DNA from: an uncultured Bacilli bacterium
Lineage (GTDB): Bacteria > Bacillota_I > Bacilli_A > RF39 > UBA660
DNA length: 64,000 nt
Reading direction: 5' to 3'
Assembly: GCA_944359725.1 (NCBI GenBank)
Contig: CALVSY010000005.1
Coordinates: 1 to 64,000 of the forward strand
Part shown: piece after piece, positions 1 through 64,000 of the stretch
How positions within the stretch are numbered: the stretch's first letter is position 1
Layout: each line of letters opens with the position of its first letter
Made by a program: the position numbers and the translations under genes
The notes under the pieces: model-generated
What the model saw: only the letters and a program-made list of their open reading frames with translations
Told to the model about the DNA's origin: nothing
Databases searched by the model: none

Positions 1-1
1 T

Positions 2-181
2 CCTATTCAGTTTGAATTCCAGTATTTTAATAATATCCCCCTTCTTCCTTTGTCTAATATCTTGACTTAACTCCCAAGGATTTTCGGTTATTGCAGTGGT
101 AAAGAAAATTTAGACAAATTAAAAATCGATAAGATCAATTATGATGATATCGATTTAACTATTAAACTACTTAAAAAGTAG
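2..181 (+). pseudogene. C-terminal gene remnant, interrupted by a stop
   Basis: One frame is open from the window edge to a TAG at 179-181 except for a TAA at 68-70. The tail after that stop is Lys/Asp/Ile rich and ends in IKLLKK, like the real proteins of this genome. I do not recognise the family. It is either the broken 3' end of a gene starting outside the window or chance reading. The rest of 182-420 holds no gene that I can support. Confidence 0.25.
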
Positions 182-422
182 TACCTTTAATTAAGCCAAA
201 ATACACTTATTTTTTCTACAACAATGTGGGATGTTTACCTTACAAAATTTAAAAAATAATAACTTCCCGCACTTTTTTGCGTGCTTTCATTTCAACTTAA
301 CGACGTTATTTTATCATTTTTCTTTATAAAAGTATACCTTTTTTCCTTTATTTATGGGATTTTCTAATTAAAAATCATTTTTTATTTTCTGCGGGAGTTT
401 TTCTTTAAACCTAACCAAAAAC

Positions 423-446
423 AAAAAAGAGCATTTTTATGCTCTA
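423..446 (-). terminator. Terminator of the glycosyltransferase pair
   Basis: On the minus strand GAGCAT-AAAA-ATGCTC is followed by a T run. The hairpin overlaps the stop codon of the upstream gene. Confidence 0.75.
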
Positions 447-923
447 TAACTTATCTATGTACCATTTTATTTTTTGCCTAAAATTTTCACTATTTGATTC
501 ATATTTTACTGGCTTAAAAGTTTTTATTTGTTCCAATACTTTAGATAGGTTTTTAACATCATAAAGTGGAAGTACATAACCTTTTAAAGCAAATTCTTTT
601 GTTATTTGCATTTGATGGTCATTAGTATGTTCACCATACTTTTTTAGTCTTGGTACAACAATTACTTTTTTATTTTTATTTAAACACTCGGTAATTGTAC
701 CAACACCTGCATGAGTAATTATTATTCTTGCTTTATCAATTAGTGATTCTATTTCTTCTTTTGATGTAAAATCAAACGTTTTTATATTATCATCCTTAAA
801 ATTAGTACATCCTATTTGAGCGATTATTTTGTCTTTAATATTACCTTTTTTCTTTTCTTTTGCAACCGCTTTTAATATTCTTTCAAAAGGTTTATCTTGA
901 GTTCCTAAAAGTACCAATATCAT
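444..923 (-). CDS. Glycosyltransferase catalytic subunit, Alg13/PssE type
   Basis: 159 residues matching the C-terminal half of family 28 glycosyltransferases. It opens with MILVLLGTQDKPFERIL and carries the nucleotide-sugar-binding stretch ITHAGVGTITECL followed by VVPR and HTNDHQ. Proteins of this size (PssE, CpsG, eukaryotic Alg13) supply the donor-sugar site and work only with a membrane partner. That partner is the gene directly upstream, whose stop codon abuts this ATG, so translation is probably coupled. Likely role: adding the second sugar to a lipid-linked sugar for a surface glycan, on the cytoplasmic face of the membrane. The family call is firm; the substrate is unknown. Confidence 0.85.
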   Translation of the reverse strand: MILVLLGTQDKPFERILKAVAKEKKKGNIKDKIIAQIGCTNFKDDNIKTFDFTSKEEIESLIDKARIIITHAGVGTITECLNKNKKVIVVPRLKKYGEHTNDHQMQITKEFALKGYVLPLYDVKNLSKVLEQIKTFKPVKYESNSENFRQKIKWYIDKL

Positions 924-1394
924 CTAAAAAATCCACCCCTCACATACCGCTTTAGGATAAAGTTTAAGCATTGAATGCCACTGAACGATAAAAACATCTG
1001 CTATTGGATAAATAAGCTTACCAGTAAGTGTTTTAGTTTCTATGTTTGCAAAAGACTCTATGTATATTATTTTCTTTTTAAACAACTTTGCTATATAACA
1101 CATAGCAACACAAGTATGAGCTCCAGTTGTTACAACAACATCAGGTTTAAATTTTAAAAACATTATAAAACTTTTAATCACATTAATTGGCATAACAAAT
1201 AAATATCTTAACATGTGATCCTTATTCCCTGTTAAAAGATAATCAATTTTACTTTTATACCTCGCCTTTAAACCAATAGTTGATTTATGTTTTTCAGTTA
1301 CTATTTTATAATCATAATCTTTAAAAATTCTTTTAAGTTGCATAAGTTCAGTTAAATGACCACCCATGCTTGATATAAACATTACTTTCTTCAT
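924..1394 (-). CDS. Glycosyltransferase membrane-anchor subunit, Alg14/PssD type
   Basis: 156 residues with the Alg14/PssD opening MKKVMFISSMGGHLTEL, the acceptor-side Rossmann-like half of a split glycosyltransferase. The central motif VVTTGAHTCVAMCYIAKL and the segment YIESFANIETKTLTGK are family hallmarks. The protein is expected to dock its catalytic partner (the next gene) on the membrane and bind the lipid-linked acceptor. The start is supported by TAGGAG seven bases upstream. The two genes form an operon ended by the hairpin at 423-446. Confidence 0.85.
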   Translation of the reverse strand: MKKVMFISSMGGHLTELMQLKRIFKDYDYKIVTEKHKSTIGLKARYKSKIDYLLTGNKDHMLRYLFVMPINVIKSFIMFLKFKPDVVVTTGAHTCVAMCYIAKLFKKKIIYIESFANIETKTLTGKLIYPIADVFIVQWHSMLKLYPKAVCEGWIF

Positions 1395-1452
1395 AAATAT
1401 CTCCTAAGTTGATTATAACACGTTAAAAACAGCTTGTACACATCATTTGAAT

Positions 1453-2337
1453 TTATACTAACTCATATTCTCTATCTATTACGTAGTCATTTGGAACATA
1501 TTCAAAGATAAATTCATTATCTTTCTTACATAGAATAATGCCCAATGTCGGATTTTGTTCAGGTGTTTTTAAGTTTTTATCAATGTAGTTCATGTACGTT
1601 TTAATCTGTCCAAAGTGCTCTTTTTTTAATTCCGTATTTTTTAGTTCTAAAACAACATATCTATTATCTTTTATGTTGTATAAAAGAATGTCTATGTAGT
1701 AAAACCTATTTCCTATTTTTAATGGATATTCATTACCAACGTATGTGAAACCTACACCCAATTGTTTTAAAAAATCATCTATATTTTCTAATATTAACCG
1801 TTTTAACATTTTCTCGGTTATATTATTTGTATCATAGGTGTTTTTAATAAGTATTGGATTCTTTATTAAATCTTCTGTTTTAGGTTCTTCTTTTTTTATT
1901 AACATCGCTTTTGCTTTATCATCTAATCTTTCATATTCTTTACTTTTTATTCTTTCATGTAGTTGTCTGTACGATAAATTTTGGTGACTAGCAATTTCAA
2001 CATAATAATTAATAGCATTTAAATCACTAAGTTTTAAAATTTCTCTATAATGTGTCCAAGATAAATCGTCACGCGGTGCGTGACCTTTTTCTATTAAACA
2101 AAAAAATTGTCGCATATATTTAAGATTAGTTGCACTATAACCTTTTCCTAATTCTTCTGTTAACTTAGCTGAATACTTTTTTATTATTCCTTCACCATAA
2201 TTTTTACCTGCTTCACTAAGTAATCTACCAACATTATAATAAGTCGTTAAATCACTTCTATTTTTAGAATAATCTTTTGCTTTTTTGTATACTTCGTTAT
2301 TTATTAATTCTTGTTTTATTTCGTTATAATAGTTCAT
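1453..2337 (-). CDS. YhcG-family PDDEXK nuclease (DUF1016)
   Basis: 294 residues. The N-terminal DUF1016 domain (about 1-150) contains YYNVGRLLSE and GYSATNLKYMRQFF. The C-terminal half (about 165-294) is a PDDEXK nuclease-like fold: YIDILLYN supplies the Asp and VVLELKN the E-x-K. YhcG proteins are stand-alone genes often found with restriction systems and mobile DNA, with a suspected role in DNA processing or defence that is not well established. The start codon and ribosome site lie inside a perfect inverted repeat (2328-2382), which suggests self-regulation. Confidence 0.85.
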   Translation of the reverse strand: MNYYNEIKQELINNEVYKKAKDYSKNRSDLTTYYNVGRLLSEAGKNYGEGIIKKYSAKLTEELGKGYSATNLKYMRQFFCLIEKGHAPRDDLSWTHYREILKLSDLNAINYYVEIASHQNLSYRQLHERIKSKEYERLDDKAKAMLIKKEEPKTEDLIKNPILIKNTYDTNNITEKMLKRLILENIDDFLKQLGVGFTYVGNEYPLKIGNRFYYIDILLYNIKDNRYVVLELKNTELKKEHFGQIKTYMNYIDKNLKTPEQNPTLGIILCKKDNEFIFEYVPNDYVIDREYELV

Positions 2338-2382
2338 ATAATAGTTCCTTTCGTTTTTTGGTTTTCTATTATATGAACTATT
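2328..2382. promoter_or_regulatory. Perfect 17-bp inverted repeat over the yhcG-like start region
   Basis: AATAGTTCATATAATAG at 2328-2344 is repeated in exact inverted form at 2366-2382, with a 21-base spacer holding the ribosome binding site. One arm contains the start codon, the other a TATAAT-like -10. A TTGACA lies at 2394-2399 on the minus strand, 20 bases from TATAAT, longer than ideal. It could be an operator pair or an RNA hairpin hiding the start. Confidence 0.6.
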
Positions 2383-2428
2383 TTTAAAAATATTGTCAAA
2401 AAAAAAGAAACCTTACTTAAGATTTCTT

Positions 2429-3991
2429 TTAAAAATCATCATCTTCATCTTCGTCTTCTAATGAAAGCTTACGATACTTAGGTTTTTGCTTATCTAACCT
2501 TCTTTTAGCTTCTCTTAGTTCTTCTTTACGCTCTTTTCTTGATTTTTTTGGAACTTCAAAGTCGTCTTCTACCTTTTTTATAACAGGTCTTTCATCTACG
2601 CTTTCAATATCATATGAATCATTATCATTATCTTCTTTATTATTTAATTTTTCTTTTAACTTATCTATTTTCTTTTGATATTTTTCTATTTTCTTTTCTT
2701 TTTTAGTAAATATCTTTTTAAATATACTTATTAAAATTATTAATAAAATGATTAAAAGTAATCCTGATGCAATACAAAACAAATATATTATGATGGTGTT
2801 TTTAGAATTATCTAAATTTTCGTAATATCGTTGAAAAGATGCGTCTTCTTTATCATAAACATAAAAGCCTTTATCACCCGTTTGCAAGTTTTGTGCATAA
2901 ACTAAGTAATAGTTTTTATCATCATCTAAAACATATCTATAAGCAGTTACTTTTTCATCACCTATTTTAACACTTGTTTTTTTAAAACCATATGGAATAT
3001 CGTCATCTACTTCATCTAAAATTAGCAGATAAAGTCCGCCTCCTGCAACTTCATTAAACTTAGAGAATTTTTTTGTTTTAGTATCATAAATAAATAGTCT
3101 AACTTCTCCTTCTTCATCTTTCAAAGCAACTAAAGTAAGACCTGCTTCTTTATTTTCATAAGCGGTAACTTCTTGATCTTCTATGGTTATTTTTGTTTCC
3201 GTAAAACCAACTGGAATATTTTCTACCTGACCTGATTTTCTAACTATAGTGTAGCTTTTGCCACCAACTTTTACGTTTATTGGATCTAATTCTTCGACCG
3301 TTAAGTTTATTACATAGGTCTTTTTTTCTCCGTGTTGTGCAGTAACTACTACCTCAACTTTATTAAGACCATCAACAACATCTATTTCCCCAGCACCAGA
3401 AATTGTTGCCGTAGAATCCGCTGGTGCTGCATTTATCTTAGCTTTTGTTGTATCAACTGGTAAGGTTGCCGAATATTCTAAGGTTGATGCATTAAACGAA
3501 GGTGTTAACTCTGCTCCTTCAACTGATAAAGATGCTAAGTTATTATTTCTACTATATCCTGCTTCTATTTCTGCCTGCGTTTTCATACTAACAGAAGCTG
3601 AACCAGTACTAGATAAACATTCATTAGTTGAAGAATAGTCTAAAACAGATGCATTAACTGGTTTAAAAGTTGCTGTACCTGATGTTAATGCCGTAAATGA
3701 ATATGTATAACTTGAAGAAGTTTTACTTCCGTTACCATAGTCAACAACATGTAGTGTTCCACTATTTAATCTTACCTTTGATGAATCATAACTTAAAGTA
3801 TACTCCCATGATCCTATCGATTGGGATCCAGAAACAGTTACGGTTACTTTAAAACTTTGTCCTACAACTGCGCTAGATGGTGCTGATACACCTATTCTAC
3901 AACTTGCAGCGGAAGCATTAGGTAATTTAAATAAGAATACAAAAAGGAGGATGAATACTCCTGTTAATACTTTTTTATATAACTTTCTCAT
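2429..3991 (-). CDS. Membrane-anchored cohesin-domain surface protein
   Basis: 520 residues. A signal peptide (1-29, ending ASA) is followed by a cohesin-type domain (about 31-135) with GQSFKVTVTVSG and IGSWEYTLSYDSSKVRL. Next comes a cadherin-like beta-sandwich (about 148-230; NNLASLSVEGAELTPSF, then KTYVINLTVE). Two further repeats share KVGGKSYTIVRKSG-like and TSVKIGDEKVTAYRY-like strands. One membrane helix (about 400-425) precedes a Lys/Arg- and Asp/Glu-rich cytoplasmic tail. Cohesins bind dockerins, and the gene directly upstream, 10 bp away in the same operon, encodes a glucosaminidase ending in a dockerin. The likely job is to hold that enzyme at the membrane surface. The pairing is inference. 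Confidence 0.8.
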   Translation of the reverse strand: MRKLYKKVLTGVFILLFVFLFKLPNASAASCRIGVSAPSSAVVGQSFKVTVTVSGSQSIGSWEYTLSYDSSKVRLNSGTLHVVDYGNGSKTSSSYTYSFTALTSGTATFKPVNASVLDYSSTNECLSSTGSASVSMKTQAEIEAGYSRNNNLASLSVEGAELTPSFNASTLEYSATLPVDTTKAKINAAPADSTATISGAGEIDVVDGLNKVEVVVTAQHGEKKTYVINLTVEELDPINVKVGGKSYTIVRKSGQVENIPVGFTETKITIEDQEVTAYENKEAGLTLVALKDEEGEVRLFIYDTKTKKFSKFNEVAGGGLYLLILDEVDDDIPYGFKKTSVKIGDEKVTAYRYVLDDDKNYYLVYAQNLQTGDKGFYVYDKEDASFQRYYENLDNSKNTIIIYLFCIASGLLLIILLIILISIFKKIFTKKEKKIEKYQKKIDKLKEKLNNKEDNDNDSYDIESVDERPVIKKVEDDFEVPKKSRKERKEELREAKRRLDKQKPKYRKLSLEDEDEDDDF

Positions 3992-4001
3992 TTCATACCT
4001 C

Positions 4002-5798
4002 CTATTGTGTGATGTTGCCAGTACCTAATAGATATTTTTGTACTAATAACAAGTCTTTTATTGTTACTTTACCATCATGAGATACATCAGCTGCTTCTTT
4101 ATTTGACTCAGTTAAGTTTTGTGATCCGAGTAAGTATTTTTGTACCAATAATAAATCTTTTATTGACACATTACCATCACCTGATATATCACCATATACT
4201 GCTATTTCATATACTTTATCATTAATACTTATTAAGTCTTCGGTTGATACCTTACCACTTAATTTAGTTTGCCAGTTTTTATTTAATACCCCAACTTCAG
4301 CTCCAAGACTTTCTAAATAACTTCTAATAGAACTTACATCCTCACCTAAAGTTACCTTAGTAAAGTATCCATTAACAAGTTTATATCCAGCGTTATTAAT
4401 TATTTGTTCTGCAGTTAAAGTTGGATTTTCATTTGATCCCCCTGAGTTATTACCAGAGTCTGATGAGGAGTTTCCTCCTTGGTTTGAATCCGGTGGCGTA
4501 GGTGTTGTTGAACCTCCTACCGTATCCGTTCTAGATACCTTAAATGCAGAATCTGGTCTATTGTTATAAACAGGAATTACAAAAGTATAATTATTATCTA
4601 ATTTACCACTTGATTTATATGAACTATAGATATTTGAAGCTTCTGATTCTGGTGCCATTATGTTTGTTTGATATTGGTGTGTATACTCAAGTCTCGTTCT
4701 ATAGCTTGATACGTTAAATTTTTGGAAATATATCGTATCTTGACCAATACTTATATATGATGAACCAATAAATTTAGCTCCACCGGTAATGGCCTTTTGA
4801 ATAGAGTTCCAGCCTTGGTTTTTAGCATATTCTAATCCTTTTAGGTAATTATCTTCACCCGATGTTGCACCTATGTTATAAAAGTTATAATAACCCTCAT
4901 AACCAGATACCGTTCCACTAGATGCTGAAGAACCATTTGTTCCCATTTCTTGGATTGCACGTGATGCTAAGTGAATAGATGATACGTTAGCTTCTTTTGC
5001 AGCTTCTATGAAAGCCTGGGCATACGTTTTTTTAACACCATTTTCAGTAAATGATCCTTCCATAAATGTTCCGTCTAATAATTCTTGAACAGATGAATCT
5101 TCATTTGAGTTATAAGCTAAAGACTGGAACATGAATATACCTTTTTCCGTTAAAAAGTTTCTTGGATCCATGTAGTACTTTACCGCGTCTTTAGCAGGTG
5201 CATACCAGCTTGTCCCATCAACTATTATTCCGTTTGGATTCATACTATCTTTAAATATTAAAGATGGATATAAATAACTAATCGCACTAGTTCCTTTTTG
5301 ACTTTCTGCTTCTGCAGCATCCTCCCAATCAAGTCCAGTGTAATCTGCTTCAAAAGTCCAGTTAGGATGCATTGCATGTAATTTTCTTAGATAAGGTTTA
5401 TAGCTATCTGGAAATGAACTTATACTTTCTTCAAATGCTGTATCATCATTATATGTATAAGTTTTAGCATCATACATACATGCTTTAGCTACATAACCAG
5501 TATATTCTCTTGCAGCGTAATCAAACTTTACCGCATACCAAGTAGCACTATTATTTCCCTCGTTAGGACCAGTTGCACTTTTTATGTACTCTAGTTGTTG
5601 GTTAGGATATACATAAACGGTATCATTACCATTTTTAATTGAAGATGACTTATCGGATGCCTCGGTTCTAACAGGACACTTGTATCTTACTTGATACAAA
5701 TCATAAGAGCCTGCATTTACCCTTCCTATAAATAAGTAAAAGGTAAACATAACAGTAAATAACATTAATAAATAAAATGGCTTTTTACGTATCTTCAT
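4002..5798 (-). CDS. Secreted beta-N-acetylglucosaminidase with C-terminal dockerin
   Basis: 598 residues. A signal peptide or membrane anchor (about 8-29) is followed by an SH3-like wall-binding region (about 35-105). The glucosaminidase domain (about 130-385) includes HLASRAIQEMG, with Glu as the expected catalytic acid, and YYNFYNIGA. A Ser/Gly/Asn-rich linker (about 425-460) and a small beta domain follow. The last 65 residues are a type I dockerin with two Ca-binding loops, GDISGDGNVSIKDLLL and ADVSHDGKVTIKDLLL. The enzyme should cut glycan strands of peptidoglycan outside the cell. Dockerins are unusual on autolysins outside cellulosome bacteria. The downstream partner gene carries a cohesin. 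Confidence 0.88.
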   Translation of the reverse strand: MKIRKKPFYLLMLFTVMFTFYLFIGRVNAGSYDLYQVRYKCPVRTEASDKSSSIKNGNDTVYVYPNQQLEYIKSATGPNEGNNSATWYAVKFDYAAREYTGYVAKACMYDAKTYTYNDDTAFEESISSFPDSYKPYLRKLHAMHPNWTFEADYTGLDWEDAAEAESQKGTSAISYLYPSLIFKDSMNPNGIIVDGTSWYAPAKDAVKYYMDPRNFLTEKGIFMFQSLAYNSNEDSSVQELLDGTFMEGSFTENGVKKTYAQAFIEAAKEANVSSIHLASRAIQEMGTNGSSASSGTVSGYEGYYNFYNIGATSGEDNYLKGLEYAKNQGWNSIQKAITGGAKFIGSSYISIGQDTIYFQKFNVSSYRTRLEYTHQYQTNIMAPESEASNIYSSYKSSGKLDNNYTFVIPVYNNRPDSAFKVSRTDTVGGSTTPTPPDSNQGGNSSSDSGNNSGGSNENPTLTAEQIINNAGYKLVNGYFTKVTLGEDVSSIRSYLESLGAEVGVLNKNWQTKLSGKVSTEDLISINDKVYEIAVYGDISGDGNVSIKDLLLVQKYLLGSQNLTESNKEAADVSHDGKVTIKDLLLVQKYLLGTGNITQ

Positions 5799-5964
5799 GT
5801 AACCAACTCCTATTCATATTAATTATAACATAGAAGTTAGTCGAATTTTATTTTAATTTATATAATAATGTTTTGATTTGTAAAGTAATGTAAAAAAATT
5901 AAGAATATTCTTTTATTTTAAAAGCATCATATAAGTATAGCACATCAAAGTATTTACTTAATAA

Positions 5965-5993
5965 TTGTATTTTGTAGGATTTTGTTGTATAAT
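5965..5993 (+). promoter_or_regulatory. Promoter of the LCP gene
   Basis: TTGTAT (5965-5970) and TATAAT (5988-5993) are separated by exactly 17 bases. They lie upstream of GAGGTGA and the TTG start at 6018. Confidence 0.7.
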
Positions 5994-6017
5994 TACTTGG
6001 TAACATGAGGTGATATT

Positions 6018-7649
6018 TTGGAAAAGAAAAAAAAGAAGTTTAAAAAAGCCGTGTTATTACTTTTTCCACTCTTGATTATTTATTATATTTCAAGTGCATA
6101 TTTCGTTGATGCGGTATATTATTACAATTCATCTAAAAGTTTTATGACTTATGTTGTTTACGCTTTAATTATACTAACAGCACTATTTATTGTTATATTT
6201 ACGGTAAGAGGTTTTAAATGTATCAAGAAGAATAAAACGAAAAGTTACGTTTGGTACTTTATATTCTTAATTTTAGTTATCGCAGCTGAAATATTTATTA
6301 CGGTAAACATAAACAAAATTTCATCATCATTATCTAAGATAACTAGCAGTGAAGCTGGATACTCATCTAACATTATCGTTCTTAATGATTCTAATATTGA
6401 ATCAATTGATGATTTAAAGGATGATGATGCTAAAATAGGTATTATAAGTGATGAAGATAATCAAGAAGGTCACATTCTTCCTATGCAAATTATAGAAGAA
6501 GAACAAATTAACGAAGAAAACTTAGCAAGCTATGATGAATACATAGACATGCTTGATGATTTATATGATGGCGAAATTGATGCTATGTTTGTAAGTTCTT
6601 CTTACGTTTCATTATTTGCAAGTGAAGATGGATATGAAAACATTGCTAATGAAACAAAGGTGATATATGAAAAAACGCAAAAAACAACAAAAGAAACATC
6701 TTCAACTGGTAAAACGTTAGATGAGCCATTTACCATACTTCTTATGGGTGTTGATAGTAATACGAACTCGCTTGCTAAAAGTAACTCATTTAATGGTGAT
6801 ACGTTAATGCTTATAACGTTTAATCCTCACACCATGAACGCAACGGTACTTAGTATTCCAAGGGACACAAGAGTTCCTATCGTATGTACAAGATCAAAGG
6901 CTAAAAACAAAATTAATTCAGCTGCTTTATATGGTGCTGATTGTGTTATGGATACAATAACAAACTTTACTGGTATCGAAATAGATTACTGGGTAAAAGT
7001 AAACTTCCAAGGTGTTATCTCACTTGTTGATGCATTAGGAGGAATAGACGTTGACATACCTTACGCTTTTTGTGAAAGTGATTCAAAAAGAAGATTTGGT
7101 AAAAACACCATTTATTTAGAAAAAGGATATCAAACACTAAATGGTGAGCAAACCCTTGCCTTTGCAAGAAATCGTCATACTTGGCCACAATACTGTGGAA
7201 GAAAATATTCAAATTATAATAGTAATGATTTCGTAAGAGGACAAAACCAACAACAAATAGTAAAAGCAATCGTAAATAAATTAAAAGGAATAGATAGTTT
7301 ATCAGAAATATATGATATTTTAGATATATTAGGTGACAACGTTGATACTAACATTGATAAAGAAACAATGATAACTGGTTTTGACACTTTTAAAAACATA
7401 ATCTTTAATTCAAGAAACATAACAAGTGATGATTTTATCGGTACTCAAAGATTATACCTTTCAGGTTATGATCATACGATAAGTGGAATATATTACTTTG
7501 AATATTACAAGCAAAGTTTAAACGAAATTGTTGAAGCCATGGAAATTAACCTTGAGTTAAAAGAGCCTGAAATGGATAAAGAGTTTTCATTCTCAATTAA
7601 TAATCCTTATGAAGATACACAAATAGGAAAAGGAACTTATAGCTACTAA
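6018..7649 (+). CDS. LCP (LytR-CpsA-Psr) family ligase with extra sensor-like domain
   Basis: 543 residues from a TTG start chosen for GAGGTGA five bases upstream. Three membrane helices (about 11-29, 42-63, 77-98) come first. Residues about 115-210 look like half of a solute-binding domain (SNIESIDDLKDDDAKIGII). The LCP domain (about 237-450) carries GDTLML (Asp261) and SIPRDTRVPI (Arg282, Asp283, Arg285), the residues that bind the polyprenyl pyrophosphate. LCP enzymes move glycopolymers from lipid carrier to peptidoglycan outside the cell. The capsule-type genes just downstream fit this. The extra domain is not in standard LCP proteins. Confidence 0.9.
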   Translation: MEKKKKKFKKAVLLLFPLLIIYYISSAYFVDAVYYYNSSKSFMTYVVYALIILTALFIVIFTVRGFKCIKKNKTKSYVWYFIFLILVIAAEIFITVNINKISSSLSKITSSEAGYSSNIIVLNDSNIESIDDLKDDDAKIGIISDEDNQEGHILPMQIIEEEQINEENLASYDEYIDMLDDLYDGEIDAMFVSSSYVSLFASEDGYENIANETKVIYEKTQKTTKETSSTGKTLDEPFTILLMGVDSNTNSLAKSNSFNGDTLMLITFNPHTMNATVLSIPRDTRVPIVCTRSKAKNKINSAALYGADCVMDTITNFTGIEIDYWVKVNFQGVISLVDALGGIDVDIPYAFCESDSKRRFGKNTIYLEKGYQTLNGEQTLAFARNRHTWPQYCGRKYSNYNSNDFVRGQNQQQIVKAIVNKLKGIDSLSEIYDILDILGDNVDTNIDKETMITGFDTFKNIIFNSRNITSDDFIGTQRLYLSGYDHTISGIYYFEYYKQSLNEIVEAMEINLELKEPEMDKEFSFSINNPYEDTQIGKGTYSY

Positions 7650-7660
7650 GTTCCTTTTTA
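7629..7660. terminator. Terminator after the LCP gene
   Basis: AAGGAACTT and AAGTTCCTT (7630-7638 and 7648-7656) form a stem followed by a T run. It overlaps the end of the convergent holin-like gene. Confidence 0.75.
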
Positions 7661-7969
7661 TTTATCTAATTTTTTAACCGCACTTTCTATTAATATTTCT
7701 AGTTCTGTATCGCTTACCTTTAAATCATTATTATCAAGCCATTCTTTTGCTTTTTCTTTTGCTTCATCAAATTTCTCACTACTAGTTGTGCCTTTGTTTT
7801 TACTTACTTGTTCAACGTATAAAACAGTTGCCTCAATTATTTCGTTTATTGTTTTTGTATTAGTATACTTAGTGTATGCTTTTTTTAATTGCACTCCAAC
7901 ATAACTTATAACACCAGTTATTATGGTAGCTAAAAAAGGAAGCAAATAAGTACTAATAAACTCCTTCAT
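7658..7969 (-). CDS. Phage holin LLH-like small membrane protein
   Basis: 103 residues. One membrane helix (about 5-27) is followed by the charged coiled tail typical of the LLH holin family (GVQLKKAYTKYTNTKTINEIIEATVLYVEQ and an acidic end). In phages these proteins form holes that release lysins. Here the gene is isolated, convergent with the LCP gene, with no other phage gene nearby. It is probably a domesticated holin, perhaps helping export of wall enzymes; the role is inference. Start supported by GGGTGA. Confidence 0.65.
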   Translation of the reverse strand: MKEFISTYLLPFLATIITGVISYVGVQLKKAYTKYTNTKTINEIIEATVLYVEQVSKNKGTTSSEKFDEAKEKAKEWLDNNDLKVSDTELEILIESAVKKLDK

Positions 7970-8078
7970 TTAATATCACCCATAAGTATTATATTAAGCG
8001 TTAAAATTTAAAGTTATAATACATATCTTTTATTTTTTATCTAAACAATATGTTATAATGTTATTATTGGAGGATAAC

Positions 8079-8618
8079 ATGAAATACTTAACTAAATTAA
8101 AAATGTATTTAATAAGTGATGCAAATAAAAGAACAAAAATATTAATTAAGAAAAACTTCTTTAAAAGCGTTGGCAAAAACTTCTTTTTCCAACCTAGGAT
8201 AATTCCTGATGAACCAAAATTAATTAGTTTTGGAAATAACGTATGTGTTGCATCGGGTGTTACTTTCGTAACTCATGATGTTATAGACAAAGTCTTAAAC
8301 AACATGGACTATGGTTATAATTTTCATTATAATTGTGCTCCAATAAAAATTGGAAATAACGTTTTTATAGGATGTAACGTAACCATATTACCAGGAGTTG
8401 AAATAAAAGATAACGTAATTATAGCAGCAGGTTCCATTGTAACAAAGGACGTTAAAGAAAACACCGTTGTCGCAGGTAATCCTGCTAAAGTAATAAGTAC
8501 TTTTGATGAATACGTAAAAAACAGAAAAAAAGATGATTTAGATGGTTTATATCCTAATTGTGATGCAGTAATAAATCAAATATGGCAAAGGTTTGAAAAT
8601 GAAAAAGATAACAAATAA
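8079..8618 (+). CDS. Hexapeptide-repeat acyltransferase
   Basis: 179 residues counted from the ATG at 8079, preferred over the ATG at 8058 because GGAGG sits at 8069-8073 and the earlier ATG lies in the TATAAT box. The left-handed beta-helix repeats run from about residue 50 to 140. GNNVFIGCNVTILPGVEIKD, the catalytic-type His in FVTHDV and AGNPAKVI are typical of sugar O-acetyltransferases (WbbJ/Maa group). It probably acetylates a sugar of the surface polymer whose polymerase is encoded next, with overlapping coding ends. Confidence 0.8.
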   Translation: MKYLTKLKMYLISDANKRTKILIKKNFFKSVGKNFFFQPRIIPDEPKLISFGNNVCVASGVTFVTHDVIDKVLNNMDYGYNFHYNCAPIKIGNNVFIGCNVTILPGVEIKDNVIIAAGSIVTKDVKENTVVAGNPAKVISTFDEYVKNRKKDDLDGLYPNCDAVINQIWQRFENEKDNK

Positions 8619-9858
8619 CTTTGAAAAATTATTTTTAATATTTTTATATTTACAACCAATATTAGACGTTACTGCAGGCGTTTTATTACACTTTAATTAT
8701 AGTGTAACAATAAGTTCAATAATTAGATTTATTTTTATGTTTTTATGCATTATTTATCTGGTATTTTTTATAAAAGATAAAAAGATTAATATATACTTAC
8801 TTATTTTATTTATATATTTTATATGTTTTGGAACAACCATGCTTATAACAAAAGATTTTAACGCATTAATATATGAATGTAAAAATCTTATATCAACATA
8901 TTATTTTGTAATTTTACTACTTACCCTTATAAAGGTGTATAAAGATAAAAAACTAAAAGTTAAGAACTTGTTTTTAATATACGTTATATACTTACTATTC
9001 GTCTTTATACCAAACATATTTAACATCGGATTTCAAAGTTATTGGCATAGTAAAGAAGGAAGCGTAGGATGGTTTTTATCCGCTAACGTAGTCGGTAGTA
9101 TCCTTAGCATACTCCTTCCAATCCTTCTTATATACATAAAAAAAATAAGCATTCCAATAATAATACTATTATTAATCAACTTATACGTAATATTAAGTAT
9201 TGGAACAAAAGTACCAGTATTATCATTTATCATAATATTTATAGTTAACTTTGTTTATTACATAATAAGCTTAATTAAGAAAAAAGATTATAAAAAATTA
9301 AAAATAATTATAGCACCAATAATAATCTTAATCATAACATCGTTATTTATATTTCCTAAAACATCTTTTTATAAAAACTTGGTAATTCATATTACCTATC
9401 TAGAAGAAAAGGATAATGGAAAAATTCCAATTACAGAATTCATTGATCATTTTATCTTTAGTCAAAGATTAACCTTTGAAGAAAAAACTAGAAAAGCATA
9501 TAATAAATCAAGTACCTTAGAAAAGACATTTGGAATTGGTTATATAGAAAATTATGATACTGAAAAAGAAAGAGATAAAACAATAGAAATTGACTATTTT
9601 GATGTATTTTATAGACATGGTATAGTTGGGTTTATAATATTCTTTATACCAATAATATACTTACTTAAAAAGATAACAAAAACATTTAAAAACCTTAACT
9701 TTGTAAAATTAAACTTATTACTATCCGTAATATTAATATTCTTATTAGCATTCTTCCAAGGACACATATTTGTTACTCCTGCGAATAGTATATACGTAGC
9801 ATTAATACTTGCATTAATATATAATAACGCATTTGAATTTAAAAACGAGCCAAAATAA
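8599..9858 (+). CDS. O-antigen ligase/polymerase-like membrane protein
   Basis: About 419 residues and roughly ten membrane helices. The start is taken at ATG 8599 (AAAGG at 8587-8591) rather than the in-frame TTG at 8593; it overlaps the previous gene by 20 bases. The large polar loop between helices (about 275-340), with RLTFEEKTRKAYNKSS and FGIGYIENY, and the following DYFDVFYRHGIVGF are typical of O-antigen ligase/Wzy-type polymerases. Likely function: joining repeat units of a capsule-like polysaccharide on the outer face of the membrane. The polymer is not known. Confidence 0.75.
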   Translation: MKKITNNFEKLFLIFLYLQPILDVTAGVLLHFNYSVTISSIIRFIFMFLCIIYLVFFIKDKKINIYLLILFIYFICFGTTMLITKDFNALIYECKNLISTYYFVILLLTLIKVYKDKKLKVKNLFLIYVIYLLFVFIPNIFNIGFQSYWHSKEGSVGWFLSANVVGSILSILLPILLIYIKKISIPIIILLLINLYVILSIGTKVPVLSFIIIFIVNFVYYIISLIKKKDYKKLKIIIAPIIILIITSLFIFPKTSFYKNLVIHITYLEEKDNGKIPITEFIDHFIFSQRLTFEEKTRKAYNKSSTLEKTFGIGYIENYDTEKERDKTIEIDYFDVFYRHGIVGFIIFFIPIIYLLKKITKTFKNLNFVKLNLLLSVILIFLLAFFQGHIFVTPANSIYVALILALIYNNAFEFKNEPK

Positions 9859-9868
9859 GCCCGCTTTT

Positions 9869-10486
9869 TTAATCCATTTCAACTATGTATAATTTTTTAT
9901 CTTCTCTTACTATAATCATATTAGCTTCAGTTTCATAACCATAATCTTCTTTATAATCCCATGAAATAGATACTTTATAAGCATTATCATCTTCCGTATC
10001 ATCAGAATACGTAAAAGAAGTATCCTCTATCTCTACGCTTTTTATCTCACTTACCTCTGGTAAGTCTTGATTTCTATTATCAGATTGTACTTCTAAATAT
10101 CGATAAAAAGTGCTTCTTGCCTCTTCTATAAAATTATCTCTCATACTTTCTTTTATAAACTCTGTTCCACCGATATCATTTTTAGATTGTTTATTAGTAA
10201 GTGTATAAAAATCTATTATAAATAACCTAGCAATCTCCTTAGCATAATCTTCGTAATTAACATCCTTTTTAGATAATATATCATCTAATTTTTCAAATTC
10301 ATCTTTATATAGATCTGTTGCGGTTTCTTTTAAGTTATAGTCATATTCTGGTATTGATTTAATTACCTTTACTTCTTCTTGATCATTTTTAAAGAAAAAA
10401 TTATATACTAAAATACCAATAATTGCAATTATAACTAATATGATTAAGATAATTAATAATTTCTTTAATTTACTTTTCTTCTTCAT
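9869..10486 (-). CDS. Single-pass membrane protein of unknown function
   Basis: 205 residues. A Lys-rich start and one membrane helix (about 9-33) leave an acidic extracellular part. That part looks like an alpha/beta NTF2-like or lipoprotein-type domain (YAKEIARLFIIDFYTLTNK, then YKVSISWDYKEDYGY). I do not recognise a named family. The gene overlaps the 3' end of the LTA synthase gene by 17 bases, so it is probably co-translated with it and may work on teichoic acid or at the same site. Confidence 0.6.
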   Translation of the reverse strand: MKKKSKLKKLLIILIILVIIAIIGILVYNFFFKNDQEEVKVIKSIPEYDYNLKETATDLYKDEFEKLDDILSKKDVNYEDYAKEIARLFIIDFYTLTNKQSKNDIGGTEFIKESMRDNFIEEARSTFYRYLEVQSDNRNQDLPEVSEIKSVEIEDTSFTYSDDTEDDNAYKVSISWDYKEDYGYETEANMIIVREDKKLYIVEMD

Positions 10487-12527
10487 TTTGTTCTCCTGCT
10501 TCTAAATCGTAAACTATAATAGAATCTGATACTTCTAATATTTTATTAGCATACGCTTTATTTTTTTCTATTTCTTCATCCGTTACTACGCTATCTTTAA
10601 GTAACAAGTATTCATCTTTTTGAGCATTATAATACATCTTATCAGTTACCCAGTTACCATTTGGAAATACCACTATGTTTTCGTTAGTACTAAATATATC
10701 ATGACCTAAAGCATAAGTATAATCAAAATTAAACATGTTAGCAAGAGTTGGCATAGCATCATACATACCCATTACTTTATCTACTTCCTTATTTAATAAT
10801 TCATTATCTTTACTATCTTTTGTCCAAATAATGAAAGGAACTTTTCTATTTAATTCATAATTATAGTAATCTACATCAACGTACCTTGGATCATCTTTTT
10901 CATACTCTTCACCAGTTTCAAAATCATAGTTATAAAAATACCTATACTCACTCTTTGCAATTTTTGCATCATGATCGCCATAAACTACTATTACGGTATT
11001 ATCTAAAAGTCCTGATGCGTCTAATTCATTAATAAACTCACCAATTGCCTCATCTGCGTAATGAACTGATTTAAAGTATCTTCCAAGATCAGTTCCTTCC
11101 ATGTATGGAAGAGACTTTTCCACAGTATTTCCGTTTTCATCCGTTTCCGTATATTTATAATTAACCGTATAATCACCATACTTATCCTCATCATCCCATG
11201 GAGTATGATTTGATAACGTAATTAAAGTTAAGTAATAATTATTATTTTCTTCACTTATTTTCTTGATTTTTTCTACTGATTGTCTAAAGAATTCTTTGTC
11301 TGATAATCCCATTCCAATTATTTCATCTTCATTAGAATAATCATATGTATCCCTTGCGTATAATTTATCATATCCTAGTGTCTTATGCATAACGTTTCTG
11401 TTCCAAAAAGAACCATTATTAGCATGCATACTAGCTGTATAATAACCTTTTTGTTTTAATATGTTTGGAATTGCCTCATAAGTTCTGTCCCAATAATTTA
11501 CAAATACCGTACCCGTTGAAGCTGGTAAAAGTGAAGTATTAAAAGTAAACTCAGTATCAGAAGAAGTTCCAACACTTACCTGTGGATAATAATTCGAGAA
11601 GAAAAGCCCTTCACTTGCAAGTTTATTTAGATTAGGTGTTAATTCTTTATTATTAAAAGATAACGTCATATTCTGAGTCATCATGCTTTCCGCATGAATA
11701 ACAATCACGTTTTTTCCCTCAAAAATATTAGTGTATTCATTAGTTTGTGAAGTGTTTTGAGTTTGATTTTTTTCTTCATAAAACTCCCTTACGGTTTTAG
11801 CAGCATTATCATAACCAAACATACTTGTAAATTTGGATTCCGTACTTTTTATCGCATCATTTATTTGATATACATAGATTCCAAATCTTTGAACTAAGTA
11901 CTCTCTATTCCACTGTTTTTTTAACCTTGAATAATCTGATGACTGCATCATTGAAATAGTTAAAAAAGTCATTAATACGCCTAAGATAATAGTGTTTAAA
12001 AAGCGTTTTTTACTTCTTTCTATTTTTTCCACATTATCATAATAGTGTTTCTTTTTTAAGATAGTATGCACAATAAATAAAACAATAGGTGGGAAAATTA
12101 ATATTACATCTTTTATTTTAATTAATGAAGTTACAACAGCACCATTCATATCTCCTAAAAATGATGCAGTAGATAAAAGTGAAAATGATGCAAAAGAAAC
12201 ATAATTTTCATAATATACCGCATTTATAATACAAGTAAGCATCATTATTATAGTAAGCGGCATAAGTACTCTATACTGCTTTTTAGGCTTTAAAAGATAA
12301 GCAAACGATCCTAAAACCAAAATAAAAGCAAGATCAGATATTATTGCTTTAAAACTAAATAAATTTCCCATTGTAACTATTCTTAAAAGCCAAGAGTTAA
12401 TCAAGTTTATTAATACGTATGTTATAAATAATATGTTTGTTTTTATATACAAAACAACGCTTATTTGTTTATATCTATTTTTGATTTTCACTAATAAATC
12501 CTTAAAAAACGTTTTAACCTTCTTCAT
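10470..12527 (-). CDS. ltaS: Lipoteichoic acid synthase family protein (sulfatase fold)
   Basis: 685 residues. Five membrane helices lie in the first ~210 residues, followed by a sulfatase-fold domain (about 265-640). Metal and phosphate-binding elements are visible: VIVIHAESM, VSVGTSSDTEF at the nucleophile region, MHANNGSFWNR, VVYGDHDAKI and YGDHD. LtaS-type enzymes use phosphatidylglycerol to polymerise glycerol phosphate outside the cell. In S. aureus LtaS the nucleophile is Thr in KTSDSEF; here the aligned residue looks like Ser or the adjacent Thr. Start supported by AGGAGG. Confidence 0.88.
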   Translation of the reverse strand: MKKVKTFFKDLLVKIKNRYKQISVVLYIKTNILFITYVLINLINSWLLRIVTMGNLFSFKAIISDLAFILVLGSFAYLLKPKKQYRVLMPLTIIMMLTCIINAVYYENYVSFASFSLLSTASFLGDMNGAVVTSLIKIKDVILIFPPIVLFIVHTILKKKHYYDNVEKIERSKKRFLNTIILGVLMTFLTISMMQSSDYSRLKKQWNREYLVQRFGIYVYQINDAIKSTESKFTSMFGYDNAAKTVREFYEEKNQTQNTSQTNEYTNIFEGKNVIVIHAESMMTQNMTLSFNNKELTPNLNKLASEGLFFSNYYPQVSVGTSSDTEFTFNTSLLPASTGTVFVNYWDRTYEAIPNILKQKGYYTASMHANNGSFWNRNVMHKTLGYDKLYARDTYDYSNEDEIIGMGLSDKEFFRQSVEKIKKISEENNNYYLTLITLSNHTPWDDEDKYGDYTVNYKYTETDENGNTVEKSLPYMEGTDLGRYFKSVHYADEAIGEFINELDASGLLDNTVIVVYGDHDAKIAKSEYRYFYNYDFETGEEYEKDDPRYVDVDYYNYELNRKVPFIIWTKDSKDNELLNKEVDKVMGMYDAMPTLANMFNFDYTYALGHDIFSTNENIVVFPNGNWVTDKMYYNAQKDEYLLLKDSVVTDEEIEKNKAYANKILEVSDSIIVYDLEAGEQNEEEK

Positions 12528-12571
12528 TTTTTCCTCCTAAAATACTTCTTAGAATAATACCATTATATCAC

Positions 12572-12600
12572 AAAAAAAAGTCTTTTATTCAAGACTTTTT
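12572..12600 (-). terminator. Terminator after the yihY-like gene
   Basis: AAAAAGTCTT and AAGACTTTTT form a 10-bp stem with a 6-base loop. The T run lies on the minus-strand side, overlapping the stop codon. Confidence 0.75.
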
Positions 12601-13424
12601 ATTTTTGTAGTCATTTCTGTTAATTTATATTCGTTAAACGTCATACCAAATACAAATACATAACACATCCAGTATATCCAAATCATAAGGATTATTAAGT
12701 TTGATAAGTTCCCATAAAACATAGTATAATTAGCTAAATGAGTTACGTAAAATGAAAAAGCAAACGTTGTAACACCCCAAACGACAGTAGTTAAAAGCGC
12801 ACCTTTATTAACGCTTTTACTTGGTATTGGCTCGTTAGGTGCAATTGTATATATAACTTTTATGGTAAAAAATATCATGAAGAATACAAAAGGCCACTTA
12901 ATTATATCATACAAAAGTGAAACAAAAGGTGAAATACTACCATTTACTTTAGCAATATAATCAACTATTCTACTTCCTATTGTAAGCGTACCAATTATCA
13001 TAATCACTAAAATTATTAAAATTATTAACATGATAATTGCTTTTATTCTAGTTCTAACAAAGTTTCTTTGTTTTCCATTATATATCTGAGTTGAAGCAAC
13101 AATAACAGAGTGAGTTGCTTTAGAGGCTAAATAAAGGGCAGTTATAATAAATACAATATCTAATGTTCCAACCGTTTGACTGTTAATAACAGAAAGAATT
13201 ATATCCGTAACGCCATTTGGCAAGTAATGGACCAAAAAATTGGTTACCGAATCAAAACTAAGTGATAGTTTTGATACAAACATAACTAATATACTAACAA
13301 GTGGGATTATTGATAATATTACAAAGAAAGATATTTGTCCTGGTAATATGGACATTAAAGGCGTACTCATAAGCCTTATGTTTTCCCTTATCCTGCCCTT
13401 TATTTTTTCCTTCGATTTTTTCAT
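12585..13424 (-). CDS. YihY/BrkB family membrane protein
   Basis: 279 residues with six predicted membrane helices spread over the whole length. Family features include GQISFFVILSIIPLVSILVMF near the N-terminus, LYLASKATHSVI, and the C-terminal GNLSNLIILMIWIYW. The family was once mis-called RNase BN. Its function is unsettled, with a transporter or lipid-related role proposed. It is the last gene of an operon after the TM protein (15511-15981) and the GGDEF protein, 13 bp downstream of the latter. Confidence 0.85.
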   Translation of the reverse strand: MKKSKEKIKGRIRENIRLMSTPLMSILPGQISFFVILSIIPLVSILVMFVSKLSLSFDSVTNFLVHYLPNGVTDIILSVINSQTVGTLDIVFIITALYLASKATHSVIVASTQIYNGKQRNFVRTRIKAIIMLIILIILVIMIIGTLTIGSRIVDYIAKVNGSISPFVSLLYDIIKWPFVFFMIFFTIKVIYTIAPNEPIPSKSVNKGALLTTVVWGVTTFAFSFYVTHLANYTMFYGNLSNLIILMIWIYWMCYVFVFGMTFNEYKLTEMTTKIKSLE

Positions 13425-13437
13425 CTTATCACCCTAT

Positions 13438-15498
13438 TTATTTTTTACCATTCATCTCTTTACTAGCTCTTATTTCAAGTACTGCTTCATTTATAGCATC
13501 ATCGATTGTTTTAATGTCATCTTCAATCATACTATAACCCAAAGTAGCACCATAACCATATGGTAATTCACTTAACTCCTTATACAATTTTCTCATGTAT
13601 GCAACAACCTTATTTTTCTCATAACCTACCATGTAAATTAAATACTCATTACCATCAGTTCTAATTATATCACTTTGCTCCAATTGATTTCTAATTAAAA
13701 TATTAGCAGCAAGTTTAATTAGTTTATCTCCCTCTTCATGACCATAAACATCATTTACATGGCGAAGATTATTAAGATTAACAACAATAATCGACTGTGG
13801 ATATATTGCGTTATTATTCCAACGTTTAAAGTTTTTATTTAGATAATTACGATTCTTTAAAGAAGTTAAAGGATCAACATATCTTATAGTTTCCTCTCTT
13901 TTAGCTTTTTTCTTTACCTTTATTTTTTTACTTAAGAATAACCATAAGATTATTAAAACTATAACTGCAGCTATAAAGTATAAGAAATTATAACTTATCT
14001 CTTTAGAATCAACTAAATAGTTTTTCCATGCTAAATTATACATCTGTTTATAATTTATTATTTCCATGTATGACTTAAACAAGGTAGCAAACGCACTATT
14101 TTCATTAGTATCTTTAATAATATATCCATATTCTAAATTTTCATTATCATTATATATTACTCTAAAATCAGATAACTCACTATCTTTATACATATCATAA
14201 ATATTTCTATCTAATACCACTATGCTATCATCATCAAGATTATTAATTAATGATGATACTCTATCATACGTTTTTACCTTCGCATCAGCCTCATCCTCTA
14301 AATACTTAGCAAGAGTTGAATTTATTGCGATTACGTTTTGATCCTTCAAAGACTTTACGGAGTTAACAACAACATCAGTTCTATCTTGGTTAACTAACAC
14401 AACGTATTGCTCATCATATGGAGATATGGTTCTTGTATAATCACCACTTAATCCTGAATAATTATAATAATTTGGTGCGATATCAACTTTACCATCGTTT
14501 AAAGCATTTTTTAAATCTTTTACAGAACGATACTTTTCTAGAGTAATCGATGCTCCAGACACCTCACTAAAAGCATCAATATAAGTACTATCGAGTCCTA
14601 TTAAACGATTATTAACAACGGACGTGTAAGGTTCATTATCAATATATCCAAAAACATAATTCTTACCCAAAAAGTCTGCTTGGGTCTTTTCTGATATATT
14701 GTTTTTTTCCATTAACAAGTCAATTAAAGACTCATTATACTCATTTTCTAAATAACTAGATTCATAATCTAAATAATTCTTATTTACAATACTAATTAAG
14801 TTTTTATTCAAATCATCAGATGTTCTTAAAACATATGCTTCTTTCATTTCAGTTATATTATATATAACGTGATAATCATTTTCCAATATGAATGATAAAA
14901 AACGCATTCTTGGTGCTGCTATATAATCAACTTCACTATTTTTAATAGCATTTTGTAAATTGGTTTCGTTTTCATAAGGTGTATAAGTAACACTATTTTC
15001 TGATGAAATATAATAACTTACATCTGATAAATCATCAGATAACACACCTATGTTTTTGTTGCTTATTTCTCTTGGATCAGTTATTTTTTCGCCATCTTTT
15101 CCAACTAAAACGTAATAATCGTTAAAAAATACCATTTCATCTTCTTTTATATCAGAAAAATCATCATGTCTTACAGCTTCAAAATATAAATCATTTTCTT
15201 CTACACTATCAGATGCATCATAAGATATTAAATTTAATGATAAACCAGTTTTATCCTCAAAGCGAGTTATAAAATCAAAGAACACACCCTCACCATTACT
15301 GCTAAAAACTGGTATGTTATTAGCAACCGATATATTTATTACATCTTCTTTATTATTTTCAATCCATCTTTTTTCACTTAAATTAAGCCTTGTATCTACT
15401 GCGTTAGAATTACTAAAGTTAATCAATATGATCAAAATGATTACTAAAATTATTATAAAACCTACAACTAACCATCTTCTATTTTTCTTTTTTCTCAT
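13438..15498 (-). CDS. Solute-binding sensor fused to a degenerate GGDEF domain
   Basis: 686 residues. A membrane helix (about 9-27) is followed by two periplasmic-binding (SBP_bac_3-like) domains (about 45-265 and 275-490), a second helix (about 498-515) and a C-terminal GGDEF-like domain (about 530-686). The signature loop reads RTDGNEYLI instead of GGDEF, the first metal site reads NLNNLRHVND instead of DIDxFKxIND, and the GHEEGDKLI helix is kept. The fold is recognisable but cyclase activity is unlikely; it may bind a nucleotide or partner. Second gene of a three-gene operon. Confidence 0.85.
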   Translation of the reverse strand: MRKKKNRRWLVVGFIIILVIILIILINFSNSNAVDTRLNLSEKRWIENNKEDVINISVANNIPVFSSNGEGVFFDFITRFEDKTGLSLNLISYDASDSVEENDLYFEAVRHDDFSDIKEDEMVFFNDYYVLVGKDGEKITDPREISNKNIGVLSDDLSDVSYYISSENSVTYTPYENETNLQNAIKNSEVDYIAAPRMRFLSFILENDYHVIYNITEMKEAYVLRTSDDLNKNLISIVNKNYLDYESSYLENEYNESLIDLLMEKNNISEKTQADFLGKNYVFGYIDNEPYTSVVNNRLIGLDSTYIDAFSEVSGASITLEKYRSVKDLKNALNDGKVDIAPNYYNYSGLSGDYTRTISPYDEQYVVLVNQDRTDVVVNSVKSLKDQNVIAINSTLAKYLEDEADAKVKTYDRVSSLINNLDDDSIVVLDRNIYDMYKDSELSDFRVIYNDNENLEYGYIIKDTNENSAFATLFKSYMEIINYKQMYNLAWKNYLVDSKEISYNFLYFIAAVIVLIILWLFLSKKIKVKKKAKREETIRYVDPLTSLKNRNYLNKNFKRWNNNAIYPQSIIVVNLNNLRHVNDVYGHEEGDKLIKLAANILIRNQLEQSDIIRTDGNEYLIYMVGYEKNKVVAYMRKLYKELSELPYGYGATLGYSMIEDDIKTIDDAINEAVLEIRASKEMNGKK

Positions 15499-15510
15499 TA
15501 TTTACCACCT

Positions 15511-15981
15511 CTATAAAACATCAAATGATATAGAATCACTATTTTTGTGTTTATACCCAGTTACAGGATACTTTTCCTCTGCGTTTTGCTCTTGAATTGA
15601 GTAAAACGTAACATCATAGTAAGACTTTACCTTGTCGCTTATAAAACCTAGCATATCATTAAATCTAGCTTGTATGTCATCAGTTGACACACCCTCATCA
15701 AAAGTTACAAAGAATTTAATTAGCCTTCCTTTTACAGTTATCTTAGCATCTTTAACTCCTGCTAACTCTTTAGTACTAGCTAAAACGTCACTTTCTTCAT
15801 CATCAGTAAACTCATAATTTTCTATATCCCTTAGTCTTACTCCATAAGTTGCTTTCTCTGAGTTTGAATAAAATAAAGACTTATATAAAACAAGTAATAA
15901 TATTAAAACAACAAGGACAATTAACCCTATAGTAACTTGTTTTTTGTGTGTTTTTATGAATTTTTTTATTTTTGGTAGCAT
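15511..15981 (-). CDS. Single-pass membrane protein, function unknown
   Basis: 156 residues from the ATG at 15981, chosen because AGGAGG stands seven bases upstream (a GTG directly before it is too close). One membrane helix (about 18-37) precedes a small extracellular alpha/beta domain with ELAGVKDAKITVKGRLIKFF. That pattern is reminiscent of Asp23 or SpoIIIAG-like beta strands, but I cannot assign a family. First gene of the operon with the degenerate GGDEF sensor, 12 bp upstream of it. Confidence 0.6.
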   Translation of the reverse strand: MLPKIKKFIKTHKKQVTIGLIVLVVLILLLVLYKSLFYSNSEKATYGVRLRDIENYEFTDDEESDVLASTKELAGVKDAKITVKGRLIKFFVTFDEGVSTDDIQARFNDMLGFISDKVKSYYDVTFYSIQEQNAEEKYPVTGYKHKNSDSISFDVL

Positions 15982-16042
15982 CACTTCGCCTCCTATTACT
16001 AAAATATTATACTATAAAATATGTTTTATTTCTACTTTATTT

Positions 16043-16071
16043 AAAAAAATAAGATGCAAATTTTGCATCTT
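16043..16071 (-). terminator. Terminator before the three-gene sensor operon
   Basis: AAGATGCAAA and TTTGCATCTT form a near-perfect stem. The A run at 16043-16049 becomes the U tract on the minus strand, ending the transcript of the 64-aa gene. Confidence 0.75.
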
Positions 16072-16075
16072 ACTT

Positions 16076-16270
16076 CTAATTTTTATTTTTTGTTATTATG
16101 AATCCTATTAATCCAACTATTACGATTATCATCCCAACAATTAGGATTCCACCGTTACTTTCCTTTCCAGCCGCAGCTTCCTTTGCAATGGATAGAGTAT
16201 ATAAAGAATCATAATATTTAAGCGTTAATTTATCAAACAAACTTAAAGTATTTTCAACACCTTGTTCCAT
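16076..16270 (-). CDS. Small tail-anchored membrane protein
   Basis: 64 residues. An amphipathic N-terminal part (VENTLSLFDKLTLKYYDSL) is followed by a Gly-rich turn and one C-terminal membrane helix (about 41-60) ending in TKNKN. GGAGG stands upstream of the ATG. No family recognised. It is probably co-transcribed with the sensor-only membrane protein 29 bp upstream. Confidence 0.55.
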   Translation of the reverse strand: MEQGVENTLSLFDKLTLKYYDSLYTLSIAKEAAAGKESNGGILIVGMIIVIVGLIGFIITKNKN

Positions 16271-16299
16271 CTTGATTCCTCCTTAAAAAGAAAAGATTT

Positions 16300-17010
16300 T
16301 TATTTCTTTTCTTCTTTTTCTTTTATATTTTGTACTACTTCTATTTTTTCATTATTACTCATTGTAAAATATATTAAGTATGTTATAAATAAATCAAGAG
16401 AGGTTAAAAGTAACATTTGTGGATATGTAGATTGAATCATCATAACAATTATACCACCAACTATAAACATAAAAAATGGGGCATATTTTTTTGATCCAAT
16501 CTTTTTAATATTTGTAAGCATTTCAAATATGCAAAATAAAGCCATTATCTCAGTGATTACAAATGCGGTATTAACAGACATTCCATAAGAATAAATTTCA
16601 CCTATTTCAGTTGAAAACTCAATTGGTAAGAAAATCATTAAAGCTAATATTATTAAATAAAATATAGAAAATATTTTAAAATGTTTTCCATTTTTGAAAG
16701 TAGTAACCTCATCATAGTCTTTTTTATTTGATATAACGTAAATATATATTACAAATAACATATCCCATGTCATTAAACCAACTAAATATAATTTAGAAAC
16801 AATTAAATTTAATACTGGTACAGATTTAATGTTTAAAACTGTAAAATAATTTGAAATTTCTAAAATCAAACATATAAATATGACAACAGTCATAATAGAA
16901 AAAATTTTACTACCTAACTTCTTTTTTCCTTTATTTTGAGTAAAATAAACAATTAACAATAATGCTGAATAAAACAAACTACATATTATAAATGATACAC
17001 TATTACTCAT
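16300..17010 (-). CDS. Sensor-only membrane protein resembling the input half of a histidine kinase
   Basis: 236 residues from the ATG at 17010 (AGGAGG seven bases upstream; a longer in-frame start has no ribosome site). Seven membrane helices fill the protein. The C-terminal stretch LDLFITYLIYFTMSN followed by a charged tail resembles the end of the membrane input domain in the kinase at 34472-36265 (YADLIMIFTIENPDV). No HisKA, ATPase or receiver domain follows. It may be a kinase input module that lost its output, or a partner that titrates a related kinase. Family call is by resemblance only. Confidence 0.55.
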   Translation of the reverse strand: MSNSVSFIICSLFYSALLLIVYFTQNKGKKKLGSKIFSIMTVVIFICLILEISNYFTVLNIKSVPVLNLIVSKLYLVGLMTWDMLFVIYIYVISNKKDYDEVTTFKNGKHFKIFSIFYLIILALMIFLPIEFSTEIGEIYSYGMSVNTAFVITEIMALFCIFEMLTNIKKIGSKKYAPFFMFIVGGIIVMMIQSTYPQMLLLTSLDLFITYLIYFTMSNNEKIEVVQNIKEKEEKK

Positions 17011-17044
17011 ATAACATCCTCCTAAGTTAATTATAACACAAATA

Positions 17045-17074
17045 AAGCTTGACAAATAAAATTTTGTCAAGCTT
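17045..17074 (-). terminator. Terminator of the acyl-CoA ligase gene
   Basis: AAGCTTGACAAA and TTTGTCAAGCTT form a 12-bp perfect stem just past the stop codon at 17082, followed by a T-rich tract on the minus strand. Confidence 0.75.
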
Positions 17075-17081
17075 TTACAAA

Positions 17082-18971
17082 TTATTTACGTTTTACATGA
17101 GTTTTTGCTTTTTCTTCTTCGTTTTCTGAATCAGCATATTTACTTCCTGTCCTATAATCAATACCATCATCTTCATGTCTTAATGCTTTTGCATCAACTT
17201 TATTATTAGGTGTTAATGGAAAATCATCTCTAAATTTATATGCTACAGGAATAGAATATTCAGGTAATTCCTTATTACATAAGTCAATCAATTCTTTTTC
17301 TATTTCTTTTTCTTTTCCTTTATATTCAGATCTTAATATTACATGCACTTTAGGTAATTCACCTTGAGAATAATCAAAATCTTTTATTCCTACAGCCTTA
17401 CAATTAGCTACGGCAGGATGTTTTGATATTACTTTTTCTATCAAATCAGAAAAAACTTTAAATCCATCATGTCTTATTATAATATCTTTTTTTCTTCCTA
17501 AAGGTTGTATATTTCCAAGAGGAGTTATTTTTCCTAAATCACCTGTTCTAATCCACTTTTTACCATCATAATCAGTTATTAAAGTTTCATCAGTTTCTTG
17601 CTTGTTATTATAATAACCCAACATTATTGTAGGAGTAGATAAATATATTTCACCTTCACTACCAATAGGTAATCTTTCCGTGCTTTGAGGATCTTTTGTA
17701 TCTGGATCCATAATTTTAACGTCATTTCTAGCAAAAGGGATTCCACCACTACAAGGTTCATAATATTTTCCAAGAACCGTACTAAATGCTGAATTTACTT
17801 CCGTCATTCCATACCCAGGAGCTATTTTATATCTACAATTATGATCACGCAAGAACTTATTTATTCTTTCTTCAACCTTAGGGTTTAGACCATCACCACC
17901 AACACCTACGCAAACCAAATATGACATATCCCAATTTTCTGGTTTTTTTAATAATTTGCTATCAAATAATGTTGCTAAGTGGCTTGGTACTCCTGCCCAA
18001 TGATTTGGATGATATTTAATCAATAATTTATCAAATTCTTTAGGATTAAACACCGGAACAATAATGTTTGTTATACCTAAAGATATAGGCATATGAACAC
18101 CAGCACTTAAACCATAAGCAATAAATGGTGGCATTATGTTTAAAAATGTATGTCCTGGCCTTATATCATGTCCTGAATATTTATATAAATGAGCTAGTGC
18201 ATTAAATGAATCATGTGAATGCATAACGCCTTTTGGTGTTCCTGTTGTTCCACCAGTATGAATTATTGCAAATAACTCGTTCTTTTCATAAGGTTCATCA
18301 ATTTTTCCTGAATAACTTTCTCCTTCTTTAATAAAATCTGGATATTTAATATATTTATCACATTTTAATGTTTTTATATTATTTCTTCCATCTTTAGATA
18401 AATACTTTTTAAACATATCAGCAACTTGCAATGGATAAGGAAGGGAATCAAGTGGAGATAAAGATAATATCTTCTTTACCTTAAAACCATCATTTTCCTT
18501 ATTTATTTGTTTTTGAGCTACATCCACTTTAGGAATAAAATTATCTAAAGAAATTACATATTCAGATTTAGTTTCTTTAATATAATTTTTTATTCCCTCA
18601 ACACTAGTTCTTGGATCTATCATATTGACAACTGCACCAATCCTTGCAAGTGCATAAAACAAATATACAAACTCCGGAGTGGTTATTGTGCAAAACGTTA
18701 CTATATCTCCTTTTTTTACTCCCATTTCTTTTAAAGCTTTGGCAGCTTTATCAATATTATCAAACAATTCTCTATAAGTTATCTTTTTATCAAAATAAAT
18801 CAAAGCATTATGCTCTAAATAATTTTTATTATTTTGATATAAATAATCATAAACCGTTCCAGTTGGTAACTCGGCTACCTTTTCTTCTGCCGTATGAGCT
18901 TTAAGCCATGGCATATATTTAATCGTTGACTCATAATCTGACCTATAATCAATCAATTTTTTCTCGTCCAT
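17082..18971 (-). CDS. AMP-forming acyl-CoA synthetase
   Basis: 629 residues of the ANL superfamily. The P-loop IHTGGTTGTPKGVMHSH, the adenine-side PGYGMTEVNS, the GEIYLSTPTIMLGYYNN segment and the hinge IRTGDLGKI are all present. C-terminal GRKKDIIIRHDGFKVF and a final Lys in NNKVDAKAL (the usual catalytic Lys region) complete the enzyme. It activates a carboxylic acid, probably a fatty acid, to acyl-AMP and then acyl-CoA in the cytoplasm. The chain length is not deducible. The gene has its own promoter and a long structured leader (18972-19153) suggesting attenuation. Confidence 0.88.
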   Translation of the reverse strand: MDEKKLIDYRSDYESTIKYMPWLKAHTAEEKVAELPTGTVYDYLYQNNKNYLEHNALIYFDKKITYRELFDNIDKAAKALKEMGVKKGDIVTFCTITTPEFVYLFYALARIGAVVNMIDPRTSVEGIKNYIKETKSEYVISLDNFIPKVDVAQKQINKENDGFKVKKILSLSPLDSLPYPLQVADMFKKYLSKDGRNNIKTLKCDKYIKYPDFIKEGESYSGKIDEPYEKNELFAIIHTGGTTGTPKGVMHSHDSFNALAHLYKYSGHDIRPGHTFLNIMPPFIAYGLSAGVHMPISLGITNIIVPVFNPKEFDKLLIKYHPNHWAGVPSHLATLFDSKLLKKPENWDMSYLVCVGVGGDGLNPKVEERINKFLRDHNCRYKIAPGYGMTEVNSAFSTVLGKYYEPCSGGIPFARNDVKIMDPDTKDPQSTERLPIGSEGEIYLSTPTIMLGYYNNKQETDETLITDYDGKKWIRTGDLGKITPLGNIQPLGRKKDIIIRHDGFKVFSDLIEKVISKHPAVANCKAVGIKDFDYSQGELPKVHVILRSEYKGKEKEIEKELIDLCNKELPEYSIPVAYKFRDDFPLTPNNKVDAKALRHEDDGIDYRTGSKYADSENEEEKAKTHVKRK

Positions 18972-19020
18972 AAAACCCTCCTATTTTCTACAATTTAATT
19001 TTATCATTTTAATATGTAAA

Positions 19021-19110
19021 GTGCAAGATGTAAATAAAAAGACCAGTACGTGCAAGTACCAGTCTTTATTTACTTGCACAAATATATGTTCCTGTACAAG
19101 CAAACATAAT
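19021..19110 (-). promoter_or_regulatory. Structured leader with alternative hairpins (candidate attenuator)
   Basis: Read on the minus strand, TTTGCTTGTAC (19104-19094) can pair with GTGCAAGTAAA (19078-19068). The latter can instead pair with TACTTGCAC inside the next hairpin. That next hairpin, AAAGACTGGTAC/GTACTGGTCTTT with loop TTGCAC and a T run (19067-19032), looks like an intrinsic terminator. Its two central pairs are G-U only in minus-strand RNA and would be C-A mismatches in plus-strand RNA, so the minus transcript is the functional one. It precedes the acyl-CoA ligase start by about 60 bases. The ligand is unknown. Confidence 0.6.
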
Positions 19111-19121
19111 AATTTACAACA

Positions 19122-19153
19122 ATTATATTAATCATAAAGTATTTATTTGTCAA
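19122..19153 (-). promoter_or_regulatory. Promoter of the acyl-CoA ligase leader
   Basis: TTGACA (19153-19148) is followed 17 bases later by TAATAT, which overlaps a TATAAT (19130-19122). It starts downstream of the ligA stop codon and drives the structured leader. Confidence 0.65.
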
Positions 19154-19173
19154 GTATTATTATTAGTTATAAA

Positions 19174-21162
<1,989 letters not shown>

Positions 21163-21230
21163 TTAATTATATCATAATTAAGCTTGTTTTTAGGAAATTT
21201 ATAAGACAAATTAATATTAAATCTATTAAA

Positions 21231-21262
21231 AAATGTGTAATTAATCGCAATTACACACTTTA
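21231..21262 (-). terminator. Terminator of the RiPP operon
   Basis: GTGTAATT and AATTACAC pair around a six-base loop, followed by a T-rich stretch on the minus strand. It lies 10 bases past the PEP-utilising enzyme stop codon. Confidence 0.7.
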
Positions 21263-21271
21263 TTAATTTTA

Positions 21272-23014
21272 TTATTTAGTTTTCTTTTTCGTCTTTAGTT
21301 TTTTTACAACTCCATTATTACCATTAACTTCAATATAATCCATATTACTTATTTTATTTATACTATCATATCCAAGTCCAGTTATACATGGTATTTCAAG
21401 TTCTCTTGATATTATAGCAGAATGAGATAAAAAACCACCTTCAGCAGTTATAATTGCACTACTATTTACCATAACTGGTACCCAATCAGGATCCGTAAAA
21501 TCCGCTAATAAAATATCCCCTTTTTCAAATCCACTTTCATCTATTTTAGATGCGTCTTCTATATAAACTGGTTTACCTTTAGCAACACCACTAGATGCAG
21601 GTATACCAATAAATTCATCTTCTGTCTTTATAATTTTAACATCATTATTTTTAAATTTTACAGTTACCGGTCTAAATTGTACAAATAATAAATTACCATT
21701 AACTACGCACCATTCAAAATCAGCAATAGTGTTTAATTTGTTTTGATATTCAATGCATTTTTCACCAACTACATCATTATTTACTGTTATCGGGTTATTA
21801 ACCTTAGTGTTCCAATCCTCATAATTAGGAGTAACCTTACCGGAGACAAGTTTTTCACCATTTCCTTTAACCCATTCCAAGTGTCCGGTATTTTTACTAT
21901 TGCCTAGCCAAACACCAGCATATTTTGGTTCAATAAAACGCTGTAACACAACAGACATATATGGCTTTTTAGTGTTAAATTTTTCTACATACGAATTTAC
22001 TCTATTAGTATAAGTAGAATCATATACTTCACTAATTGCAGAATTAATATCTTTCTTATCTTGATTTAACTTTGTAATAAACAAACCGGCGAAAGACTGA
22101 TTTTTATTATCTTCAACCGTAGCCGAACTCCTAACCGAATACTTATAATTTGGCAATTCATTAATATAATTAACATACTTTTTTTCTTGAACTGATTTCA
22201 CAGGAACAATAAATGTTTCAGGAATATCTATACCATTATATGACAATTTCGCTAATCCTAGATTTTTACCACCGACAATACAAGCTAGATCATCAATAAT
22301 ACCATTATCAAAAAATTTATATAGTTGTTCTATTTTTATAATTGGTGAATCATTAAGTAAACAAATTCCTAATAATGATCTTCCTTTAATACTTGATAAA
22401 TACGGATATTTTTCCTTAACATACTTTTCAAAATTATTTTTAGCATCATCATGTTTTTTAATTAATTCATTATTATGATACAAATGCTCTATATCCTGCC
22501 ACTTTTTCATCAATAAATATAATTTTATTTCTTTCGTGTTAATGTCAACATTATTTAAATTCTTGTTTTTTTTAAATTTTGTTAATTCTGATGGTTTTAT
22601 TTTGTCAACTTCTTTTATAACATCTAAATATTTTTCATTATATTTATCTTTGAATAATTTAAGTATAGCATCCGTCAAAACAGATCCTTCAATTATTGTT
22701 TCTAAAAAACCATAGTACGCATACGAATACCTATATAAATACCATTTAATAACTGGATCTTTTTCTTTATCAGCCTCTTGCATAATCATAACAGATTTAT
22801 TTTTAACTTCTTTTATTATCCGTTCTATTTTTGAATAATCAAGTGCATTAACATCTAGTTCATCAACATATTTAAGCAAATCCTTACACAATTTATCATT
22901 TATCATGATATCGTAAGATAAAGACCATATCCATTGTGGATCCGTTATAAACGTTTTTAATTCATTTAAATCATTTTTATACTCATCATAGCTGACTTCT
23001 ATAAATTTTCTCAT
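21272..23014 (-). CDS. PEP-utilising/ATP-grasp phosphotransferase in the RiPP operon
   Basis: 580 residues. Residues 1-230 are a largely helical region of unknown family. Residues about 240-455 form a PPDK-type ATP-binding domain with VGGKNLGLAKL and SVRSSATVED (293-302) and a closing FVQFRPVTVK. Residues about 468-572 form the swivelling His domain with TAEGGFLSHSAIISRE, His531 being the phospho-carrier. Rifampin phosphotransferase and PEP synthase share these two domains, but here an unknown helical domain precedes them. The gene overlaps the radical SAM gene by 29 bases, so it belongs to the RiPP pathway. It may phosphorylate the peptide or a small substrate, or give immunity; the substrate is not known. 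Confidence 0.8.
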   Translation of the reverse strand: MRKFIEVSYDEYKNDLNELKTFITDPQWIWSLSYDIMINDKLCKDLLKYVDELDVNALDYSKIERIIKEVKNKSVMIMQEADKEKDPVIKWYLYRYSYAYYGFLETIIEGSVLTDAILKLFKDKYNEKYLDVIKEVDKIKPSELTKFKKNKNLNNVDINTKEIKLYLLMKKWQDIEHLYHNNELIKKHDDAKNNFEKYVKEKYPYLSSIKGRSLLGICLLNDSPIIKIEQLYKFFDNGIIDDLACIVGGKNLGLAKLSYNGIDIPETFIVPVKSVQEKKYVNYINELPNYKYSVRSSATVEDNKNQSFAGLFITKLNQDKKDINSAISEVYDSTYTNRVNSYVEKFNTKKPYMSVVLQRFIEPKYAGVWLGNSKNTGHLEWVKGNGEKLVSGKVTPNYEDWNTKVNNPITVNNDVVGEKCIEYQNKLNTIADFEWCVVNGNLLFVQFRPVTVKFKNNDVKIIKTEDEFIGIPASSGVAKGKPVYIEDASKIDESGFEKGDILLADFTDPDWVPVMVNSSAIITAEGGFLSHSAIISRELEIPCITGLGYDSINKISNMDYIEVNGNNGVVKKLKTKKKTK

Positions 23015-24371
23015 ATTCTTTTTCTCCTATTAATATTTGGCATCTTTCATCACCATTTTTTATAATCGAAATATTATTTCTTAATTTTAGTGCTGGACAT
23101 CCACCATTACAAAAATCATAAAATCTACATTTTAAACATTTTTTATCTTCACACTTATTACTTCTTAATTCGTTTAAATAATCAGCAGAATCCCATATTT
23201 CTTTTATATCTTCATTAAAAGCATTTCTATAATTAAACTCATCATTTTTAAATAAAACGCATGGTAATACACTTCCATCAGGCATGACTTCTATTTTTGT
23301 ATTTCCAGCTTCACAACCATATTTTATTTTTTCAAAATCTGTTTCAACAAAAATTGATTTATCATCTTCGTAAGCTGAATACAATAAACACCCTTGAACT
23401 TGAAAATTTATTTTATTCTGATAATTCTTAGAATAGATATATTTAAATATTTTTTCTCTTACTTTTCGCATTTCTAAAATAGAATGCTTTTTAAGTTCAG
23501 AATTATTAGTATCTACATATAAATCTAAATAAAAATCTTTTATACCATTTTTAATACAAAAATCAATTAATTTGAAAATTTCCTCATCACTTTGATTTGT
23601 ATAAACAGTATTAATTCTAGGAACTTTGTTTTTAGATAAAAATGTGTTTATCGTTTTTAAAGCCCTATTTGGAACAATTCCCATTAAAAATTTATTCAAA
23701 TCCTTATTTAAACTTTCTAAAGAAACAGTCGGCGTTATATAATTGCTATTACAAATTATATTCATAGTTGAATCTTTTATATTTATTGCATTTGTAGTTA
23801 TTGTGGTTTTAATGTGATTTTTTTCTAAAAATTCCAATACTTTATCAATGTTTTCATATAATGTAGGTTCCCCACCTAGAATAGATATATAAATAATTCC
23901 ATAATCTTTCATTTTCTTAATTAAATTAATCCAACTTTTATAATTCCTACTTTTAGAATAAATCTTTCTTTTTTCTTTAAAAAAACAAAATTTGCAATTT
24001 AATTGACAACTAGAATTTAAATATAAGCTAGCCTGTAAAGGAAACGAAAGAAAATTCCTGTTTAAAACTTTATTTATCGATTTGAAAACATCTTTTTTAA
24101 CCCTATAATAATCTAATTTTTTATTTTTTTTATTAGTAGGAATTAATATATTTTCTCTAACAAATTCATCTAAACAAGGATTAAAAGACTTATTAAAATA
24201 TTTAGACGTAAAATCAATTGAATCATTAGAACTATATCCTTTTTGTATACATTTTAAATATGTAGTATTCTCAAAGTCTAATTCAAATTCTGCCGAATCA
24301 ACAATCGAGTGAAGTAATCCACCAAAAAATTCATATCTCAATATGTAGTTTTCATTAAAATTATAATCCAT
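22986..24371 (-). CDS. Radical SAM/SPASM peptide maturase, streptide (StrB/KwcM) type
   Basis: 461 residues from ATG 24371, preceded by GGAGGT; a longer in-frame start at 24428 overlaps the precursor and lacks a ribosome site. Residues 1-80 look like a PqqD-type peptide-recognition domain. The radical SAM core has Cys122, Cys126 and Cys129 in SCQLNCKFC and GGEPT at 166-170. The SPASM region holds Cys353, Cys371, Cys407, Cys412, Cys415, Cys421, Cys425 and Cys444, enough for two extra Fe-S clusters. The upstream precursor carries KGDGW, so this enzyme probably forms the Lys-to-Trp carbon-carbon link known from streptide. The family is clear; the exact product is inference. Confidence 0.85.
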   Translation of the reverse strand: MDYNFNENYILRYEFFGGLLHSIVDSAEFELDFENTTYLKCIQKGYSSNDSIDFTSKYFNKSFNPCLDEFVRENILIPTNKKNKKLDYYRVKKDVFKSINKVLNRNFLSFPLQASLYLNSSCQLNCKFCFFKEKRKIYSKSRNYKSWINLIKKMKDYGIIYISILGGEPTLYENIDKVLEFLEKNHIKTTITTNAINIKDSTMNIICNSNYITPTVSLESLNKDLNKFLMGIVPNRALKTINTFLSKNKVPRINTVYTNQSDEEIFKLIDFCIKNGIKDFYLDLYVDTNNSELKKHSILEMRKVREKIFKYIYSKNYQNKINFQVQGCLLYSAYEDDKSIFVETDFEKIKYGCEAGNTKIEVMPDGSVLPCVLFKNDEFNYRNAFNEDIKEIWDSADYLNELRSNKCEDKKCLKCRFYDFCNGGCPALKLRNNISIIKNGDERCQILIGEKEYEKIYRSQL

Positions 24372-24389
24372 TCTACCTCCATTTTCAAA

Positions 24390-24413
24390 AAAAGTGAAAT
24401 TATTTTCACTTTT
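24390..24413 (-). terminator. Internal terminator hairpin between RiPP precursor and maturase
   Basis: On the minus strand AAAAGTGAAA-ATAA-TTTCACTTTT is followed by more T, all within the 47 bases between the precursor stop and the maturase start. Such partial terminators commonly make precursor message more abundant than enzyme message. Confidence 0.7.
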
Positions 24414-24418
24414 ATTTT

Positions 24419-24487
24419 CTACTTCCAACCATCACCTTTAGAAAAAAAGCAAGAGTCTAAAATTGATTTTTTAGTTACTTTTCTCAT
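24419..24487 (-). CDS. Streptide-like RiPP precursor peptide (KxxxW type)
   Basis: A 22-residue reading frame, too short for routine gene calls, with AAGGAGG six bases before its ATG. The leader is basic (MRKVTKKS) and the end is CFFSKGDGWK. KGDGW is the motif of streptide precursors (StrA/KwcA), in which a radical SAM enzyme joins the Lys side chain to the Trp ring; here these would be Lys17 and Trp21. The next gene is a radical SAM/SPASM enzyme. Unlike the known StrA, the motif occurs once and only one residue follows it. A Cys at position 13 is a further possible modification site. Confidence 0.85.
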   Translation of the reverse strand: MRKVTKKSILDSCFFSKGDGWK

Positions 24488-24553
24488 AATAACCTCCTTT
24501 TTTATTTAGATTTTTTATGAGATATCTATAAACTCAAAAAAATTTATACATTA

Positions 24554-24617
24554 AAAAAGGTGGCAAAACATATAAATATTTGCCACTAAGAAAATACTGC
24601 CACCTTTTTGGCAAATG
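24554..24617 (-). promoter_or_regulatory. Alternative hairpins upstream of the RiPP precursor
   Basis: On the minus strand AAAAAGGTGGCA (24609-24598) can pair with TGCCACCTTTTT (24565-24554). The middle segment GTGGCAAA (24586-24579) competes for the same 3' arm and would form a terminator-like hairpin (GTGGCAAA/TTTTGCCAC then CTTTTTT). A preceding ATTTGCCA can pair with the middle segment. This is either the terminator of the BRO-N gene or an attenuator for the RiPP operon; no clear promoter lies between it and the precursor. Confidence 0.5.
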
Positions 24618-24628
24618 CAACACTAAAT

Positions 24629-25114
24629 TTACTTAACAATTTTAAAATACAATATTTCGATAATATTGTCAATATTTTTTACATATATATTATAAAAATT
24701 ATCAGTAATTTTCCGTATAAAGCCATGAATAGCTTTTTCAGGATCAAACTCCTCATCTACTCTTTCCTTTCCTAAAGATGCAAGCCACATCTTAAATGGT
24801 TCTGCCTTTGGACTTGGTACTGACTCTATTATTCTAAATATACCTTTCGTATCTAAAACATCTGTTAAGTAATACTTTCCATCTTTTGAAGACCTTAGTT
24901 TCAGTTGTCCCACATTATGGGACAACTCACTACCCTCCTCATTTAATTTAGTTTTTAATGCGTTCCAATATTTCCTTGCCCTAGGACTTTCGGTCAAAAC
25001 CTTAATTACATCACCCACACTAAAATAATAATCTTCTTTGCTACTGTCCCACACGCTTCTTATTTCATTACCTTGAAATAAATTTGTTATTGTTTTTAGT
25101 TTATCTTCTTTCAT
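24629..25114 (-). CDS. Truncated BRO-N domain protein
   Basis: 161 residues. The BRO family N-terminal domain (about 8-115) is clear: IRSVWDSSKEDYYFSVGDV, WNALKTKLNEEGSEL, KYYLTDVLDT and PKAEPFKMWLA. After DEEFDPEKAI the sequence leaves the usual pattern and ends in a low-complexity tail (NIIEILYFKIVK), where homologues normally continue for another 100 or so residues. BRO proteins are DNA-binding proteins of phages and mobile elements. This copy has probably been cut short by deletion and may be a remnant. Confidence 0.75.
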   Translation of the reverse strand: MKEDKLKTITNLFQGNEIRSVWDSSKEDYYFSVGDVIKVLTESPRARKYWNALKTKLNEEGSELSHNVGQLKLRSSKDGKYYLTDVLDTKGIFRIIESVPSPKAEPFKMWLASLGKERVDEEFDPEKAIHGFIRKITDNFYNIYVKNIDNIIEILYFKIVK

Positions 25115-25140
25115 TATGATTTCCTTTCTTATTTGTTTTA

Positions 25141-25175
25141 AAAAAACTAAGTAGCTTTAATTTACTACTTAGTTT
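25141..25175 (-). terminator. recA terminator
   Basis: AAACTAAGTAG and CTACTTAGTTT form an 11-bp stem with a T tract on the minus strand, overlapping the recA stop. Confidence 0.8.
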
Positions 25176-26187
25176 CCTTTTTATCTTCTTTTCTTAAGAT
25201 TCCGTGACTTTCACGAACCTTATCTTCAATTTCTTTCATTATATCTGGGTTATTCTTTAAGAATGCTTTAGCGTTTTCCTTTCCTTGGCCTATTTTTTCA
25301 CCTTTATATGAGTACCAAGCACCACTTTTATCAACAATGCCGATTTCTGATGCTAAATCAAGAACCTCAGCTTCTCTTGAAACACCTTCACCATACATTA
25401 TTTCAACACTTGCAGTTTTAAATGGTGGAGCAACCTTGTTTTTAACTACCTTAACGTTTGTTTTATTACCAATTACGTTATCTCCGTTTTTAATTTGTTC
25501 ACCACGTCTTACGTCTAGTCTTATTGTTGCGTAGAACTTTAATGCACGTCCTCCAGTTGTAGTTTCAGGATTACCAAATAAAACCCCAACTTTTTCTCTT
25601 AATTGGTTAATAAATATCGCAATCGTGTTTGTCTTACTAATCGTACCTGATAATTTTCTTAAGGCCTGGCTCATTAATCTTGCTTGCAAACCAACGTGAG
25701 AATCTCCCATTTCACCTTCTATTTCTGCCTGAGGAACAAGTGCTGCAACCGAGTCTATTACAACTATGTTAATTGCCTCACTTTTAACTAGCGCATCACA
25801 TATTTCTAATGCTTGCTCTCCAGTATCAGGTTGTGATAATAATAAATCATTAATGTTTACTCCTAAATTTTTTGCATAAACAGGATCAAGTGCGTGCTCA
25901 GCATCAATGAATGCTGCTTTTCCACCGGCTTTTTGAACCTCAGCTATCGCGTGAAGTGCAAAAGTTGTTTTACCAGATGATTCAGGGCCATATATTTCTA
26001 TTATTCTTCCCTTTGGATATCCACCGACGCCAAGTGCTATATCAAGTGTAAGAGAACCACTTGATACAACGTCTATTTCATTATGAGACTCCTCTCCTAA
26101 TTTCATTATTGAACCTTTACCAAATTGTTTTTCTATATCCGCAAGAACCTGTTCTAAAGTTTTATCATTTTCAACTTTTTTTGCCAT
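25165..26187 (-). CDS. recA: RecA recombinase
   Basis: 340 residues, near the family norm. Walker [15 protein letters not shown], Walker B region [13 protein letters not shown], the loop [17 protein letters not shown] and [21 protein letters not shown] are all intact. RecA forms filaments on single-stranded DNA, catalyses strand exchange and triggers LexA self-cleavage. The upstream region has a clear promoter and an SOS-type operator (26258-26271), so damage induction is expected. Confidence 0.98.
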
Positions 26188-26219
26188 TAAATATCCTCCT
26201 AATTTTTAATTCCAATAAC

Positions 26220-26271
26220 ATTATAATGCATAAAAAAAGAAAAATCAAGTATTTTTTCAAACAATTGTTCG
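26220..26271 (-). promoter_or_regulatory. recA promoter with LexA (SOS) box
   Basis: CGAACAATTGTTTG (26271-26258) matches the Bacillus SOS box at 13 of 14 positions. Ten bases on, TTGATT (26248-26243) and TATAAT (26225-26220) are spaced by 17 bases. Confidence 0.8.
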
Positions 26272-26325
26272 AAATATTTTGTACTGATTTTTCTGCAAAA
26301 AAGCTTTTTTATTATAACAAAAAGG

Positions 26326-26955
26326 CTATTTTTGAGCCTCCTCGTTAGCAATTTCCTTTTTTTGGTCTCTTTCAAATATTATGTGTTTATTCATAACATA
26401 ATATTGAACACCTGAAATAATGGCAAAAACAGTAGCTAAAACAAGTAGGAAATTAGATACGTCTAGGTTAAATAACTCAAATGGTAAGTTATAACATAAG
26501 GTAAATACGATACCAAGCATTAAAAACGTTGTTTTAACCTTTCCAGTTTTTATTGCTGCAACAACTTTTCCTTTACTTCCTGCAATCATCTTAATGGTAT
26601 CAACAACGGTGTCTCTAAATACTATGATAACCGTTATAACTGGAGATATCATTCCTTGTGATGATAATATTATCAAAGTTGAGTTAACAAGCATCTTATC
26701 AGCGATTGCATCAGTCATCTTACCAAAGTCAGTTACCATGTTACGACTTCTTGCGATGTGACCATCTATCGCATCGGTAATTGATGCGATTGCAAATATA
26801 CCTGCCGCGATAAAGTATTTTATATCAACTGATATGGTTCTTATTAAAACCTTAGGAAACTCTATGTTTACCATGTAAAACGGAAAAAGTAATAAAACGA
26901 TTAACACAACCGTTAAAAATATTCTTACCATTGTTATTTTATTAGCTAGATTCAT
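26326..26955 (-). CDS. pgsA: CDP-diacylglycerol-glycerol-3-phosphate 3-phosphatidyltransferase
   Basis: 209 residues with five or six membrane helices. The CDP-alcohol phosphotransferase signature is visible as DAIDGHIARSRNMVTDFGKMTDAIADK, with the four Asp residues in place (written here as a pattern that spans about residues 61-88). PgsA makes phosphatidylglycerol phosphate, the precursor of phosphatidylglycerol used by LTA synthase. It follows the rodZ-like gene by 13 bp, a common Bacillota order (rodZ-pgsA-recA). Confidence 0.95.
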   Translation of the reverse strand: MNLANKITMVRIFLTVVLIVLLLFPFYMVNIEFPKVLIRTISVDIKYFIAAGIFAIASITDAIDGHIARSRNMVTDFGKMTDAIADKMLVNSTLIILSSQGMISPVITVIIVFRDTVVDTIKMIAGSKGKVVAAIKTGKVKTTFLMLGIVFTLCYNLPFELFNLDVSNFLLVLATVFAIISGVQYYVMNKHIIFERDQKKEIANEEAQK

Positions 26956-26968
26956 TATTTACCACCTC

Positions 26969-27448
26969 TTAATTCCCTAAATAAGTTACCGTGCGCTCTT
27001 CTTCTTCGCTAGGATTTATATACTGAGTTACAACGATATACCCAATTAAAAAGATAAGCAATAATATTATTAGAGTTACAATTATGACAACGAATTTTGA
27101 TCTAGGCTTATCTTCTATTGTATAAGGAGATACAACCTTGTTTTCATTTGCCTTTTCTTTTTCTTTTTTCTTGCTTGCTTTTTCTATTTCCGCAATTGGT
27201 ATTTTAGATGTTTCTTCAAAAAAGTATTCGTTAAACTCATCCATTATTTTTTCTTCATCTAAGCCTAAGTACTTAGCGTAACCTCTAATAAATGATTTTA
27301 AATAAAACACGTCTTTAAAAACCTTTAAGTTACCTTTTTCTATGTTTTCTATTTGTTGAGCCCTTAAGTTAAGATCAGATGCTGCCTCTTCAATGCTTAC
27401 GCCATGTTCTTCTCTTGCAGCCTTTAACTTTTCTCCTATCTCTTTCAA
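26969..27448 (-). CDS. rodZ: RodZ-like HTH membrane protein
   Basis: 159 residues from a TTG start (GGAGTGA upstream). The N-terminal HTH_25 domain (about 3-70; GEKLKAAREEHGVSIEEAA, then LKVFKDVFYLKSFIRGYAK) is followed by a Lys/Glu linker. One membrane helix (about 118-140) leads to a short extracellular tail. RodZ links MreB filaments to the membrane in rod-shaped cells. The long C-terminal beta domain of full RodZ is absent, as in many small-genome relatives. Confidence 0.82.
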   Translation of the reverse strand: MKEIGEKLKAAREEHGVSIEEAASDLNLRAQQIENIEKGNLKVFKDVFYLKSFIRGYAKYLGLDEEKIMDEFNEYFFEETSKIPIAEIEKASKKKEKEKANENKVVSPYTIEDKPRSKFVVIIVTLIILLLIFLIGYIVVTQYINPSEEEERTVTYLGN

Positions 27449-27472
27449 GATAATTCACTCCTTTATTTTATA

Positions 27473-27830
27473 AATAATTATTTTAATAAGCCACGTTCTG
27501 TACCAATAAATTGGTCGCAAACATTTATCTATGCAAAAGTATGCATCCCTTAATCCGTTTTTATTCCTTCATAAGGGTTCCCCTACCAAATTTTGGGTTT
27601 CTCACTTGTGGGGTTTACCCGTTCCACTTTTTTGTTTCCAAAAAAATCGTTTCTGTGGCACTTTATGCCCGTTACCATGGCAAAGCTTTAGGTAACTAAA
27701 GGCGCCGTCAGGCTCTTACCTGCCGAAGGTTATTTATTCCCTTCGCACAAACACTACGATCATTACAGATTCGTGTGAGCGTGGACTTTCCTCTACCAAT
27801 TAAAAATTAGCAGCGTTTGCGTAAAAATAA
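27473..27830 (-). ncRNA. rnpB: RNase P RNA, type B
   Basis: The minus strand has the universal core GAGGAAAGTCCACGCTC and the later GACGGCGCC region. The closing strand ends in ACAGAACGTGGCTTA. The 5' and 3' ends (AATTATTTTTA and TTAAAATAATT) pair as P1. The RNA is the catalytic part of RNase P, which trims tRNA 5' ends. It starts at the gpsB stop codon, the same gpsB-rnpB neighbourhood as in Bacillus. Ends are accurate to a few bases. Confidence 0.93.
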
Positions 27831-28154
27831 TTATTCATCTTTATCGTATATATACTTTTCCAGCTGTGATAAACGTCTTAAGATATCTACGTTAGTGATT
27901 TCTTTTTCACTTTTCTTTACAATGTCAATGTTAGCCTTTAGGTTTCTAAGTTCATGTTTTAACTCTAGATTTTCATTCGTTAGCTCTTTGTTTTCACTTC
28001 TTAATTCTTTTATGATGTTGATAAACTCAACGTAATCTTTAATAATTTGGTCAAGGTATTTATCTACCTCTTGCAGTCTATACCCACGGGTATCTATTTT
28101 AAAATCTTTATCAAAGATATCTTGTGGCGACAAAGCTATTCTTCCGTTAAACAT
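27831..28154 (-). CDS. gpsB: Cell division protein GpsB
   Basis: 107 residues. The DivIVA-type N-terminal domain reads LSPQDIFDKDFKIDTRGY then LQEVDKYLDQIIKDY, followed by a coiled coil (about 50-85) and a short C-terminal helix (LRRLSQLEKYIY) for trimer formation. GpsB binds penicillin-binding proteins at the division site. A class A PBP gene lies 1.1 kb away. Start supported by AGGTGG. Confidence 0.93.
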   Translation of the reverse strand: MFNGRIALSPQDIFDKDFKIDTRGYRLQEVDKYLDQIIKDYVEFINIIKELRSENKELTNENLELKHELRNLKANIDIVKKSEKEITNVDILRRLSQLEKYIYDKDE

Positions 28155-28223
28155 AATTTACCACCTCTGTACTTAACATTATCGCAAGTTTTTAGGTGTT
28201 TGTCAATTTACATTAACTTACAT

Positions 28224-28493
28224 TTACTCGTTTTTTCTTATTTTTGTAAAATACTTTATCAAGTCATATGATGAAACTGAAAAGCTAAAAGATAAAAAAG
28301 CCACGAAAAAGCTTTCAAAGCTAACGCCAAAAAAGACAAAATTTATTATTATACTAACTGGTAATAATATCCATATGATGTATTTGCTAGGCACTTTAAA
28401 AGTCATTTTTATCGTGTTTCCAAGTATGTTTAACACTATCCCCACGCAAACTATATACGGCAATAAATCATATAACTCCTTAATTTTTTCCAA
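28224..28493 (-). CDS. Small holin-like membrane protein
   Basis: 89 residues from a TTG start with AGGTGAT upstream. Three hydrophobic segments (about 8-28, 38-56, 58-80) resemble the phage holin arrangement: YIVCVGIVLNILGNTIK, a polar turn, then WILLPVSIIINFVFFGVS and a final amphipathic helix. No phage genes adjoin. It is the second orphan holin-like gene in this window. The family call is tentative. Confidence 0.5.
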   Translation of the reverse strand: MEKIKELYDLLPYIVCVGIVLNILGNTIKMTFKVPSKYIIWILLPVSIIINFVFFGVSFESFFVAFLSFSFSVSSYDLIKYFTKIRKNE

Positions 28494-28503
28494 TTATAAT
28501 CAC

Positions 28504-28602
28504 CTATTTAATTGTATGATTTATAATTAGGTTTTCTTCGGTTTTATTAACTTCCTCTATTAAATCGTCAATAATTACAAATAAAAAGCTATAATCCCTC
28601 AT
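28504..28602 (-). CDS. Small protein of 32 residues, unknown
   Basis: A short frame with a strong AAAGGAGG seven bases before its ATG. The sequence begins MRDYSFLFVIIDDLIEEVNK and ends in a polar tail. It sits directly upstream of the holin-like gene (10 bp) and divergent from recU, so it is likely translated with the holin-like gene. No family recognised. Confidence 0.5.
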   Translation of the reverse strand: MRDYSFLFVIIDDLIEEVNKTEENLIINHTIK

Positions 28603-28722
28603 ATTTATCCTCCTTTTAAAAATAATAACATAATAAAAAAGCAAAAAAATTTTTTCGACAATTCTTATCAATTTTATATAAAAAAGACGCATATTTGTAG
28701 TATAATTATTAAAGGTGATTAG

Positions 28723-29319
28723 ATGATTAAAAATTTTTCATACACCAATTACTTAACACGAAATAAAAATGGGGTTGTAACAAATTACGCTAATCGTGGT
28801 ATGGGACTTGAAAACGACATAAATTTAGCTAATGAATATTATAGAATTAAAGATATAGCTTACATATATAAAAAACCAACACCAATTAAACTGGTCAAGG
28901 TAGATTATAAAATAGGAAAAATAAAAGAAGCATACTTTCAAACACCATCAACAACTGACTATAATGGAATATATAATGGAAAATACGTTGATTTTGAGGC
29001 TAAAGAGACAAATAGTAAGACTTCTTTTTCTCTTTCAAACATTCATGAGCATCAGATAAAACACCTAATTAACGTTATGAACAAAGGTGCTATCTCATTT
29101 ATTATAGTAAGGTTTAATAAACTTGGTGAAACTTATTTTTTAAGTACTAAAATGCTCGAACAATTTATTAAAAATAATAAAAGGAAGTCTATTCCGCTTA
29201 GTTTTTTTAAAACTTATGGTACAATAATTAAAATTAAATACAATCCTAGAATAGACTATATTGAAACTATAAATAACATATATTTTGGAGGTAATAACCA
29301 TGATGAAAAAAAGAAGTAA
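28723..29319 (+). CDS. recU: Holliday junction resolvase RecU
   Basis: 198 residues. The start of the fold NYANRGMGLENDINLANEYY is typical of RecU. The nuclease centre is TTDYNGIYNGKYVDFEAKET, with Asp, Glu and Lys in PDDEXK order, followed by IHEHQIKHL. RecU cuts Holliday junctions and helps chromosome segregation. A TATAAT box lies at 28711-28716. The gene overlaps the class A PBP gene, the same recU-pbp order as in Bacillus. Confidence 0.93.
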   Translation: MIKNFSYTNYLTRNKNGVVTNYANRGMGLENDINLANEYYRIKDIAYIYKKPTPIKLVKVDYKIGKIKEAYFQTPSTTDYNGIYNGKYVDFEAKETNSKTSFSLSNIHEHQIKHLINVMNKGAISFIIVRFNKLGETYFLSTKMLEQFIKNNKRKSIPLSFFKTYGTIIKIKYNPRIDYIETINNIYFGGNNHDEKKK

Positions 29320-32062
29320 GGTAGGAAATAAAATCGCTAATAACATTAAAAGTAAAGCTGATGACGTAAAAAAGAAAATCGTTAAAAAAACTCCTACTAA
29401 AAAAAGCAAAAAACAAATAAGCAAGAAAAAGAAGGTAATACTAAACGTTCTATTAGTTATGGTAATCGCCTTTGTATCGGTAATTATGGTGTTTTTTGCA
29501 TACGTTATAATTAAGGCTCCAGAGTTTGATCCGGACAACTTAAAATACACACAAATGTCTGAGATATATGATGCTGATGGCAACTTAATTACCAAGATGG
29601 GAAACGAAAACAGAACGGAAATAACATATGATGATTTACCTGAGGTTTTAATAGATGCAATCGTTGCAACCGAGGACTCAAGGTTCTTTCAGCACAACGG
29701 ATTTGATTTACCAAGATTTGTAAGAGCTGGTGTAGGACAGGTTCTAGGTCAGGACTCCGGTGGAGCATCTACCATTACCATGCAGATAGTTAAAAATAAC
29801 TATACATCTACCGTTGCAACTGGTTTTGAAGGTATCGTTAGAAAATTCACCGATATTTACATGTCTATTTTTAAGGTAGAAAGAAAATATACTAAAAAAG
29901 AAATATTAGAGTTTTACGTAAATGATTCATACCTAGGAAATGGTGCATATGGAGTTGAGCAAGCATCACTTAACTACTTTGGAAAATCAGTTAGTGATCT
30001 TAACTTAGCTGAGGCAGCATTCATAGCAGGTTTGTTCCAGTCTCCTACTTATTATAATCCTTATAACTATCCTGAAAGAGCTGAAGAAAGAAGACAAACG
30101 GTTCTATACTTAATGCAAAGACATGGTTATATAACTGAAGAAGAAAGAAAAATAGCGGAAGCTGAACCTATTACTTCGTACATACAAACAACGCAAGTAA
30201 ACACAACTTATTCAGAGTATCAAGGATACATTGACACCGTTGTAGAAGAATTAGAAAAGGAATATGATTTAAATCCATACACGACCCCACTAAAAATATA
30301 CACTGCAATGAACAGAAGCAAACAAGATTTCGTAAATAAAGTCATGAATGGTGAGGCTTGGAACTGGGAGAATGATCTTGTACAATCTGGTATTGTAATG
30401 ACAGAATCAGCGACCGGTGAAGTAATAGCAGTTGGGGCTGGTAGAAATAAAAATACAGAGCGGTCTTATAACTATGCTACCATGACAAACAGACAAATAG
30501 GATCAACGGCAAAACCAATATTCGATTATGGACCAGCGGTTGAATACTTAGGCTGGGGAACAGTAAACTATATTAAAGATGAACCTTGGTCATATTCAAG
30601 TGGACAGTCAATGAATAACTCAGATGGTGGATATAAAGGAACATTACCAATGTATCAGGCACTTGGACTTTCTAGAAACGTAACGGCGCTTAAAACGTTC
30701 CAGCAAGTATCTTCTGAAGCCGGTAATGATAAAATAATTGAATTTGCAGAAAACTTAGGTATAACACCAGAAATAGATAAAAACGGAAAAATACACGAAG
30801 CCCATAGTATTGGTTCATTTACTGGTTCAGAAGATCCTGATGAATCAAGAAATAGTCCAATTACTATGGCAGGTGCATATCAAGCATTTTCTAACGGTGG
30901 ATATTATATAGAACCTCACACAATAACAAAATTCGTATATAAAGAAACTGATGAAGTAGTTGAAACAAATGCAACTAAAACACGTGTAATGAATGATTCT
31001 ACCGCATATATAATTAACTATGCACTTAGTTGGTCAGTTACTGATGGCTTAGCTAAAAGTGCTGCAAACATCGGCGGCGTTCAAGTGGCAGCTAAAACAG
31101 GAACAAGTAACTTTGATTCAGAAACAATAAGAAAGCATCACTTATCAAGTAAAGCCATAAACGACTTATGGGTATGTGGATATACTCCAAAATACACGCT
31201 TACCATGTGGTACGGCTATGATAAAATATATAAGGAACATTACAGTACCACAGCAAACTGGACAACACGTGATAGATTTTATAAAAACCTAGCAGAAAAC
31301 TTATTTGATAAAGATGGAAGCACCTTTGAAGTACCATCAAGTATTGAAGCAGTAGAAGTTGTAAAAAACTCTAATCCTCTTAAACTAGCAACCGATTATA
31401 CCCCTGCTAGTATGAAAGTAACAGGATACTTTAGAAAAGGTACGGCACCAGAAGAATCTTCTAACATATCAGAAAATAAATTACCTAACGTATCTAACGT
31501 AAAAAGTAGTGTTTCCGGTAACACAGTAACCTTAAGCTGGGATGGAATAAGTGCGGAACAGATGCTCGATTTTGATTACGATGAAAGCTTTGGAACGCTC
31601 GGTTATGATATATATGTTAAAAATGGGTCAAGTGGTAGCGAAACGTACGTTGGAACAACAACATCCACATCATATACTCACACAACCAATTACTCAGATC
31701 CAGTATACGTAATATATACTGCATACTCAAGTTACAAAGACAACCGAAGTAGTGGAGTATCACATCGAGTCTCGATAACAACTGATTTTGATGTAAAAGC
31801 AAGTAACGAAACAATAAATCAAGGTGATAGCTGGCATGATAATAAACCAATTATAGTATTATACAATTCAGTAGACGTAACTGATGAATGTACAATTACA
31901 TTAGAATCCGGAAGTGTTAATACTCAAAGACCTGGCAATTACACCTTAACTTATAAAATAACTTATAACGGTACAACTAAAACAGTTTCAAGAACGGTTA
32001 CCGTAAAAGAAAGTGCATCAAATACAACAACTACTACTACAACAACTGTATCTACACCATAA
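29300..32062 (+). CDS. Class A penicillin-binding protein (PBP1A type)
   Basis: About 920 residues from ATG 29300 (GGAGGT at 29287-29292). A Lys-rich cytoplasmic tail and one membrane helix (about 48-70) come first. The glycosyltransferase domain (about 90-270) has VATEDSRFFQHNGFD and GGASTITMQIVKN. The transpeptidase domain (about 350-680) has catalytic Ser in IGSTAKPI, the SRN motif (GLSRNVTAL) and KTGTSNF. A fibronectin-like domain, a further beta domain and a Thr-rich tail end the protein. It polymerises and cross-links peptidoglycan. Confidence 0.95.
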   Translation: MMKKRSKVGNKIANNIKSKADDVKKKIVKKTPTKKSKKQISKKKKVILNVLLVMVIAFVSVIMVFFAYVIIKAPEFDPDNLKYTQMSEIYDADGNLITKMGNENRTEITYDDLPEVLIDAIVATEDSRFFQHNGFDLPRFVRAGVGQVLGQDSGGASTITMQIVKNNYTSTVATGFEGIVRKFTDIYMSIFKVERKYTKKEILEFYVNDSYLGNGAYGVEQASLNYFGKSVSDLNLAEAAFIAGLFQSPTYYNPYNYPERAEERRQTVLYLMQRHGYITEEERKIAEAEPITSYIQTTQVNTTYSEYQGYIDTVVEELEKEYDLNPYTTPLKIYTAMNRSKQDFVNKVMNGEAWNWENDLVQSGIVMTESATGEVIAVGAGRNKNTERSYNYATMTNRQIGSTAKPIFDYGPAVEYLGWGTVNYIKDEPWSYSSGQSMNNSDGGYKGTLPMYQALGLSRNVTALKTFQQVSSEAGNDKIIEFAENLGITPEIDKNGKIHEAHSIGSFTGSEDPDESRNSPITMAGAYQAFSNGGYYIEPHTITKFVYKETDEVVETNATKTRVMNDSTAYIINYALSWSVTDGLAKSAANIGGVQVAAKTGTSNFDSETIRKHHLSSKAINDLWVCGYTPKYTLTMWYGYDKIYKEHYSTTANWTTRDRFYKNLAENLFDKDGSTFEVPSSIEAVEVVKNSNPLKLATDYTPASMKVTGYFRKGTAPEESSNISENKLPNVSNVKSSVSGNTVTLSWDGISAEQMLDFDYDESFGTLGYDIYVKNGSSGSETYVGTTTSTSYTHTTNYSDPVYVIYTAYSSYKDNRSSGVSHRVSITTDFDVKASNETINQGDSWHDNKPIIVLYNSVDVTDECTITLESGSVNTQRPGNYTLTYKITYNGTTKTVSRTVTVKESASNTTTTTTTTVSTP

Positions 32063-32088
32063 AAAAAGCAAGCTTAAGCTTGTTTTTT
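32060..32088. terminator. Bidirectional terminator between the PBP and phosphoketolase genes
   Basis: An uninterrupted palindrome around GCAAGCTTAAGCTTG is flanked by A and T runs on both sides. It ends both convergent genes. Confidence 0.85.
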
Positions 32089-34394
32089 TATAATTTCCAG
32101 TTTCTTATTTCTTCTAAATCCTGTCCATATTCAGTTATATATTTAGCATGCTCATCTAACTTACGTTCCATTTCTTTTATTATCATATCTTTATTTGGAA
32201 CATCTAATGAATTAACCGCATCTATAACCAGATTAAATCTATCTATCTTGTTTTTTACGCGCATATCAAAAGCCGTTGTAATAGTTCCTTCCTCGGTATA
32301 TCCATGAACGTGTATGTTATGATTATGCCTAAAATACGTAAGTTCATGAATTAAAGTAGGATATCCATGAAACGCAAATATTATTGGTTTATCAAGCGTA
32401 AATAAATAGTCATACGCCTCATCTCTTAAGGCATGTGGATGATTCGTCGTTGAATCTAATTTCATTAAATCAACAACGTTTATATATCTTACTTTTAAAC
32501 CTGGCACATATTCTTTTAATAACTTTGTTGCAGCAATCGCCTCTAAAGTCGGGGTATCACCACTTGATGCCATTATAATATCAGGATGTGCATCATTACT
32601 TACAAATTCCCATATACTAATACCATTTCTACAATGCCTTTTAGCATCATCCATGTTAAGCCACTGATACGATGGATGTTTTGATGCAATAATTACGTTA
32701 ACATAGTTTTTGCTTCTTAAACAATGATCCATGCAAGATAAAAGGCAGTTAGCATCCGGTGGTAAATACATTCTTACAACATCAACTTTTTTATTTGCAA
32801 TGTGATCTAAGAAACCTGGATCCTGATGAGTAAAACCATTATGATCTTGTTGCCATACGTTTGATGCAAGTAAGAAGTTAAGTGAAGAAATAGGTTTTCT
32901 CCAAGGTATTTCATTACACACTTTAAGCCATTTAGCGTGCTGCGCAGCCATTGAATCAACGATTCTAATAAATGCTTCGTAGCTTGCAAAAAAGCCGTGT
33001 CTACCGGTTAATAAGTACCCTTCTAGCATGCCTTCACACATGTGTTCTGAAAGCATAGAATCCATTACTCTTCCATCTTTTGATAAATACTCATCATTTT
33101 CTTTTACTTCAAGTTGCCAGTCTCTGTTTGTTACGTCAAACACTTCGTATAACCTATTTGACATCGTTTCGTCCGGTCCAAATATCCTAAAGTTTTTATT
33201 TTGATCATTAAGTGAAAAAATATCTTTTATAAAACTACTTAATACAAGCATGTCTTGCTTTTTAACTGCTCCTGGATAAGGAACATCTACTTTATAATTA
33301 GCAAAGTCAGGCATAATAAGCTCTTTTCTTAAAAGCCCGCCGTTAGTAATAGGATTAGCACCCATTCTTCTATTTCCCTTAGGGCACATGCTTCTTACCT
33401 CTTCTATTATGGTTCCATTTTCATCAAACAACTCCTCTGGATGATAACTTCTAAGCCAATCTTCAAGTATTTTAATATGCTCTTCTTTATCCATACTAAC
33501 TGGTACTTGGTGTGCTCTAAATGATCCTTCAATTACTTTACCATCAACCACTTTAGGTCCCGTCCAGCCCTTTGGAGTTCTTAAAATAATCATCGGCCAT
33601 AAGACTTTTTCATCATCACCCAAGTTTTTAATATGTTTAATATCCGCTACAACCTTATCCATCGTAAGAGCCATTTTCTTATGCATCAACAATGGATCAC
33701 TACCCTCTACTAAATAAGGCTTATAACCGCATCCGTAAAAGAAACAAGAAAGCTCATCGTTACTCATCCTAGAAAAGATTGTTGGATTACTTATTTTATA
33801 TCCATTTAAATGAAGAATAGGTAAAACAACACCATCAGTTTTTCTATTTAAAAACTTAGTACCGTGCCAGCTTGTTGCAAGAGGACCCGTTTCAGCCTCA
33901 CCATCACCAACAACGCATGCCACGATTAAATCGGGATTGTCAAAAGCAGCACCAAAAGCATGAGCAAGAGAATAGCCAAGTTCCCCACCTTCATGAATAG
34001 AGCCTGGAGTTTCTGGTGCAACGTGAGATGGTACTCCGCCTGGAAACGAAAACCTTTTAAATAACTTTTGCAAGCCAGCTTCATCCTCTGTTACTTCTGG
34101 ATACTTTTCAGTGTAACTTCCTTCAATGTATGTATTTGCAATCATGAAGTTTCCACCATGACCCGGTCCTGATATATAAATCATGTTTAAATCATATTTA
34201 TTAATTATTCTGTTTAAATGAGTATACACAAAGTTTTGACCTGGTACGGTTCCCCAGTGACCTACTATTTTCTTTTTAATGTCTTCTTTTTTAAGTGGCC
34301 TTTTTAAAAGTGGGTTATCAAGTAAATAAAGCTGACAAGCTGATAAATAATTAGCCGTTCTAAAATAAGCATCCAATCTTTCTATTTCAGTCAT
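32088..34394 (-). CDS. xfp: Phosphoketolase (xylulose-5-P/fructose-6-P)
   Basis: 768 residues, a little shorter than the family norm of about 790. Family marks include [43 protein letters not shown] and the thiamine diphosphate segment [17 protein letters not shown]. The central [10 protein letters not shown] and C-terminal [11 protein letters not shown] are also present. It splits xylulose 5-phosphate (or fructose 6-phosphate) with phosphate to acetyl phosphate plus a sugar phosphate, pointing to heterofermentative sugar use. Confidence 0.96.
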
Positions 34395-34471
34395 TTTACC
34401 CCTCTATTCTATTTATTCTAATGCTATTATAACATAACAAAGTAAAAATAAGGCAGCTTTTTGCACCTTAT

Positions 34472-36265
34472 TTAAATATATTTTTTAATTATTCTATTAA
34501 ACTCTTCTTCTATGTTTTCTTTTCTTAAGTAATCACTAAAGCCATCTTCTACATAATGCTCTTTTAAAGATTCTTTATTTTTGTTTAACATAACAACACT
34601 TGGAATATTAAAACCCTTTTTAGCTTCTTGTAATTTACCTAGAATTGCTAAAGCAGAATAAGGCCTTGCCTCATCTTCTAATATTATAAGATCAAATGCC
34701 TCTCCATCTTTTATTCTTTGAACCAAATCATTACCATGCATCGTTGTTAAAAAATCAATGTCGTAATTATTCGCTAACGAATTTAATGTTTTTAATGTCT
34801 GCAAGTTATCACTTACGGCAATTACCTTTTTCTTATTAAATATGTATTTACTATAAAATGGATCTTTCTCCTGTTTTATTTTCTGATCTAATATAATCGT
34901 AAAGGTACTGCCTTTATTTTCTTCACTTTTAACATTTATAATGCCACCTAGTTTTCTTATTATCTTAAAGGCAAGTTTCAAATCAACATCAAGGTTATTT
35001 AGCTTTAAAAGATCCGTATCTTCTAAATCGCTATTACTTTTTAAAAGCTCGTTTAACTTTTCAACGCTCATACCCTTACCAGAATCTTCTATTTCAATTA
35101 TAAGTCTACAAACATCATACTTAACAATTTCGGTTGCACTTAATTCAATATAACCTTCTTTAGTAAACTTTGCGGCATTAAATAAAATACTAGTTATTAC
35201 TTGCTTTAACTTAACAGAATCACCATATAACTCGGTTGGTATGTTTTTACTTATGTTAGTTCTTAAACTTACTTTAGGGTTAAGTTTACTTTTAACATTA
35301 TTTAAAGCGGTATCAAGTAAAGGATATATATTATAAGTTTCGTTAAAAACAACTAATTTACTAGATGAAATACTTGATATATCAAGTACGTTATTAATGA
35401 TGTTTTTTAAGCCTCTGGCGTTATTTTCAATAACTTTAAGTCCTGTATCTATCGTTTTTAAATCTTTTTCATTTTCAAGCATTTTTTTAACTTCAAGGAT
35501 GTTTTCAATTGGTTTTTTAGTATCTTGTGACATGCTAAATAAAAAGTTTGATTTTTCCTCACTCATACTTTCTAAAAGCTTTTTATTTTTATTTAGTTCA
35601 TAAATCATTTTAACGTCCGGGTTTTCAATGGTAAAAATCATGATTAAATCAGCATAAGCAGCCATTAAAGATATCATTAATACCTCTGGTGCAACCCTTC
35701 TTATAACAAGTGCTACAACACCTAATATTGCTAAGAAAAATAATGGTATAAACTTTTTGTTATTAGAACTTTTAATATTTCTTATTAAGGATCTAAACAC
35801 TAATAATAAAATTAAAACAACATAAATGCCAAGTGCTATTATAAGTACGTTCATAGCCTGCCCATTAGTATCTATTACACCATCTTCATTAATTACGTTT
35901 ACTTTTAAGAAAAAGAAACTGACGGATATTATTATGTTTATAACCATTGATATTCTTTGAATTATTGTTCTTAGTTTTTTATTATTGTTTAAAGACACTA
36001 TTAAAACATAATTAAATAAAGCCCATACCCATAATAGTATTAGTATATAGTCGATTCTATGAATGTTATATATGTAATTTGGAATACCAAATAAATTCAT
36101 TAAAATAACCAAAACGCAGGCTAAAGAAGACTCTAAAAGCGCTATTGTAATTAATAGTGAATACGCCTTGGTCTCATCGCTTTTTATTCTTTTTTTAGAG
36201 AAAAAAACAACAAAAATTAATATGTTTATTAAAACTGCACATATTGGAAAATATAAATTATTCAT
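34472..36265 (-). CDS. Hybrid histidine kinase-like protein with degenerate catalytic residues
   Basis: 597 residues from ATG 36265 (AGGAGG upstream). Seven membrane helices (about 1-215) end in MIFTIENPDV. The dimerisation helix reads SMSQDTKKPIENIL where kinases have SH(D/E)xRTPL, so the phospho-accepting His is Gln. The ATPase domain keeps NAAKFTKEG and DSGKGM but its GLGL loop reads VDLKL. A C-terminal receiver-like domain of about 115 residues has LIILEDEA, placing Glu where the phospho-accepting Asp should be. It is probably a pseudo-kinase that senses and binds rather than transfers phosphate. No response regulator gene adjoins. Confidence 0.82.
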   Translation of the reverse strand: MNNLYFPICAVLINILIFVVFFSKKRIKSDETKAYSLLITIALLESSLACVLVILMNLFGIPNYIYNIHRIDYILILLWVWALFNYVLIVSLNNNKKLRTIIQRISMVINIIISVSFFFLKVNVINEDGVIDTNGQAMNVLIIALGIYVVLILLLVFRSLIRNIKSSNNKKFIPLFFLAILGVVALVIRRVAPEVLMISLMAAYADLIMIFTIENPDVKMIYELNKNKKLLESMSEEKSNFLFSMSQDTKKPIENILEVKKMLENEKDLKTIDTGLKVIENNARGLKNIINNVLDISSISSSKLVVFNETYNIYPLLDTALNNVKSKLNPKVSLRTNISKNIPTELYGDSVKLKQVITSILFNAAKFTKEGYIELSATEIVKYDVCRLIIEIEDSGKGMSVEKLNELLKSNSDLEDTDLLKLNNLDVDLKLAFKIIRKLGGIINVKSEENKGSTFTIILDQKIKQEKDPFYSKYIFNKKKVIAVSDNLQTLKTLNSLANNYDIDFLTTMHGNDLVQRIKDGEAFDLIILEDEARPYSALAILGKLQEAKKGFNIPSVVMLNKNKESLKEHYVEDGFSDYLRKENIEEEFNRIIKKYI

Positions 36266-36339
36266 AAACAAACCTCCTATCATATAATAAAAGTATATCA
36301 TGAATGATAAAACATATCAAATAAAAAGCCATCATACAT

Positions 36340-37506
36340 TTAATGATGGTTTCTTTTATTTAATAAAAACGCATTATTTTTATTAATATCTAAATTGTTT
36401 AAGTGTTCAAAAGCATCTTCTTGTTCTACTATTGTTTTATCAACAAAGTGCTTTTTTTCGATATCTTCTTCATTAAAATACCATTCTGATAAAACGTGTT
36501 TTTTATAGTTTTCCCAATAATCCTTTGGAATGTCCTTTCTTTTTACTTTTGAGTATTTATTTAATGTGTCTAAAAGCAAATTCCCAATTCTGTCCCTAAC
36601 AATATCAAGTCCAAGTCTTTTTTCATCAAATGTTAAAACCATTTTTTCTTTTGGTTTTTTATTAAAATATTTGCAAAAATCTATTGGATCACCAAATTTA
36701 ATATAGATATCATTATCTTTCATATCAAAATCAACGGGCTGTTCATACGCAACAGGTATAACAAGTGCGTTAGTATCAACTGCGGTTTGCACAAGCGAAA
36801 AATATCCATCATATAGTATTTTATTTGGAGATAAATTCCAAGATGCCTCATAAAACTTAATTATGTTTTTACCAGCACTTAAAACTTGCCTTTCAACTTC
36901 TTTTACGTTTTTTCTATCATTTATTATATTTTGTATTTTCGTATTATAACTTTTTTTCTCATTTTCATATTCTTTTATTAATATTGGATCATTTGTTGTC
37001 TTTATATATTCTTCTAATTTTTTTAAATATTCTTCATCCTTTTTAAGATATTCATTATCATACGGATTTACCATATCAAGATATATAATTCCGTTTTTCT
37101 CAAGTAATGATCCACTTAACGTACCATGAAGGTTTTCAAAATCACCAGAAAGCAAAATAACATGTTTTTTAATTGCTTCCAAAAGCATTTCAATATCCTT
37201 TTTTCTTACATGATTAGGTGTAAAAATAACTGGTCTATCAAATACTTTTTTCTTATCGTTATTTTCAGTATAGTAATATTTTGGAAGTTTGTTTAAAACA
37301 TGAAGCTTATAACCTGAAAAACTTCTTTGAGCTTTTAGGCCATAAAATAAAGGCCAATGATATTTTTTATTTTGTTTTAAAGTATCTTCTTTAGCCTCAT
37401 ACACGGTATTACCAGCTTTTATATCTTCATTCCTTTGCTTTTTTAAATCCTCTAATTCTTTTTTTAATTTTTCTTTTCTTAAAATTTTCTTTTCTTGTTT
37501 ATTCAC
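36340..37506 (-). CDS. PlsC-like acyltransferase
   Basis: About 388 residues from a GTG at 37506, chosen because AAGGG lies eight bases upstream. The H-x4-D active site is in FTPNHVRKKDIEML (about residue 95). It is followed by LLSGDFENLHGTLSGSLL and the substrate loop. A charged helical insertion (about 155-205) splits the domain. The second half holds NIIKFYEASWNLSP, VIPVAYEQPV and YIKFGDPIDF. It probably acylates lysophosphatidic acid or a related lipid at the membrane. The insertion and the long C-terminal tail are not usual for PlsC, so another acceptor is possible. Confidence 0.78.
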   Translation of the reverse strand: MNKQEKKILRKEKLKKELEDLKKQRNEDIKAGNTVYEAKEDTLKQNKKYHWPLFYGLKAQRSFSGYKLHVLNKLPKYYYTENNDKKKVFDRPVIFTPNHVRKKDIEMLLEAIKKHVILLSGDFENLHGTLSGSLLEKNGIIYLDMVNPYDNEYLKKDEEYLKKLEEYIKTTNDPILIKEYENEKKSYNTKIQNIINDRKNVKEVERQVLSAGKNIIKFYEASWNLSPNKILYDGYFSLVQTAVDTNALVIPVAYEQPVDFDMKDNDIYIKFGDPIDFCKYFNKKPKEKMVLTFDEKRLGLDIVRDRIGNLLLDTLNKYSKVKRKDIPKDYWENYKKHVLSEWYFNEEDIEKKHFVDKTIVEQEDAFEHLNNLDINKNNAFLLNKRNHH

Positions 37507-37633
37507 CAAAATCACCCTTTTATTTATTATTTACTACTAAATACTACAACAATGCATATTTTATCATAATAAAATGGTTTTAACAAGATAAATAAAAAAG
37601 ACAAGCTTTAGGCCTGCCTTTAATCTTTACTAA

Positions 37634-38026
37634 TTATTTTATTTCGATGTATTTTTTGTTTTCTTCTTCGTCTTTTTTAGGAACGGTAATTTTTAATACT
37701 CCATTATTAAATTCTGCATTAACTTTTTCAGAATCTAAATCATGCAAGTAGAAAGATCTTTGATATTTACCATAAGTTCTTTCACGATGAATATAGTTTT
37801 TATCCTTATCTTCATCATCGTTTTCACTTGATTTTTCAGCTGTAATAGTTAAATAATCTTTCTTAGCTTCAATTTTTATTTCATCTTTACTAAATCCAGG
37901 AACATCCATTTCAATATGATAATCACCATCTTTTTCATAAATATCGCATTTCATATTATCATCCCTGTTTGCTGGCATGAAGTCATCAAAAAAGTCACCG
38001 AAATAATTTCTTGGTAATAAACTCAT
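37634..38026 (-). CDS. Small heat shock protein (Hsp20)
   Basis: 130 residues from the ATG at 38026, which has AAAGGAAG seven bases upstream; a second ATG nine bases earlier is too close to it. The alpha-crystallin domain (about 35-125) has MDVPGFSKDEIKIEAKKDYL, RSFYLHDLDSEKVNAEFNNG and VLKITVPK. It binds unfolding proteins during stress. The promoter contains a CIRCE operator, so HrcA control is expected. Confidence 0.93.
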   Translation of the reverse strand: MSLLPRNYFGDFFDDFMPANRDDNMKCDIYEKDGDYHIEMDVPGFSKDEIKIEAKKDYLTITAEKSSENDDEDKDKNYIHRERTYGKYQRSFYLHDLDSEKVNAEFNNGVLKITVPKKDEEENKKYIEIK

Positions 38027-38051
38027 ATATCTCATCTTCCTTTCTATTAAT

Positions 38052-38093
38052 GTTATACCACTATTATTAGCACTTGTCAAGTGAAAGTGCTAA
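38052..38093 (-). promoter_or_regulatory. CIRCE operator over the hsp20 promoter
   Basis: TTAGCACTT and AAGTGCTAA flank a 9-base spacer (38067-38093), one base per arm different from the classical CIRCE. The -35 TTGACA (38080-38075) lies inside it; TATAAC (38057-38052) follows after 17 bases. Confidence 0.88.
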
Positions 38094-38201
38094 TTTTTTT
38101 ATTTTTTTTGCATCCTTTTTAATATGTGTTATAAATTAAATATATATACTAAAAAAAAGCGAAGATATTTTTTATTCATCTTCGTTTTCATACAACTCGT
38201 C

Positions 38202-39041
38202 TTAGTCATATTTTCTATCGTTATACCTAGTAATTTTATTTCCCACTATATAAACGACTGCAAATAATGCACACACACAAAGACATATGTATCCCGCATT
38301 AACTATCGGGTTAATGTTTATAGTAGACGCGTTTCCAAGTATCTTCGTAGTCAAATCCATTTCTACTGAATCTAGCACAAATGGAAATAAAAACGCAAGT
38401 AAAACACCTGATATAAAACTTGAAACTGCTAGATTATAAGTCCATCTATAATAAGTATTTTTAATTACTGCAAGAATAAGCGTTAATATAACTATTGCTA
38501 CTAATACAATCCATCTAAATGCTGGTTTAGTAATGTTATCATAAGTTTTTATTAAGTTAACGTTTTCTTTAGAAAGTTTTTCTTTTATGTTTTGGGTAAC
38601 ATTTTGATAAACCTTTGATAATTTCCCATCTTCAGTTAATTCATTAGCAATTTTATCTTTTTGTTTATCCGTTAACTCTATATCATTTTCTTCTAGAATA
38701 TACTCATTTTCATCAATTAGTGCTAATACATCATCTTTGGTTTCTGGCATCCTTACTTCGGTATCATTTACTACAGAATCAATTATGTTATTAAAATATT
38801 TTTCGGTTAGTTCATTTATTTCGCTACTATTATTAATATTTTCTTTTATTTCGTCTAAAGCTTCATAATTTATTTCATACTCATCTTCTATTTGAGCTAC
38901 AAACTCATCTGATATTTCACTTGAAACAACTTCTTTTGATAACGTATTTATAACAACATCATTTATAGTAAAACTAATACACAATATAAAAATTAAAAAT
39001 GCTATTACAAGTGTTATCAAAAAATTAATTACCTTTTTCAT
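38202..39041 (-). CDS. Membrane protein with large acidic extracellular loop, unknown
   Basis: 279 residues from ATG 39041 (GGAGGG upstream; the longer in-frame start is not supported). One N-terminal helix (about 5-25) is followed by an acidic helical region (about 28-165). Three C-terminal helices (about 172-192, 205-225, 245-268) then follow. The pattern of a dense Glu/Asp domain before a membrane bundle is common in these genomes but I know no function. A short RNA or attenuator (39088-39152) lies just upstream. Confidence 0.6.
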   Translation of the reverse strand: MKKVINFLITLVIAFLIFILCISFTINDVVINTLSKEVVSSEISDEFVAQIEDEYEINYEALDEIKENINNSSEINELTEKYFNNIIDSVVNDTEVRMPETKDDVLALIDENEYILEENDIELTDKQKDKIANELTEDGKLSKVYQNVTQNIKEKLSKENVNLIKTYDNITKPAFRWIVLVAIVILTLILAVIKNTYYRWTYNLAVSSFISGVLLAFLFPFVLDSVEMDLTTKILGNASTININPIVNAGYICLCVCALFAVVYIVGNKITRYNDRKYD

Positions 39042-39087
39042 AAATCTTACCCTCCAATATAAATATATTATATCATAATTTTTGCAA

Positions 39088-39152
39088 CAAAAAAAGGACA
39101 CGGTGGGTAAGACTATGTCCTTATGCAATAAGGGAAGTAATGTGTACTTCCG
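39088..39152 (-). ncRNA. Candidate 65-nt small RNA (two hairpins, own promoter and terminator)
   Basis: On the minus strand TTGATT (39187-39182), a 17-base spacer and TATCTT (39164-39159) form a promoter. The predicted RNA has hairpin one GGAAGT...ACTTCC (39151-39133) and hairpin two AAGGACA...TGTCCTT (39122-39094), followed by seven T. There is no reading frame with a ribosome site. It may be a free RNA or a leader for the membrane protein gene downstream, which also has its own TATAAT. Confidence 0.5.
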
Positions 39153-39225
39153 ATATAAAAGATACTATATATTTCAAAATAAATCAAGTGTTTTTTGAAA
39201 ATTTTCGACAATTTTTGCATTTTTT

Positions 39226-39840
39226 TTAGTTTTTACAAGAATAATCAGCTTTTTCTAATATTTTTATAATATTTTTATCACTATATTCTTTAGATAAATC
39301 AATGGTTGCATAGTTGTTTTCTCTGTCTTCAGAAATTACGTTTACGCTTAATCCATCATCTTCAAGATTGATGAAAATGTTATCTAAAATATATTCTTTT
39401 TCCTCATCATACGTAAGATCAATTACAAGTTCGTCATCATTTTGTTTTATATTGTAATCAATATCAATATTTTTATATGCATCTTCTAGTGCGTCTTTTA
39501 CCGCACTTAAATAATTAACATCACCATCTTCTTTATCAATTGATAAAGTTTTATTAACAATGATGTTATAAATGTTTTCGTTTTTCATGTTAATTGTTAT
39601 TTCATCACTTGTTTTAACACCGTTTTCATTAGTATTTTTCGTGCACGAAATAGTTTTTTTACCACTTGTTAAAACAATTAATAAAGCCACTACTAAAATT
39701 ATTAAAACCGCAACTAATGGAATTATTATTTTTAACTTGCTATTTTTCTTAGTTTCCTTGTTATTAGATGTAATCTTAACATCCTTTTTATTATTTGTTT
39801 TTTTAGTACTAACACTTTTTTTATTCTTATTTTTAGTCAT
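39226..39840 (-). CDS. Membrane-anchored lipoprotein-like protein, unknown
   Basis: 204 residues. A Lys/Thr/Asn-rich cytoplasmic start (about 1-36) and one membrane helix (about 37-58) precede an extracellular domain. That domain starts KTISCTKN and ends YSCKN, so two Cys could form a disulfide. The fold is reminiscent of the DUF1307/YehR lipoprotein group (alternating beta strands with an internal KDALEDAYKNI helix). Function unknown. Confidence 0.55.
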   Translation of the reverse strand: MTKNKNKKSVSTKKTNNKKDVKITSNNKETKKNSKLKIIIPLVAVLIILVVALLIVLTSGKKTISCTKNTNENGVKTSDEITINMKNENIYNIIVNKTLSIDKEDGDVNYLSAVKDALEDAYKNIDIDYNIKQNDDELVIDLTYDEEKEYILDNIFINLEDDGLSVNVISEDRENNYATIDLSKEYSDKNIIKILEKADYSCKN

Positions 39841-39894
39841 ATTAATCCCTTCTTAACAAAACATAGTATATCAGTCGTTTAACAGATTGTCAAA

Positions 39895-41403
39895 TTAGTG
39901 TTTTATTAAACTTTCTCCAGTCATCTCATCTGGTTTTTTAAATTCTAGTAATTCTAGCATGGTAGGCGCTATATCCGCTAGTTTTCCATCATTTAATGAT
40001 ATGTCCTTTTTAGTTATTATGAAAGGCACTTTGCTTGTTGTGTGTGACGTTACTGGAACGTGTTTTTCATCCCACATAATATCACAATTACCATGATCCG
40101 CGGTAATAATTAAAGTTCCGTTTTTTTCACTTACTTTATCATATAACATTTTTAGACGCGTATCTAAAAATTCAACGGCACTTTTTGCAGCCTCATAATT
40201 ACCAGTATGCCCAACCATGTCACCATTAGCATAATTTAGTATAACAACGTCAAAGTAGTCTTTATCAAGCTCATTAAGTAACGTATCGGTAACTTCTTTT
40301 GCACTCATCTCTGGCTTCATATCATAAGTTGCTACCTTAGGAGATGGTATTAAAATCTTTTTCATACCGTCAAAGTTTTCTTCTACTCCACCGTCAAAGA
40401 AGTAAGTTACGTGAGCGTATTTTTCGGTTTCTGCAATTCTTAACTGATTAAGCTTGTTTTCAGATAAATACTTACCCAAGGTATTTGAAAGAACTTGATG
40501 ATCAAAAGCATGAGGACAAATAACGGTATTTACAACCGGCATCATCGTAAGCACACTTAGGTTTTTAAATAATTTTACATCATCTAACGGACTTTCTTTT
40601 GGGTTTGTTATTGCCGTAAACATCTCTCTTAGTCTATCTGGTCTAAAGTTAAAAGTTATAACACCATCATTATCATTTAACCTTCCTTCATTTACTAAAG
40701 CTGGCACAACAAACTCATCAGTAATACCATTTTCATAGCTTTTATCTATAACTTCTTTTGGACTATTAAACTTTGGTGCATCATTATAAACGATTGCGTC
40801 ATATGCTTTTTTTAATCTATCATAGTTATTGTCTCTATCCATAGCATAATATCTTCCAGATATAGTAACTATCTTGCCAATGCCTGTTTCTTTTATTTTA
40901 TCTTCTAACTTTTTTATATACGTATAACTACTTTTTGGATCAACATCACGACCATCTAAGAATAAGTGATAACACACATTCTTAACATCATTTTCTTTTA
41001 TCACGTCTATTAAAGCCATTAAATGATTAATGTGCGAGTGCACACCACCGTTTGATAAAAGTCCCATAACATGCAGAGTTGAATTATTTTTCTTAACATG
41101 ACTTAAAACGTTTAATATTTTTTCATTTTCAAAAAAAGTTTTATCTTCAATTGCTTTATTAATTAACTCAAGTGGCTGATAAACGATTCTACCTGCTCCT
41201 ATGTTCATGTGACCTACTTCACTGTTCCCCATTTGTCCAGCGGGTAAACCAACTTTTTGTCCACTTGCCTCTAAAAGAGAATGCGGAAAATTATTCCATA
41301 AATAATCAAAGGTAGGTTTATTGGCATTTTTAAAAGCGTTACCATCTTTCTCTTTTCTTATTCCACAACCATCTAAAATACATAATACTAAAGGTTTTTT
41401 CAT
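39895..41403 (-). CDS. gpmI: 2,3-bisphosphoglycerate-independent phosphoglycerate mutase
   Basis: 502 residues. The opening LVLCILDGCGIRKEKDGNAF, the phosphoserine site GQMGNSEVGHMNIGAGR, HLFLDGRDVDP and the C-terminal metal site TADHGNCDIMWDEK with VPVTSHTTSKVP are all intact. It interconverts 3- and 2-phosphoglycerate in glycolysis using two manganese ions. Start supported by AGGAGATGA. Confidence 0.97.
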   Translation of the reverse strand: MKKPLVLCILDGCGIRKEKDGNAFKNANKPTFDYLWNNFPHSLLEASGQKVGLPAGQMGNSEVGHMNIGAGRIVYQPLELINKAIEDKTFFENEKILNVLSHVKKNNSTLHVMGLLSNGGVHSHINHLMALIDVIKENDVKNVCYHLFLDGRDVDPKSSYTYIKKLEDKIKETGIGKIVTISGRYYAMDRDNNYDRLKKAYDAIVYNDAPKFNSPKEVIDKSYENGITDEFVVPALVNEGRLNDNDGVITFNFRPDRLREMFTAITNPKESPLDDVKLFKNLSVLTMMPVVNTVICPHAFDHQVLSNTLGKYLSENKLNQLRIAETEKYAHVTYFFDGGVEENFDGMKKILIPSPKVATYDMKPEMSAKEVTDTLLNELDKDYFDVVILNYANGDMVGHTGNYEAAKSAVEFLDTRLKMLYDKVSEKNGTLIITADHGNCDIMWDEKHVPVTSHTTSKVPFIITKKDISLNDGKLADIAPTMLELLEFKKPDEMTGESLIKH

Positions 41404-41460
41404 ATTATCATCTCCTTTTTTATTATACCAAAAAAGGCTTTTTAAATAAATAAAAAGTCT

Positions 41461-42309
41461 TTATACCAATCTTGTAATAACTTCTGCAATAACGCCTGAT
41501 AAAGCACCTATTAAATATAAAGTGACTATTATTTTTACGTTTTCTTTTTTATTTTTGTTTACCTTAAATAAAAGTGCCAAGGCAACGCCGCTTCCTGTTA
41601 ATAATCCTGCCAAGCAAGATGCAAAAGATATGGCACCTCCTAAGTATAACTCGGTTAAAACAACACTTGCTCCGCAGTTTGGGATAAGTCCGATAAGGCT
41701 TGATATGAAAGGTGCAAACAAACTATCTTTTAAGAATATCTCACTTATTTTTTCTTCACCAAAATAATGCATACCAGCGTTTAAAATTAAATTAACTATT
41801 AAAATAAATATTGTTATGTTAATGGTGTGTTTTAAAGAGGAGGTAATTATACCGTGCGAACAGTGACAATGTTCTTTTTCACAAAAATCTTCTATTTCAT
41901 AATTATCGTTTTTATGCTTTTTTCTTAAAATAAAATCAATTACAAAGCCGCATACCATACCAATTAATATTTTTATTATTAAAAACTTAAAGATAACACT
42001 AGCATTGGCACCTTCTGAGATTAATATTGGAAGCATTTCATCAGAAGTTGATAAATAAATTGCGATTAACGTTCCAACGGTTATTATTCTCGTTGCGTAT
42101 AAATTGGTTGCCATCGCTGAAAATCCGCATTGTGGAACCGCTCCTAAAAGGCTTCCAAATAAAGGACCAAGTTTTCCAGCTTTTTTTATTCTTTCTTTTC
42201 CTTTTTTATTAAACTTATGTTCAATAAATTCCATTATTAAAAAGGCAATAAATAAAAAAGGAACTATTTTTAATGTGTCTATTAATGCATCTATTATAAC
42301 TTCTTTCAT
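41461..42309 (-). CDS. ArsP_2-type permease (putative manganese/heavy-metal exporter)
   Basis: 282 residues with about eight membrane helices in two related halves. Each half carries a Cys-Gly re-entrant motif: GAVPQCGFSAMATNLYA and GLIPNCGASVVLTELYLGG. A cytoplasmic loop between them holds CEKEHCHCSHG, rich in Cys and His and likely to bind metal. These are marks of the putative manganese or heavy-metal exporter group. The metal is not certain. I see no yybP-type riboswitch upstream. Confidence 0.8.
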   Translation of the reverse strand: MKEVIIDALIDTLKIVPFLFIAFLIMEFIEHKFNKKGKERIKKAGKLGPLFGSLLGAVPQCGFSAMATNLYATRIITVGTLIAIYLSTSDEMLPILISEGANASVIFKFLIIKILIGMVCGFVIDFILRKKHKNDNYEIEDFCEKEHCHCSHGIITSSLKHTINITIFILIVNLILNAGMHYFGEEKISEIFLKDSLFAPFISSLIGLIPNCGASVVLTELYLGGAISFASCLAGLLTGSGVALALLFKVNKNKKENVKIIVTLYLIGALSGVIAEVITRLV

Positions 42310-42396
42310 GCTATACCTCCTTTAAAGGCAACTAAACAAATAGATAATAGCATATTTTAATTTAATATGCAACAAACATAATGTCTCTTTAATTAA

Positions 42397-43493
<1,097 letters not shown>

Positions 43494-43501
43494 TTAAAAT
43501 T

Positions 43502-43527
43502 GGTAAGCTTCTTTTGCTTACCTTTTT
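43502..43527 (+). terminator. Terminator after the collagen-like gene
   Basis: GGTAAGC and GCTTACC (43502-43508, 43516-43522) form a stem followed by TTTTT. Confidence 0.8.
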
Positions 43528-43567
43528 ATTTATCGGTATATAAAAACTTAGATAAGGAGATTTATTT

Positions 43568-44653
43568 ATGGGAAAATATAAAGTAGCTGTTTATGCTATT
43601 TGTAAAAATGAAGAGAAGTTTGTTAAAAGATGGTACGAATCGGTTAAAGAAGCTGATGGAATTTTCGTTTTAGATACTGGTTCAACTGATAATACCGCAG
43701 AAGAATTAAGGAAACTAGGTGCAAACGTAACGATTAAAAAAATTGATCCGTGGAGGTTTGATGTTGCAAGAAACGAATCTTTAAACCTCGTACCGGAAGA
43801 TTACGATATATGTGTTTGCATTGACATAGATGAAGTAATAAGTAAAGGTTGGAGACAAAAACTAGAAAACGTTTGGAAAAATGGTGTTAATCACGTAAGA
43901 TATAATTATAACTGGTCTCATGATGAAAATGGTAATCCAGTGGTTAATTTCTACATTGAAAAAATACATGCAAGACATGGATTTCGCTGGGTGCACCCAG
44001 TTCATGAGGTACTAGAATTTACTGGTGATAATGAAGTTTGGGCAACAACTGATGAATTTACTGTAGATCACTGGCCAGACGATAATAAATCAAGAAGTAG
44101 TTACTTACCTCTTTTAGAATTATCAGTAAAAGAAAGTCCTGAGGACGATAGAAACATGCACTATTTAGGAAGAGAATATATGTTTTATGGTAAATATAAT
44201 GAAGCTATTGACACGTTAATAAAACATCTTAACTTAAAAAGTGCAACCTGGAAGGATGAAAGATGCGCATCAATGAGGTTTATTGCAAGATGTTATAAAT
44301 ACTTAAAAAGGTATGATGAAGCTAGAATGTGGCTTGATAAGGCAATAAATGAAGCTCCATACCTAAGAGATCCTTACATGGAAAGGGCCATGTTAGAATA
44401 TGAGTTAAATAACTGGGAGGGTGTTAAAAAATACTGCTTAGAAGCTTTAAAAATAACGAAGCATGAAAAATCATACATAAACGAACCATTTAGCTGGAAT
44501 TATACGGTTTATGATTTACTTTCAATTGCACACTTTAATTTAGGCGAATATAAAGAAGCATTTAAATATTCATCAAAAGCCATCGACATGGAACCTAATG
44601 ATGAAAGGCTATTAAACAATTATAAAATTATTAAAGAAAAAATGACTCTATAA
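43568..44653 (+). CDS. Family 2 glycosyltransferase with TPR tail
   Basis: 361 residues. The GT2 domain (about 1-200) has VAVYAICKNEEKFVKRWYES, VLDTGSTDNTAEEL and the metal-binding CIDIDEVIS, then FRWVHPVHEVLE. The C-terminal 150 residues are tetratricopeptide-like repeats (HYLGREYMFYGKYNEAID, RCYKYLKRYDEARMWLDKAI, AHFNLGEYKEAFKYSSKAI). GT2-TPR enzymes often modify proteins. The gene lies 76 bp after the Thr-rich collagen-like protein, a natural acceptor. The pairing is inference. Start supported by AAGGAG. Confidence 0.87.
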   Translation: MGKYKVAVYAICKNEEKFVKRWYESVKEADGIFVLDTGSTDNTAEELRKLGANVTIKKIDPWRFDVARNESLNLVPEDYDICVCIDIDEVISKGWRQKLENVWKNGVNHVRYNYNWSHDENGNPVVNFYIEKIHARHGFRWVHPVHEVLEFTGDNEVWATTDEFTVDHWPDDNKSRSSYLPLLELSVKESPEDDRNMHYLGREYMFYGKYNEAIDTLIKHLNLKSATWKDERCASMRFIARCYKYLKRYDEARMWLDKAINEAPYLRDPYMERAMLEYELNNWEGVKKYCLEALKITKHEKSYINEPFSWNYTVYDLLSIAHFNLGEYKEAFKYSSKAIDMEPNDERLLNNYKIIKEKMTL

Positions 44654-44669
44654 ACTAGGGTCATTTTTA
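44637..44669. terminator. Terminator between convergent genes
   Basis: AATGACTC and GGGTCATT pair around a short loop, with A and T runs on the two sides. Confidence 0.65.
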
Positions 44670-45290
44670 TTATCTTATAAAGTTAGTTGAAATTCTTTTT
44701 TCTTTTACAGGTTTTTCTATTCCGTTTTTTTGTCCAGATTCAATTGATTTTAATATCCATGCCATGTTGTTTGCAAGAGTTCTCATTGTTTGTAATCCTT
44801 CTTCATCTTTTAATGTTTCTTCTTTAGTATTTCCATGTATTTGATTCCAATACTGGCTTCCAACAACAATCATGTTAGTAATCGTAAAATACTTGTTTAA
44901 ATCATCAAACGTTGTTGCTGCACCACCACGTCTGCAACTTACAACGCACGCTGCTGGTTTATACTCAAAGGCATAGCTCTTTCCATAAAAACATCTATCC
45001 ATAAATGATTTTATAAAGCCAGTTGGCCCGGCATAATGAACGGCTGAACCAAAAATAAATCCATCAGCTTTCTCAGCTTTTTCTACTAATTCATTAACCT
45101 TATCATTCATAAAACATCTTTTTGTTTTAAAACAAGCACCACATCCAATGCATCCTGAAATTGGTTTGTTTCCTATCCAAAATATTTCTGTTTCAATACC
45201 ATTTTTATTAAGTGTTTTAGAAACTTCTTCTAGTGCTAAGTTGGTTGCACCATCTTTATGCGGACTTCCATTTACTAATAATACTTTCAT
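44670..45290 (-). CDS. NADPH-dependent FMN reductase/flavodoxin-like protein
   Basis: 206 residues. The FMN phosphate loop NGSPHKDGATNLALEE opens the fold. CIGCGACFKTKRC gives clustered Cys as in iron-sulfur flavoproteins, and FIFGSAVHYAGPTGFIKSFMDR is the flavin-side loop typical of the family. It probably reduces small molecules or quinones with NAD(P)H. The gene is one base from the gene upstream (45291-45917), so the two form an operon. Confidence 0.85.
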   Translation of the reverse strand: MKVLLVNGSPHKDGATNLALEEVSKTLNKNGIETEIFWIGNKPISGCIGCGACFKTKRCFMNDKVNELVEKAEKADGFIFGSAVHYAGPTGFIKSFMDRCFYGKSYAFEYKPAACVVSCRRGGAATTFDDLNKYFTITNMIVVGSQYWNQIHGNTKEETLKDEEGLQTMRTLANNMAWILKSIESGQKNGIEKPVKEKRISTNFIR

Positions 45291-45917
45291 TTAAATCACT
45301 CCTATATCTTTTAAGTTTGATAATATATACTCGGTTGATGTATTAATAAACTTATTTATTATTTTCATATCAAATAAATAAGGTTTATTTTCTTTTGAAT
45401 TTTCTATTATTATTCCGGCTTGATCCACGATTACTTTTATTTTATCTATTGGTATTTCTTTAATAATGTTTTTAAACTTAGGTATTTCTTCATAGAAAAT
45501 ACTTAGATCAAGATTATACTCATCGATTAATTTTATGTTTAAGTTAGTGTAGTCATTATAAAAATAATCTCTTTTTTTACTCTTTTCTACTACTTCTTTT
45601 GTTCCATCCAATTTATATATAACACCATTTTGATAAAAATCTGGTTCAAAATATTTAAACCATAAATAATCCGTATATAAATGAACATAGTATCCCAAAA
45701 CAAAATCATCGTTTAAATCATTTTTATATAAAGATAAGAATTTATCTAAATCAGGTAATGATTCATTAGTTTCTTGGAAGTGAGATGATTTTTTATTTAA
45801 GCCAACTTGTTTTGCTATGTCAGGTGCAATACTTCCGATTAAAAATGATTTTCTATCTTTTTTTAAAGTTTTATTAAGTTCATTTGCAACTGCAATATGT
45901 ATCATGCTACTTGCCAT
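45291..45917 (-). CDS. Zinc-dependent phospholipase C-like hydrolase
   Basis: 208 residues. Conserved metal-ligand positions of the zinc-dependent phospholipase C/hydrolase family are visible: the N-terminal MIHIAVANEL, FLIGSIAPDI, SSHFQE and YYVHLYTDYLWF. There is no signal peptide, so it is probably cytoplasmic and acts on an unknown phosphodiester or phosphomonoester. An alternative start is the in-frame ATG 12 bases in. Start supported by GGAG eight bases upstream. Confidence 0.7.
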   Translation of the reverse strand: MASSMIHIAVANELNKTLKKDRKSFLIGSIAPDIAKQVGLNKKSSHFQETNESLPDLDKFLSLYKNDLNDDFVLGYYVHLYTDYLWFKYFEPDFYQNGVIYKLDGTKEVVEKSKKRDYFYNDYTNLNIKLIDEYNLDLSIFYEEIPKFKNIIKEIPIDKIKVIVDQAGIIIENSKENKPYLFDMKIINKFINTSTEYILSNLKDIGVI

Positions 45918-46027
45918 GTCATCAACTCCACTTTATAATTATATCATGACTTCTCTTAAATATAATTAGTTGAATTTCAAAAGTGTAAATTAATAATTAT
46001 ACTGTGGATAACTTTTTTCATAAAGAT

Positions 46028-46759
46028 TTAATAGTTTAACATCTTATAAAGAATTTTATAATTATCTTGTGCATCAAGACAAGTATCAATTAAATACATG
46101 GGATCTTTATCATATTCTTTTAATCCTCTAATGTAAAAACTTTTATTTTGATCTAAAATAATAAATGGAAAAATATTATTTTTTAAACACTCTTTAAACA
46201 TAATTATTCTTCCAACTCTGCCATTTCCATCACCAAAAGGGTGTATTTTCTCAAACTTAACATGAAATTTAACTATATCTTCTAAACTAATTTTATCCTT
46301 ATTGTTATACCAATCTAAAAGATTATCTATATCTTTTTCTACGTCTTCTGGTTTTGATGTATTAATAACGTTTATCGTTCCAATTATGTTTGGAGATGTT
46401 TTAAAGCTGCCGACGTTATATTTAGGATCTTTTTCATATGACGTATTTTTCTTTAGTATCTTATTCATATTTATAATCATCTTTTTTGACAAAGGCTTAT
46501 CTATATTATCAATAATATAATCAAATAATTTAAAATGATTTATGGTCTCTAATGAGTCATCTGAAAAACTAGAATAATCTTTATTTAAATTATTAACATC
46601 TTCTTCAAATATTTTTTTAGTTTGCTCTTTTGTTAGAGTGCTACCTTCAATCTTATTTGAGTTATAAGCAAAAGTAACTTGTGATGTATGATATATACCA
46701 CCCTTTATTTTATTAGTTTTTTCTTTCACTAAAATTTTTTTTAACTCATCTACGTTCAA
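46028..46759 (-). CDS. Fic-domain protein (probable AMP transferase)
   Basis: 243 residues from a TTG start with GGGGTGAT upstream. The active-site motif FEKIHPFGDGNGRVGRI is complete (His, Gly-Asn-Gly-Arg). Near the N-terminus FAYNSNKIEGSTLT carries the S/T-x3-E-G type inhibitory motif, so this is an auto-inhibited class with the regulatory helix in front. Fic proteins transfer AMP or other nucleotides to target hydroxyls. No separate antitoxin gene adjoins. It is a single-gene unit. Confidence 0.88.
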   Translation of the reverse strand: MNVDELKKILVKEKTNKIKGGIYHTSQVTFAYNSNKIEGSTLTKEQTKKIFEEDVNNLNKDYSSFSDDSLETINHFKLFDYIIDNIDKPLSKKMIINMNKILKKNTSYEKDPKYNVGSFKTSPNIIGTINVINTSKPEDVEKDIDNLLDWYNNKDKISLEDIVKFHVKFEKIHPFGDGNGRVGRIIMFKECLKNNIFPFIILDQNKSFYIRGLKEYDKDPMYLIDTCLDAQDNYKILYKMLNY

Positions 46760-46816
46760 ACCACATCACCCCACTTAATTTATATATAAATTATACTATC
46801 TTATTAAAAAGATATA

Positions 46817-47509
46817 TCATAGATATTTTAAATATTTAACAACAAAATTATTTTTTTTAGTATTTTTTATTATTCCTACAAACTTATACTTACCATATCT
46901 TCTTATGCTAAATACATCGCCTTGTTTAAGTACGTATGAATTTTTACTCATAACTTCATAATTAACAATAACTTCTTTATTTTTAATCTTTTCGATTGCT
47001 TTAGCTCGTGATGAGTTAATGATGGATGATACAATGCTATCAATTCTAGTGCTAGACACTATTACCTAATGTTTTTCATATGCCCTTTCATAATTACATA
47101 ATAAAACTAAAGGGACTTATTCTAATGATATTTTATTTTTTCCTACCATAGTTAAATTGTCTTTTATAAAATCAGCAAGCTCAATTGATACATATACATA
47201 AAAGTTTCCTTCATATAAAACTATGTCACCGAAGTATGATGAATCTATGTTAAGAGCAAATAGGCTTCCTAAAATATCTTGATGTCTTACTTTTTCCACA
47301 GTATTAATCTTAAAAAGTCTAACTAAAGGAACTTTTCCTGTGTATAACATTACTTTTTCACTATCCTTGTATGGATAATATATATTATATTCATCTTTTT
47401 TTAGGTTTGACGTAACTAACTTAAGTTCTCGTCCATCTAAAAATAGAGTATTCCTACCATTTTTAATTTTTTCCACAGCATTTTTAATTTTATAAATGTC
47501 AGATTTCAT
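46817..47509 (-). pseudogene. ylmH: ylmH (S4-domain RNA-binding protein) with two in-frame stops
   Basis: Two adjacent frames in the same phase together match YlmH. The upstream part holds FLDGRELKLV and VRHQDILGSLFAL, running to MVGKNKISLE. The downstream part is the S4 domain (VSSTRIDSIVSS, SRAKAIEKI, LKQGDVFSIRRYGKYKF). Between them, still in frame, lie TAA (47119-47117) and TAG (47062-47060 region), with VPLVLLCNYERAYEKH readable between the stops. Bacillus YlmH has Gln at the first stop position (VTLQQVPLSEL), so a CAA-to-TAA change fits. YlmH acts in ribosome rescue/quality control. The gene appears inactivated, though the S4 part could be translated alone from a GTG at 47059. Confidence 0.8.
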
Positions 47510-47725
47510 AATTTTCCTCATTATCATTTTATTAATAAATAAACAATTCAAAAAATAAAATTTTTCTTATAATTCTTAAAGTTCTTAAAAATTAATACTA
47601 TCAATATTAAACAATTATTTTTTATTACATTAATCCTGTAAAATTTCTTTTATATAATTTAAGTATACAATAAAATTAAAACCACATGTACAAAGTATTT
47701 AATTATAAAAATTATTTATTTAATA

Positions 47726-47912
47726 CTAATCTAAATTTCCTAATTTATTAAGTATAGTTTCGCACATAATACCTTCATCTGTTAAACCATCAAAACATCA
47801 TATATTCAGCCAATTGATCTTCAACATCAGACATATCTTCATACTTTTTAACTATTTTATTTAATAATTGTTTTTCATCATCTGTTAAAACTTTTAATAA
47901 ATTTTCCACCAT
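47726..47912 (-). pseudogene. Small gene with a single-base frameshift
   Basis: From ATG 47912 a frame reads MVENLLKVLTDDEKQLLNKI to a TGA at 47790 (40 residues). Just before that stop, a shift of frame opens DGLTDEGIMCETILNKLGNL ending at TAG 47726. The acidic composition continues smoothly across the shift, so a protein of about 61 residues has probably been broken. The family is unknown. It lies in the remnant-rich region next to the CRISPR array. Confidence 0.45.
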
Positions 47913-48089
47913 TAATCATCTCATTCTTTGGTTTGTTTGTTTTTACATCTTAATTTTAACATTATTCAAATGAGGTTGCAAATGTGTTTGCCATGCTCTC
48001 ATAATATATAACTATAAATATTTTTAATAAGTAAAAAAGTAATTCTCACACCTTAATCTCTTTATTGTCTTTTGCTTAGTTATACAATA

Positions 48090-48301
48090 AAAGAACGTAG
48101 AAATACGTTCTAAAGTGCTTTATAAGCACTGTACCGATAACGTCTCAAATTTTTTTACCAGTACACTACCTATAAAGTAGTGCATAATAAAAGCACCTTA
48201 TTTGGTGCTGAATAAACATAACATTAGGAGGAGGGCGGCACATTCTCCCTCATCTCTTTTGACCAAAATGGTGCGTGGACGTGCCGTAATTGTCCACCTC
48301 T
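48090..48301. repeat. Cluster of short hairpins
   Basis: Within 210 gene-free bases at least six stems occur: AGAACGT/ACGTTCT (48092-48111), AGTGCT/AGCACT (48114-48130), CACTAC/GTAGTG (48164-48182), AGCACC/GGTGCT (48192-48209), GAGGAGGG.../...CTCCCTC (48228-48252) and GTGGAC/GTCCAC (48274-48297). Several are followed by T-rich stretches on the minus strand. The region could be a structured RNA from the phage remnant or stacked terminators. The rest of 47552-48316 shows only the broken small gene. Confidence 0.5.
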
Positions 48302-48316
48302 CCTATAAATATTATA

Positions 48317-48995
48317 TTATTTTTTATCGTTTTTATCAAATATTTTCGTTACTTTTCCATTCTTTATGTTTCTATTAATTTCGCTATCTCTCATAAGTTG
48401 CATTTGTATAATAGAATTTTTTAAATTCTTATCACTTGCTGTATTTAATTTCATAGTTACTTTAACGTTTTTATCGAATGTTTTAATTAACCATATAGTA
48501 CTATCTCTTTTTGTTTCTTGAAGTACCAAATCAGGATTCTTAATTATTTTAGATACATCTTTAATATAATTTTCCACTTCCGGATGTCTTTCTTTAATAT
48601 GATTTATTCTTTCTTCAAACAAGACAACATCTTTTGTAGTTGTCTTAATGGAACTTGTATATTTACTAATATCAAATTTACCAATTATACTCTTTTGAAC
48701 TAACTCTTCTTGCTTTTTCTTTTTGTTTTCTTTCACTTTCCAGTTTTGATAAGATGTTGTAGCTTTTTGTTTTGACTTAGTACTTAATGAACTACTTCCT
48801 ATCCATTCATTACCTGTTATTCTGGTTCTTCCGGTTTTGCCTAAAAAGCTTAAGTACTCATTTCTAGTATTACTCAAACTATTTTGTTTCATTTTAATAT
48901 AACTGGCTTCTGCTCCAGTTTGTTTAAGCATTGCTATTTCTCTTTTTTTATTTCTAATAGTTCTTTCATATTGACGTTGCCTTTGTTTCTCTATG
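48317..48995 (-). pseudogene. 3' fragment of a phage minor head protein gene with a PBECR2-type nuclease-fold end
   Basis: A frame opens inside the last CRISPR repeat and runs to TAA at 48317. The first in-frame ATG is 48931 (204 residues). The part before that ATG (EKQRQRQYERTIRNKKREIA) and after it (MKQNSLSNTRNEYLSFLGKTG) matches the C-terminal region of phage minor capsid (Phage_min_cap2) proteins. The last ~100 residues (INHIKERHPEVENYI, IIKNPDLVL, then KNSIIQMQLM) match the PBECR2 barnase/EndoU/ColE5-like domain often fused there. The N-terminal ~300 residues are missing, exactly at the array boundary. Confidence 0.75.
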
Positions 48996-50153
48996 ATATT
49001 AGCATAGCAAAAATTCTTAGGTTACTAAAACTATTAATCCAATTTAGTAATTCAATTAAAGATATTAGCATAGCAAAAATTCTTAGGTTACTAAAACGTG
49101 GAATTGCTGATTTAACACAAACTAAAAGTATTAGCATAGCAAAAATTCTTAGGTTACTAAAACTGGGCATGACTACTGATGAATTAGGAGAGAGTATTAG
49201 CATAGCAAAAATTCTTAGGTTACTAAAACGGACATAATGAGTAATAAATGTTTGATATAGTATTAGCATAGCAAAAATTCTTAGGTTACTAAAACTAATA
49301 CCTCCTTTCAATATACTTCTATATAGTATTAGCATAGCAAAAATTCTTAGGTTACTAAAACAGAAAAAACGGAGGTATTTATGGAAGAAAAGTATTAGCA
49401 TAGCAAAAATTCTTAGGTTACTAAAACGGTACTTTAATATCTAAAACGTCACCTCGTGTATTAGCATAGCAAAAATTCTTAGGTTACTAAAACGAAACTC
49501 AGCTAGCTCCGCATTTAAATCCTGTATTAGCATAGCAAAAATTCTTAGGTTACTAAAACAACGTTCTATATCATAATCAGCATGTTCGTGTATTAGCATA
49601 GCAAAAATTCTTAGGTTACTAAAACGAAACATATCATTAAAATTAATTTCTTTGCGTATTAGCATAGCAAAAATTCTTAGGTTACTAAAACTATTAATCC
49701 AATTTAGTAATTCAATTAAAGGTATTAGCATAGCAAAAATTCTTAGGTTACTAAAACACGCAAGAAGAAAAACAATTACTACTTCTCGTATTAGCATAGC
49801 AAAAATTCTTAGGTTACTAAAACCTATTATTTGATGCTAACATATAACAATACGTATTAGCATAGCAAAAATTCTTAGGTTACTAAAACAAGAAATCAGC
49901 TTTATCCATATTAAATGCTGTATTAGCATAGCAAAAATTCTTAGGTTACTAAAACCTTCAGTTGCCTTACTTTGGCATACTATTAGTATTAGCATAGCAA
50001 AAATTCTTAGGTTACTAAAACCTATTAAGGTAGTCGCCTACGACACATTCTGTATTAGCATAGCAAAAATTCTTAGGTTACTAAAACTGTAACCTGCCTT
50101 TATCATCTGGTGTTTCAGTATTAGCATAGCAAAAATTCTTAGGTTACTAAAAC
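48996..50153 (-). CRISPR. Type II-A CRISPR array, 18 repeats
   Basis: Eighteen 36-base repeats at a strict 66-base period hold seventeen 30-base spacers. In transcribed (minus) orientation the repeat begins GTTTTAGTAACC and ends GCTATGCTAATAC. The orientation is set by the tracrRNA anti-repeat and by GTTTTAG. Repeats are identical except that the two leader-distal ones (48996-49031, 49062-49097) end in T instead of C. The spacer at 49032-49061 is the same as that at 49692-49721. The first repeat lies 47 bases after the Csn2-like stop codon. Confidence 0.98.
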
Positions 50154-50200
50154 CTCAAACTGATTATACCATATCAGATTTGAAACTACAAATATTGTGA
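50154..50200 (-). promoter_or_regulatory. CRISPR leader with promoter and anchor sequence
   Basis: TTGTAG (50191-50186), 17 bases, and TATAAT (50168-50163) preceded by TG form an extended promoter whose start lies at the first repeat. The leader ends in GTTTGAG right at the repeat, matching the type II-A leader-anchoring ATTTGAG except for one base. That site guides spacer insertion. Confidence 0.75.
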
Positions 50201-51073
50201 TTAAATTATATCTACCAATTCAATTACTTTAGAATCATTACTACCATTTATATAATTTACTATAATCTCTTTTAATGCATTATCATCACTGATAAACATA
50301 TTCATTTTATCAATCAAATGATAAAGTGTAACATCATCAAACATGTCATAAACGTAATTATTTACTAATAAATAATCATCTAAATGTTTTATCTTATGTT
50401 TTTTATTGGTATTTATTAAAATAATAGAATCATTAGTATCTAAAGATAATATTTCATTTAATAAATACTCATCTAAATAACAATCAATTAATAAAAATAT
50501 AGGTTTATCATTTAAATTAATTATACTTTGAATTAATTTTAACTGTAAAATAATGATATCATGATATTCTAAATCATAAATTGATATATTATCACTATTT
50601 TCATTACATATTTCAACATCTAATAATTTAATCAATTCCCTATTATCAATTTCATCAAATGAAAAATTTAAGAATTTATTATTATAATTAATATTAAGAT
50701 TATCTTTAACAAAATTATTATTCAACGATTCAAGTATTATTTTTAATGTATTTAATTCTTCTTCATAATCAATATTTTGTAATTTTAATTCAAGATATTT
50801 TTTTATAAGTGTTTTTGAGTTTAGTTTCAATTCATTTTCAAAATCAAAATCCGAATCTATTTTCAAAAATAAAAAATCATTTTTATTTAACACATCACCC
50901 TCTAAAAAAACATCATCAGTATTTACTTCATCATCATTTTTTGTTTTGAAATATTTTTCTATCTTGTTAAATATCTTATATTTTTTTATATAGTTTTCAC
51001 CAAATAAAATTTTATAATTATTAATTGCAAAAGATATTTCTTCATTATCTATATATAATTTAATTTCTCTCAT
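50201..51073 (-). CDS. csn2: Csn2-like type II-A adaptation protein
   Basis: 290 residues, longer than the ~220 of Streptococcus Csn2. It begins with short strands (MREIKLYIDNEEISFAI), has an acidic, Asn-rich helical centre, and ends with the Csn2-like alternation of strands and helices: LKLIQSIINLNDKPIFLLI, LLNEILSLDTNDSIILIN and DYLLVNNYVYDM. Position (directly after cas2, overlapping it by four bases, before the array) supports the call more than sequence does. Csn2 forms rings on DNA ends and is needed for spacer uptake. This may be a separate Csn2 subfamily. Confidence 0.7.
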   Translation of the reverse strand: MREIKLYIDNEEISFAINNYKILFGENYIKKYKIFNKIEKYFKTKNDDEVNTDDVFLEGDVLNKNDFLFLKIDSDFDFENELKLNSKTLIKKYLELKLQNIDYEEELNTLKIILESLNNNFVKDNLNINYNNKFLNFSFDEIDNRELIKLLDVEICNENSDNISIYDLEYHDIIILQLKLIQSIINLNDKPIFLLIDCYLDEYLLNEILSLDTNDSIILINTNKKHKIKHLDDYLLVNNYVYDMFDDVTLYHLIDKMNMFISDDNALKEIIVNYINGSNDSKVIELVDII

Positions 51074-51393
51074 AGTAATATAAATGGATCAATGGTGATT
51101 TTTTCTTCTTGCCTACTTTTACCTCCTACTAATATTTCCATACTTGAATACTGTTTTTCTGTTAACATCATTATTCTTATTGAACCTTTTTTAGGTAAAT
51201 CAATTTTTAAAGATGAAATATGTTTTGTTGCCGCATCTCTATTATTAAACATTTTAGAATAAACAGAAAATTGAAGCATTATATAACCTTTTTCAATCAA
51301 TTTTTTTCTAAATAAAGAATACTCATAGCGATCTTTTTTAGTAATAACTGGTAAATCAAAAAATACTAAAACCCTCATAAACTCATATATCAT
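51070..51393 (-). CDS. cas2: CRISPR-associated Cas2
   Basis: 107 residues. MRVLVFFDLPVITKKDRYEY gives the first strand and the conserved Asp, followed by FRKKLIEKGYIMLQFSVYSK and GSIRIMMLTEKQYSSM. This is the type II Cas2 pattern; an alternative start is the in-frame ATG at MRVLVFF, a few residues into the frame. Cas2 dimers bridge Cas1 dimers in the integrase. It overlaps both cas1 and the Csn2-like gene. Confidence 0.93.
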   Translation of the reverse strand: MIYEFMRVLVFFDLPVITKKDRYEYSLFRKKLIEKGYIMLQFSVYSKMFNNRDAATKHISSLKIDLPKKGSIRIMMLTEKQYSSMEILVGGKSRQEEKITIDPFILL

Positions 51394-52279
51394 AAATTTT
51401 TACTTCAGGAAAATAAATATTGTTATAACTACCAGTATTTAAAGCACTTAAAATATTATCTACATATGAGCTTATTACATTACTAATAGACTGTTTTTTA
51501 CCATTATATAGTATTTTTCTTATTAGACTAGATACAATTTTCAATCTAATATCTCTTGTAAAGAATTGTTCATTTAAAAAGTTATTATAAACATAATTAT
51601 CAATAATAGGTCTAAAAACTTCTATTATGTCATCTGCTAGATTAAAATCATTAAACTGTCCTTTATGAAAAATACCTATATGAGGATTTAAACCTTTTGC
51701 AACAAGCGATCTTGCTATCATACTCCTTATAATACTATATCCGTAATTTAAACAAGCATTGATTGTATTTTCATCTTCTCTTAAAAAATTATTTCCAAAA
51801 AGTTCTTTAAAATATAATTTTGCAGCTAACCCTTCTCTATTTGTTGCATCTAAAGGTTCTATTTCATTTAAATAATTAGATAATTTATTAATTACATCAA
51901 TTGATTTGTTATTTTCTTTTAAAACTTTTATTTGATTAATTATTTTACCTTTGACTATAATTTGCCAAGCTTTATTTATATTTTCTTCTTTCCAAGATAA
52001 TTGGTTCTTTAAAACTAATGAAGCTTGGTAATTACCTGAATAAGGATAAATAATCGTGTTCGGCAAATGCTTCATATCACACAATACAACATTTATTTTA
52101 TAATCCATACATTTATTAAGTAAATTAACCGATAAAGTAGTTTTGTAATTATCTATAATAATTGAATTTATATCACCTAAAGGAATTGTTGTATCGTCAT
52201 TTCCTTTGGTAACTTTTAGATTATCTAAATGTAAGCTTAGATAATCAGCTTCTTCAATATATACAATTCTCCAACTCAT
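51383..52279 (-). CDS. cas1: CRISPR-associated Cas1 integrase
   Basis: 298 residues of the type II Cas1 group. Metal ligands are visible: Glu149 in NREGLAAKLYF, His205 in IGIFHKGQFN and Glu220 in DDIIEVFRP. Cas1 with Cas2 inserts new spacers at the leader end. The gene starts seven bases after the tracrRNA T run, so it needs either read-through or its own start; no separate promoter was obvious. Confidence 0.95.
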   Translation of the reverse strand: MSWRIVYIEEADYLSLHLDNLKVTKGNDDTTIPLGDINSIIIDNYKTTLSVNLLNKCMDYKINVVLCDMKHLPNTIIYPYSGNYQASLVLKNQLSWKEENINKAWQIIVKGKIINQIKVLKENNKSIDVINKLSNYLNEIEPLDATNREGLAAKLYFKELFGNNFLREDENTINACLNYGYSIIRSMIARSLVAKGLNPHIGIFHKGQFNDFNLADDIIEVFRPIIDNYVYNNFLNEQFFTRDIRLKIVSSLIRKILYNGKKQSISNVISSYVDNILSALNTGSYNNIYFPEVKIYDI

Positions 52280-52285
52280 AATATA

Positions 52286-52380
52286 AACAAAAAGAGACTC
52301 AAAATGAGTCTCGATTTCGGCATAAAGCCTTGTTTTAATAGCTCCTAAGAACTTTTGCTATGCTGTGTTCCGTCGAACAC
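52286..52380 (-). ncRNA. tracrRNA
   Basis: The minus strand carries a promoter straddling the cas9 stop: TTGCAA, 17 bases, TATAAT (52392-52387). The RNA starts near 52380 with a hairpin TGTGTTC/GAACACA. Then comes the anti-repeat (52363-52332, GCATAGCAAAAGTTCTTAGG ... TTAAAAC), pairing with the repeat by a long upper stem with one G-U, an internal bulge and a GTTTTA lower stem. A nexus-like AAGGCTTTATGCCG follows, then the terminator GAGACTC/GAGTCTC with T5. Confidence 0.92.
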
Positions 52381-52396
52381 AACTAAATTATAACAT

Positions 52397-55300
52397 TTAT
52401 AACTCAAATTTGCAATACTCATTTTTGACTTTATACATATTTCCTAATATATCAGTGGCTCTTTTTTCAATAAATTTTAAATTTTTACTAATAGCAACAA
52501 AATCGCGAATTTCACCTTTCAACGTTTGTTTGTTATTGATATTTTTATATTCTATTAAATTTCTATTATAGTTTGTTCCTATACATCTAACGACATGACC
52601 TTTCATGTTAGCATCTATACTTAATTCACCATCTGTTTCATAATAGAATAAATCATTTTTATGTAATGAAAATAAGAACTTAGCATCGTCACTTATATTT
52701 CTTCTTTGTTTTTCCTTATAATACCAATCTTCATCTATTACGTACTTATCATTTTTTCTTTTTATATTATCGTGACATACTCTTAAGAACTTATATAAGC
52801 CGTCTTCTTGGTAAAAATCAAGTCTATAAAGTGTCTTAGATAATAAAACCACTCTTTTATCTTTTATATTATATTTATTTGAAATGTCAACGTTCGTACC
52901 TAACGTTTTATTTAAATATTTTACTGATTTAATAATAGGGCCCTTACCATTTTTGGATTTTTTTCTAACGTAATCTCCAGTTTCATTATAAAATGCTAAA
53001 AATGGATTTTTCTCTTCGGGATAATTATTTACAACGTTTAATAATATTTTATATGTATCAGGATCATTTTTATACATTAATAAGGAAGAACCTTTTCCAT
53101 CTTTAATTCTTTTAGCTAATCCTTCGCCATCAGAATCATAAATATTTTTATATTTTCCAACTAGGTATTCTTTACCATCAACTTTTCTTGTTGAATAAAT
53201 TGTTTGGTCAGTCATTTGTCTGTTTGGCTTTGAATCTATCTTGTGAAAATACTTGGTTTTTAAATTTCTTAATCCATCTATAAATTTTAAATATTCTGGA
53301 TCAAAATAATCTTTTTCATTTTCTAAAGTAATTAATTCACCTGTTTTACCATCAAAATTATTATCGTCTATGCGCACTACATTTAAAACATTGTCATAAA
53401 GTTTCATGCATTTAACACCTGCTATTATTAAAGCATCAACAGCATGGTGTTTATAGTCTTCACTTCTATCTTTGTTAATAATAGATTTTTTTCTAAAAGC
53501 GCTTGTTATCGCTCCTCTTAAAGTAAATACCTTTGTATCCTTTTTATTAGCCTTAAAATAATTATTTAAGGTATTTAGTATAACTCTTGAAGCATACTGA
53601 GTATCTACTAAATTTCTATTTATAAATTCTTTTTTATTTTCGAATTTGTTTAAATCTTTTTCATATAATAAGTATGCCTTTTTCTTTATTGGTAAATTAA
53701 GTGATAAAACCAGGCTTTTAAAAGTATCATAATTTATTAAACCTTCACCACTTTTAAAATATGCATAAGGAGTTCTTTGACCTTTATCATGATTTGCTTT
53801 ATGAGTTACTAATACTTTATTATTTAATGAATCGTCAAATGATATAGAAATAGGTATAATGTGATCTATTTCATACATATATGGATCATTAATTAAATCA
53901 TCTATGTTAATTGTTGTATTAGTATATAAACATTTACCTTGCTGCTGCTCATAAAGCCTTATTTTTAGTTTTGTTTCAGCATTTATTTCTCTATTACCAA
54001 CTAACTCTTTTATGTGATCATTTATTTCCTTATTTCTATCCTGCGTTTTTTTTATTCTATTTCTTTCATCTTCACTATTTTTATCCCTTGGCATTTCTAT
54101 TACAATAGAATCTAAATCACCATATTTTTTTATAACTGCTTCCGTTACTTTTAAAGCCTCTTTTTGACTTCGTTTTGCGACACTAGAAAGTATTGCATCA
54201 TTATCAAATGGTATATGATTTCCTATATATTTTTCTAAATTTTTGGAAAAATATCCATTCATTTGAAAAATTTGCATTTGATTATAATCTGTATTTAATA
54301 AATCAGGTATTACTTCATCCATTACTTTTAGTGATAAAGAATGATATCCTGATATACCGGTTATTTTAGCAAAAGCCTTAGCCTCATTCTCTTTTAAATC
54401 TAAATCTAACAAAGATTTTACTCTTTCATCATAACCTTTTTTATTTGTTAATACCTCTATTATTTTATCAACTACCCTTTTATCATTGGTAAGTTCTGGA
54501 TTAAGTCCATTATCTTTAATTACTTTTAATATTTTTTTATAGCCGTTAAACTCAGTTATAATTGGATTTTTTTTGGTATCTTCTCTAAGCCCAGACATTG
54601 CTTGTTTATCAACACCAAAATATTTTTCTAGTTGCTTAATAGTTATATTACCCTTTTTATTTATATAATCATTTATAATATTTTCTTTATCTTTTTTAGT
54701 AATATGTTCCCCATTTATCTTTAAATTATTTAAATCATTTAAGATGTTAAATAAATCAGCAGTATAGCACATTTTTGGTGCTCTTAATTCTTCTGGATAA
54801 ATAGAACAATGACCACGCATTTTTTCAATCATATCAACGTGCACTAACTTGCCATCTTCCATATAAAACTGTCCATATATCGTTGGAGATTTTTCACTTC
54901 CGGGTCCATCATAATACTCTCTTTTTGATTTTATAATTTCAATAAACTCATTTTGTAATTCTTCAGAGATGTTTTGGTTTTTAAATATTTGATTTAATTC
55001 CTTTATATAATCACTTGTATTAAACCTGTTATTTTCACCACGTAATTTTCCTTCTTTTAGTCTCTGTAACTGAATTTCACAAACATATTTATCTTTTAAT
55101 AGTTTATTATTTTCACTCAATATTTTTTTAGTTGATAAGCCATCTTTTGACTCAGCATCATCAACCGATGTAATTCCTGTTATTCCTCTTTTTTTAGCTA
55201 TGTTTAAAATAGCAGTTGCAAGCTCATCATTAGTAAGTTTACTATTAAGCCCTCTTACTCTTATTTCATACGGATTATTAAGTGATTTAAAGTTTTCATC

Positions 55301-55525
55301 AATAATATTATTTTTAATTAACAATTCTTTAACTCTTTGTATACGGTGCTTTCTTCTTCTTAATAATCTTCTTGTCGAACGATGAGTTCTTCTATCCTCA
55401 TTTAAAGAAGAGGAACCTTCTGCAAATAATCTTACTCCTGAATCAATAACTTCATAATTATCCTTATCAATTACTCCCCATCCAACGGATGCTATTCCAA
55501 CATCTAATCCTAACACTAACTTCAT
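52397..55525 (-). CDS. cas9: Cas9 nuclease, compact type II-A
   Basis: 1042 residues, close to S. aureus Cas9 (1053). RuvC-I is LGLDVGIASVGWG (Asp8), followed by the Arg-rich bridge helix (RRTHRSTRRLLRRRKHR). RuvC-II is SIVIEMPRD (Glu477). HNH is YEIDHIIPISISF (His555) with Asn578, and RuvC-III is YKHHAVDALIIAG (Asp697). All catalytic residues are present, so it should cut both strands. The C-terminal ~300 residues are the PAM-reading part; the PAM cannot be read from sequence alone. It has its own promoter and a terminator-like 5' leader. Confidence 0.97.
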   Translation of the reverse strand: MKLVLGLDVGIASVGWGVIDKDNYEVIDSGVRLFAEGSSSLNEDRRTHRSTRRLLRRRKHRIQRVKELLIKNNIIDENFKSLNNPYEIRVRGLNSKLTNDELATAILNIAKKRGITGITSVDDAESKDGLSTKKILSENNKLLKDKYVCEIQLQRLKEGKLRGENNRFNTSDYIKELNQIFKNQNISEELQNEFIEIIKSKREYYDGPGSEKSPTIYGQFYMEDGKLVHVDMIEKMRGHCSIYPEELRAPKMCYTADLFNILNDLNNLKINGEHITKKDKENIINDYINKKGNITIKQLEKYFGVDKQAMSGLREDTKKNPIITEFNGYKKILKVIKDNGLNPELTNDKRVVDKIIEVLTNKKGYDERVKSLLDLDLKENEAKAFAKITGISGYHSLSLKVMDEVIPDLLNTDYNQMQIFQMNGYFSKNLEKYIGNHIPFDNDAILSSVAKRSQKEALKVTEAVIKKYGDLDSIVIEMPRDKNSEDERNRIKKTQDRNKEINDHIKELVGNREINAETKLKIRLYEQQQGKCLYTNTTINIDDLINDPYMYEIDHIIPISISFDDSLNNKVLVTHKANHDKGQRTPYAYFKSGEGLINYDTFKSLVLSLNLPIKKKAYLLYEKDLNKFENKKEFINRNLVDTQYASRVILNTLNNYFKANKKDTKVFTLRGAITSAFRKKSIINKDRSEDYKHHAVDALIIAGVKCMKLYDNVLNVVRIDDNNFDGKTGELITLENEKDYFDPEYLKFIDGLRNLKTKYFHKIDSKPNRQMTDQTIYSTRKVDGKEYLVGKYKNIYDSDGEGLAKRIKDGKGSSLLMYKNDPDTYKILLNVVNNYPEEKNPFLAFYNETGDYVRKKSKNGKGPIIKSVKYLNKTLGTNVDISNKYNIKDKRVVLLSKTLYRLDFYQEDGLYKFLRVCHDNIKRKNDKYVIDEDWYYKEKQRRNISDDAKFLFSLHKNDLFYYETDGELSIDANMKGHVVRCIGTNYNRNLIEYKNINNKQTLKGEIRDFVAISKNLKFIEKRATDILGNMYKVKNEYCKFEL

Positions 55526-55548
55526 ACTTCTTTGATCCTTTCTAAAAA

Positions 55549-55626
55549 AAACACTAGCACAAACATCAAAGTCTGTACTAGCCCTTTAACTAGCCTTATT
55601 ATAACACTTTTGCCATATTTTGACAA
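55549..55626 (-). promoter_or_regulatory. cas9 promoter with terminator-like leader hairpin
   Basis: TTGTCA (55626-55621) and TATAAT (55103+500 region, 55603-55598) are 17 bases apart. In the ~66-base leader, CTAGTACA and TGTGCTAG (55581-55554) form a hairpin directly followed by eight T (55551-55544), 19 bases before the cas9 start. It looks like an intrinsic terminator limiting cas9 expression. Confidence 0.7.
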
Positions 55627-55633
55627 TTTTTTA

Positions 55634-56629
55634 TTATGCATTATTAATTAATATAGTTATTAAATTAGTATAGTTTATACCAGCATCTTCCATAAGTTTT
55701 GGATACATGCTTATAAACGTAAAACCTGGTAATGTATTTACCTCATTTATATATACCTTATTATCTTCCTCATCATAGAAAAAGTCTATTCTTGCATAAC
55801 CTTTTAAACCGAGTTCTTCAAATACTTTTAAAGCATCTTCTTTTATCTTATTTACTATGTTTTCTGGCAAATCACCCGGAATTGTTGTATAAGATGAATC
55901 ACTTACGTATTTTGCATCATAATCATAAAATTCATTACTAGATTTTATCTCACCTGGTCTTGAATACAAAATATTATTTTTATTTTCTAATACCGCTACT
56001 TCAAGCTCTCTTGCTTTTATAAACTTTTCAATTATTACGTTATCATCATAACATTTAGCTTCCTTAATAGCTTTTATAAGTTCTTTTTTGTTAGATGCTT
56101 TGTTAATACCAATGGAAGATCCTCCGTTTGATGGTTTAACTATTACTGGAAATTCTATTTTATCAATAACATCACATACTTTATCATCATTTTTTAAAGT
56201 GATGTACGGAACCGCATTAATACCTAGTTTATCAAATAATACTTTAGATAACGCTTTATCCATGCATAACATACTTGCTTTAGACTTGCACCCGACAAAC
56301 TTAATGTTAAATAATTCTAACATTCCTTGAAGTCTTCCATCTTCTCCGAAGCTTCCATGAGTAACAGGAAAAACAACGTCAAAACCTTTTAAATAATTAA
56401 TTACGTTATCAATTTTTAATATGTTAGCATCCTTCCAATTTCTATTTTCTAAATATGATATATCATCCTTAAATTTATACCAAGTATTATCAAAGTCAAT
56501 ACCCGCTACTTCAAAATAAAACTTCTTCTTATCAATATGCTCTATAATACTTTTACAAGATAAACAAGATATATAATGCTCAGGTGAATTACCACCGAAT
56601 AATATTAATACTTTTTTAATAAAAAACAC
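55634..56629 (-). CDS. ddl: D-alanine-D-alanine ligase
   Basis: 331 residues if started at the GTG at 56629. ATP-grasp family marks are complete: ILFGGNSPEHYIS, VVFPVTHGSFGEDGRLQGMLEL, PVIVKPSNGGSSIGI, ARIDFFYDEED and YINEVNTLPGFTFISMYPKL. It joins two D-alanines for the peptidoglycan stem peptide. Start choice is unusual: the ribosome site GAGGTG overlaps that GTG and lies six bases before an ATT at 56620, which could be the real start. Confidence 0.93.
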   Translation of the reverse strand: MFFIKKVLILFGGNSPEHYISCLSCKSIIEHIDKKKFYFEVAGIDFDNTWYKFKDDISYLENRNWKDANILKIDNVINYLKGFDVVFPVTHGSFGEDGRLQGMLELFNIKFVGCKSKASMLCMDKALSKVLFDKLGINAVPYITLKNDDKVCDVIDKIEFPVIVKPSNGGSSIGINKASNKKELIKAIKEAKCYDDNVIIEKFIKARELEVAVLENKNNILYSRPGEIKSSNEFYDYDAKYVSDSSYTTIPGDLPENIVNKIKEDALKVFEELGLKGYARIDFFYDEEDNKVYINEVNTLPGFTFISMYPKLMEDAGINYTNLITILINNA

Positions 56630-56674
56630 CTCATTAAATTGTATTTTAATGAAGCATTTTATATTATTAATAAA

Positions 56675-57784
56675 TTAAAATTTATCAAAATCATCAAACA
56701 TTTTATTTAATTTTTTATTCTTTTTTATTTTTACAATTAAAACAATACTTATTAAAACAACTATACATACTGCTGCTATTATAATTATTTTAATTTCATC
56801 TTTACTTAAATCTAATGTTTTTTTATTATTTACTTCTTTTGTTTCTATTTTTTTACTATGTTTTATATTAATTTTATAAGTCCTTACACTACCATCTTCA
56901 CTTGTTACTTCAATGGTTACTAAATCATTACTACTTTTTAAATCATCAGCGCCTGTTATTTTAATATTTGCATTAGTATCTTCTGCTTTAGCATTTATGG
57001 TTAATTTGTTTTCGTCATCTTTAACATATATGTTATATTCTAACTTATCTTTATTAAAATCTATTGCGTGATTTTTTATTTTTAAACTGTTTAAATAATT
57101 ATTTGATTTGTTTTGTGCAGTTGTTGTTTCTTTTTTTGACGTTTTAGCATCGCTCTCGGAAGCCTTTGATATTTTAGATTCTGCTTTGGAGATGATGCTT
57201 TTTGAGCTTCCGTTTGTCACAATAGATTTAGGCTCGGTAGTATTTACTGATTCTTTATTTATTATGTTAATTAAATGGGAAGTTTCTGAATAACTAGTTA
57301 TAATATTTGAATCACTTTCATTATAATTAGAACCTACCTTGTATAATAATGCATTACCATTACCAATTTTAATACCAGTATTAGATGCATTTGCATTTTT
57401 AACATAAAAAGTAAGCGTTGCAACATAATTCCCACAATGTAGTATTCCATCAGAACATTTACTAGTTAAATTACCGTCATTTATTACGCTAGCTACAAAA
57501 TATCTTCCTTCTTGAGTAGTTACTTCAGTATCAAAACCATTACTATATGCCTTTGTTATAGAAAAAATAGAATCATCAAAGGCAAGTTCATAAACTACTC
57601 CACCAACACCTAACGTATTTTTATCAATACCTGAAAAATCAATATAAAACGATACGTTAAATGAATCACCTACACTTGCACTATCTGGACCTGTTACATC
57701 AAATCTTGAGATTGATGCTGCCTTTACACTCATAATTGGCATTAACAAAATAAATACCAATACTAATAAAATAAATTTTTTCAC
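56675..57784 (-). CDS. Second membrane-anchored cohesin-like surface protein
   Basis: 369 residues from a GTG start (GGAGGT upstream). A signal peptide (1-22) is followed by a cohesin-like domain (about 24-165) with GDSFNVSFYIDFSG, VVYELAFDDSIF and YVATLTFYVKN. A Ser/Lys/Thr-rich linker and a cadherin-like beta-sandwich (about 225-305; YLNSLKIKNHAIDFNKDKLE, then VRTYKINIKHS) follow. One membrane helix (about 330-352) leaves a short basic tail. The build matches the cohesin protein at 2429-3991. Its dockerin partner is not next to it, but the glucosaminidase at 4002 is a candidate. Confidence 0.78.
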   Translation of the reverse strand: MKKFILLVLVFILLMPIMSVKAASISRFDVTGPDSASVGDSFNVSFYIDFSGIDKNTLGVGGVVYELAFDDSIFSITKAYSNGFDTEVTTQEGRYFVASVINDGNLTSKCSDGILHCGNYVATLTFYVKNANASNTGIKIGNGNALLYKVGSNYNESDSNIITSYSETSHLINIINKESVNTTEPKSIVTNGSSKSIISKAESKISKASESDAKTSKKETTTAQNKSNNYLNSLKIKNHAIDFNKDKLEYNIYVKDDENKLTINAKAEDTNANIKITGADDLKSSNDLVTIEVTSEDGSVRTYKINIKHSKKIETKEVNNKKTLDLSKDEIKIIIIAAVCIVVLISIVLIVKIKKNKKLNKMFDDFDKF

Positions 57785-57854
57785 TTATACCTCCACTACT
57801 TACACACTACTAAAGTATCTTTATTACTTTCAGTATACCATATAAATAAAAAAA

Positions 57855-57884
57855 TTACATTAATAAAGGGTTTATTAACGTAAT
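57855..57884 (-). terminator. Terminator of the restriction gene cluster
   Basis: A long stem (TTACGTTAATAAA, loop CCC, TTTATTAATGTAA) is followed by seven T on the minus strand. It lies 120 bases past the DUF4268 gene. The stretch 57885-58003 shows nothing else. Confidence 0.8.
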
Positions 57885-58003
57885 TTTCGATTCTTGCATT
57901 ACAGGGCGATGAGCATCATCTTTTAAAAATTTCAGATAAAAATCGATTCCTTGTAGTGTATGTTAGCTCTGTTTGAGGGAGATTGCAAGTTATTTTTCAA
58001 ACA

Positions 58004-58936
58004 TTATAAATATTTTTTAAATACTCTTTTAAAATCCTCTGCTTTTTGTAAAAGCCATTCATACCCATGGCTTAAATCCTCAGATTTGAAATCAACTTTA
58101 GATCCACAAACGATACTTACACTACTAGCTTTACTATTTTCTTTATAATCCCAAATTAATTTATATCCTAATTCACTTTCAATACTTTCTTTATTAGAAT
58201 ACAATTTATTATACAATTCTTTATTATCGTCTATCCATAAAGCACAAGCTATTTCTCCACTTTTGATAACCGTTAAATCAATATGGCATTCACTTGATCC
58301 AATAGCAAAAGTGTACCAGTGTTGTGGTAATGCTTTTCTTGTGGAAAAACTATTTTTATGTTCTGCACAATATTCGTTGAAGCCTTGCCAAAAATTTAAA
58401 TCTGTTAATTTCATCCCTGTTAATTCGGAATTATTTTGAGTAGTTCTAATCGTTTTAGTCCAATCATTTGGTTGACTTACAACTTCGAAATGTGGAGCAA
58501 TGTCTGAATCTCCAATTCTGAATAGTTCTACTTTTACCAAAAATAAGTTAATGCTATCATCTGAATGTTCGTTTAACCACTCTATAGCCTGTTTGTGTTC
58601 TTCATTGGCATCCTTAACAATCCAAATAATTGTTTTTGCATCATATCCAGCACCATATACTAAAATCTTCCCTAAGTGGTCATGATTAGTAATTTCTAAT
58701 TGGTTTTCAATAATAATATTTTCATTAGTGTCTTCATTTTCAGCTAAAATATCCAATGAATATTTTCCTACAGGAGCTTCAGTCTTCTTTACTTTAATAG
58801 GAATTCCAATTTCATCACTTAATAACTTTATATTTACATCTTTAGCAAGCCATGGTGTAAAATCATACTCTTCATTTTTCCATATTGTTCTTAAATCCGT
58901 TATTTTTTCTAATTTTCCTAATTTTATTTCAGTCAT
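58004..58936 (-). CDS. DUF4268 nuclease-like protein of the restriction cluster
   Basis: 310 residues. The N-terminal half looks like a PDDEXK-type fold: GKYSLDILAENEDTNENIII carries the Asp and ENQLEITNHDHLGKIL the E-x-Q. The C-terminal half (about 165-310) is DUF4268: FWQGFNEYCAEHK, ALPQHWYTFAIGSSECHIDL and ALWIDDNKELYNKL. Such proteins often accompany restriction systems, with unproven DNA-related roles. It lies 14 bp after hsdR and probably shares its transcript. Confidence 0.78.
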   Translation of the reverse strand: MTEIKLGKLEKITDLRTIWKNEEYDFTPWLAKDVNIKLLSDEIGIPIKVKKTEAPVGKYSLDILAENEDTNENIIIENQLEITNHDHLGKILVYGAGYDAKTIIWIVKDANEEHKQAIEWLNEHSDDSINLFLVKVELFRIGDSDIAPHFEVVSQPNDWTKTIRTTQNNSELTGMKLTDLNFWQGFNEYCAEHKNSFSTRKALPQHWYTFAIGSSECHIDLTVIKSGEIACALWIDDNKELYNKLYSNKESIESELGYKLIWDYKENSKASSVSIVCGSKVDFKSEDLSHGYEWLLQKAEDFKRVFKKYL

Positions 58937-58950
58937 AAAATAGTTCTCCT

Positions 58951-61900
58951 TTATATTTCGTTATCCTGGTACTTTAATTCAGCTTGTTTAATAACCTTTT
59001 CTACTGCACCTTCTCTTTTTATCGGTGGATAGTTATATTTAATTAACAGCCTTCTAATATTAACTCTAATTCTAGCTCTTGCATCTTCTCTTTTAAAAGC
59101 ATCTAGTGTTAAATTTTGATTTATAATTTCAACTAATTCTTTTGCAATTTGTACCAAAGTTTCATCTTTCATTAATTCTTTTATTTCTGGGTCAAATCCT
59201 AAAGCATCAAAGAAAGCTTTCTCTTCTGGAGATAAATTATATTCATTTCCATTAGCAAGTTCTTCTTCTATTTCTTTCTTTAAATTAATAAATTCTTCAA
59301 TAATTTTTTCTATATCTGCTAAATCTGTTCTTTCGTTATAAGCATCTACAATCTTGTTAAACTTTGTTGAAAATTTTTCTTGTAATGTTAAGTTTACTTT
59401 TCCTATATCTTTGATTGTTGTTTTAATTGCTCTTGATAAAACTTCAGCAGCTACATTTTTATCTTTTAAATTTCTTAATTTAGAAAGCATATTATTACTT
59501 AATAATTCAAGACTGTTTCCTCTAGTCAATTCCCCTAGATTGATTAATTCATCTTCTCTAATAGATTCTTCTAGCATTTGGCCTACTGTTTTGTTAATTT
59601 CAGATACATCTAATTTATGTTCATTAGATATTTTTGAAATGAATGATCTTACTGAAATAATAAATAATGACTTATCTTTATATGTTTGTTCAAGAATACC
59701 ATTACATAAAGTATATAGATTTTTAACATTTAAACTTTCTAACATAAATCTTTTCTTTAATTCTTCTGAAGACAAAACTATGTTTGCCCCATTTTTAATT
59801 AGATTATATTTTTCTGTGTTATCTAGGTTATTAAAATAACTATAATCAAGATGATGTAATATATTATCTACTACTTCTAGTTTATCTTTTAATGTATTTA
59901 CAATTTCCTCATTATCTACAATTTGTCTTTGATCTCTTGTTGTATATGTTTTTAAAGCATCAAGTAGCCAAGCTTTTAATCCAATATAATCCACAATTAA
60001 GCCAGCTGGTTTTGATTTATACACTCTATTAACTCTAGCAATTGCTTGCATTAAGTTGTGTGCTTTCATAGGTTTGTCAATATACATTACACCTAGTCTT
60101 GGAACATCGAATCCAGTAAGCCACATATCGACTACTATAGCAATTTTGAATTTTTCATTAGGATTATTTTTCTCGTTTTTAAATCTAATTTCTAATTCTT
60201 TTTTATCATTCTTAGTACCGATTAATTTTTGCATTTCTTCTGGGTCTTTATTACTTGGTGTGATAATCATTTTTACAACATCTATATAATCTGGTCTTAA
60301 TTCAATGAACTTTTTATACATAGTATAAGCCGCTTTTCTAGAATATGCAACTACCATGGCATGATCTGCGTCCATATCTTTTCTTTCTTCATAATGATTA
60401 ATTATGTCTTTTACAATTAATTCTAATCTATCTGGATCTTCTATAACTTGAGATATTTTTGCCATCATTTGCTTCGATTTATTAATTGCATATTCATCTG
60501 CCGTACCAGATTCTTCAATAAACTTATAATAGTTGTCTATTTCATCTAATATTTTTTGATTTAATCCAACTCTTGCCATTCTTGATTCATACATAATTGG
60601 TACTGTTGAACCATCCATAATAGCTTGTGTCATATCATATGTATCAATTACATCACCAAATATAGCTGATGTTGATTTATCTTTTGTTTCTACTGGTGTT
60701 CCAGTAAATCCAATATAAACAGCATTAGGTAATGCGTTGTGTAAATATTTAGCTGTTCCATATTTTTCTGTTGCCTCGTTTGTTTCATAGTCTATTTTCA
60801 TTGTAGCTTCTAGACCATAATGGCTTCTATGACATTCATCTACTAAAACTAAAATATCAGCTCTATCAGAAAACAGACCTGTTTCTTCCTCGAATTTTTG
60901 TAAAGTAGTAAAGAAAACTCCACCTGATAATCTATCTTTTAACATATCATCTAAAGCTTGTCTTGACTCTGCTTTTTGAGGTTTTTGTTTTAAATAATAA
61001 TCACACTTAGTAAAAGTTTCATACAATTGATTATCTAAATCATTTCTATCTGTTACGACTACTATTGTAGGATTATTTAAAAGTTTAATCATATTACCAG
61101 AATAAAACACCATGCTAAACGATTTACCAGAACCTTGCGTATGCCATAAAATTCCTGCTTTACCAGTTTTAGCACCTTTGGTTACTGTTGATTTAATCGC
61201 TTTTTTTACTCCAAAATACTGATGGTATTGGGCTAATATTTTTTTATCATCACTAAAAAGAATAAAATTTTGAATAATATCTAATAGTCTATCTTTTCTA
61301 AACATTCCATTGAACAAAGTTTCATGAGTTGGCATATTTTCATGTACTTCTTCGGTTTCTTCTACTTTTTTCCAATCACTAAATCTAGAATAAGGACTAG
61401 TAATTGTTCCAGCTTTAGCTGTTACTCCATCACTAATAACTAAGAATTGATTATATTTAAATAGTGTTGGAATAGATACATTTTTATAACCCATTAATTG
61501 ATTATAAGCATCTTCTAATTTTACATCTTCATTTGTTGCGGTTTTAAGTTCTATTACAACTAATGGAATACCATTTATAAATATAATGATATCTGGTCTT
61601 TTAGAATCTCTATCAATGATAGAAAATTGATTAACTGCTTGAAAGTGGTTGTTATTAATATTTTGAAAGTCAATTAGTTTGACATTTTTATATTGATACC
61701 CAGTAGATGTTTTTACCTCTACTGGAACTCCTTCTAATAGATATCTAGTAAAAGTTTTATTATCTTCTACTGGATTTCCATGTGATAAGTTTTTAATAGT
61801 CTTTATGGCATCATTTATTTGGGCATCATTAAAATTTCTATTGATATTACTAATATCACCAAATAGATTATTATCCATAAATACACTGTGAAAATCTCTA

Positions 61901-61986
61901 TCGATGTTATAGCCGTTTAACCTTTCATAACTTAAATTTTCAAAAATATTTAATGTCATATCTTCTAATTGTTCTTCTGTATACAT
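58951..61986 (-). CDS. hsdR: Type I restriction enzyme, R subunit
   Basis: 1011 residues. The N-terminal nuclease has RPDIIIFINGIPLVVIELK (Asp, then E-x-K). The translocase motor has Walker A LWHTQGSGKSFSM, the box ILVLVDECHRSHYG, YIGFTGTPVETKDK and the later VVDMWLTGFDVPRLGVMYID and QAIARVNRVY. The C-terminal helical region contacts the methylase core. It translocates and cuts unmodified DNA. It follows the unknown membrane protein by 14 bp. Confidence 0.96.
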   Translation of the reverse strand: MYTEEQLEDMTLNIFENLSYERLNGYNIDRDFHSVFMDNNLFGDISNINRNFNDAQINDAIKTIKNLSHGNPVEDNKTFTRYLLEGVPVEVKTSTGYQYKNVKLIDFQNINNNHFQAVNQFSIIDRDSKRPDIIIFINGIPLVVIELKTATNEDVKLEDAYNQLMGYKNVSIPTLFKYNQFLVISDGVTAKAGTITSPYSRFSDWKKVEETEEVHENMPTHETLFNGMFRKDRLLDIIQNFILFSDDKKILAQYHQYFGVKKAIKSTVTKGAKTGKAGILWHTQGSGKSFSMVFYSGNMIKLLNNPTIVVVTDRNDLDNQLYETFTKCDYYLKQKPQKAESRQALDDMLKDRLSGGVFFTTLQKFEEETGLFSDRADILVLVDECHRSHYGLEATMKIDYETNEATEKYGTAKYLHNALPNAVYIGFTGTPVETKDKSTSAIFGDVIDTYDMTQAIMDGSTVPIMYESRMARVGLNQKILDEIDNYYKFIEESGTADEYAINKSKQMMAKISQVIEDPDRLELIVKDIINHYEERKDMDADHAMVVAYSRKAAYTMYKKFIELRPDYIDVVKMIITPSNKDPEEMQKLIGTKNDKKELEIRFKNEKNNPNEKFKIAIVVDMWLTGFDVPRLGVMYIDKPMKAHNLMQAIARVNRVYKSKPAGLIVDYIGLKAWLLDALKTYTTRDQRQIVDNEEIVNTLKDKLEVVDNILHHLDYSYFNNLDNTEKYNLIKNGANIVLSSEELKKRFMLESLNVKNLYTLCNGILEQTYKDKSLFIISVRSFISKISNEHKLDVSEINKTVGQMLEESIREDELINLGELTRGNSLELLSNNMLSKLRNLKDKNVAAEVLSRAIKTTIKDIGKVNLTLQEKFSTKFNKIVDAYNERTDLADIEKIIEEFINLKKEIEEELANGNEYNLSPEEKAFFDALGFDPEIKELMKDETLVQIAKELVEIINQNLTLDAFKREDARARIRVNIRRLLIKYNYPPIKREGAVEKVIKQAELKYQDNEI

Positions 61987-62000
61987 CTTTAATCACTTCC

Positions 62001-62660
62001 CTATAATTTAATAGATTTTTCTATTTTATTAATTGCTTTTTTATCTAATACATCATAATAACTTTTTTTCAATTCGTTTATAGCATTATATAATCTATGT
62101 CTATGTTCCAGTTCTCCATATTCTTTTTGCAATTCGATATATGTAGACTTATCTTTTCTAGGTATTGCATCATTCATCATTAAATCTAATATAATTTGAT
62201 ACTTATATAATTCCATTAATATATTTTGATATTTCATAATAAAATTTTCTAATAATTGTCCGTTTTTATTCGGAAAAAGAAATCTAATTTCAGTTGATAA
62301 TCCCTTTAATTCTTCAATTTTAACTAAAAACGCATTCTTAAAGTCATTATTTTTTGGTTCATTTATTATACATGTAATATTTTTTAAGTAATTATTTTTG
62401 GTTAAATTTATAAATTGATAGTCAACTATTATAGCTTCATCATATGGACAACTATTATAGTCTAGTAATTTTTCATTATCTTTATATAATTCTAATAGTC
62501 CTTTTGCTAAAAGATATTTATCAAGTCTTTTAGCAAATAAAAATTGCTTGTTGCTTATCTTGATTTGTACATGAGTTTGAAATAATGCAATAATTGCTAT
62601 AACTGCAGTTATTATTGAAAATAAGTTGTTTTCCAAAAACACCAAAATATCTTTTATCAT
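62001..62660 (-). CDS. Unknown membrane protein inside the restriction operon
   Basis: 219 residues from ATG 62660 (AGAGGAG upstream). One N-terminal helix (about 8-32) precedes a helical cytoplasmic region with ISNKQFLFAKRLDKYLLAK and EYGELEHRHRLYNAINELKK. It sits between hsdS and hsdR, where standard systems have no gene, and resembles small anchored accessory proteins of defence loci. I do not recognise the family. Confidence 0.6.
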   Translation of the reverse strand: MIKDILVFLENNLFSIITAVIAIIALFQTHVQIKISNKQFLFAKRLDKYLLAKGLLELYKDNEKLLDYNSCPYDEAIIVDYQFINLTKNNYLKNITCIINEPKNNDFKNAFLVKIEELKGLSTEIRFLFPNKNGQLLENFIMKYQNILMELYKYQIILDLMMNDAIPRKDKSTYIELQKEYGELEHRHRLYNAINELKKSYYDVLDKKAINKIEKSIKL

Positions 62661-62669
62661 TGCTACTCC

Positions 62670-62763
62670 TCTTTTACAAATCACAATTTGTATGATTAAA
62701 TTTCTATTTTATCTAAATCTATCTCTCCATTCATTAATTTTGGTAGTAGTGTATCTCTTAATT
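62670..62763. repeat. Direct repeat copy 1 at the end of hsdS
   Basis: Bases 62670-62707 are identical to 63881-63918, and near-identity continues for about 55 further bases into the hsdS C-terminal codons. The block holds the last codons of hsdS and the following intergenic CACAATTTGT region. Confidence 0.85.
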
Positions 62764-63865
62764 GAGATAAACTTTTGTTTTCAAAGTAATTTGATGATAT
62801 TTTTTTTAACAAAGGAAATACTTTCAAATCAAATTTATTAATTAAATAGTCATTAGGAATCACTAACTTATGAGTTTCAACGTCATTTTTATTTATATGT
62901 TGTTGAGCACCACCCGTCTGTTTCAAAATGATATCTTTAATATTATTTATAATACTTAAATATAAATAATTGTTTAATATTTTATTATTAGGAACAATTC
63001 CTATTACTGATTGATTAGTACATGCTTCTATTTCTAATCTACTTACTTGCCCTAAAGTCGCTCCAGTAATGGCTAATACAGTTGTTTCTTTTGGTAACAA
63101 TGTAGTAGAAGTTTTATTTAAGCCCAATTCAGTTATTTTTTCACTTGCTTCAATTATTCTAAATTTGTTAACTTCTCCAGAATTAATCCAATTAATATTT
63201 CCTTTCCAATATTCTTTCTTTACTCTGCTTGGAGTTCCTCCCAAAATACATTTTGCAATGTCTTTAATCTCATAAACTGATGAATTATTCTCGTTTAACT
63301 GTTCTATTAATTCAAAATATAGATTGTTACATAATTCATGCAAATTATTATTTATTTGATTATTTAGCTCTATTTTATTATTAATATAATCTAATATTAT
63401 TGTTATCTTATCTTGATTTTCAATCGGTGGAAGATTAATAACCTCATTTTTTAATACGTCGAAGGTTATTTGAGGAAAAGTCCCACTTCTAGCTTCTGCA
63501 AGATGCTGCATTTTTTTTACAAATAAATCATTAGTTAAACAATAATATAAAAATTTATTAGTTATCTTATCTGATTTTTTTCTTAATACCATTAATTTTG
63601 TAGAAGCAATATAATCTTCTGCTTCAAAATCAACATAGGCAAACCTTTTATTTGCAGGTCTTATCTCACTATATAAAATATCATCTTTCTTGAATCTTTT
63701 CTTAAATTGTCCTCTAAGATTAGAATTATCAGTGTAAGAATGATTAAGAACACTACCACTTAATACATCTGAAGTATTAACTAAAACGACCCGATCTTTA
63801 TCTATCTTTCTTGTGTCTGAGATAGTATCAACTAAATCAAATAATTTTATTTTTTCATATTTCAT
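62696..63865 (-). CDS. hsdS: Type I restriction specificity subunit
   Basis: 389 residues from ATG 63865. Two target-recognition domains alternate with conserved helices: the first closes with LPPIENQDKITIILDYINNKI, the second begins YEIKDIAKCILGGTPSR and closes with LRDTLLPKLMNGEIDLDKI. The two domains read the halves of a split DNA target. A second hsdS starts only 41 bases upstream and shares its C-terminal end, so the two can recombine. Confidence 0.93.
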   Translation of the reverse strand: MKYEKIKLFDLVDTISDTRKIDKDRVVLVNTSDVLSGSVLNHSYTDNSNLRGQFKKRFKKDDILYSEIRPANKRFAYVDFEAEDYIASTKLMVLRKKSDKITNKFLYYCLTNDLFVKKMQHLAEARSGTFPQITFDVLKNEVINLPPIENQDKITIILDYINNKIELNNQINNNLHELCNNLYFELIEQLNENNSSVYEIKDIAKCILGGTPSRVKKEYWKGNINWINSGEVNKFRIIEASEKITELGLNKTSTTLLPKETTVLAITGATLGQVSRLEIEACTNQSVIGIVPNNKILNNYLYLSIINNIKDIILKQTGGAQQHINKNDVETHKLVIPNDYLINKFDLKVFPLLKKISSNYFENKSLSQLRDTLLPKLMNGEIDLDKIEI

Positions 63866-63880
63866 GCAATAATCATCCTT

Positions 63881-63974
63881 TCTTTTACAAATCACAATTT
63901 GTATGATTAAATTTCTATATTATCTAAATCTATTTCACCATTCATTAACTTTGGTAATAGTGTATCCCTTAATT
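63881..63974. repeat. Direct repeat copy 2 at the end of the partial hsdS
   Basis: Matches the copy at 62670-62763 with a perfect core of 38 bases. Together they bracket one complete hsdS gene, a unit that could be excised or duplicated by homologous recombination. Confidence 0.85.
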
Positions 63975-64000
63975 TTAATAATTGTTCGTTTTCTGCTATA
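63907..64000 (-). CDS. hsdS: Second specificity subunit, partial (cut by the window end)
   Basis: Only the last 30 codons are inside the window. They read NEQLLKLRDTLLPKLMNGE and end DLDNIEI, the same terminal helix as the complete hsdS downstream. The rest of the gene, and presumably hsdM, lie beyond position 64000. Confidence 0.85.
   Translation of the reverse strand, partial: IAENEQLLKLRDTLLPKLMNGEIDLDNIEI

Follow-up and report, generated by a model that had tools for sequence, protein, structure and literature searches.

A divergent streptide-type precursor and maturase pair in an uncultured Bacilli genome

The closest described systems are the streptide (KxxxW) loci of streptococci: Streptococcus thermophilus StrA-StrB, S. 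agalactiae AgaB and S. suis SuiA-SuiB (PDB 5v1q/5v1t). In S. agalactiae, S. suis and a Streptococcus sp., KGDGW precursors of 21–22 aa lie just upstream of the enzyme, and those of S. agalactiae and S. suis end just after the motif. By likeness to the known streptide operon, we read the streptococcal loci as having an Rgg-like regulator before the pair and an MFS-like transporter after it. Other radical SAM enzymes, WgkB (tryglysin) and DarE (darobactin), also form a Lys-Trp carbon-carbon bond.

The stretch of DNA analyzed here (the window, 64,000 nt) carries a precursor with the same KGDGW core, ending in the same way just after the motif. As in the streptide systems, the precursor lies directly upstream of a SPASM enzyme of about 440–460 aa with the same cysteine set. 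The window locus differs from the streptide loci in having neither the upstream Rgg-like regulator nor the downstream MFS exporter; a terminator-like leader and a PEP-synthase-like gene are found instead. These features, together with Gln326 in place of SuiB Glu319 and the presence or absence of the pair between sister species, go beyond the initial annotation. We observed the sequence anatomy of the pair, its family placement, its substrate motif and its presence or absence across genomes directly, and conclude that the pair is real, well placed and a divergent variant of streptide-type RiPPs.

The KGDGW precursor and its maturase

The precursor gene (MRKVTKKSILDSCFFSKGDGWK; 24419–24487, minus strand) consists of 22 codons and a stop, running from an ATG at 24487 to a TAG at 24419–24421, and places Lys17 and Trp21 in the motif. 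Its ribosome-binding site, AGGAGG (24493–24498, minus strand), stands five bases 5' of the ATG; both site and spacing are like those of streptococci. A gap of 47 nt (24372–24418) separates the stop from the ATG of the radical SAM gene at 24371. We thus reproduced the coordinates of the initial annotation, which had described a 22-codon frame with a strong ribosome site 47 bases before a radical SAM/SPASM gene. A hairpin between the two genes (AAAAGTGAAA..TTTCACTTTT; 24390–24413, minus strand, z −2.25) is possibly a partial terminator or an mRNA stabiliser.

From base composition, 0.0006 occurrences of KGDGW are expected per 64 kb on both strands. The 1.21-Mb genome has two copies of the codon pattern of the motif (AARGGNGAYGGNTGG), one in the precursor and the other on contig C29, inside what by sequence and position looks like an unrelated YceD/DUF177 gene. 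The only model matched by the precursor was TIGR04079 (18.3 bits, cut-off 35, E 0.002), and its only PDB match, weak at E 0.34, was the SuiA 22-mer co-crystallised with SuiB. The gap-free alignment of this weak match (kSILDScffsKGDGW / ekVLESsamaKGDGW) sets ILDSC opposite VLESS, with two identities (L, S) and two like residues; a possible leader element I/V-L-D/E-S (LESS in SuiA/StrA) would thus precede the motif at the same distance as in the streptide systems. The precursor start differs (MRKVTKK here, MSKELEK there), and Cys-Phe-Phe precedes the motif here. The initial annotation had called the peptide an otherwise novel, very short precursor with a single C-terminal motif, a description that no longer stands: the S. 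agalactiae precursor (MSKELEKVLESSSMAKGDGWK) has 21 aa and likewise ends in KGDGWK. The S. thermophilus enzyme uses that 21-residue peptide efficiently as a substrate (PMC5491770), and a precursor of nearly equal length with the same ending is therefore of ordinary size.

The maturase gene (22986–24371, minus strand) encodes 461 aa from an ATG at 24371 that has its own GGAGG. A 480-aa version starting at TTG 24428 overlaps the precursor and is unlikely, given the ribosome site of the ATG. The protein has Pfam Radical_SAM and SPASM domains. Its CxxxCxxC motif is formed by C122/C126/C129 and the SAM motif GGEP is intact; the SPASM cysteines (353/371/412/415/421/425 and 444) are all invariant in the alignment, and the SPASM pattern CX12GX4C..CX2CX5CX3C..C is complete. 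All ten cysteines expected for three clusters, those of CxxxCxxC included, were found and are invariant.

TIGR04080, the KxxxW maturase model, came out on top of 68 NCBIfam models with a full-length match (296.6 bits over residues 4–445, against 80.4 bits for the runner-up), a score that lies under its curated cut-off of 500 bits. The WgkB model NF050035 gave only 49.9 bits (cut-off 650), and the precursor contains no W-G-K core. SuiB (5v1q) was the best PDB relative (phmmer E 5.5e-75 over residues 5–428); the next solved relative followed at E 7e-11. Identity to the streptide enzymes is 35–36%. In a tree that took in further SPASM enzymes, among them ones from the same genome family, the maturase grouped with streptococcal KxxxW enzymes (support 99/97) and with these plus the Macrococcoides canis enzyme (100/98), apart from the SPASM enzymes of its own family of genomes. 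Every KxxxW relative in this clade has a KGDGW precursor upstream. The best full-length model, the best solved relative and the monophyly with KGDGW-bearing enzymes bear out the initial annotation of a streptide/KxxxW-type pair, and its proposed comparison with StrB-type models thus came out in favor of the KxxxW clade, not of the lineage's own SPASM enzymes. Its expectation that the small frame is conserved upstream of homologous maturases holds across bacterial families, in streptococci and Macrococcoides, but cannot be applied to the host lineage, where no sampled relative has the pair. A structure prediction for the maturase (4 sequences; mean pLDDT 44) was too poor for use.

We also considered an enzyme of genome G023 (locus L005, 28% identical) as a second KxxxW locus, and rejected it: it has no nearby KGDGW frame and falls outside the clade. 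On M. canis plasmid pB8 (NZ_CP091282; L035:2740–2835), we noted an unannotated 31-aa KGDGW precursor (MSIKLSIKKVDLGMVMCCNAFAKGDGWSDSL). This locus, too, is non-streptococcal and has a Cys before the motif, and its enzyme is 33% identical to the window maturase; it differs in its gene order (precursor, MFS, enzyme) and in keeping the Glu at position 319.

That position is where the window maturase departs from the streptide enzymes. In a gap-free stretch (NFATEGC in SuiB, NFQVQGC here), SuiB Glu319 (S. suis numbering) stands opposite Gln326 (codon CAA), which adjoins the invariant G327-C328; the other four enzymes aligned, Macrococcoides and streptococci included, all have Glu. The maturase keeps 85 of the 130 columns that are invariant in those four. 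According to PMC8124187, Glu319 of SuiB was put forward as the active-site base, and biochemical work later confirmed that it is crucial for turnover. Because Gln326 takes its place, deprotonation after ring attack is the most doubtful step of the KxxxW explanation. Either another residue must act as the base, or turnover must be slow, or the reaction must end differently. We do not file the pair as a full KxxxW member, since the catalytic base is replaced and both scores fall under their curated cut-offs; Gln326 is the main reason against filing the maturase as a plain one.

The overlapping PEP-synthase-like gene

The start of a PEP-synthase-like gene (21272–23014, minus strand; 580 aa) overlaps the radical SAM gene by 29 nt. 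Its product comprises an N-terminal part that matches no family, a PPDK_N ATP-binding domain and a PEP-utiliser phospho-histidine domain; the PEP/pyruvate-binding barrel domain had no match in the protein. Across 11 aligned sequences, the ATP-grasp and phospho-histidine domains have invariant catalytic residues, His531 included, and among the NCBIfam relatives are the ligases PigC/RedH and rifamycin phosphotransferase. A structure prediction of the enzyme alone (mean pLDDT 36) was too poor for use.

Relatives with the same N-terminal part were found in other genomes (n = 10, 31–39% identical). Six of them (L165, L167, L168, L170, L171, L172) lie beside SPASM or B12-type radical SAM genes. These loci also have YcaO, aminotransferase or PqqD genes, in a mix that varies between them, and a short frame resembling a precursor (e.g., ..LAELGGNYCSDTC), which ends in CSDxC in five of the six. 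The other four (L150, L166, L169, L173) stand alone. This distribution suggests that the role of the family is RiPP-related. In the window the enzyme is an operon partner that may participate in the RiPP pathway, but the sister species G009 keeps the gene (98% identical) without precursor and maturase.

The clusters around the PEP-synthase-like enzyme at L165, L167, L168, L171 and L172 (genomes G182, G338, G044, G023 and G256) are conserved. They comprise a class I/II aminotransferase, a PhpK/BchE-like radical SAM enzyme, SPASM radical SAM enzymes, of which most clusters have two, and a short frame that resembles a precursor and ends in CSDxC (e.g., L172:4030–4155, MKKIVAAVKKIFSRKKVINLFATNNDTTLAELGGNYCSDTC); a YcaO was seen at L165 and L168. 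The CSDxC peptides tested matched no named NCBIfam model, and these clusters look like an undescribed RiPP class. At L170:7011–11634 (G224), PqqD comes after the PEP-synthase-like gene, and then a 35-aa frame (MMKKYEKPLLFKLDKSLGGMASSFSKSYCYGGESK), a SPASM-like stretch and a B12-type radical SAM gene; this is likely another RiPP cluster.

The cassette, its insertion site and its leader

A segment of the window (23006–24724) is missing from G009, which has 577 bp in its place, with the 3' end of a BRO gene and a DinD-like frame. In the window, the cassette cuts off the 3' end of this BRO-N gene (24629–25114, minus strand; 186 aa in G009), which belongs to the host locus and lies outside the RiPP system. 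The BRO gene is followed by a DinD-like frame (so named by sequence resemblance only) in the more distant G005 as well as in G009, and the PEP-synthase-like gene comes next in both G009 and the window genome (G000). Since the BRO-DinD arrangement broken by the cassette is common to G009 and G005, a recent gain is indicated rather than a loss. On the most parsimonious reading of the sequences, promoter, leader, precursor and maturase would have been gained recently as a unit, at the variable recA-ligA interval and ahead of a resident PEP-synthase-like gene. Both flanks match G009 at about 96–97%, so that contamination or mis-assembly is unlikely and the locus is chromosomal. The recA-ligA interval (window 21150–25165) is a variable insertion site in the genus: the two genes are directly adjacent in some species, and elsewhere the interval holds BRO/DinD-like, nucleoside-enzyme-like or toxin-antitoxin-like genes.

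Searched with TIGR04080 at strict limits (E 1e-30 to 1e-40), overlapping samples of 386 genomes of the family, 395 of the class and 392 of the phylum yielded G000 only, and the maturase protein found no close relative in 17 congeners. The pair is absent from all sampled relatives and present in one genome. Three scans of viral contigs gave generic SPASM matches only (19–36%) and phages no KxxxW relative, whereas plasmids gave one true relative; among the matches listed in a scan of genome contigs were at least four streptococcal KxxxW loci, together with generic SPASM enzymes. A non-streptococcal host, as first proposed, is supported. The sole Rgg match in the window was a chance one of 24 residues (E 0.66), the genes upstream being BRO and recA, and a StrC-like MFS exporter had none; exporter, protease and Rgg are all missing from the precursor/maturase locus. 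The genome search found just one StrC-like protein, MFS transporter-like and 26% identical to the streptide transporter of S. agalactiae, whose gene has an in-frame stop in this assembly; it lies on another contig (C3, L178:1430–2630), far from the RiPP locus.

Upstream of the precursor, a promoter-like TTGACA-17-TATTTT (24644–24672, minus strand) is followed by a structured leader of about 85 nt (24553–24640, minus strand) that ends in a terminator-like hairpin (GTGGCAAA..TTTTGCCACCTTTTTT). A covariance model of the leader gave seven matches in 6 of 18 genus genomes and none in 128 other genomes searched; Rfam has no family for it. The six further copies, spread over five more congeners, are 76–79% identical and have the promoter-like sequence in the same place. 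The leader loci (L226–L232) are genus-specific, with 0–2 copies per genome and different operons downstream: copies precede genes for a HAD/HMGL-like enzyme, two GTP cyclohydrolase-type enzymes, a SPASM enzyme, a guanylate kinase-like and methyltransferase pair and a short-chain dehydrogenase, and one lies upstream of a RelA/SpoT-type gene. Folding z was −4.3 for the G003 copy and −1.65 for the copy at 24553–24640. Covariation is slight (1 of 21 pairs), and the fold is therefore mostly a thermodynamic prediction. The leader may act by attenuation or antitermination, and we considered LoaP/NusG-type antitermination a candidate role. In G009, an operon for a FolE2-type GTP cyclohydrolase and a GTP cyclohydrolase II-like protein (L221:2278–4699) stands behind the shared leader and possibly serves small-molecule biosynthesis in this reduced genome.

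The KxxxW explanation and its alternatives

The locus is probably a minimal KxxxW (streptide-type) RiPP operon that works like a KxxxW system. Given the TIGR04080 and SuiB matches, the place in the KxxxW clade and the KGDGW precursors beside its relatives, a Lys17-Trp21 cross-link is the best prediction. We infer the reaction and the product, as well as its export and use: the precursor would be made with its N-terminal part as leader, the SPASM radical SAM enzyme would abstract a hydrogen from the C-beta of Lys17, and this carbon would be joined to the ring of Trp21 (at C7 in streptide) with loss of 2 H. Against this explanation we counted the scores under the curated cut-offs, Gln326, the lack of exporter, protease and Rgg, and the occurrence in one genome.

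It is highly improbable that the small frame with its motif arose by chance next to one of the lineage's ordinary SPASM enzymes. The precursor alone does score weakly (18 bits), but the motif is expected only 3e-7 times by base composition in one frame of 200 nt, the ribosome site and spacing match those of streptococci, and the enzyme falls independently into the KxxxW clade rather than with the lineage's SPASM enzymes. An enzyme that binds the precursor but does different chemistry, or is inactive, would account for a Gln in a gap-free stretch beside invariant residues, at the position of a base that PMC8124187 gives as crucial for turnover. We consider this unlikely: the iron-sulfur ligands, GGEP and the precursor motif have all been kept, no stop interrupts the 461 codons, and a dead enzyme would in time lose the invariant columns that are kept here. 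Moreover, as a single-base difference seen in one assembled genome, Gln326 could be a rare allele.

Somewhat less doubtful, though still only tentative, is a hybrid RiPP, in which the cross-linked peptide would be further processed by the PEP-synthase-like enzyme through ATP-driven phosphorylation or ligation. The 29-nt overlap, the catalytic residues invariant in 11 sequences, the six of ten relatives in radical SAM clusters with precursor-like frames (five ending CSDxC) and the kinship with PigC/RedH and rifamycin phosphotransferase argue for it. However, G009 keeps the gene without the pair, so some use of it is independent of the pair, four relatives stand alone, and the overlap may merely mark the landing point of the cassette. 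A fuller form of this idea, which we hold a shade more cautiously, is that the Lys-Trp peptide would be made without SuiB's base and then modified by a RiPP-tailoring family of small-genome Bacilli, namely the so far undescribed PEP-synthase-like family of the YcaO/double-SPASM clusters with CSDxC precursors.

With the KxxxW explanation preferred, the locus extends the range of streptide-type chemistry from lactic acid bacteria and a plasmid of Macrococcoides to an uncultured Bacilli lineage with a 1.2-Mb genome. It supplies a natural enzyme with a glutamine for SuiB's proposed base, which makes the role of that base testable on a natural variant, and its partner gene points to a PEP-synthase-like family that recurs beside RiPP-type genes within this genome family.
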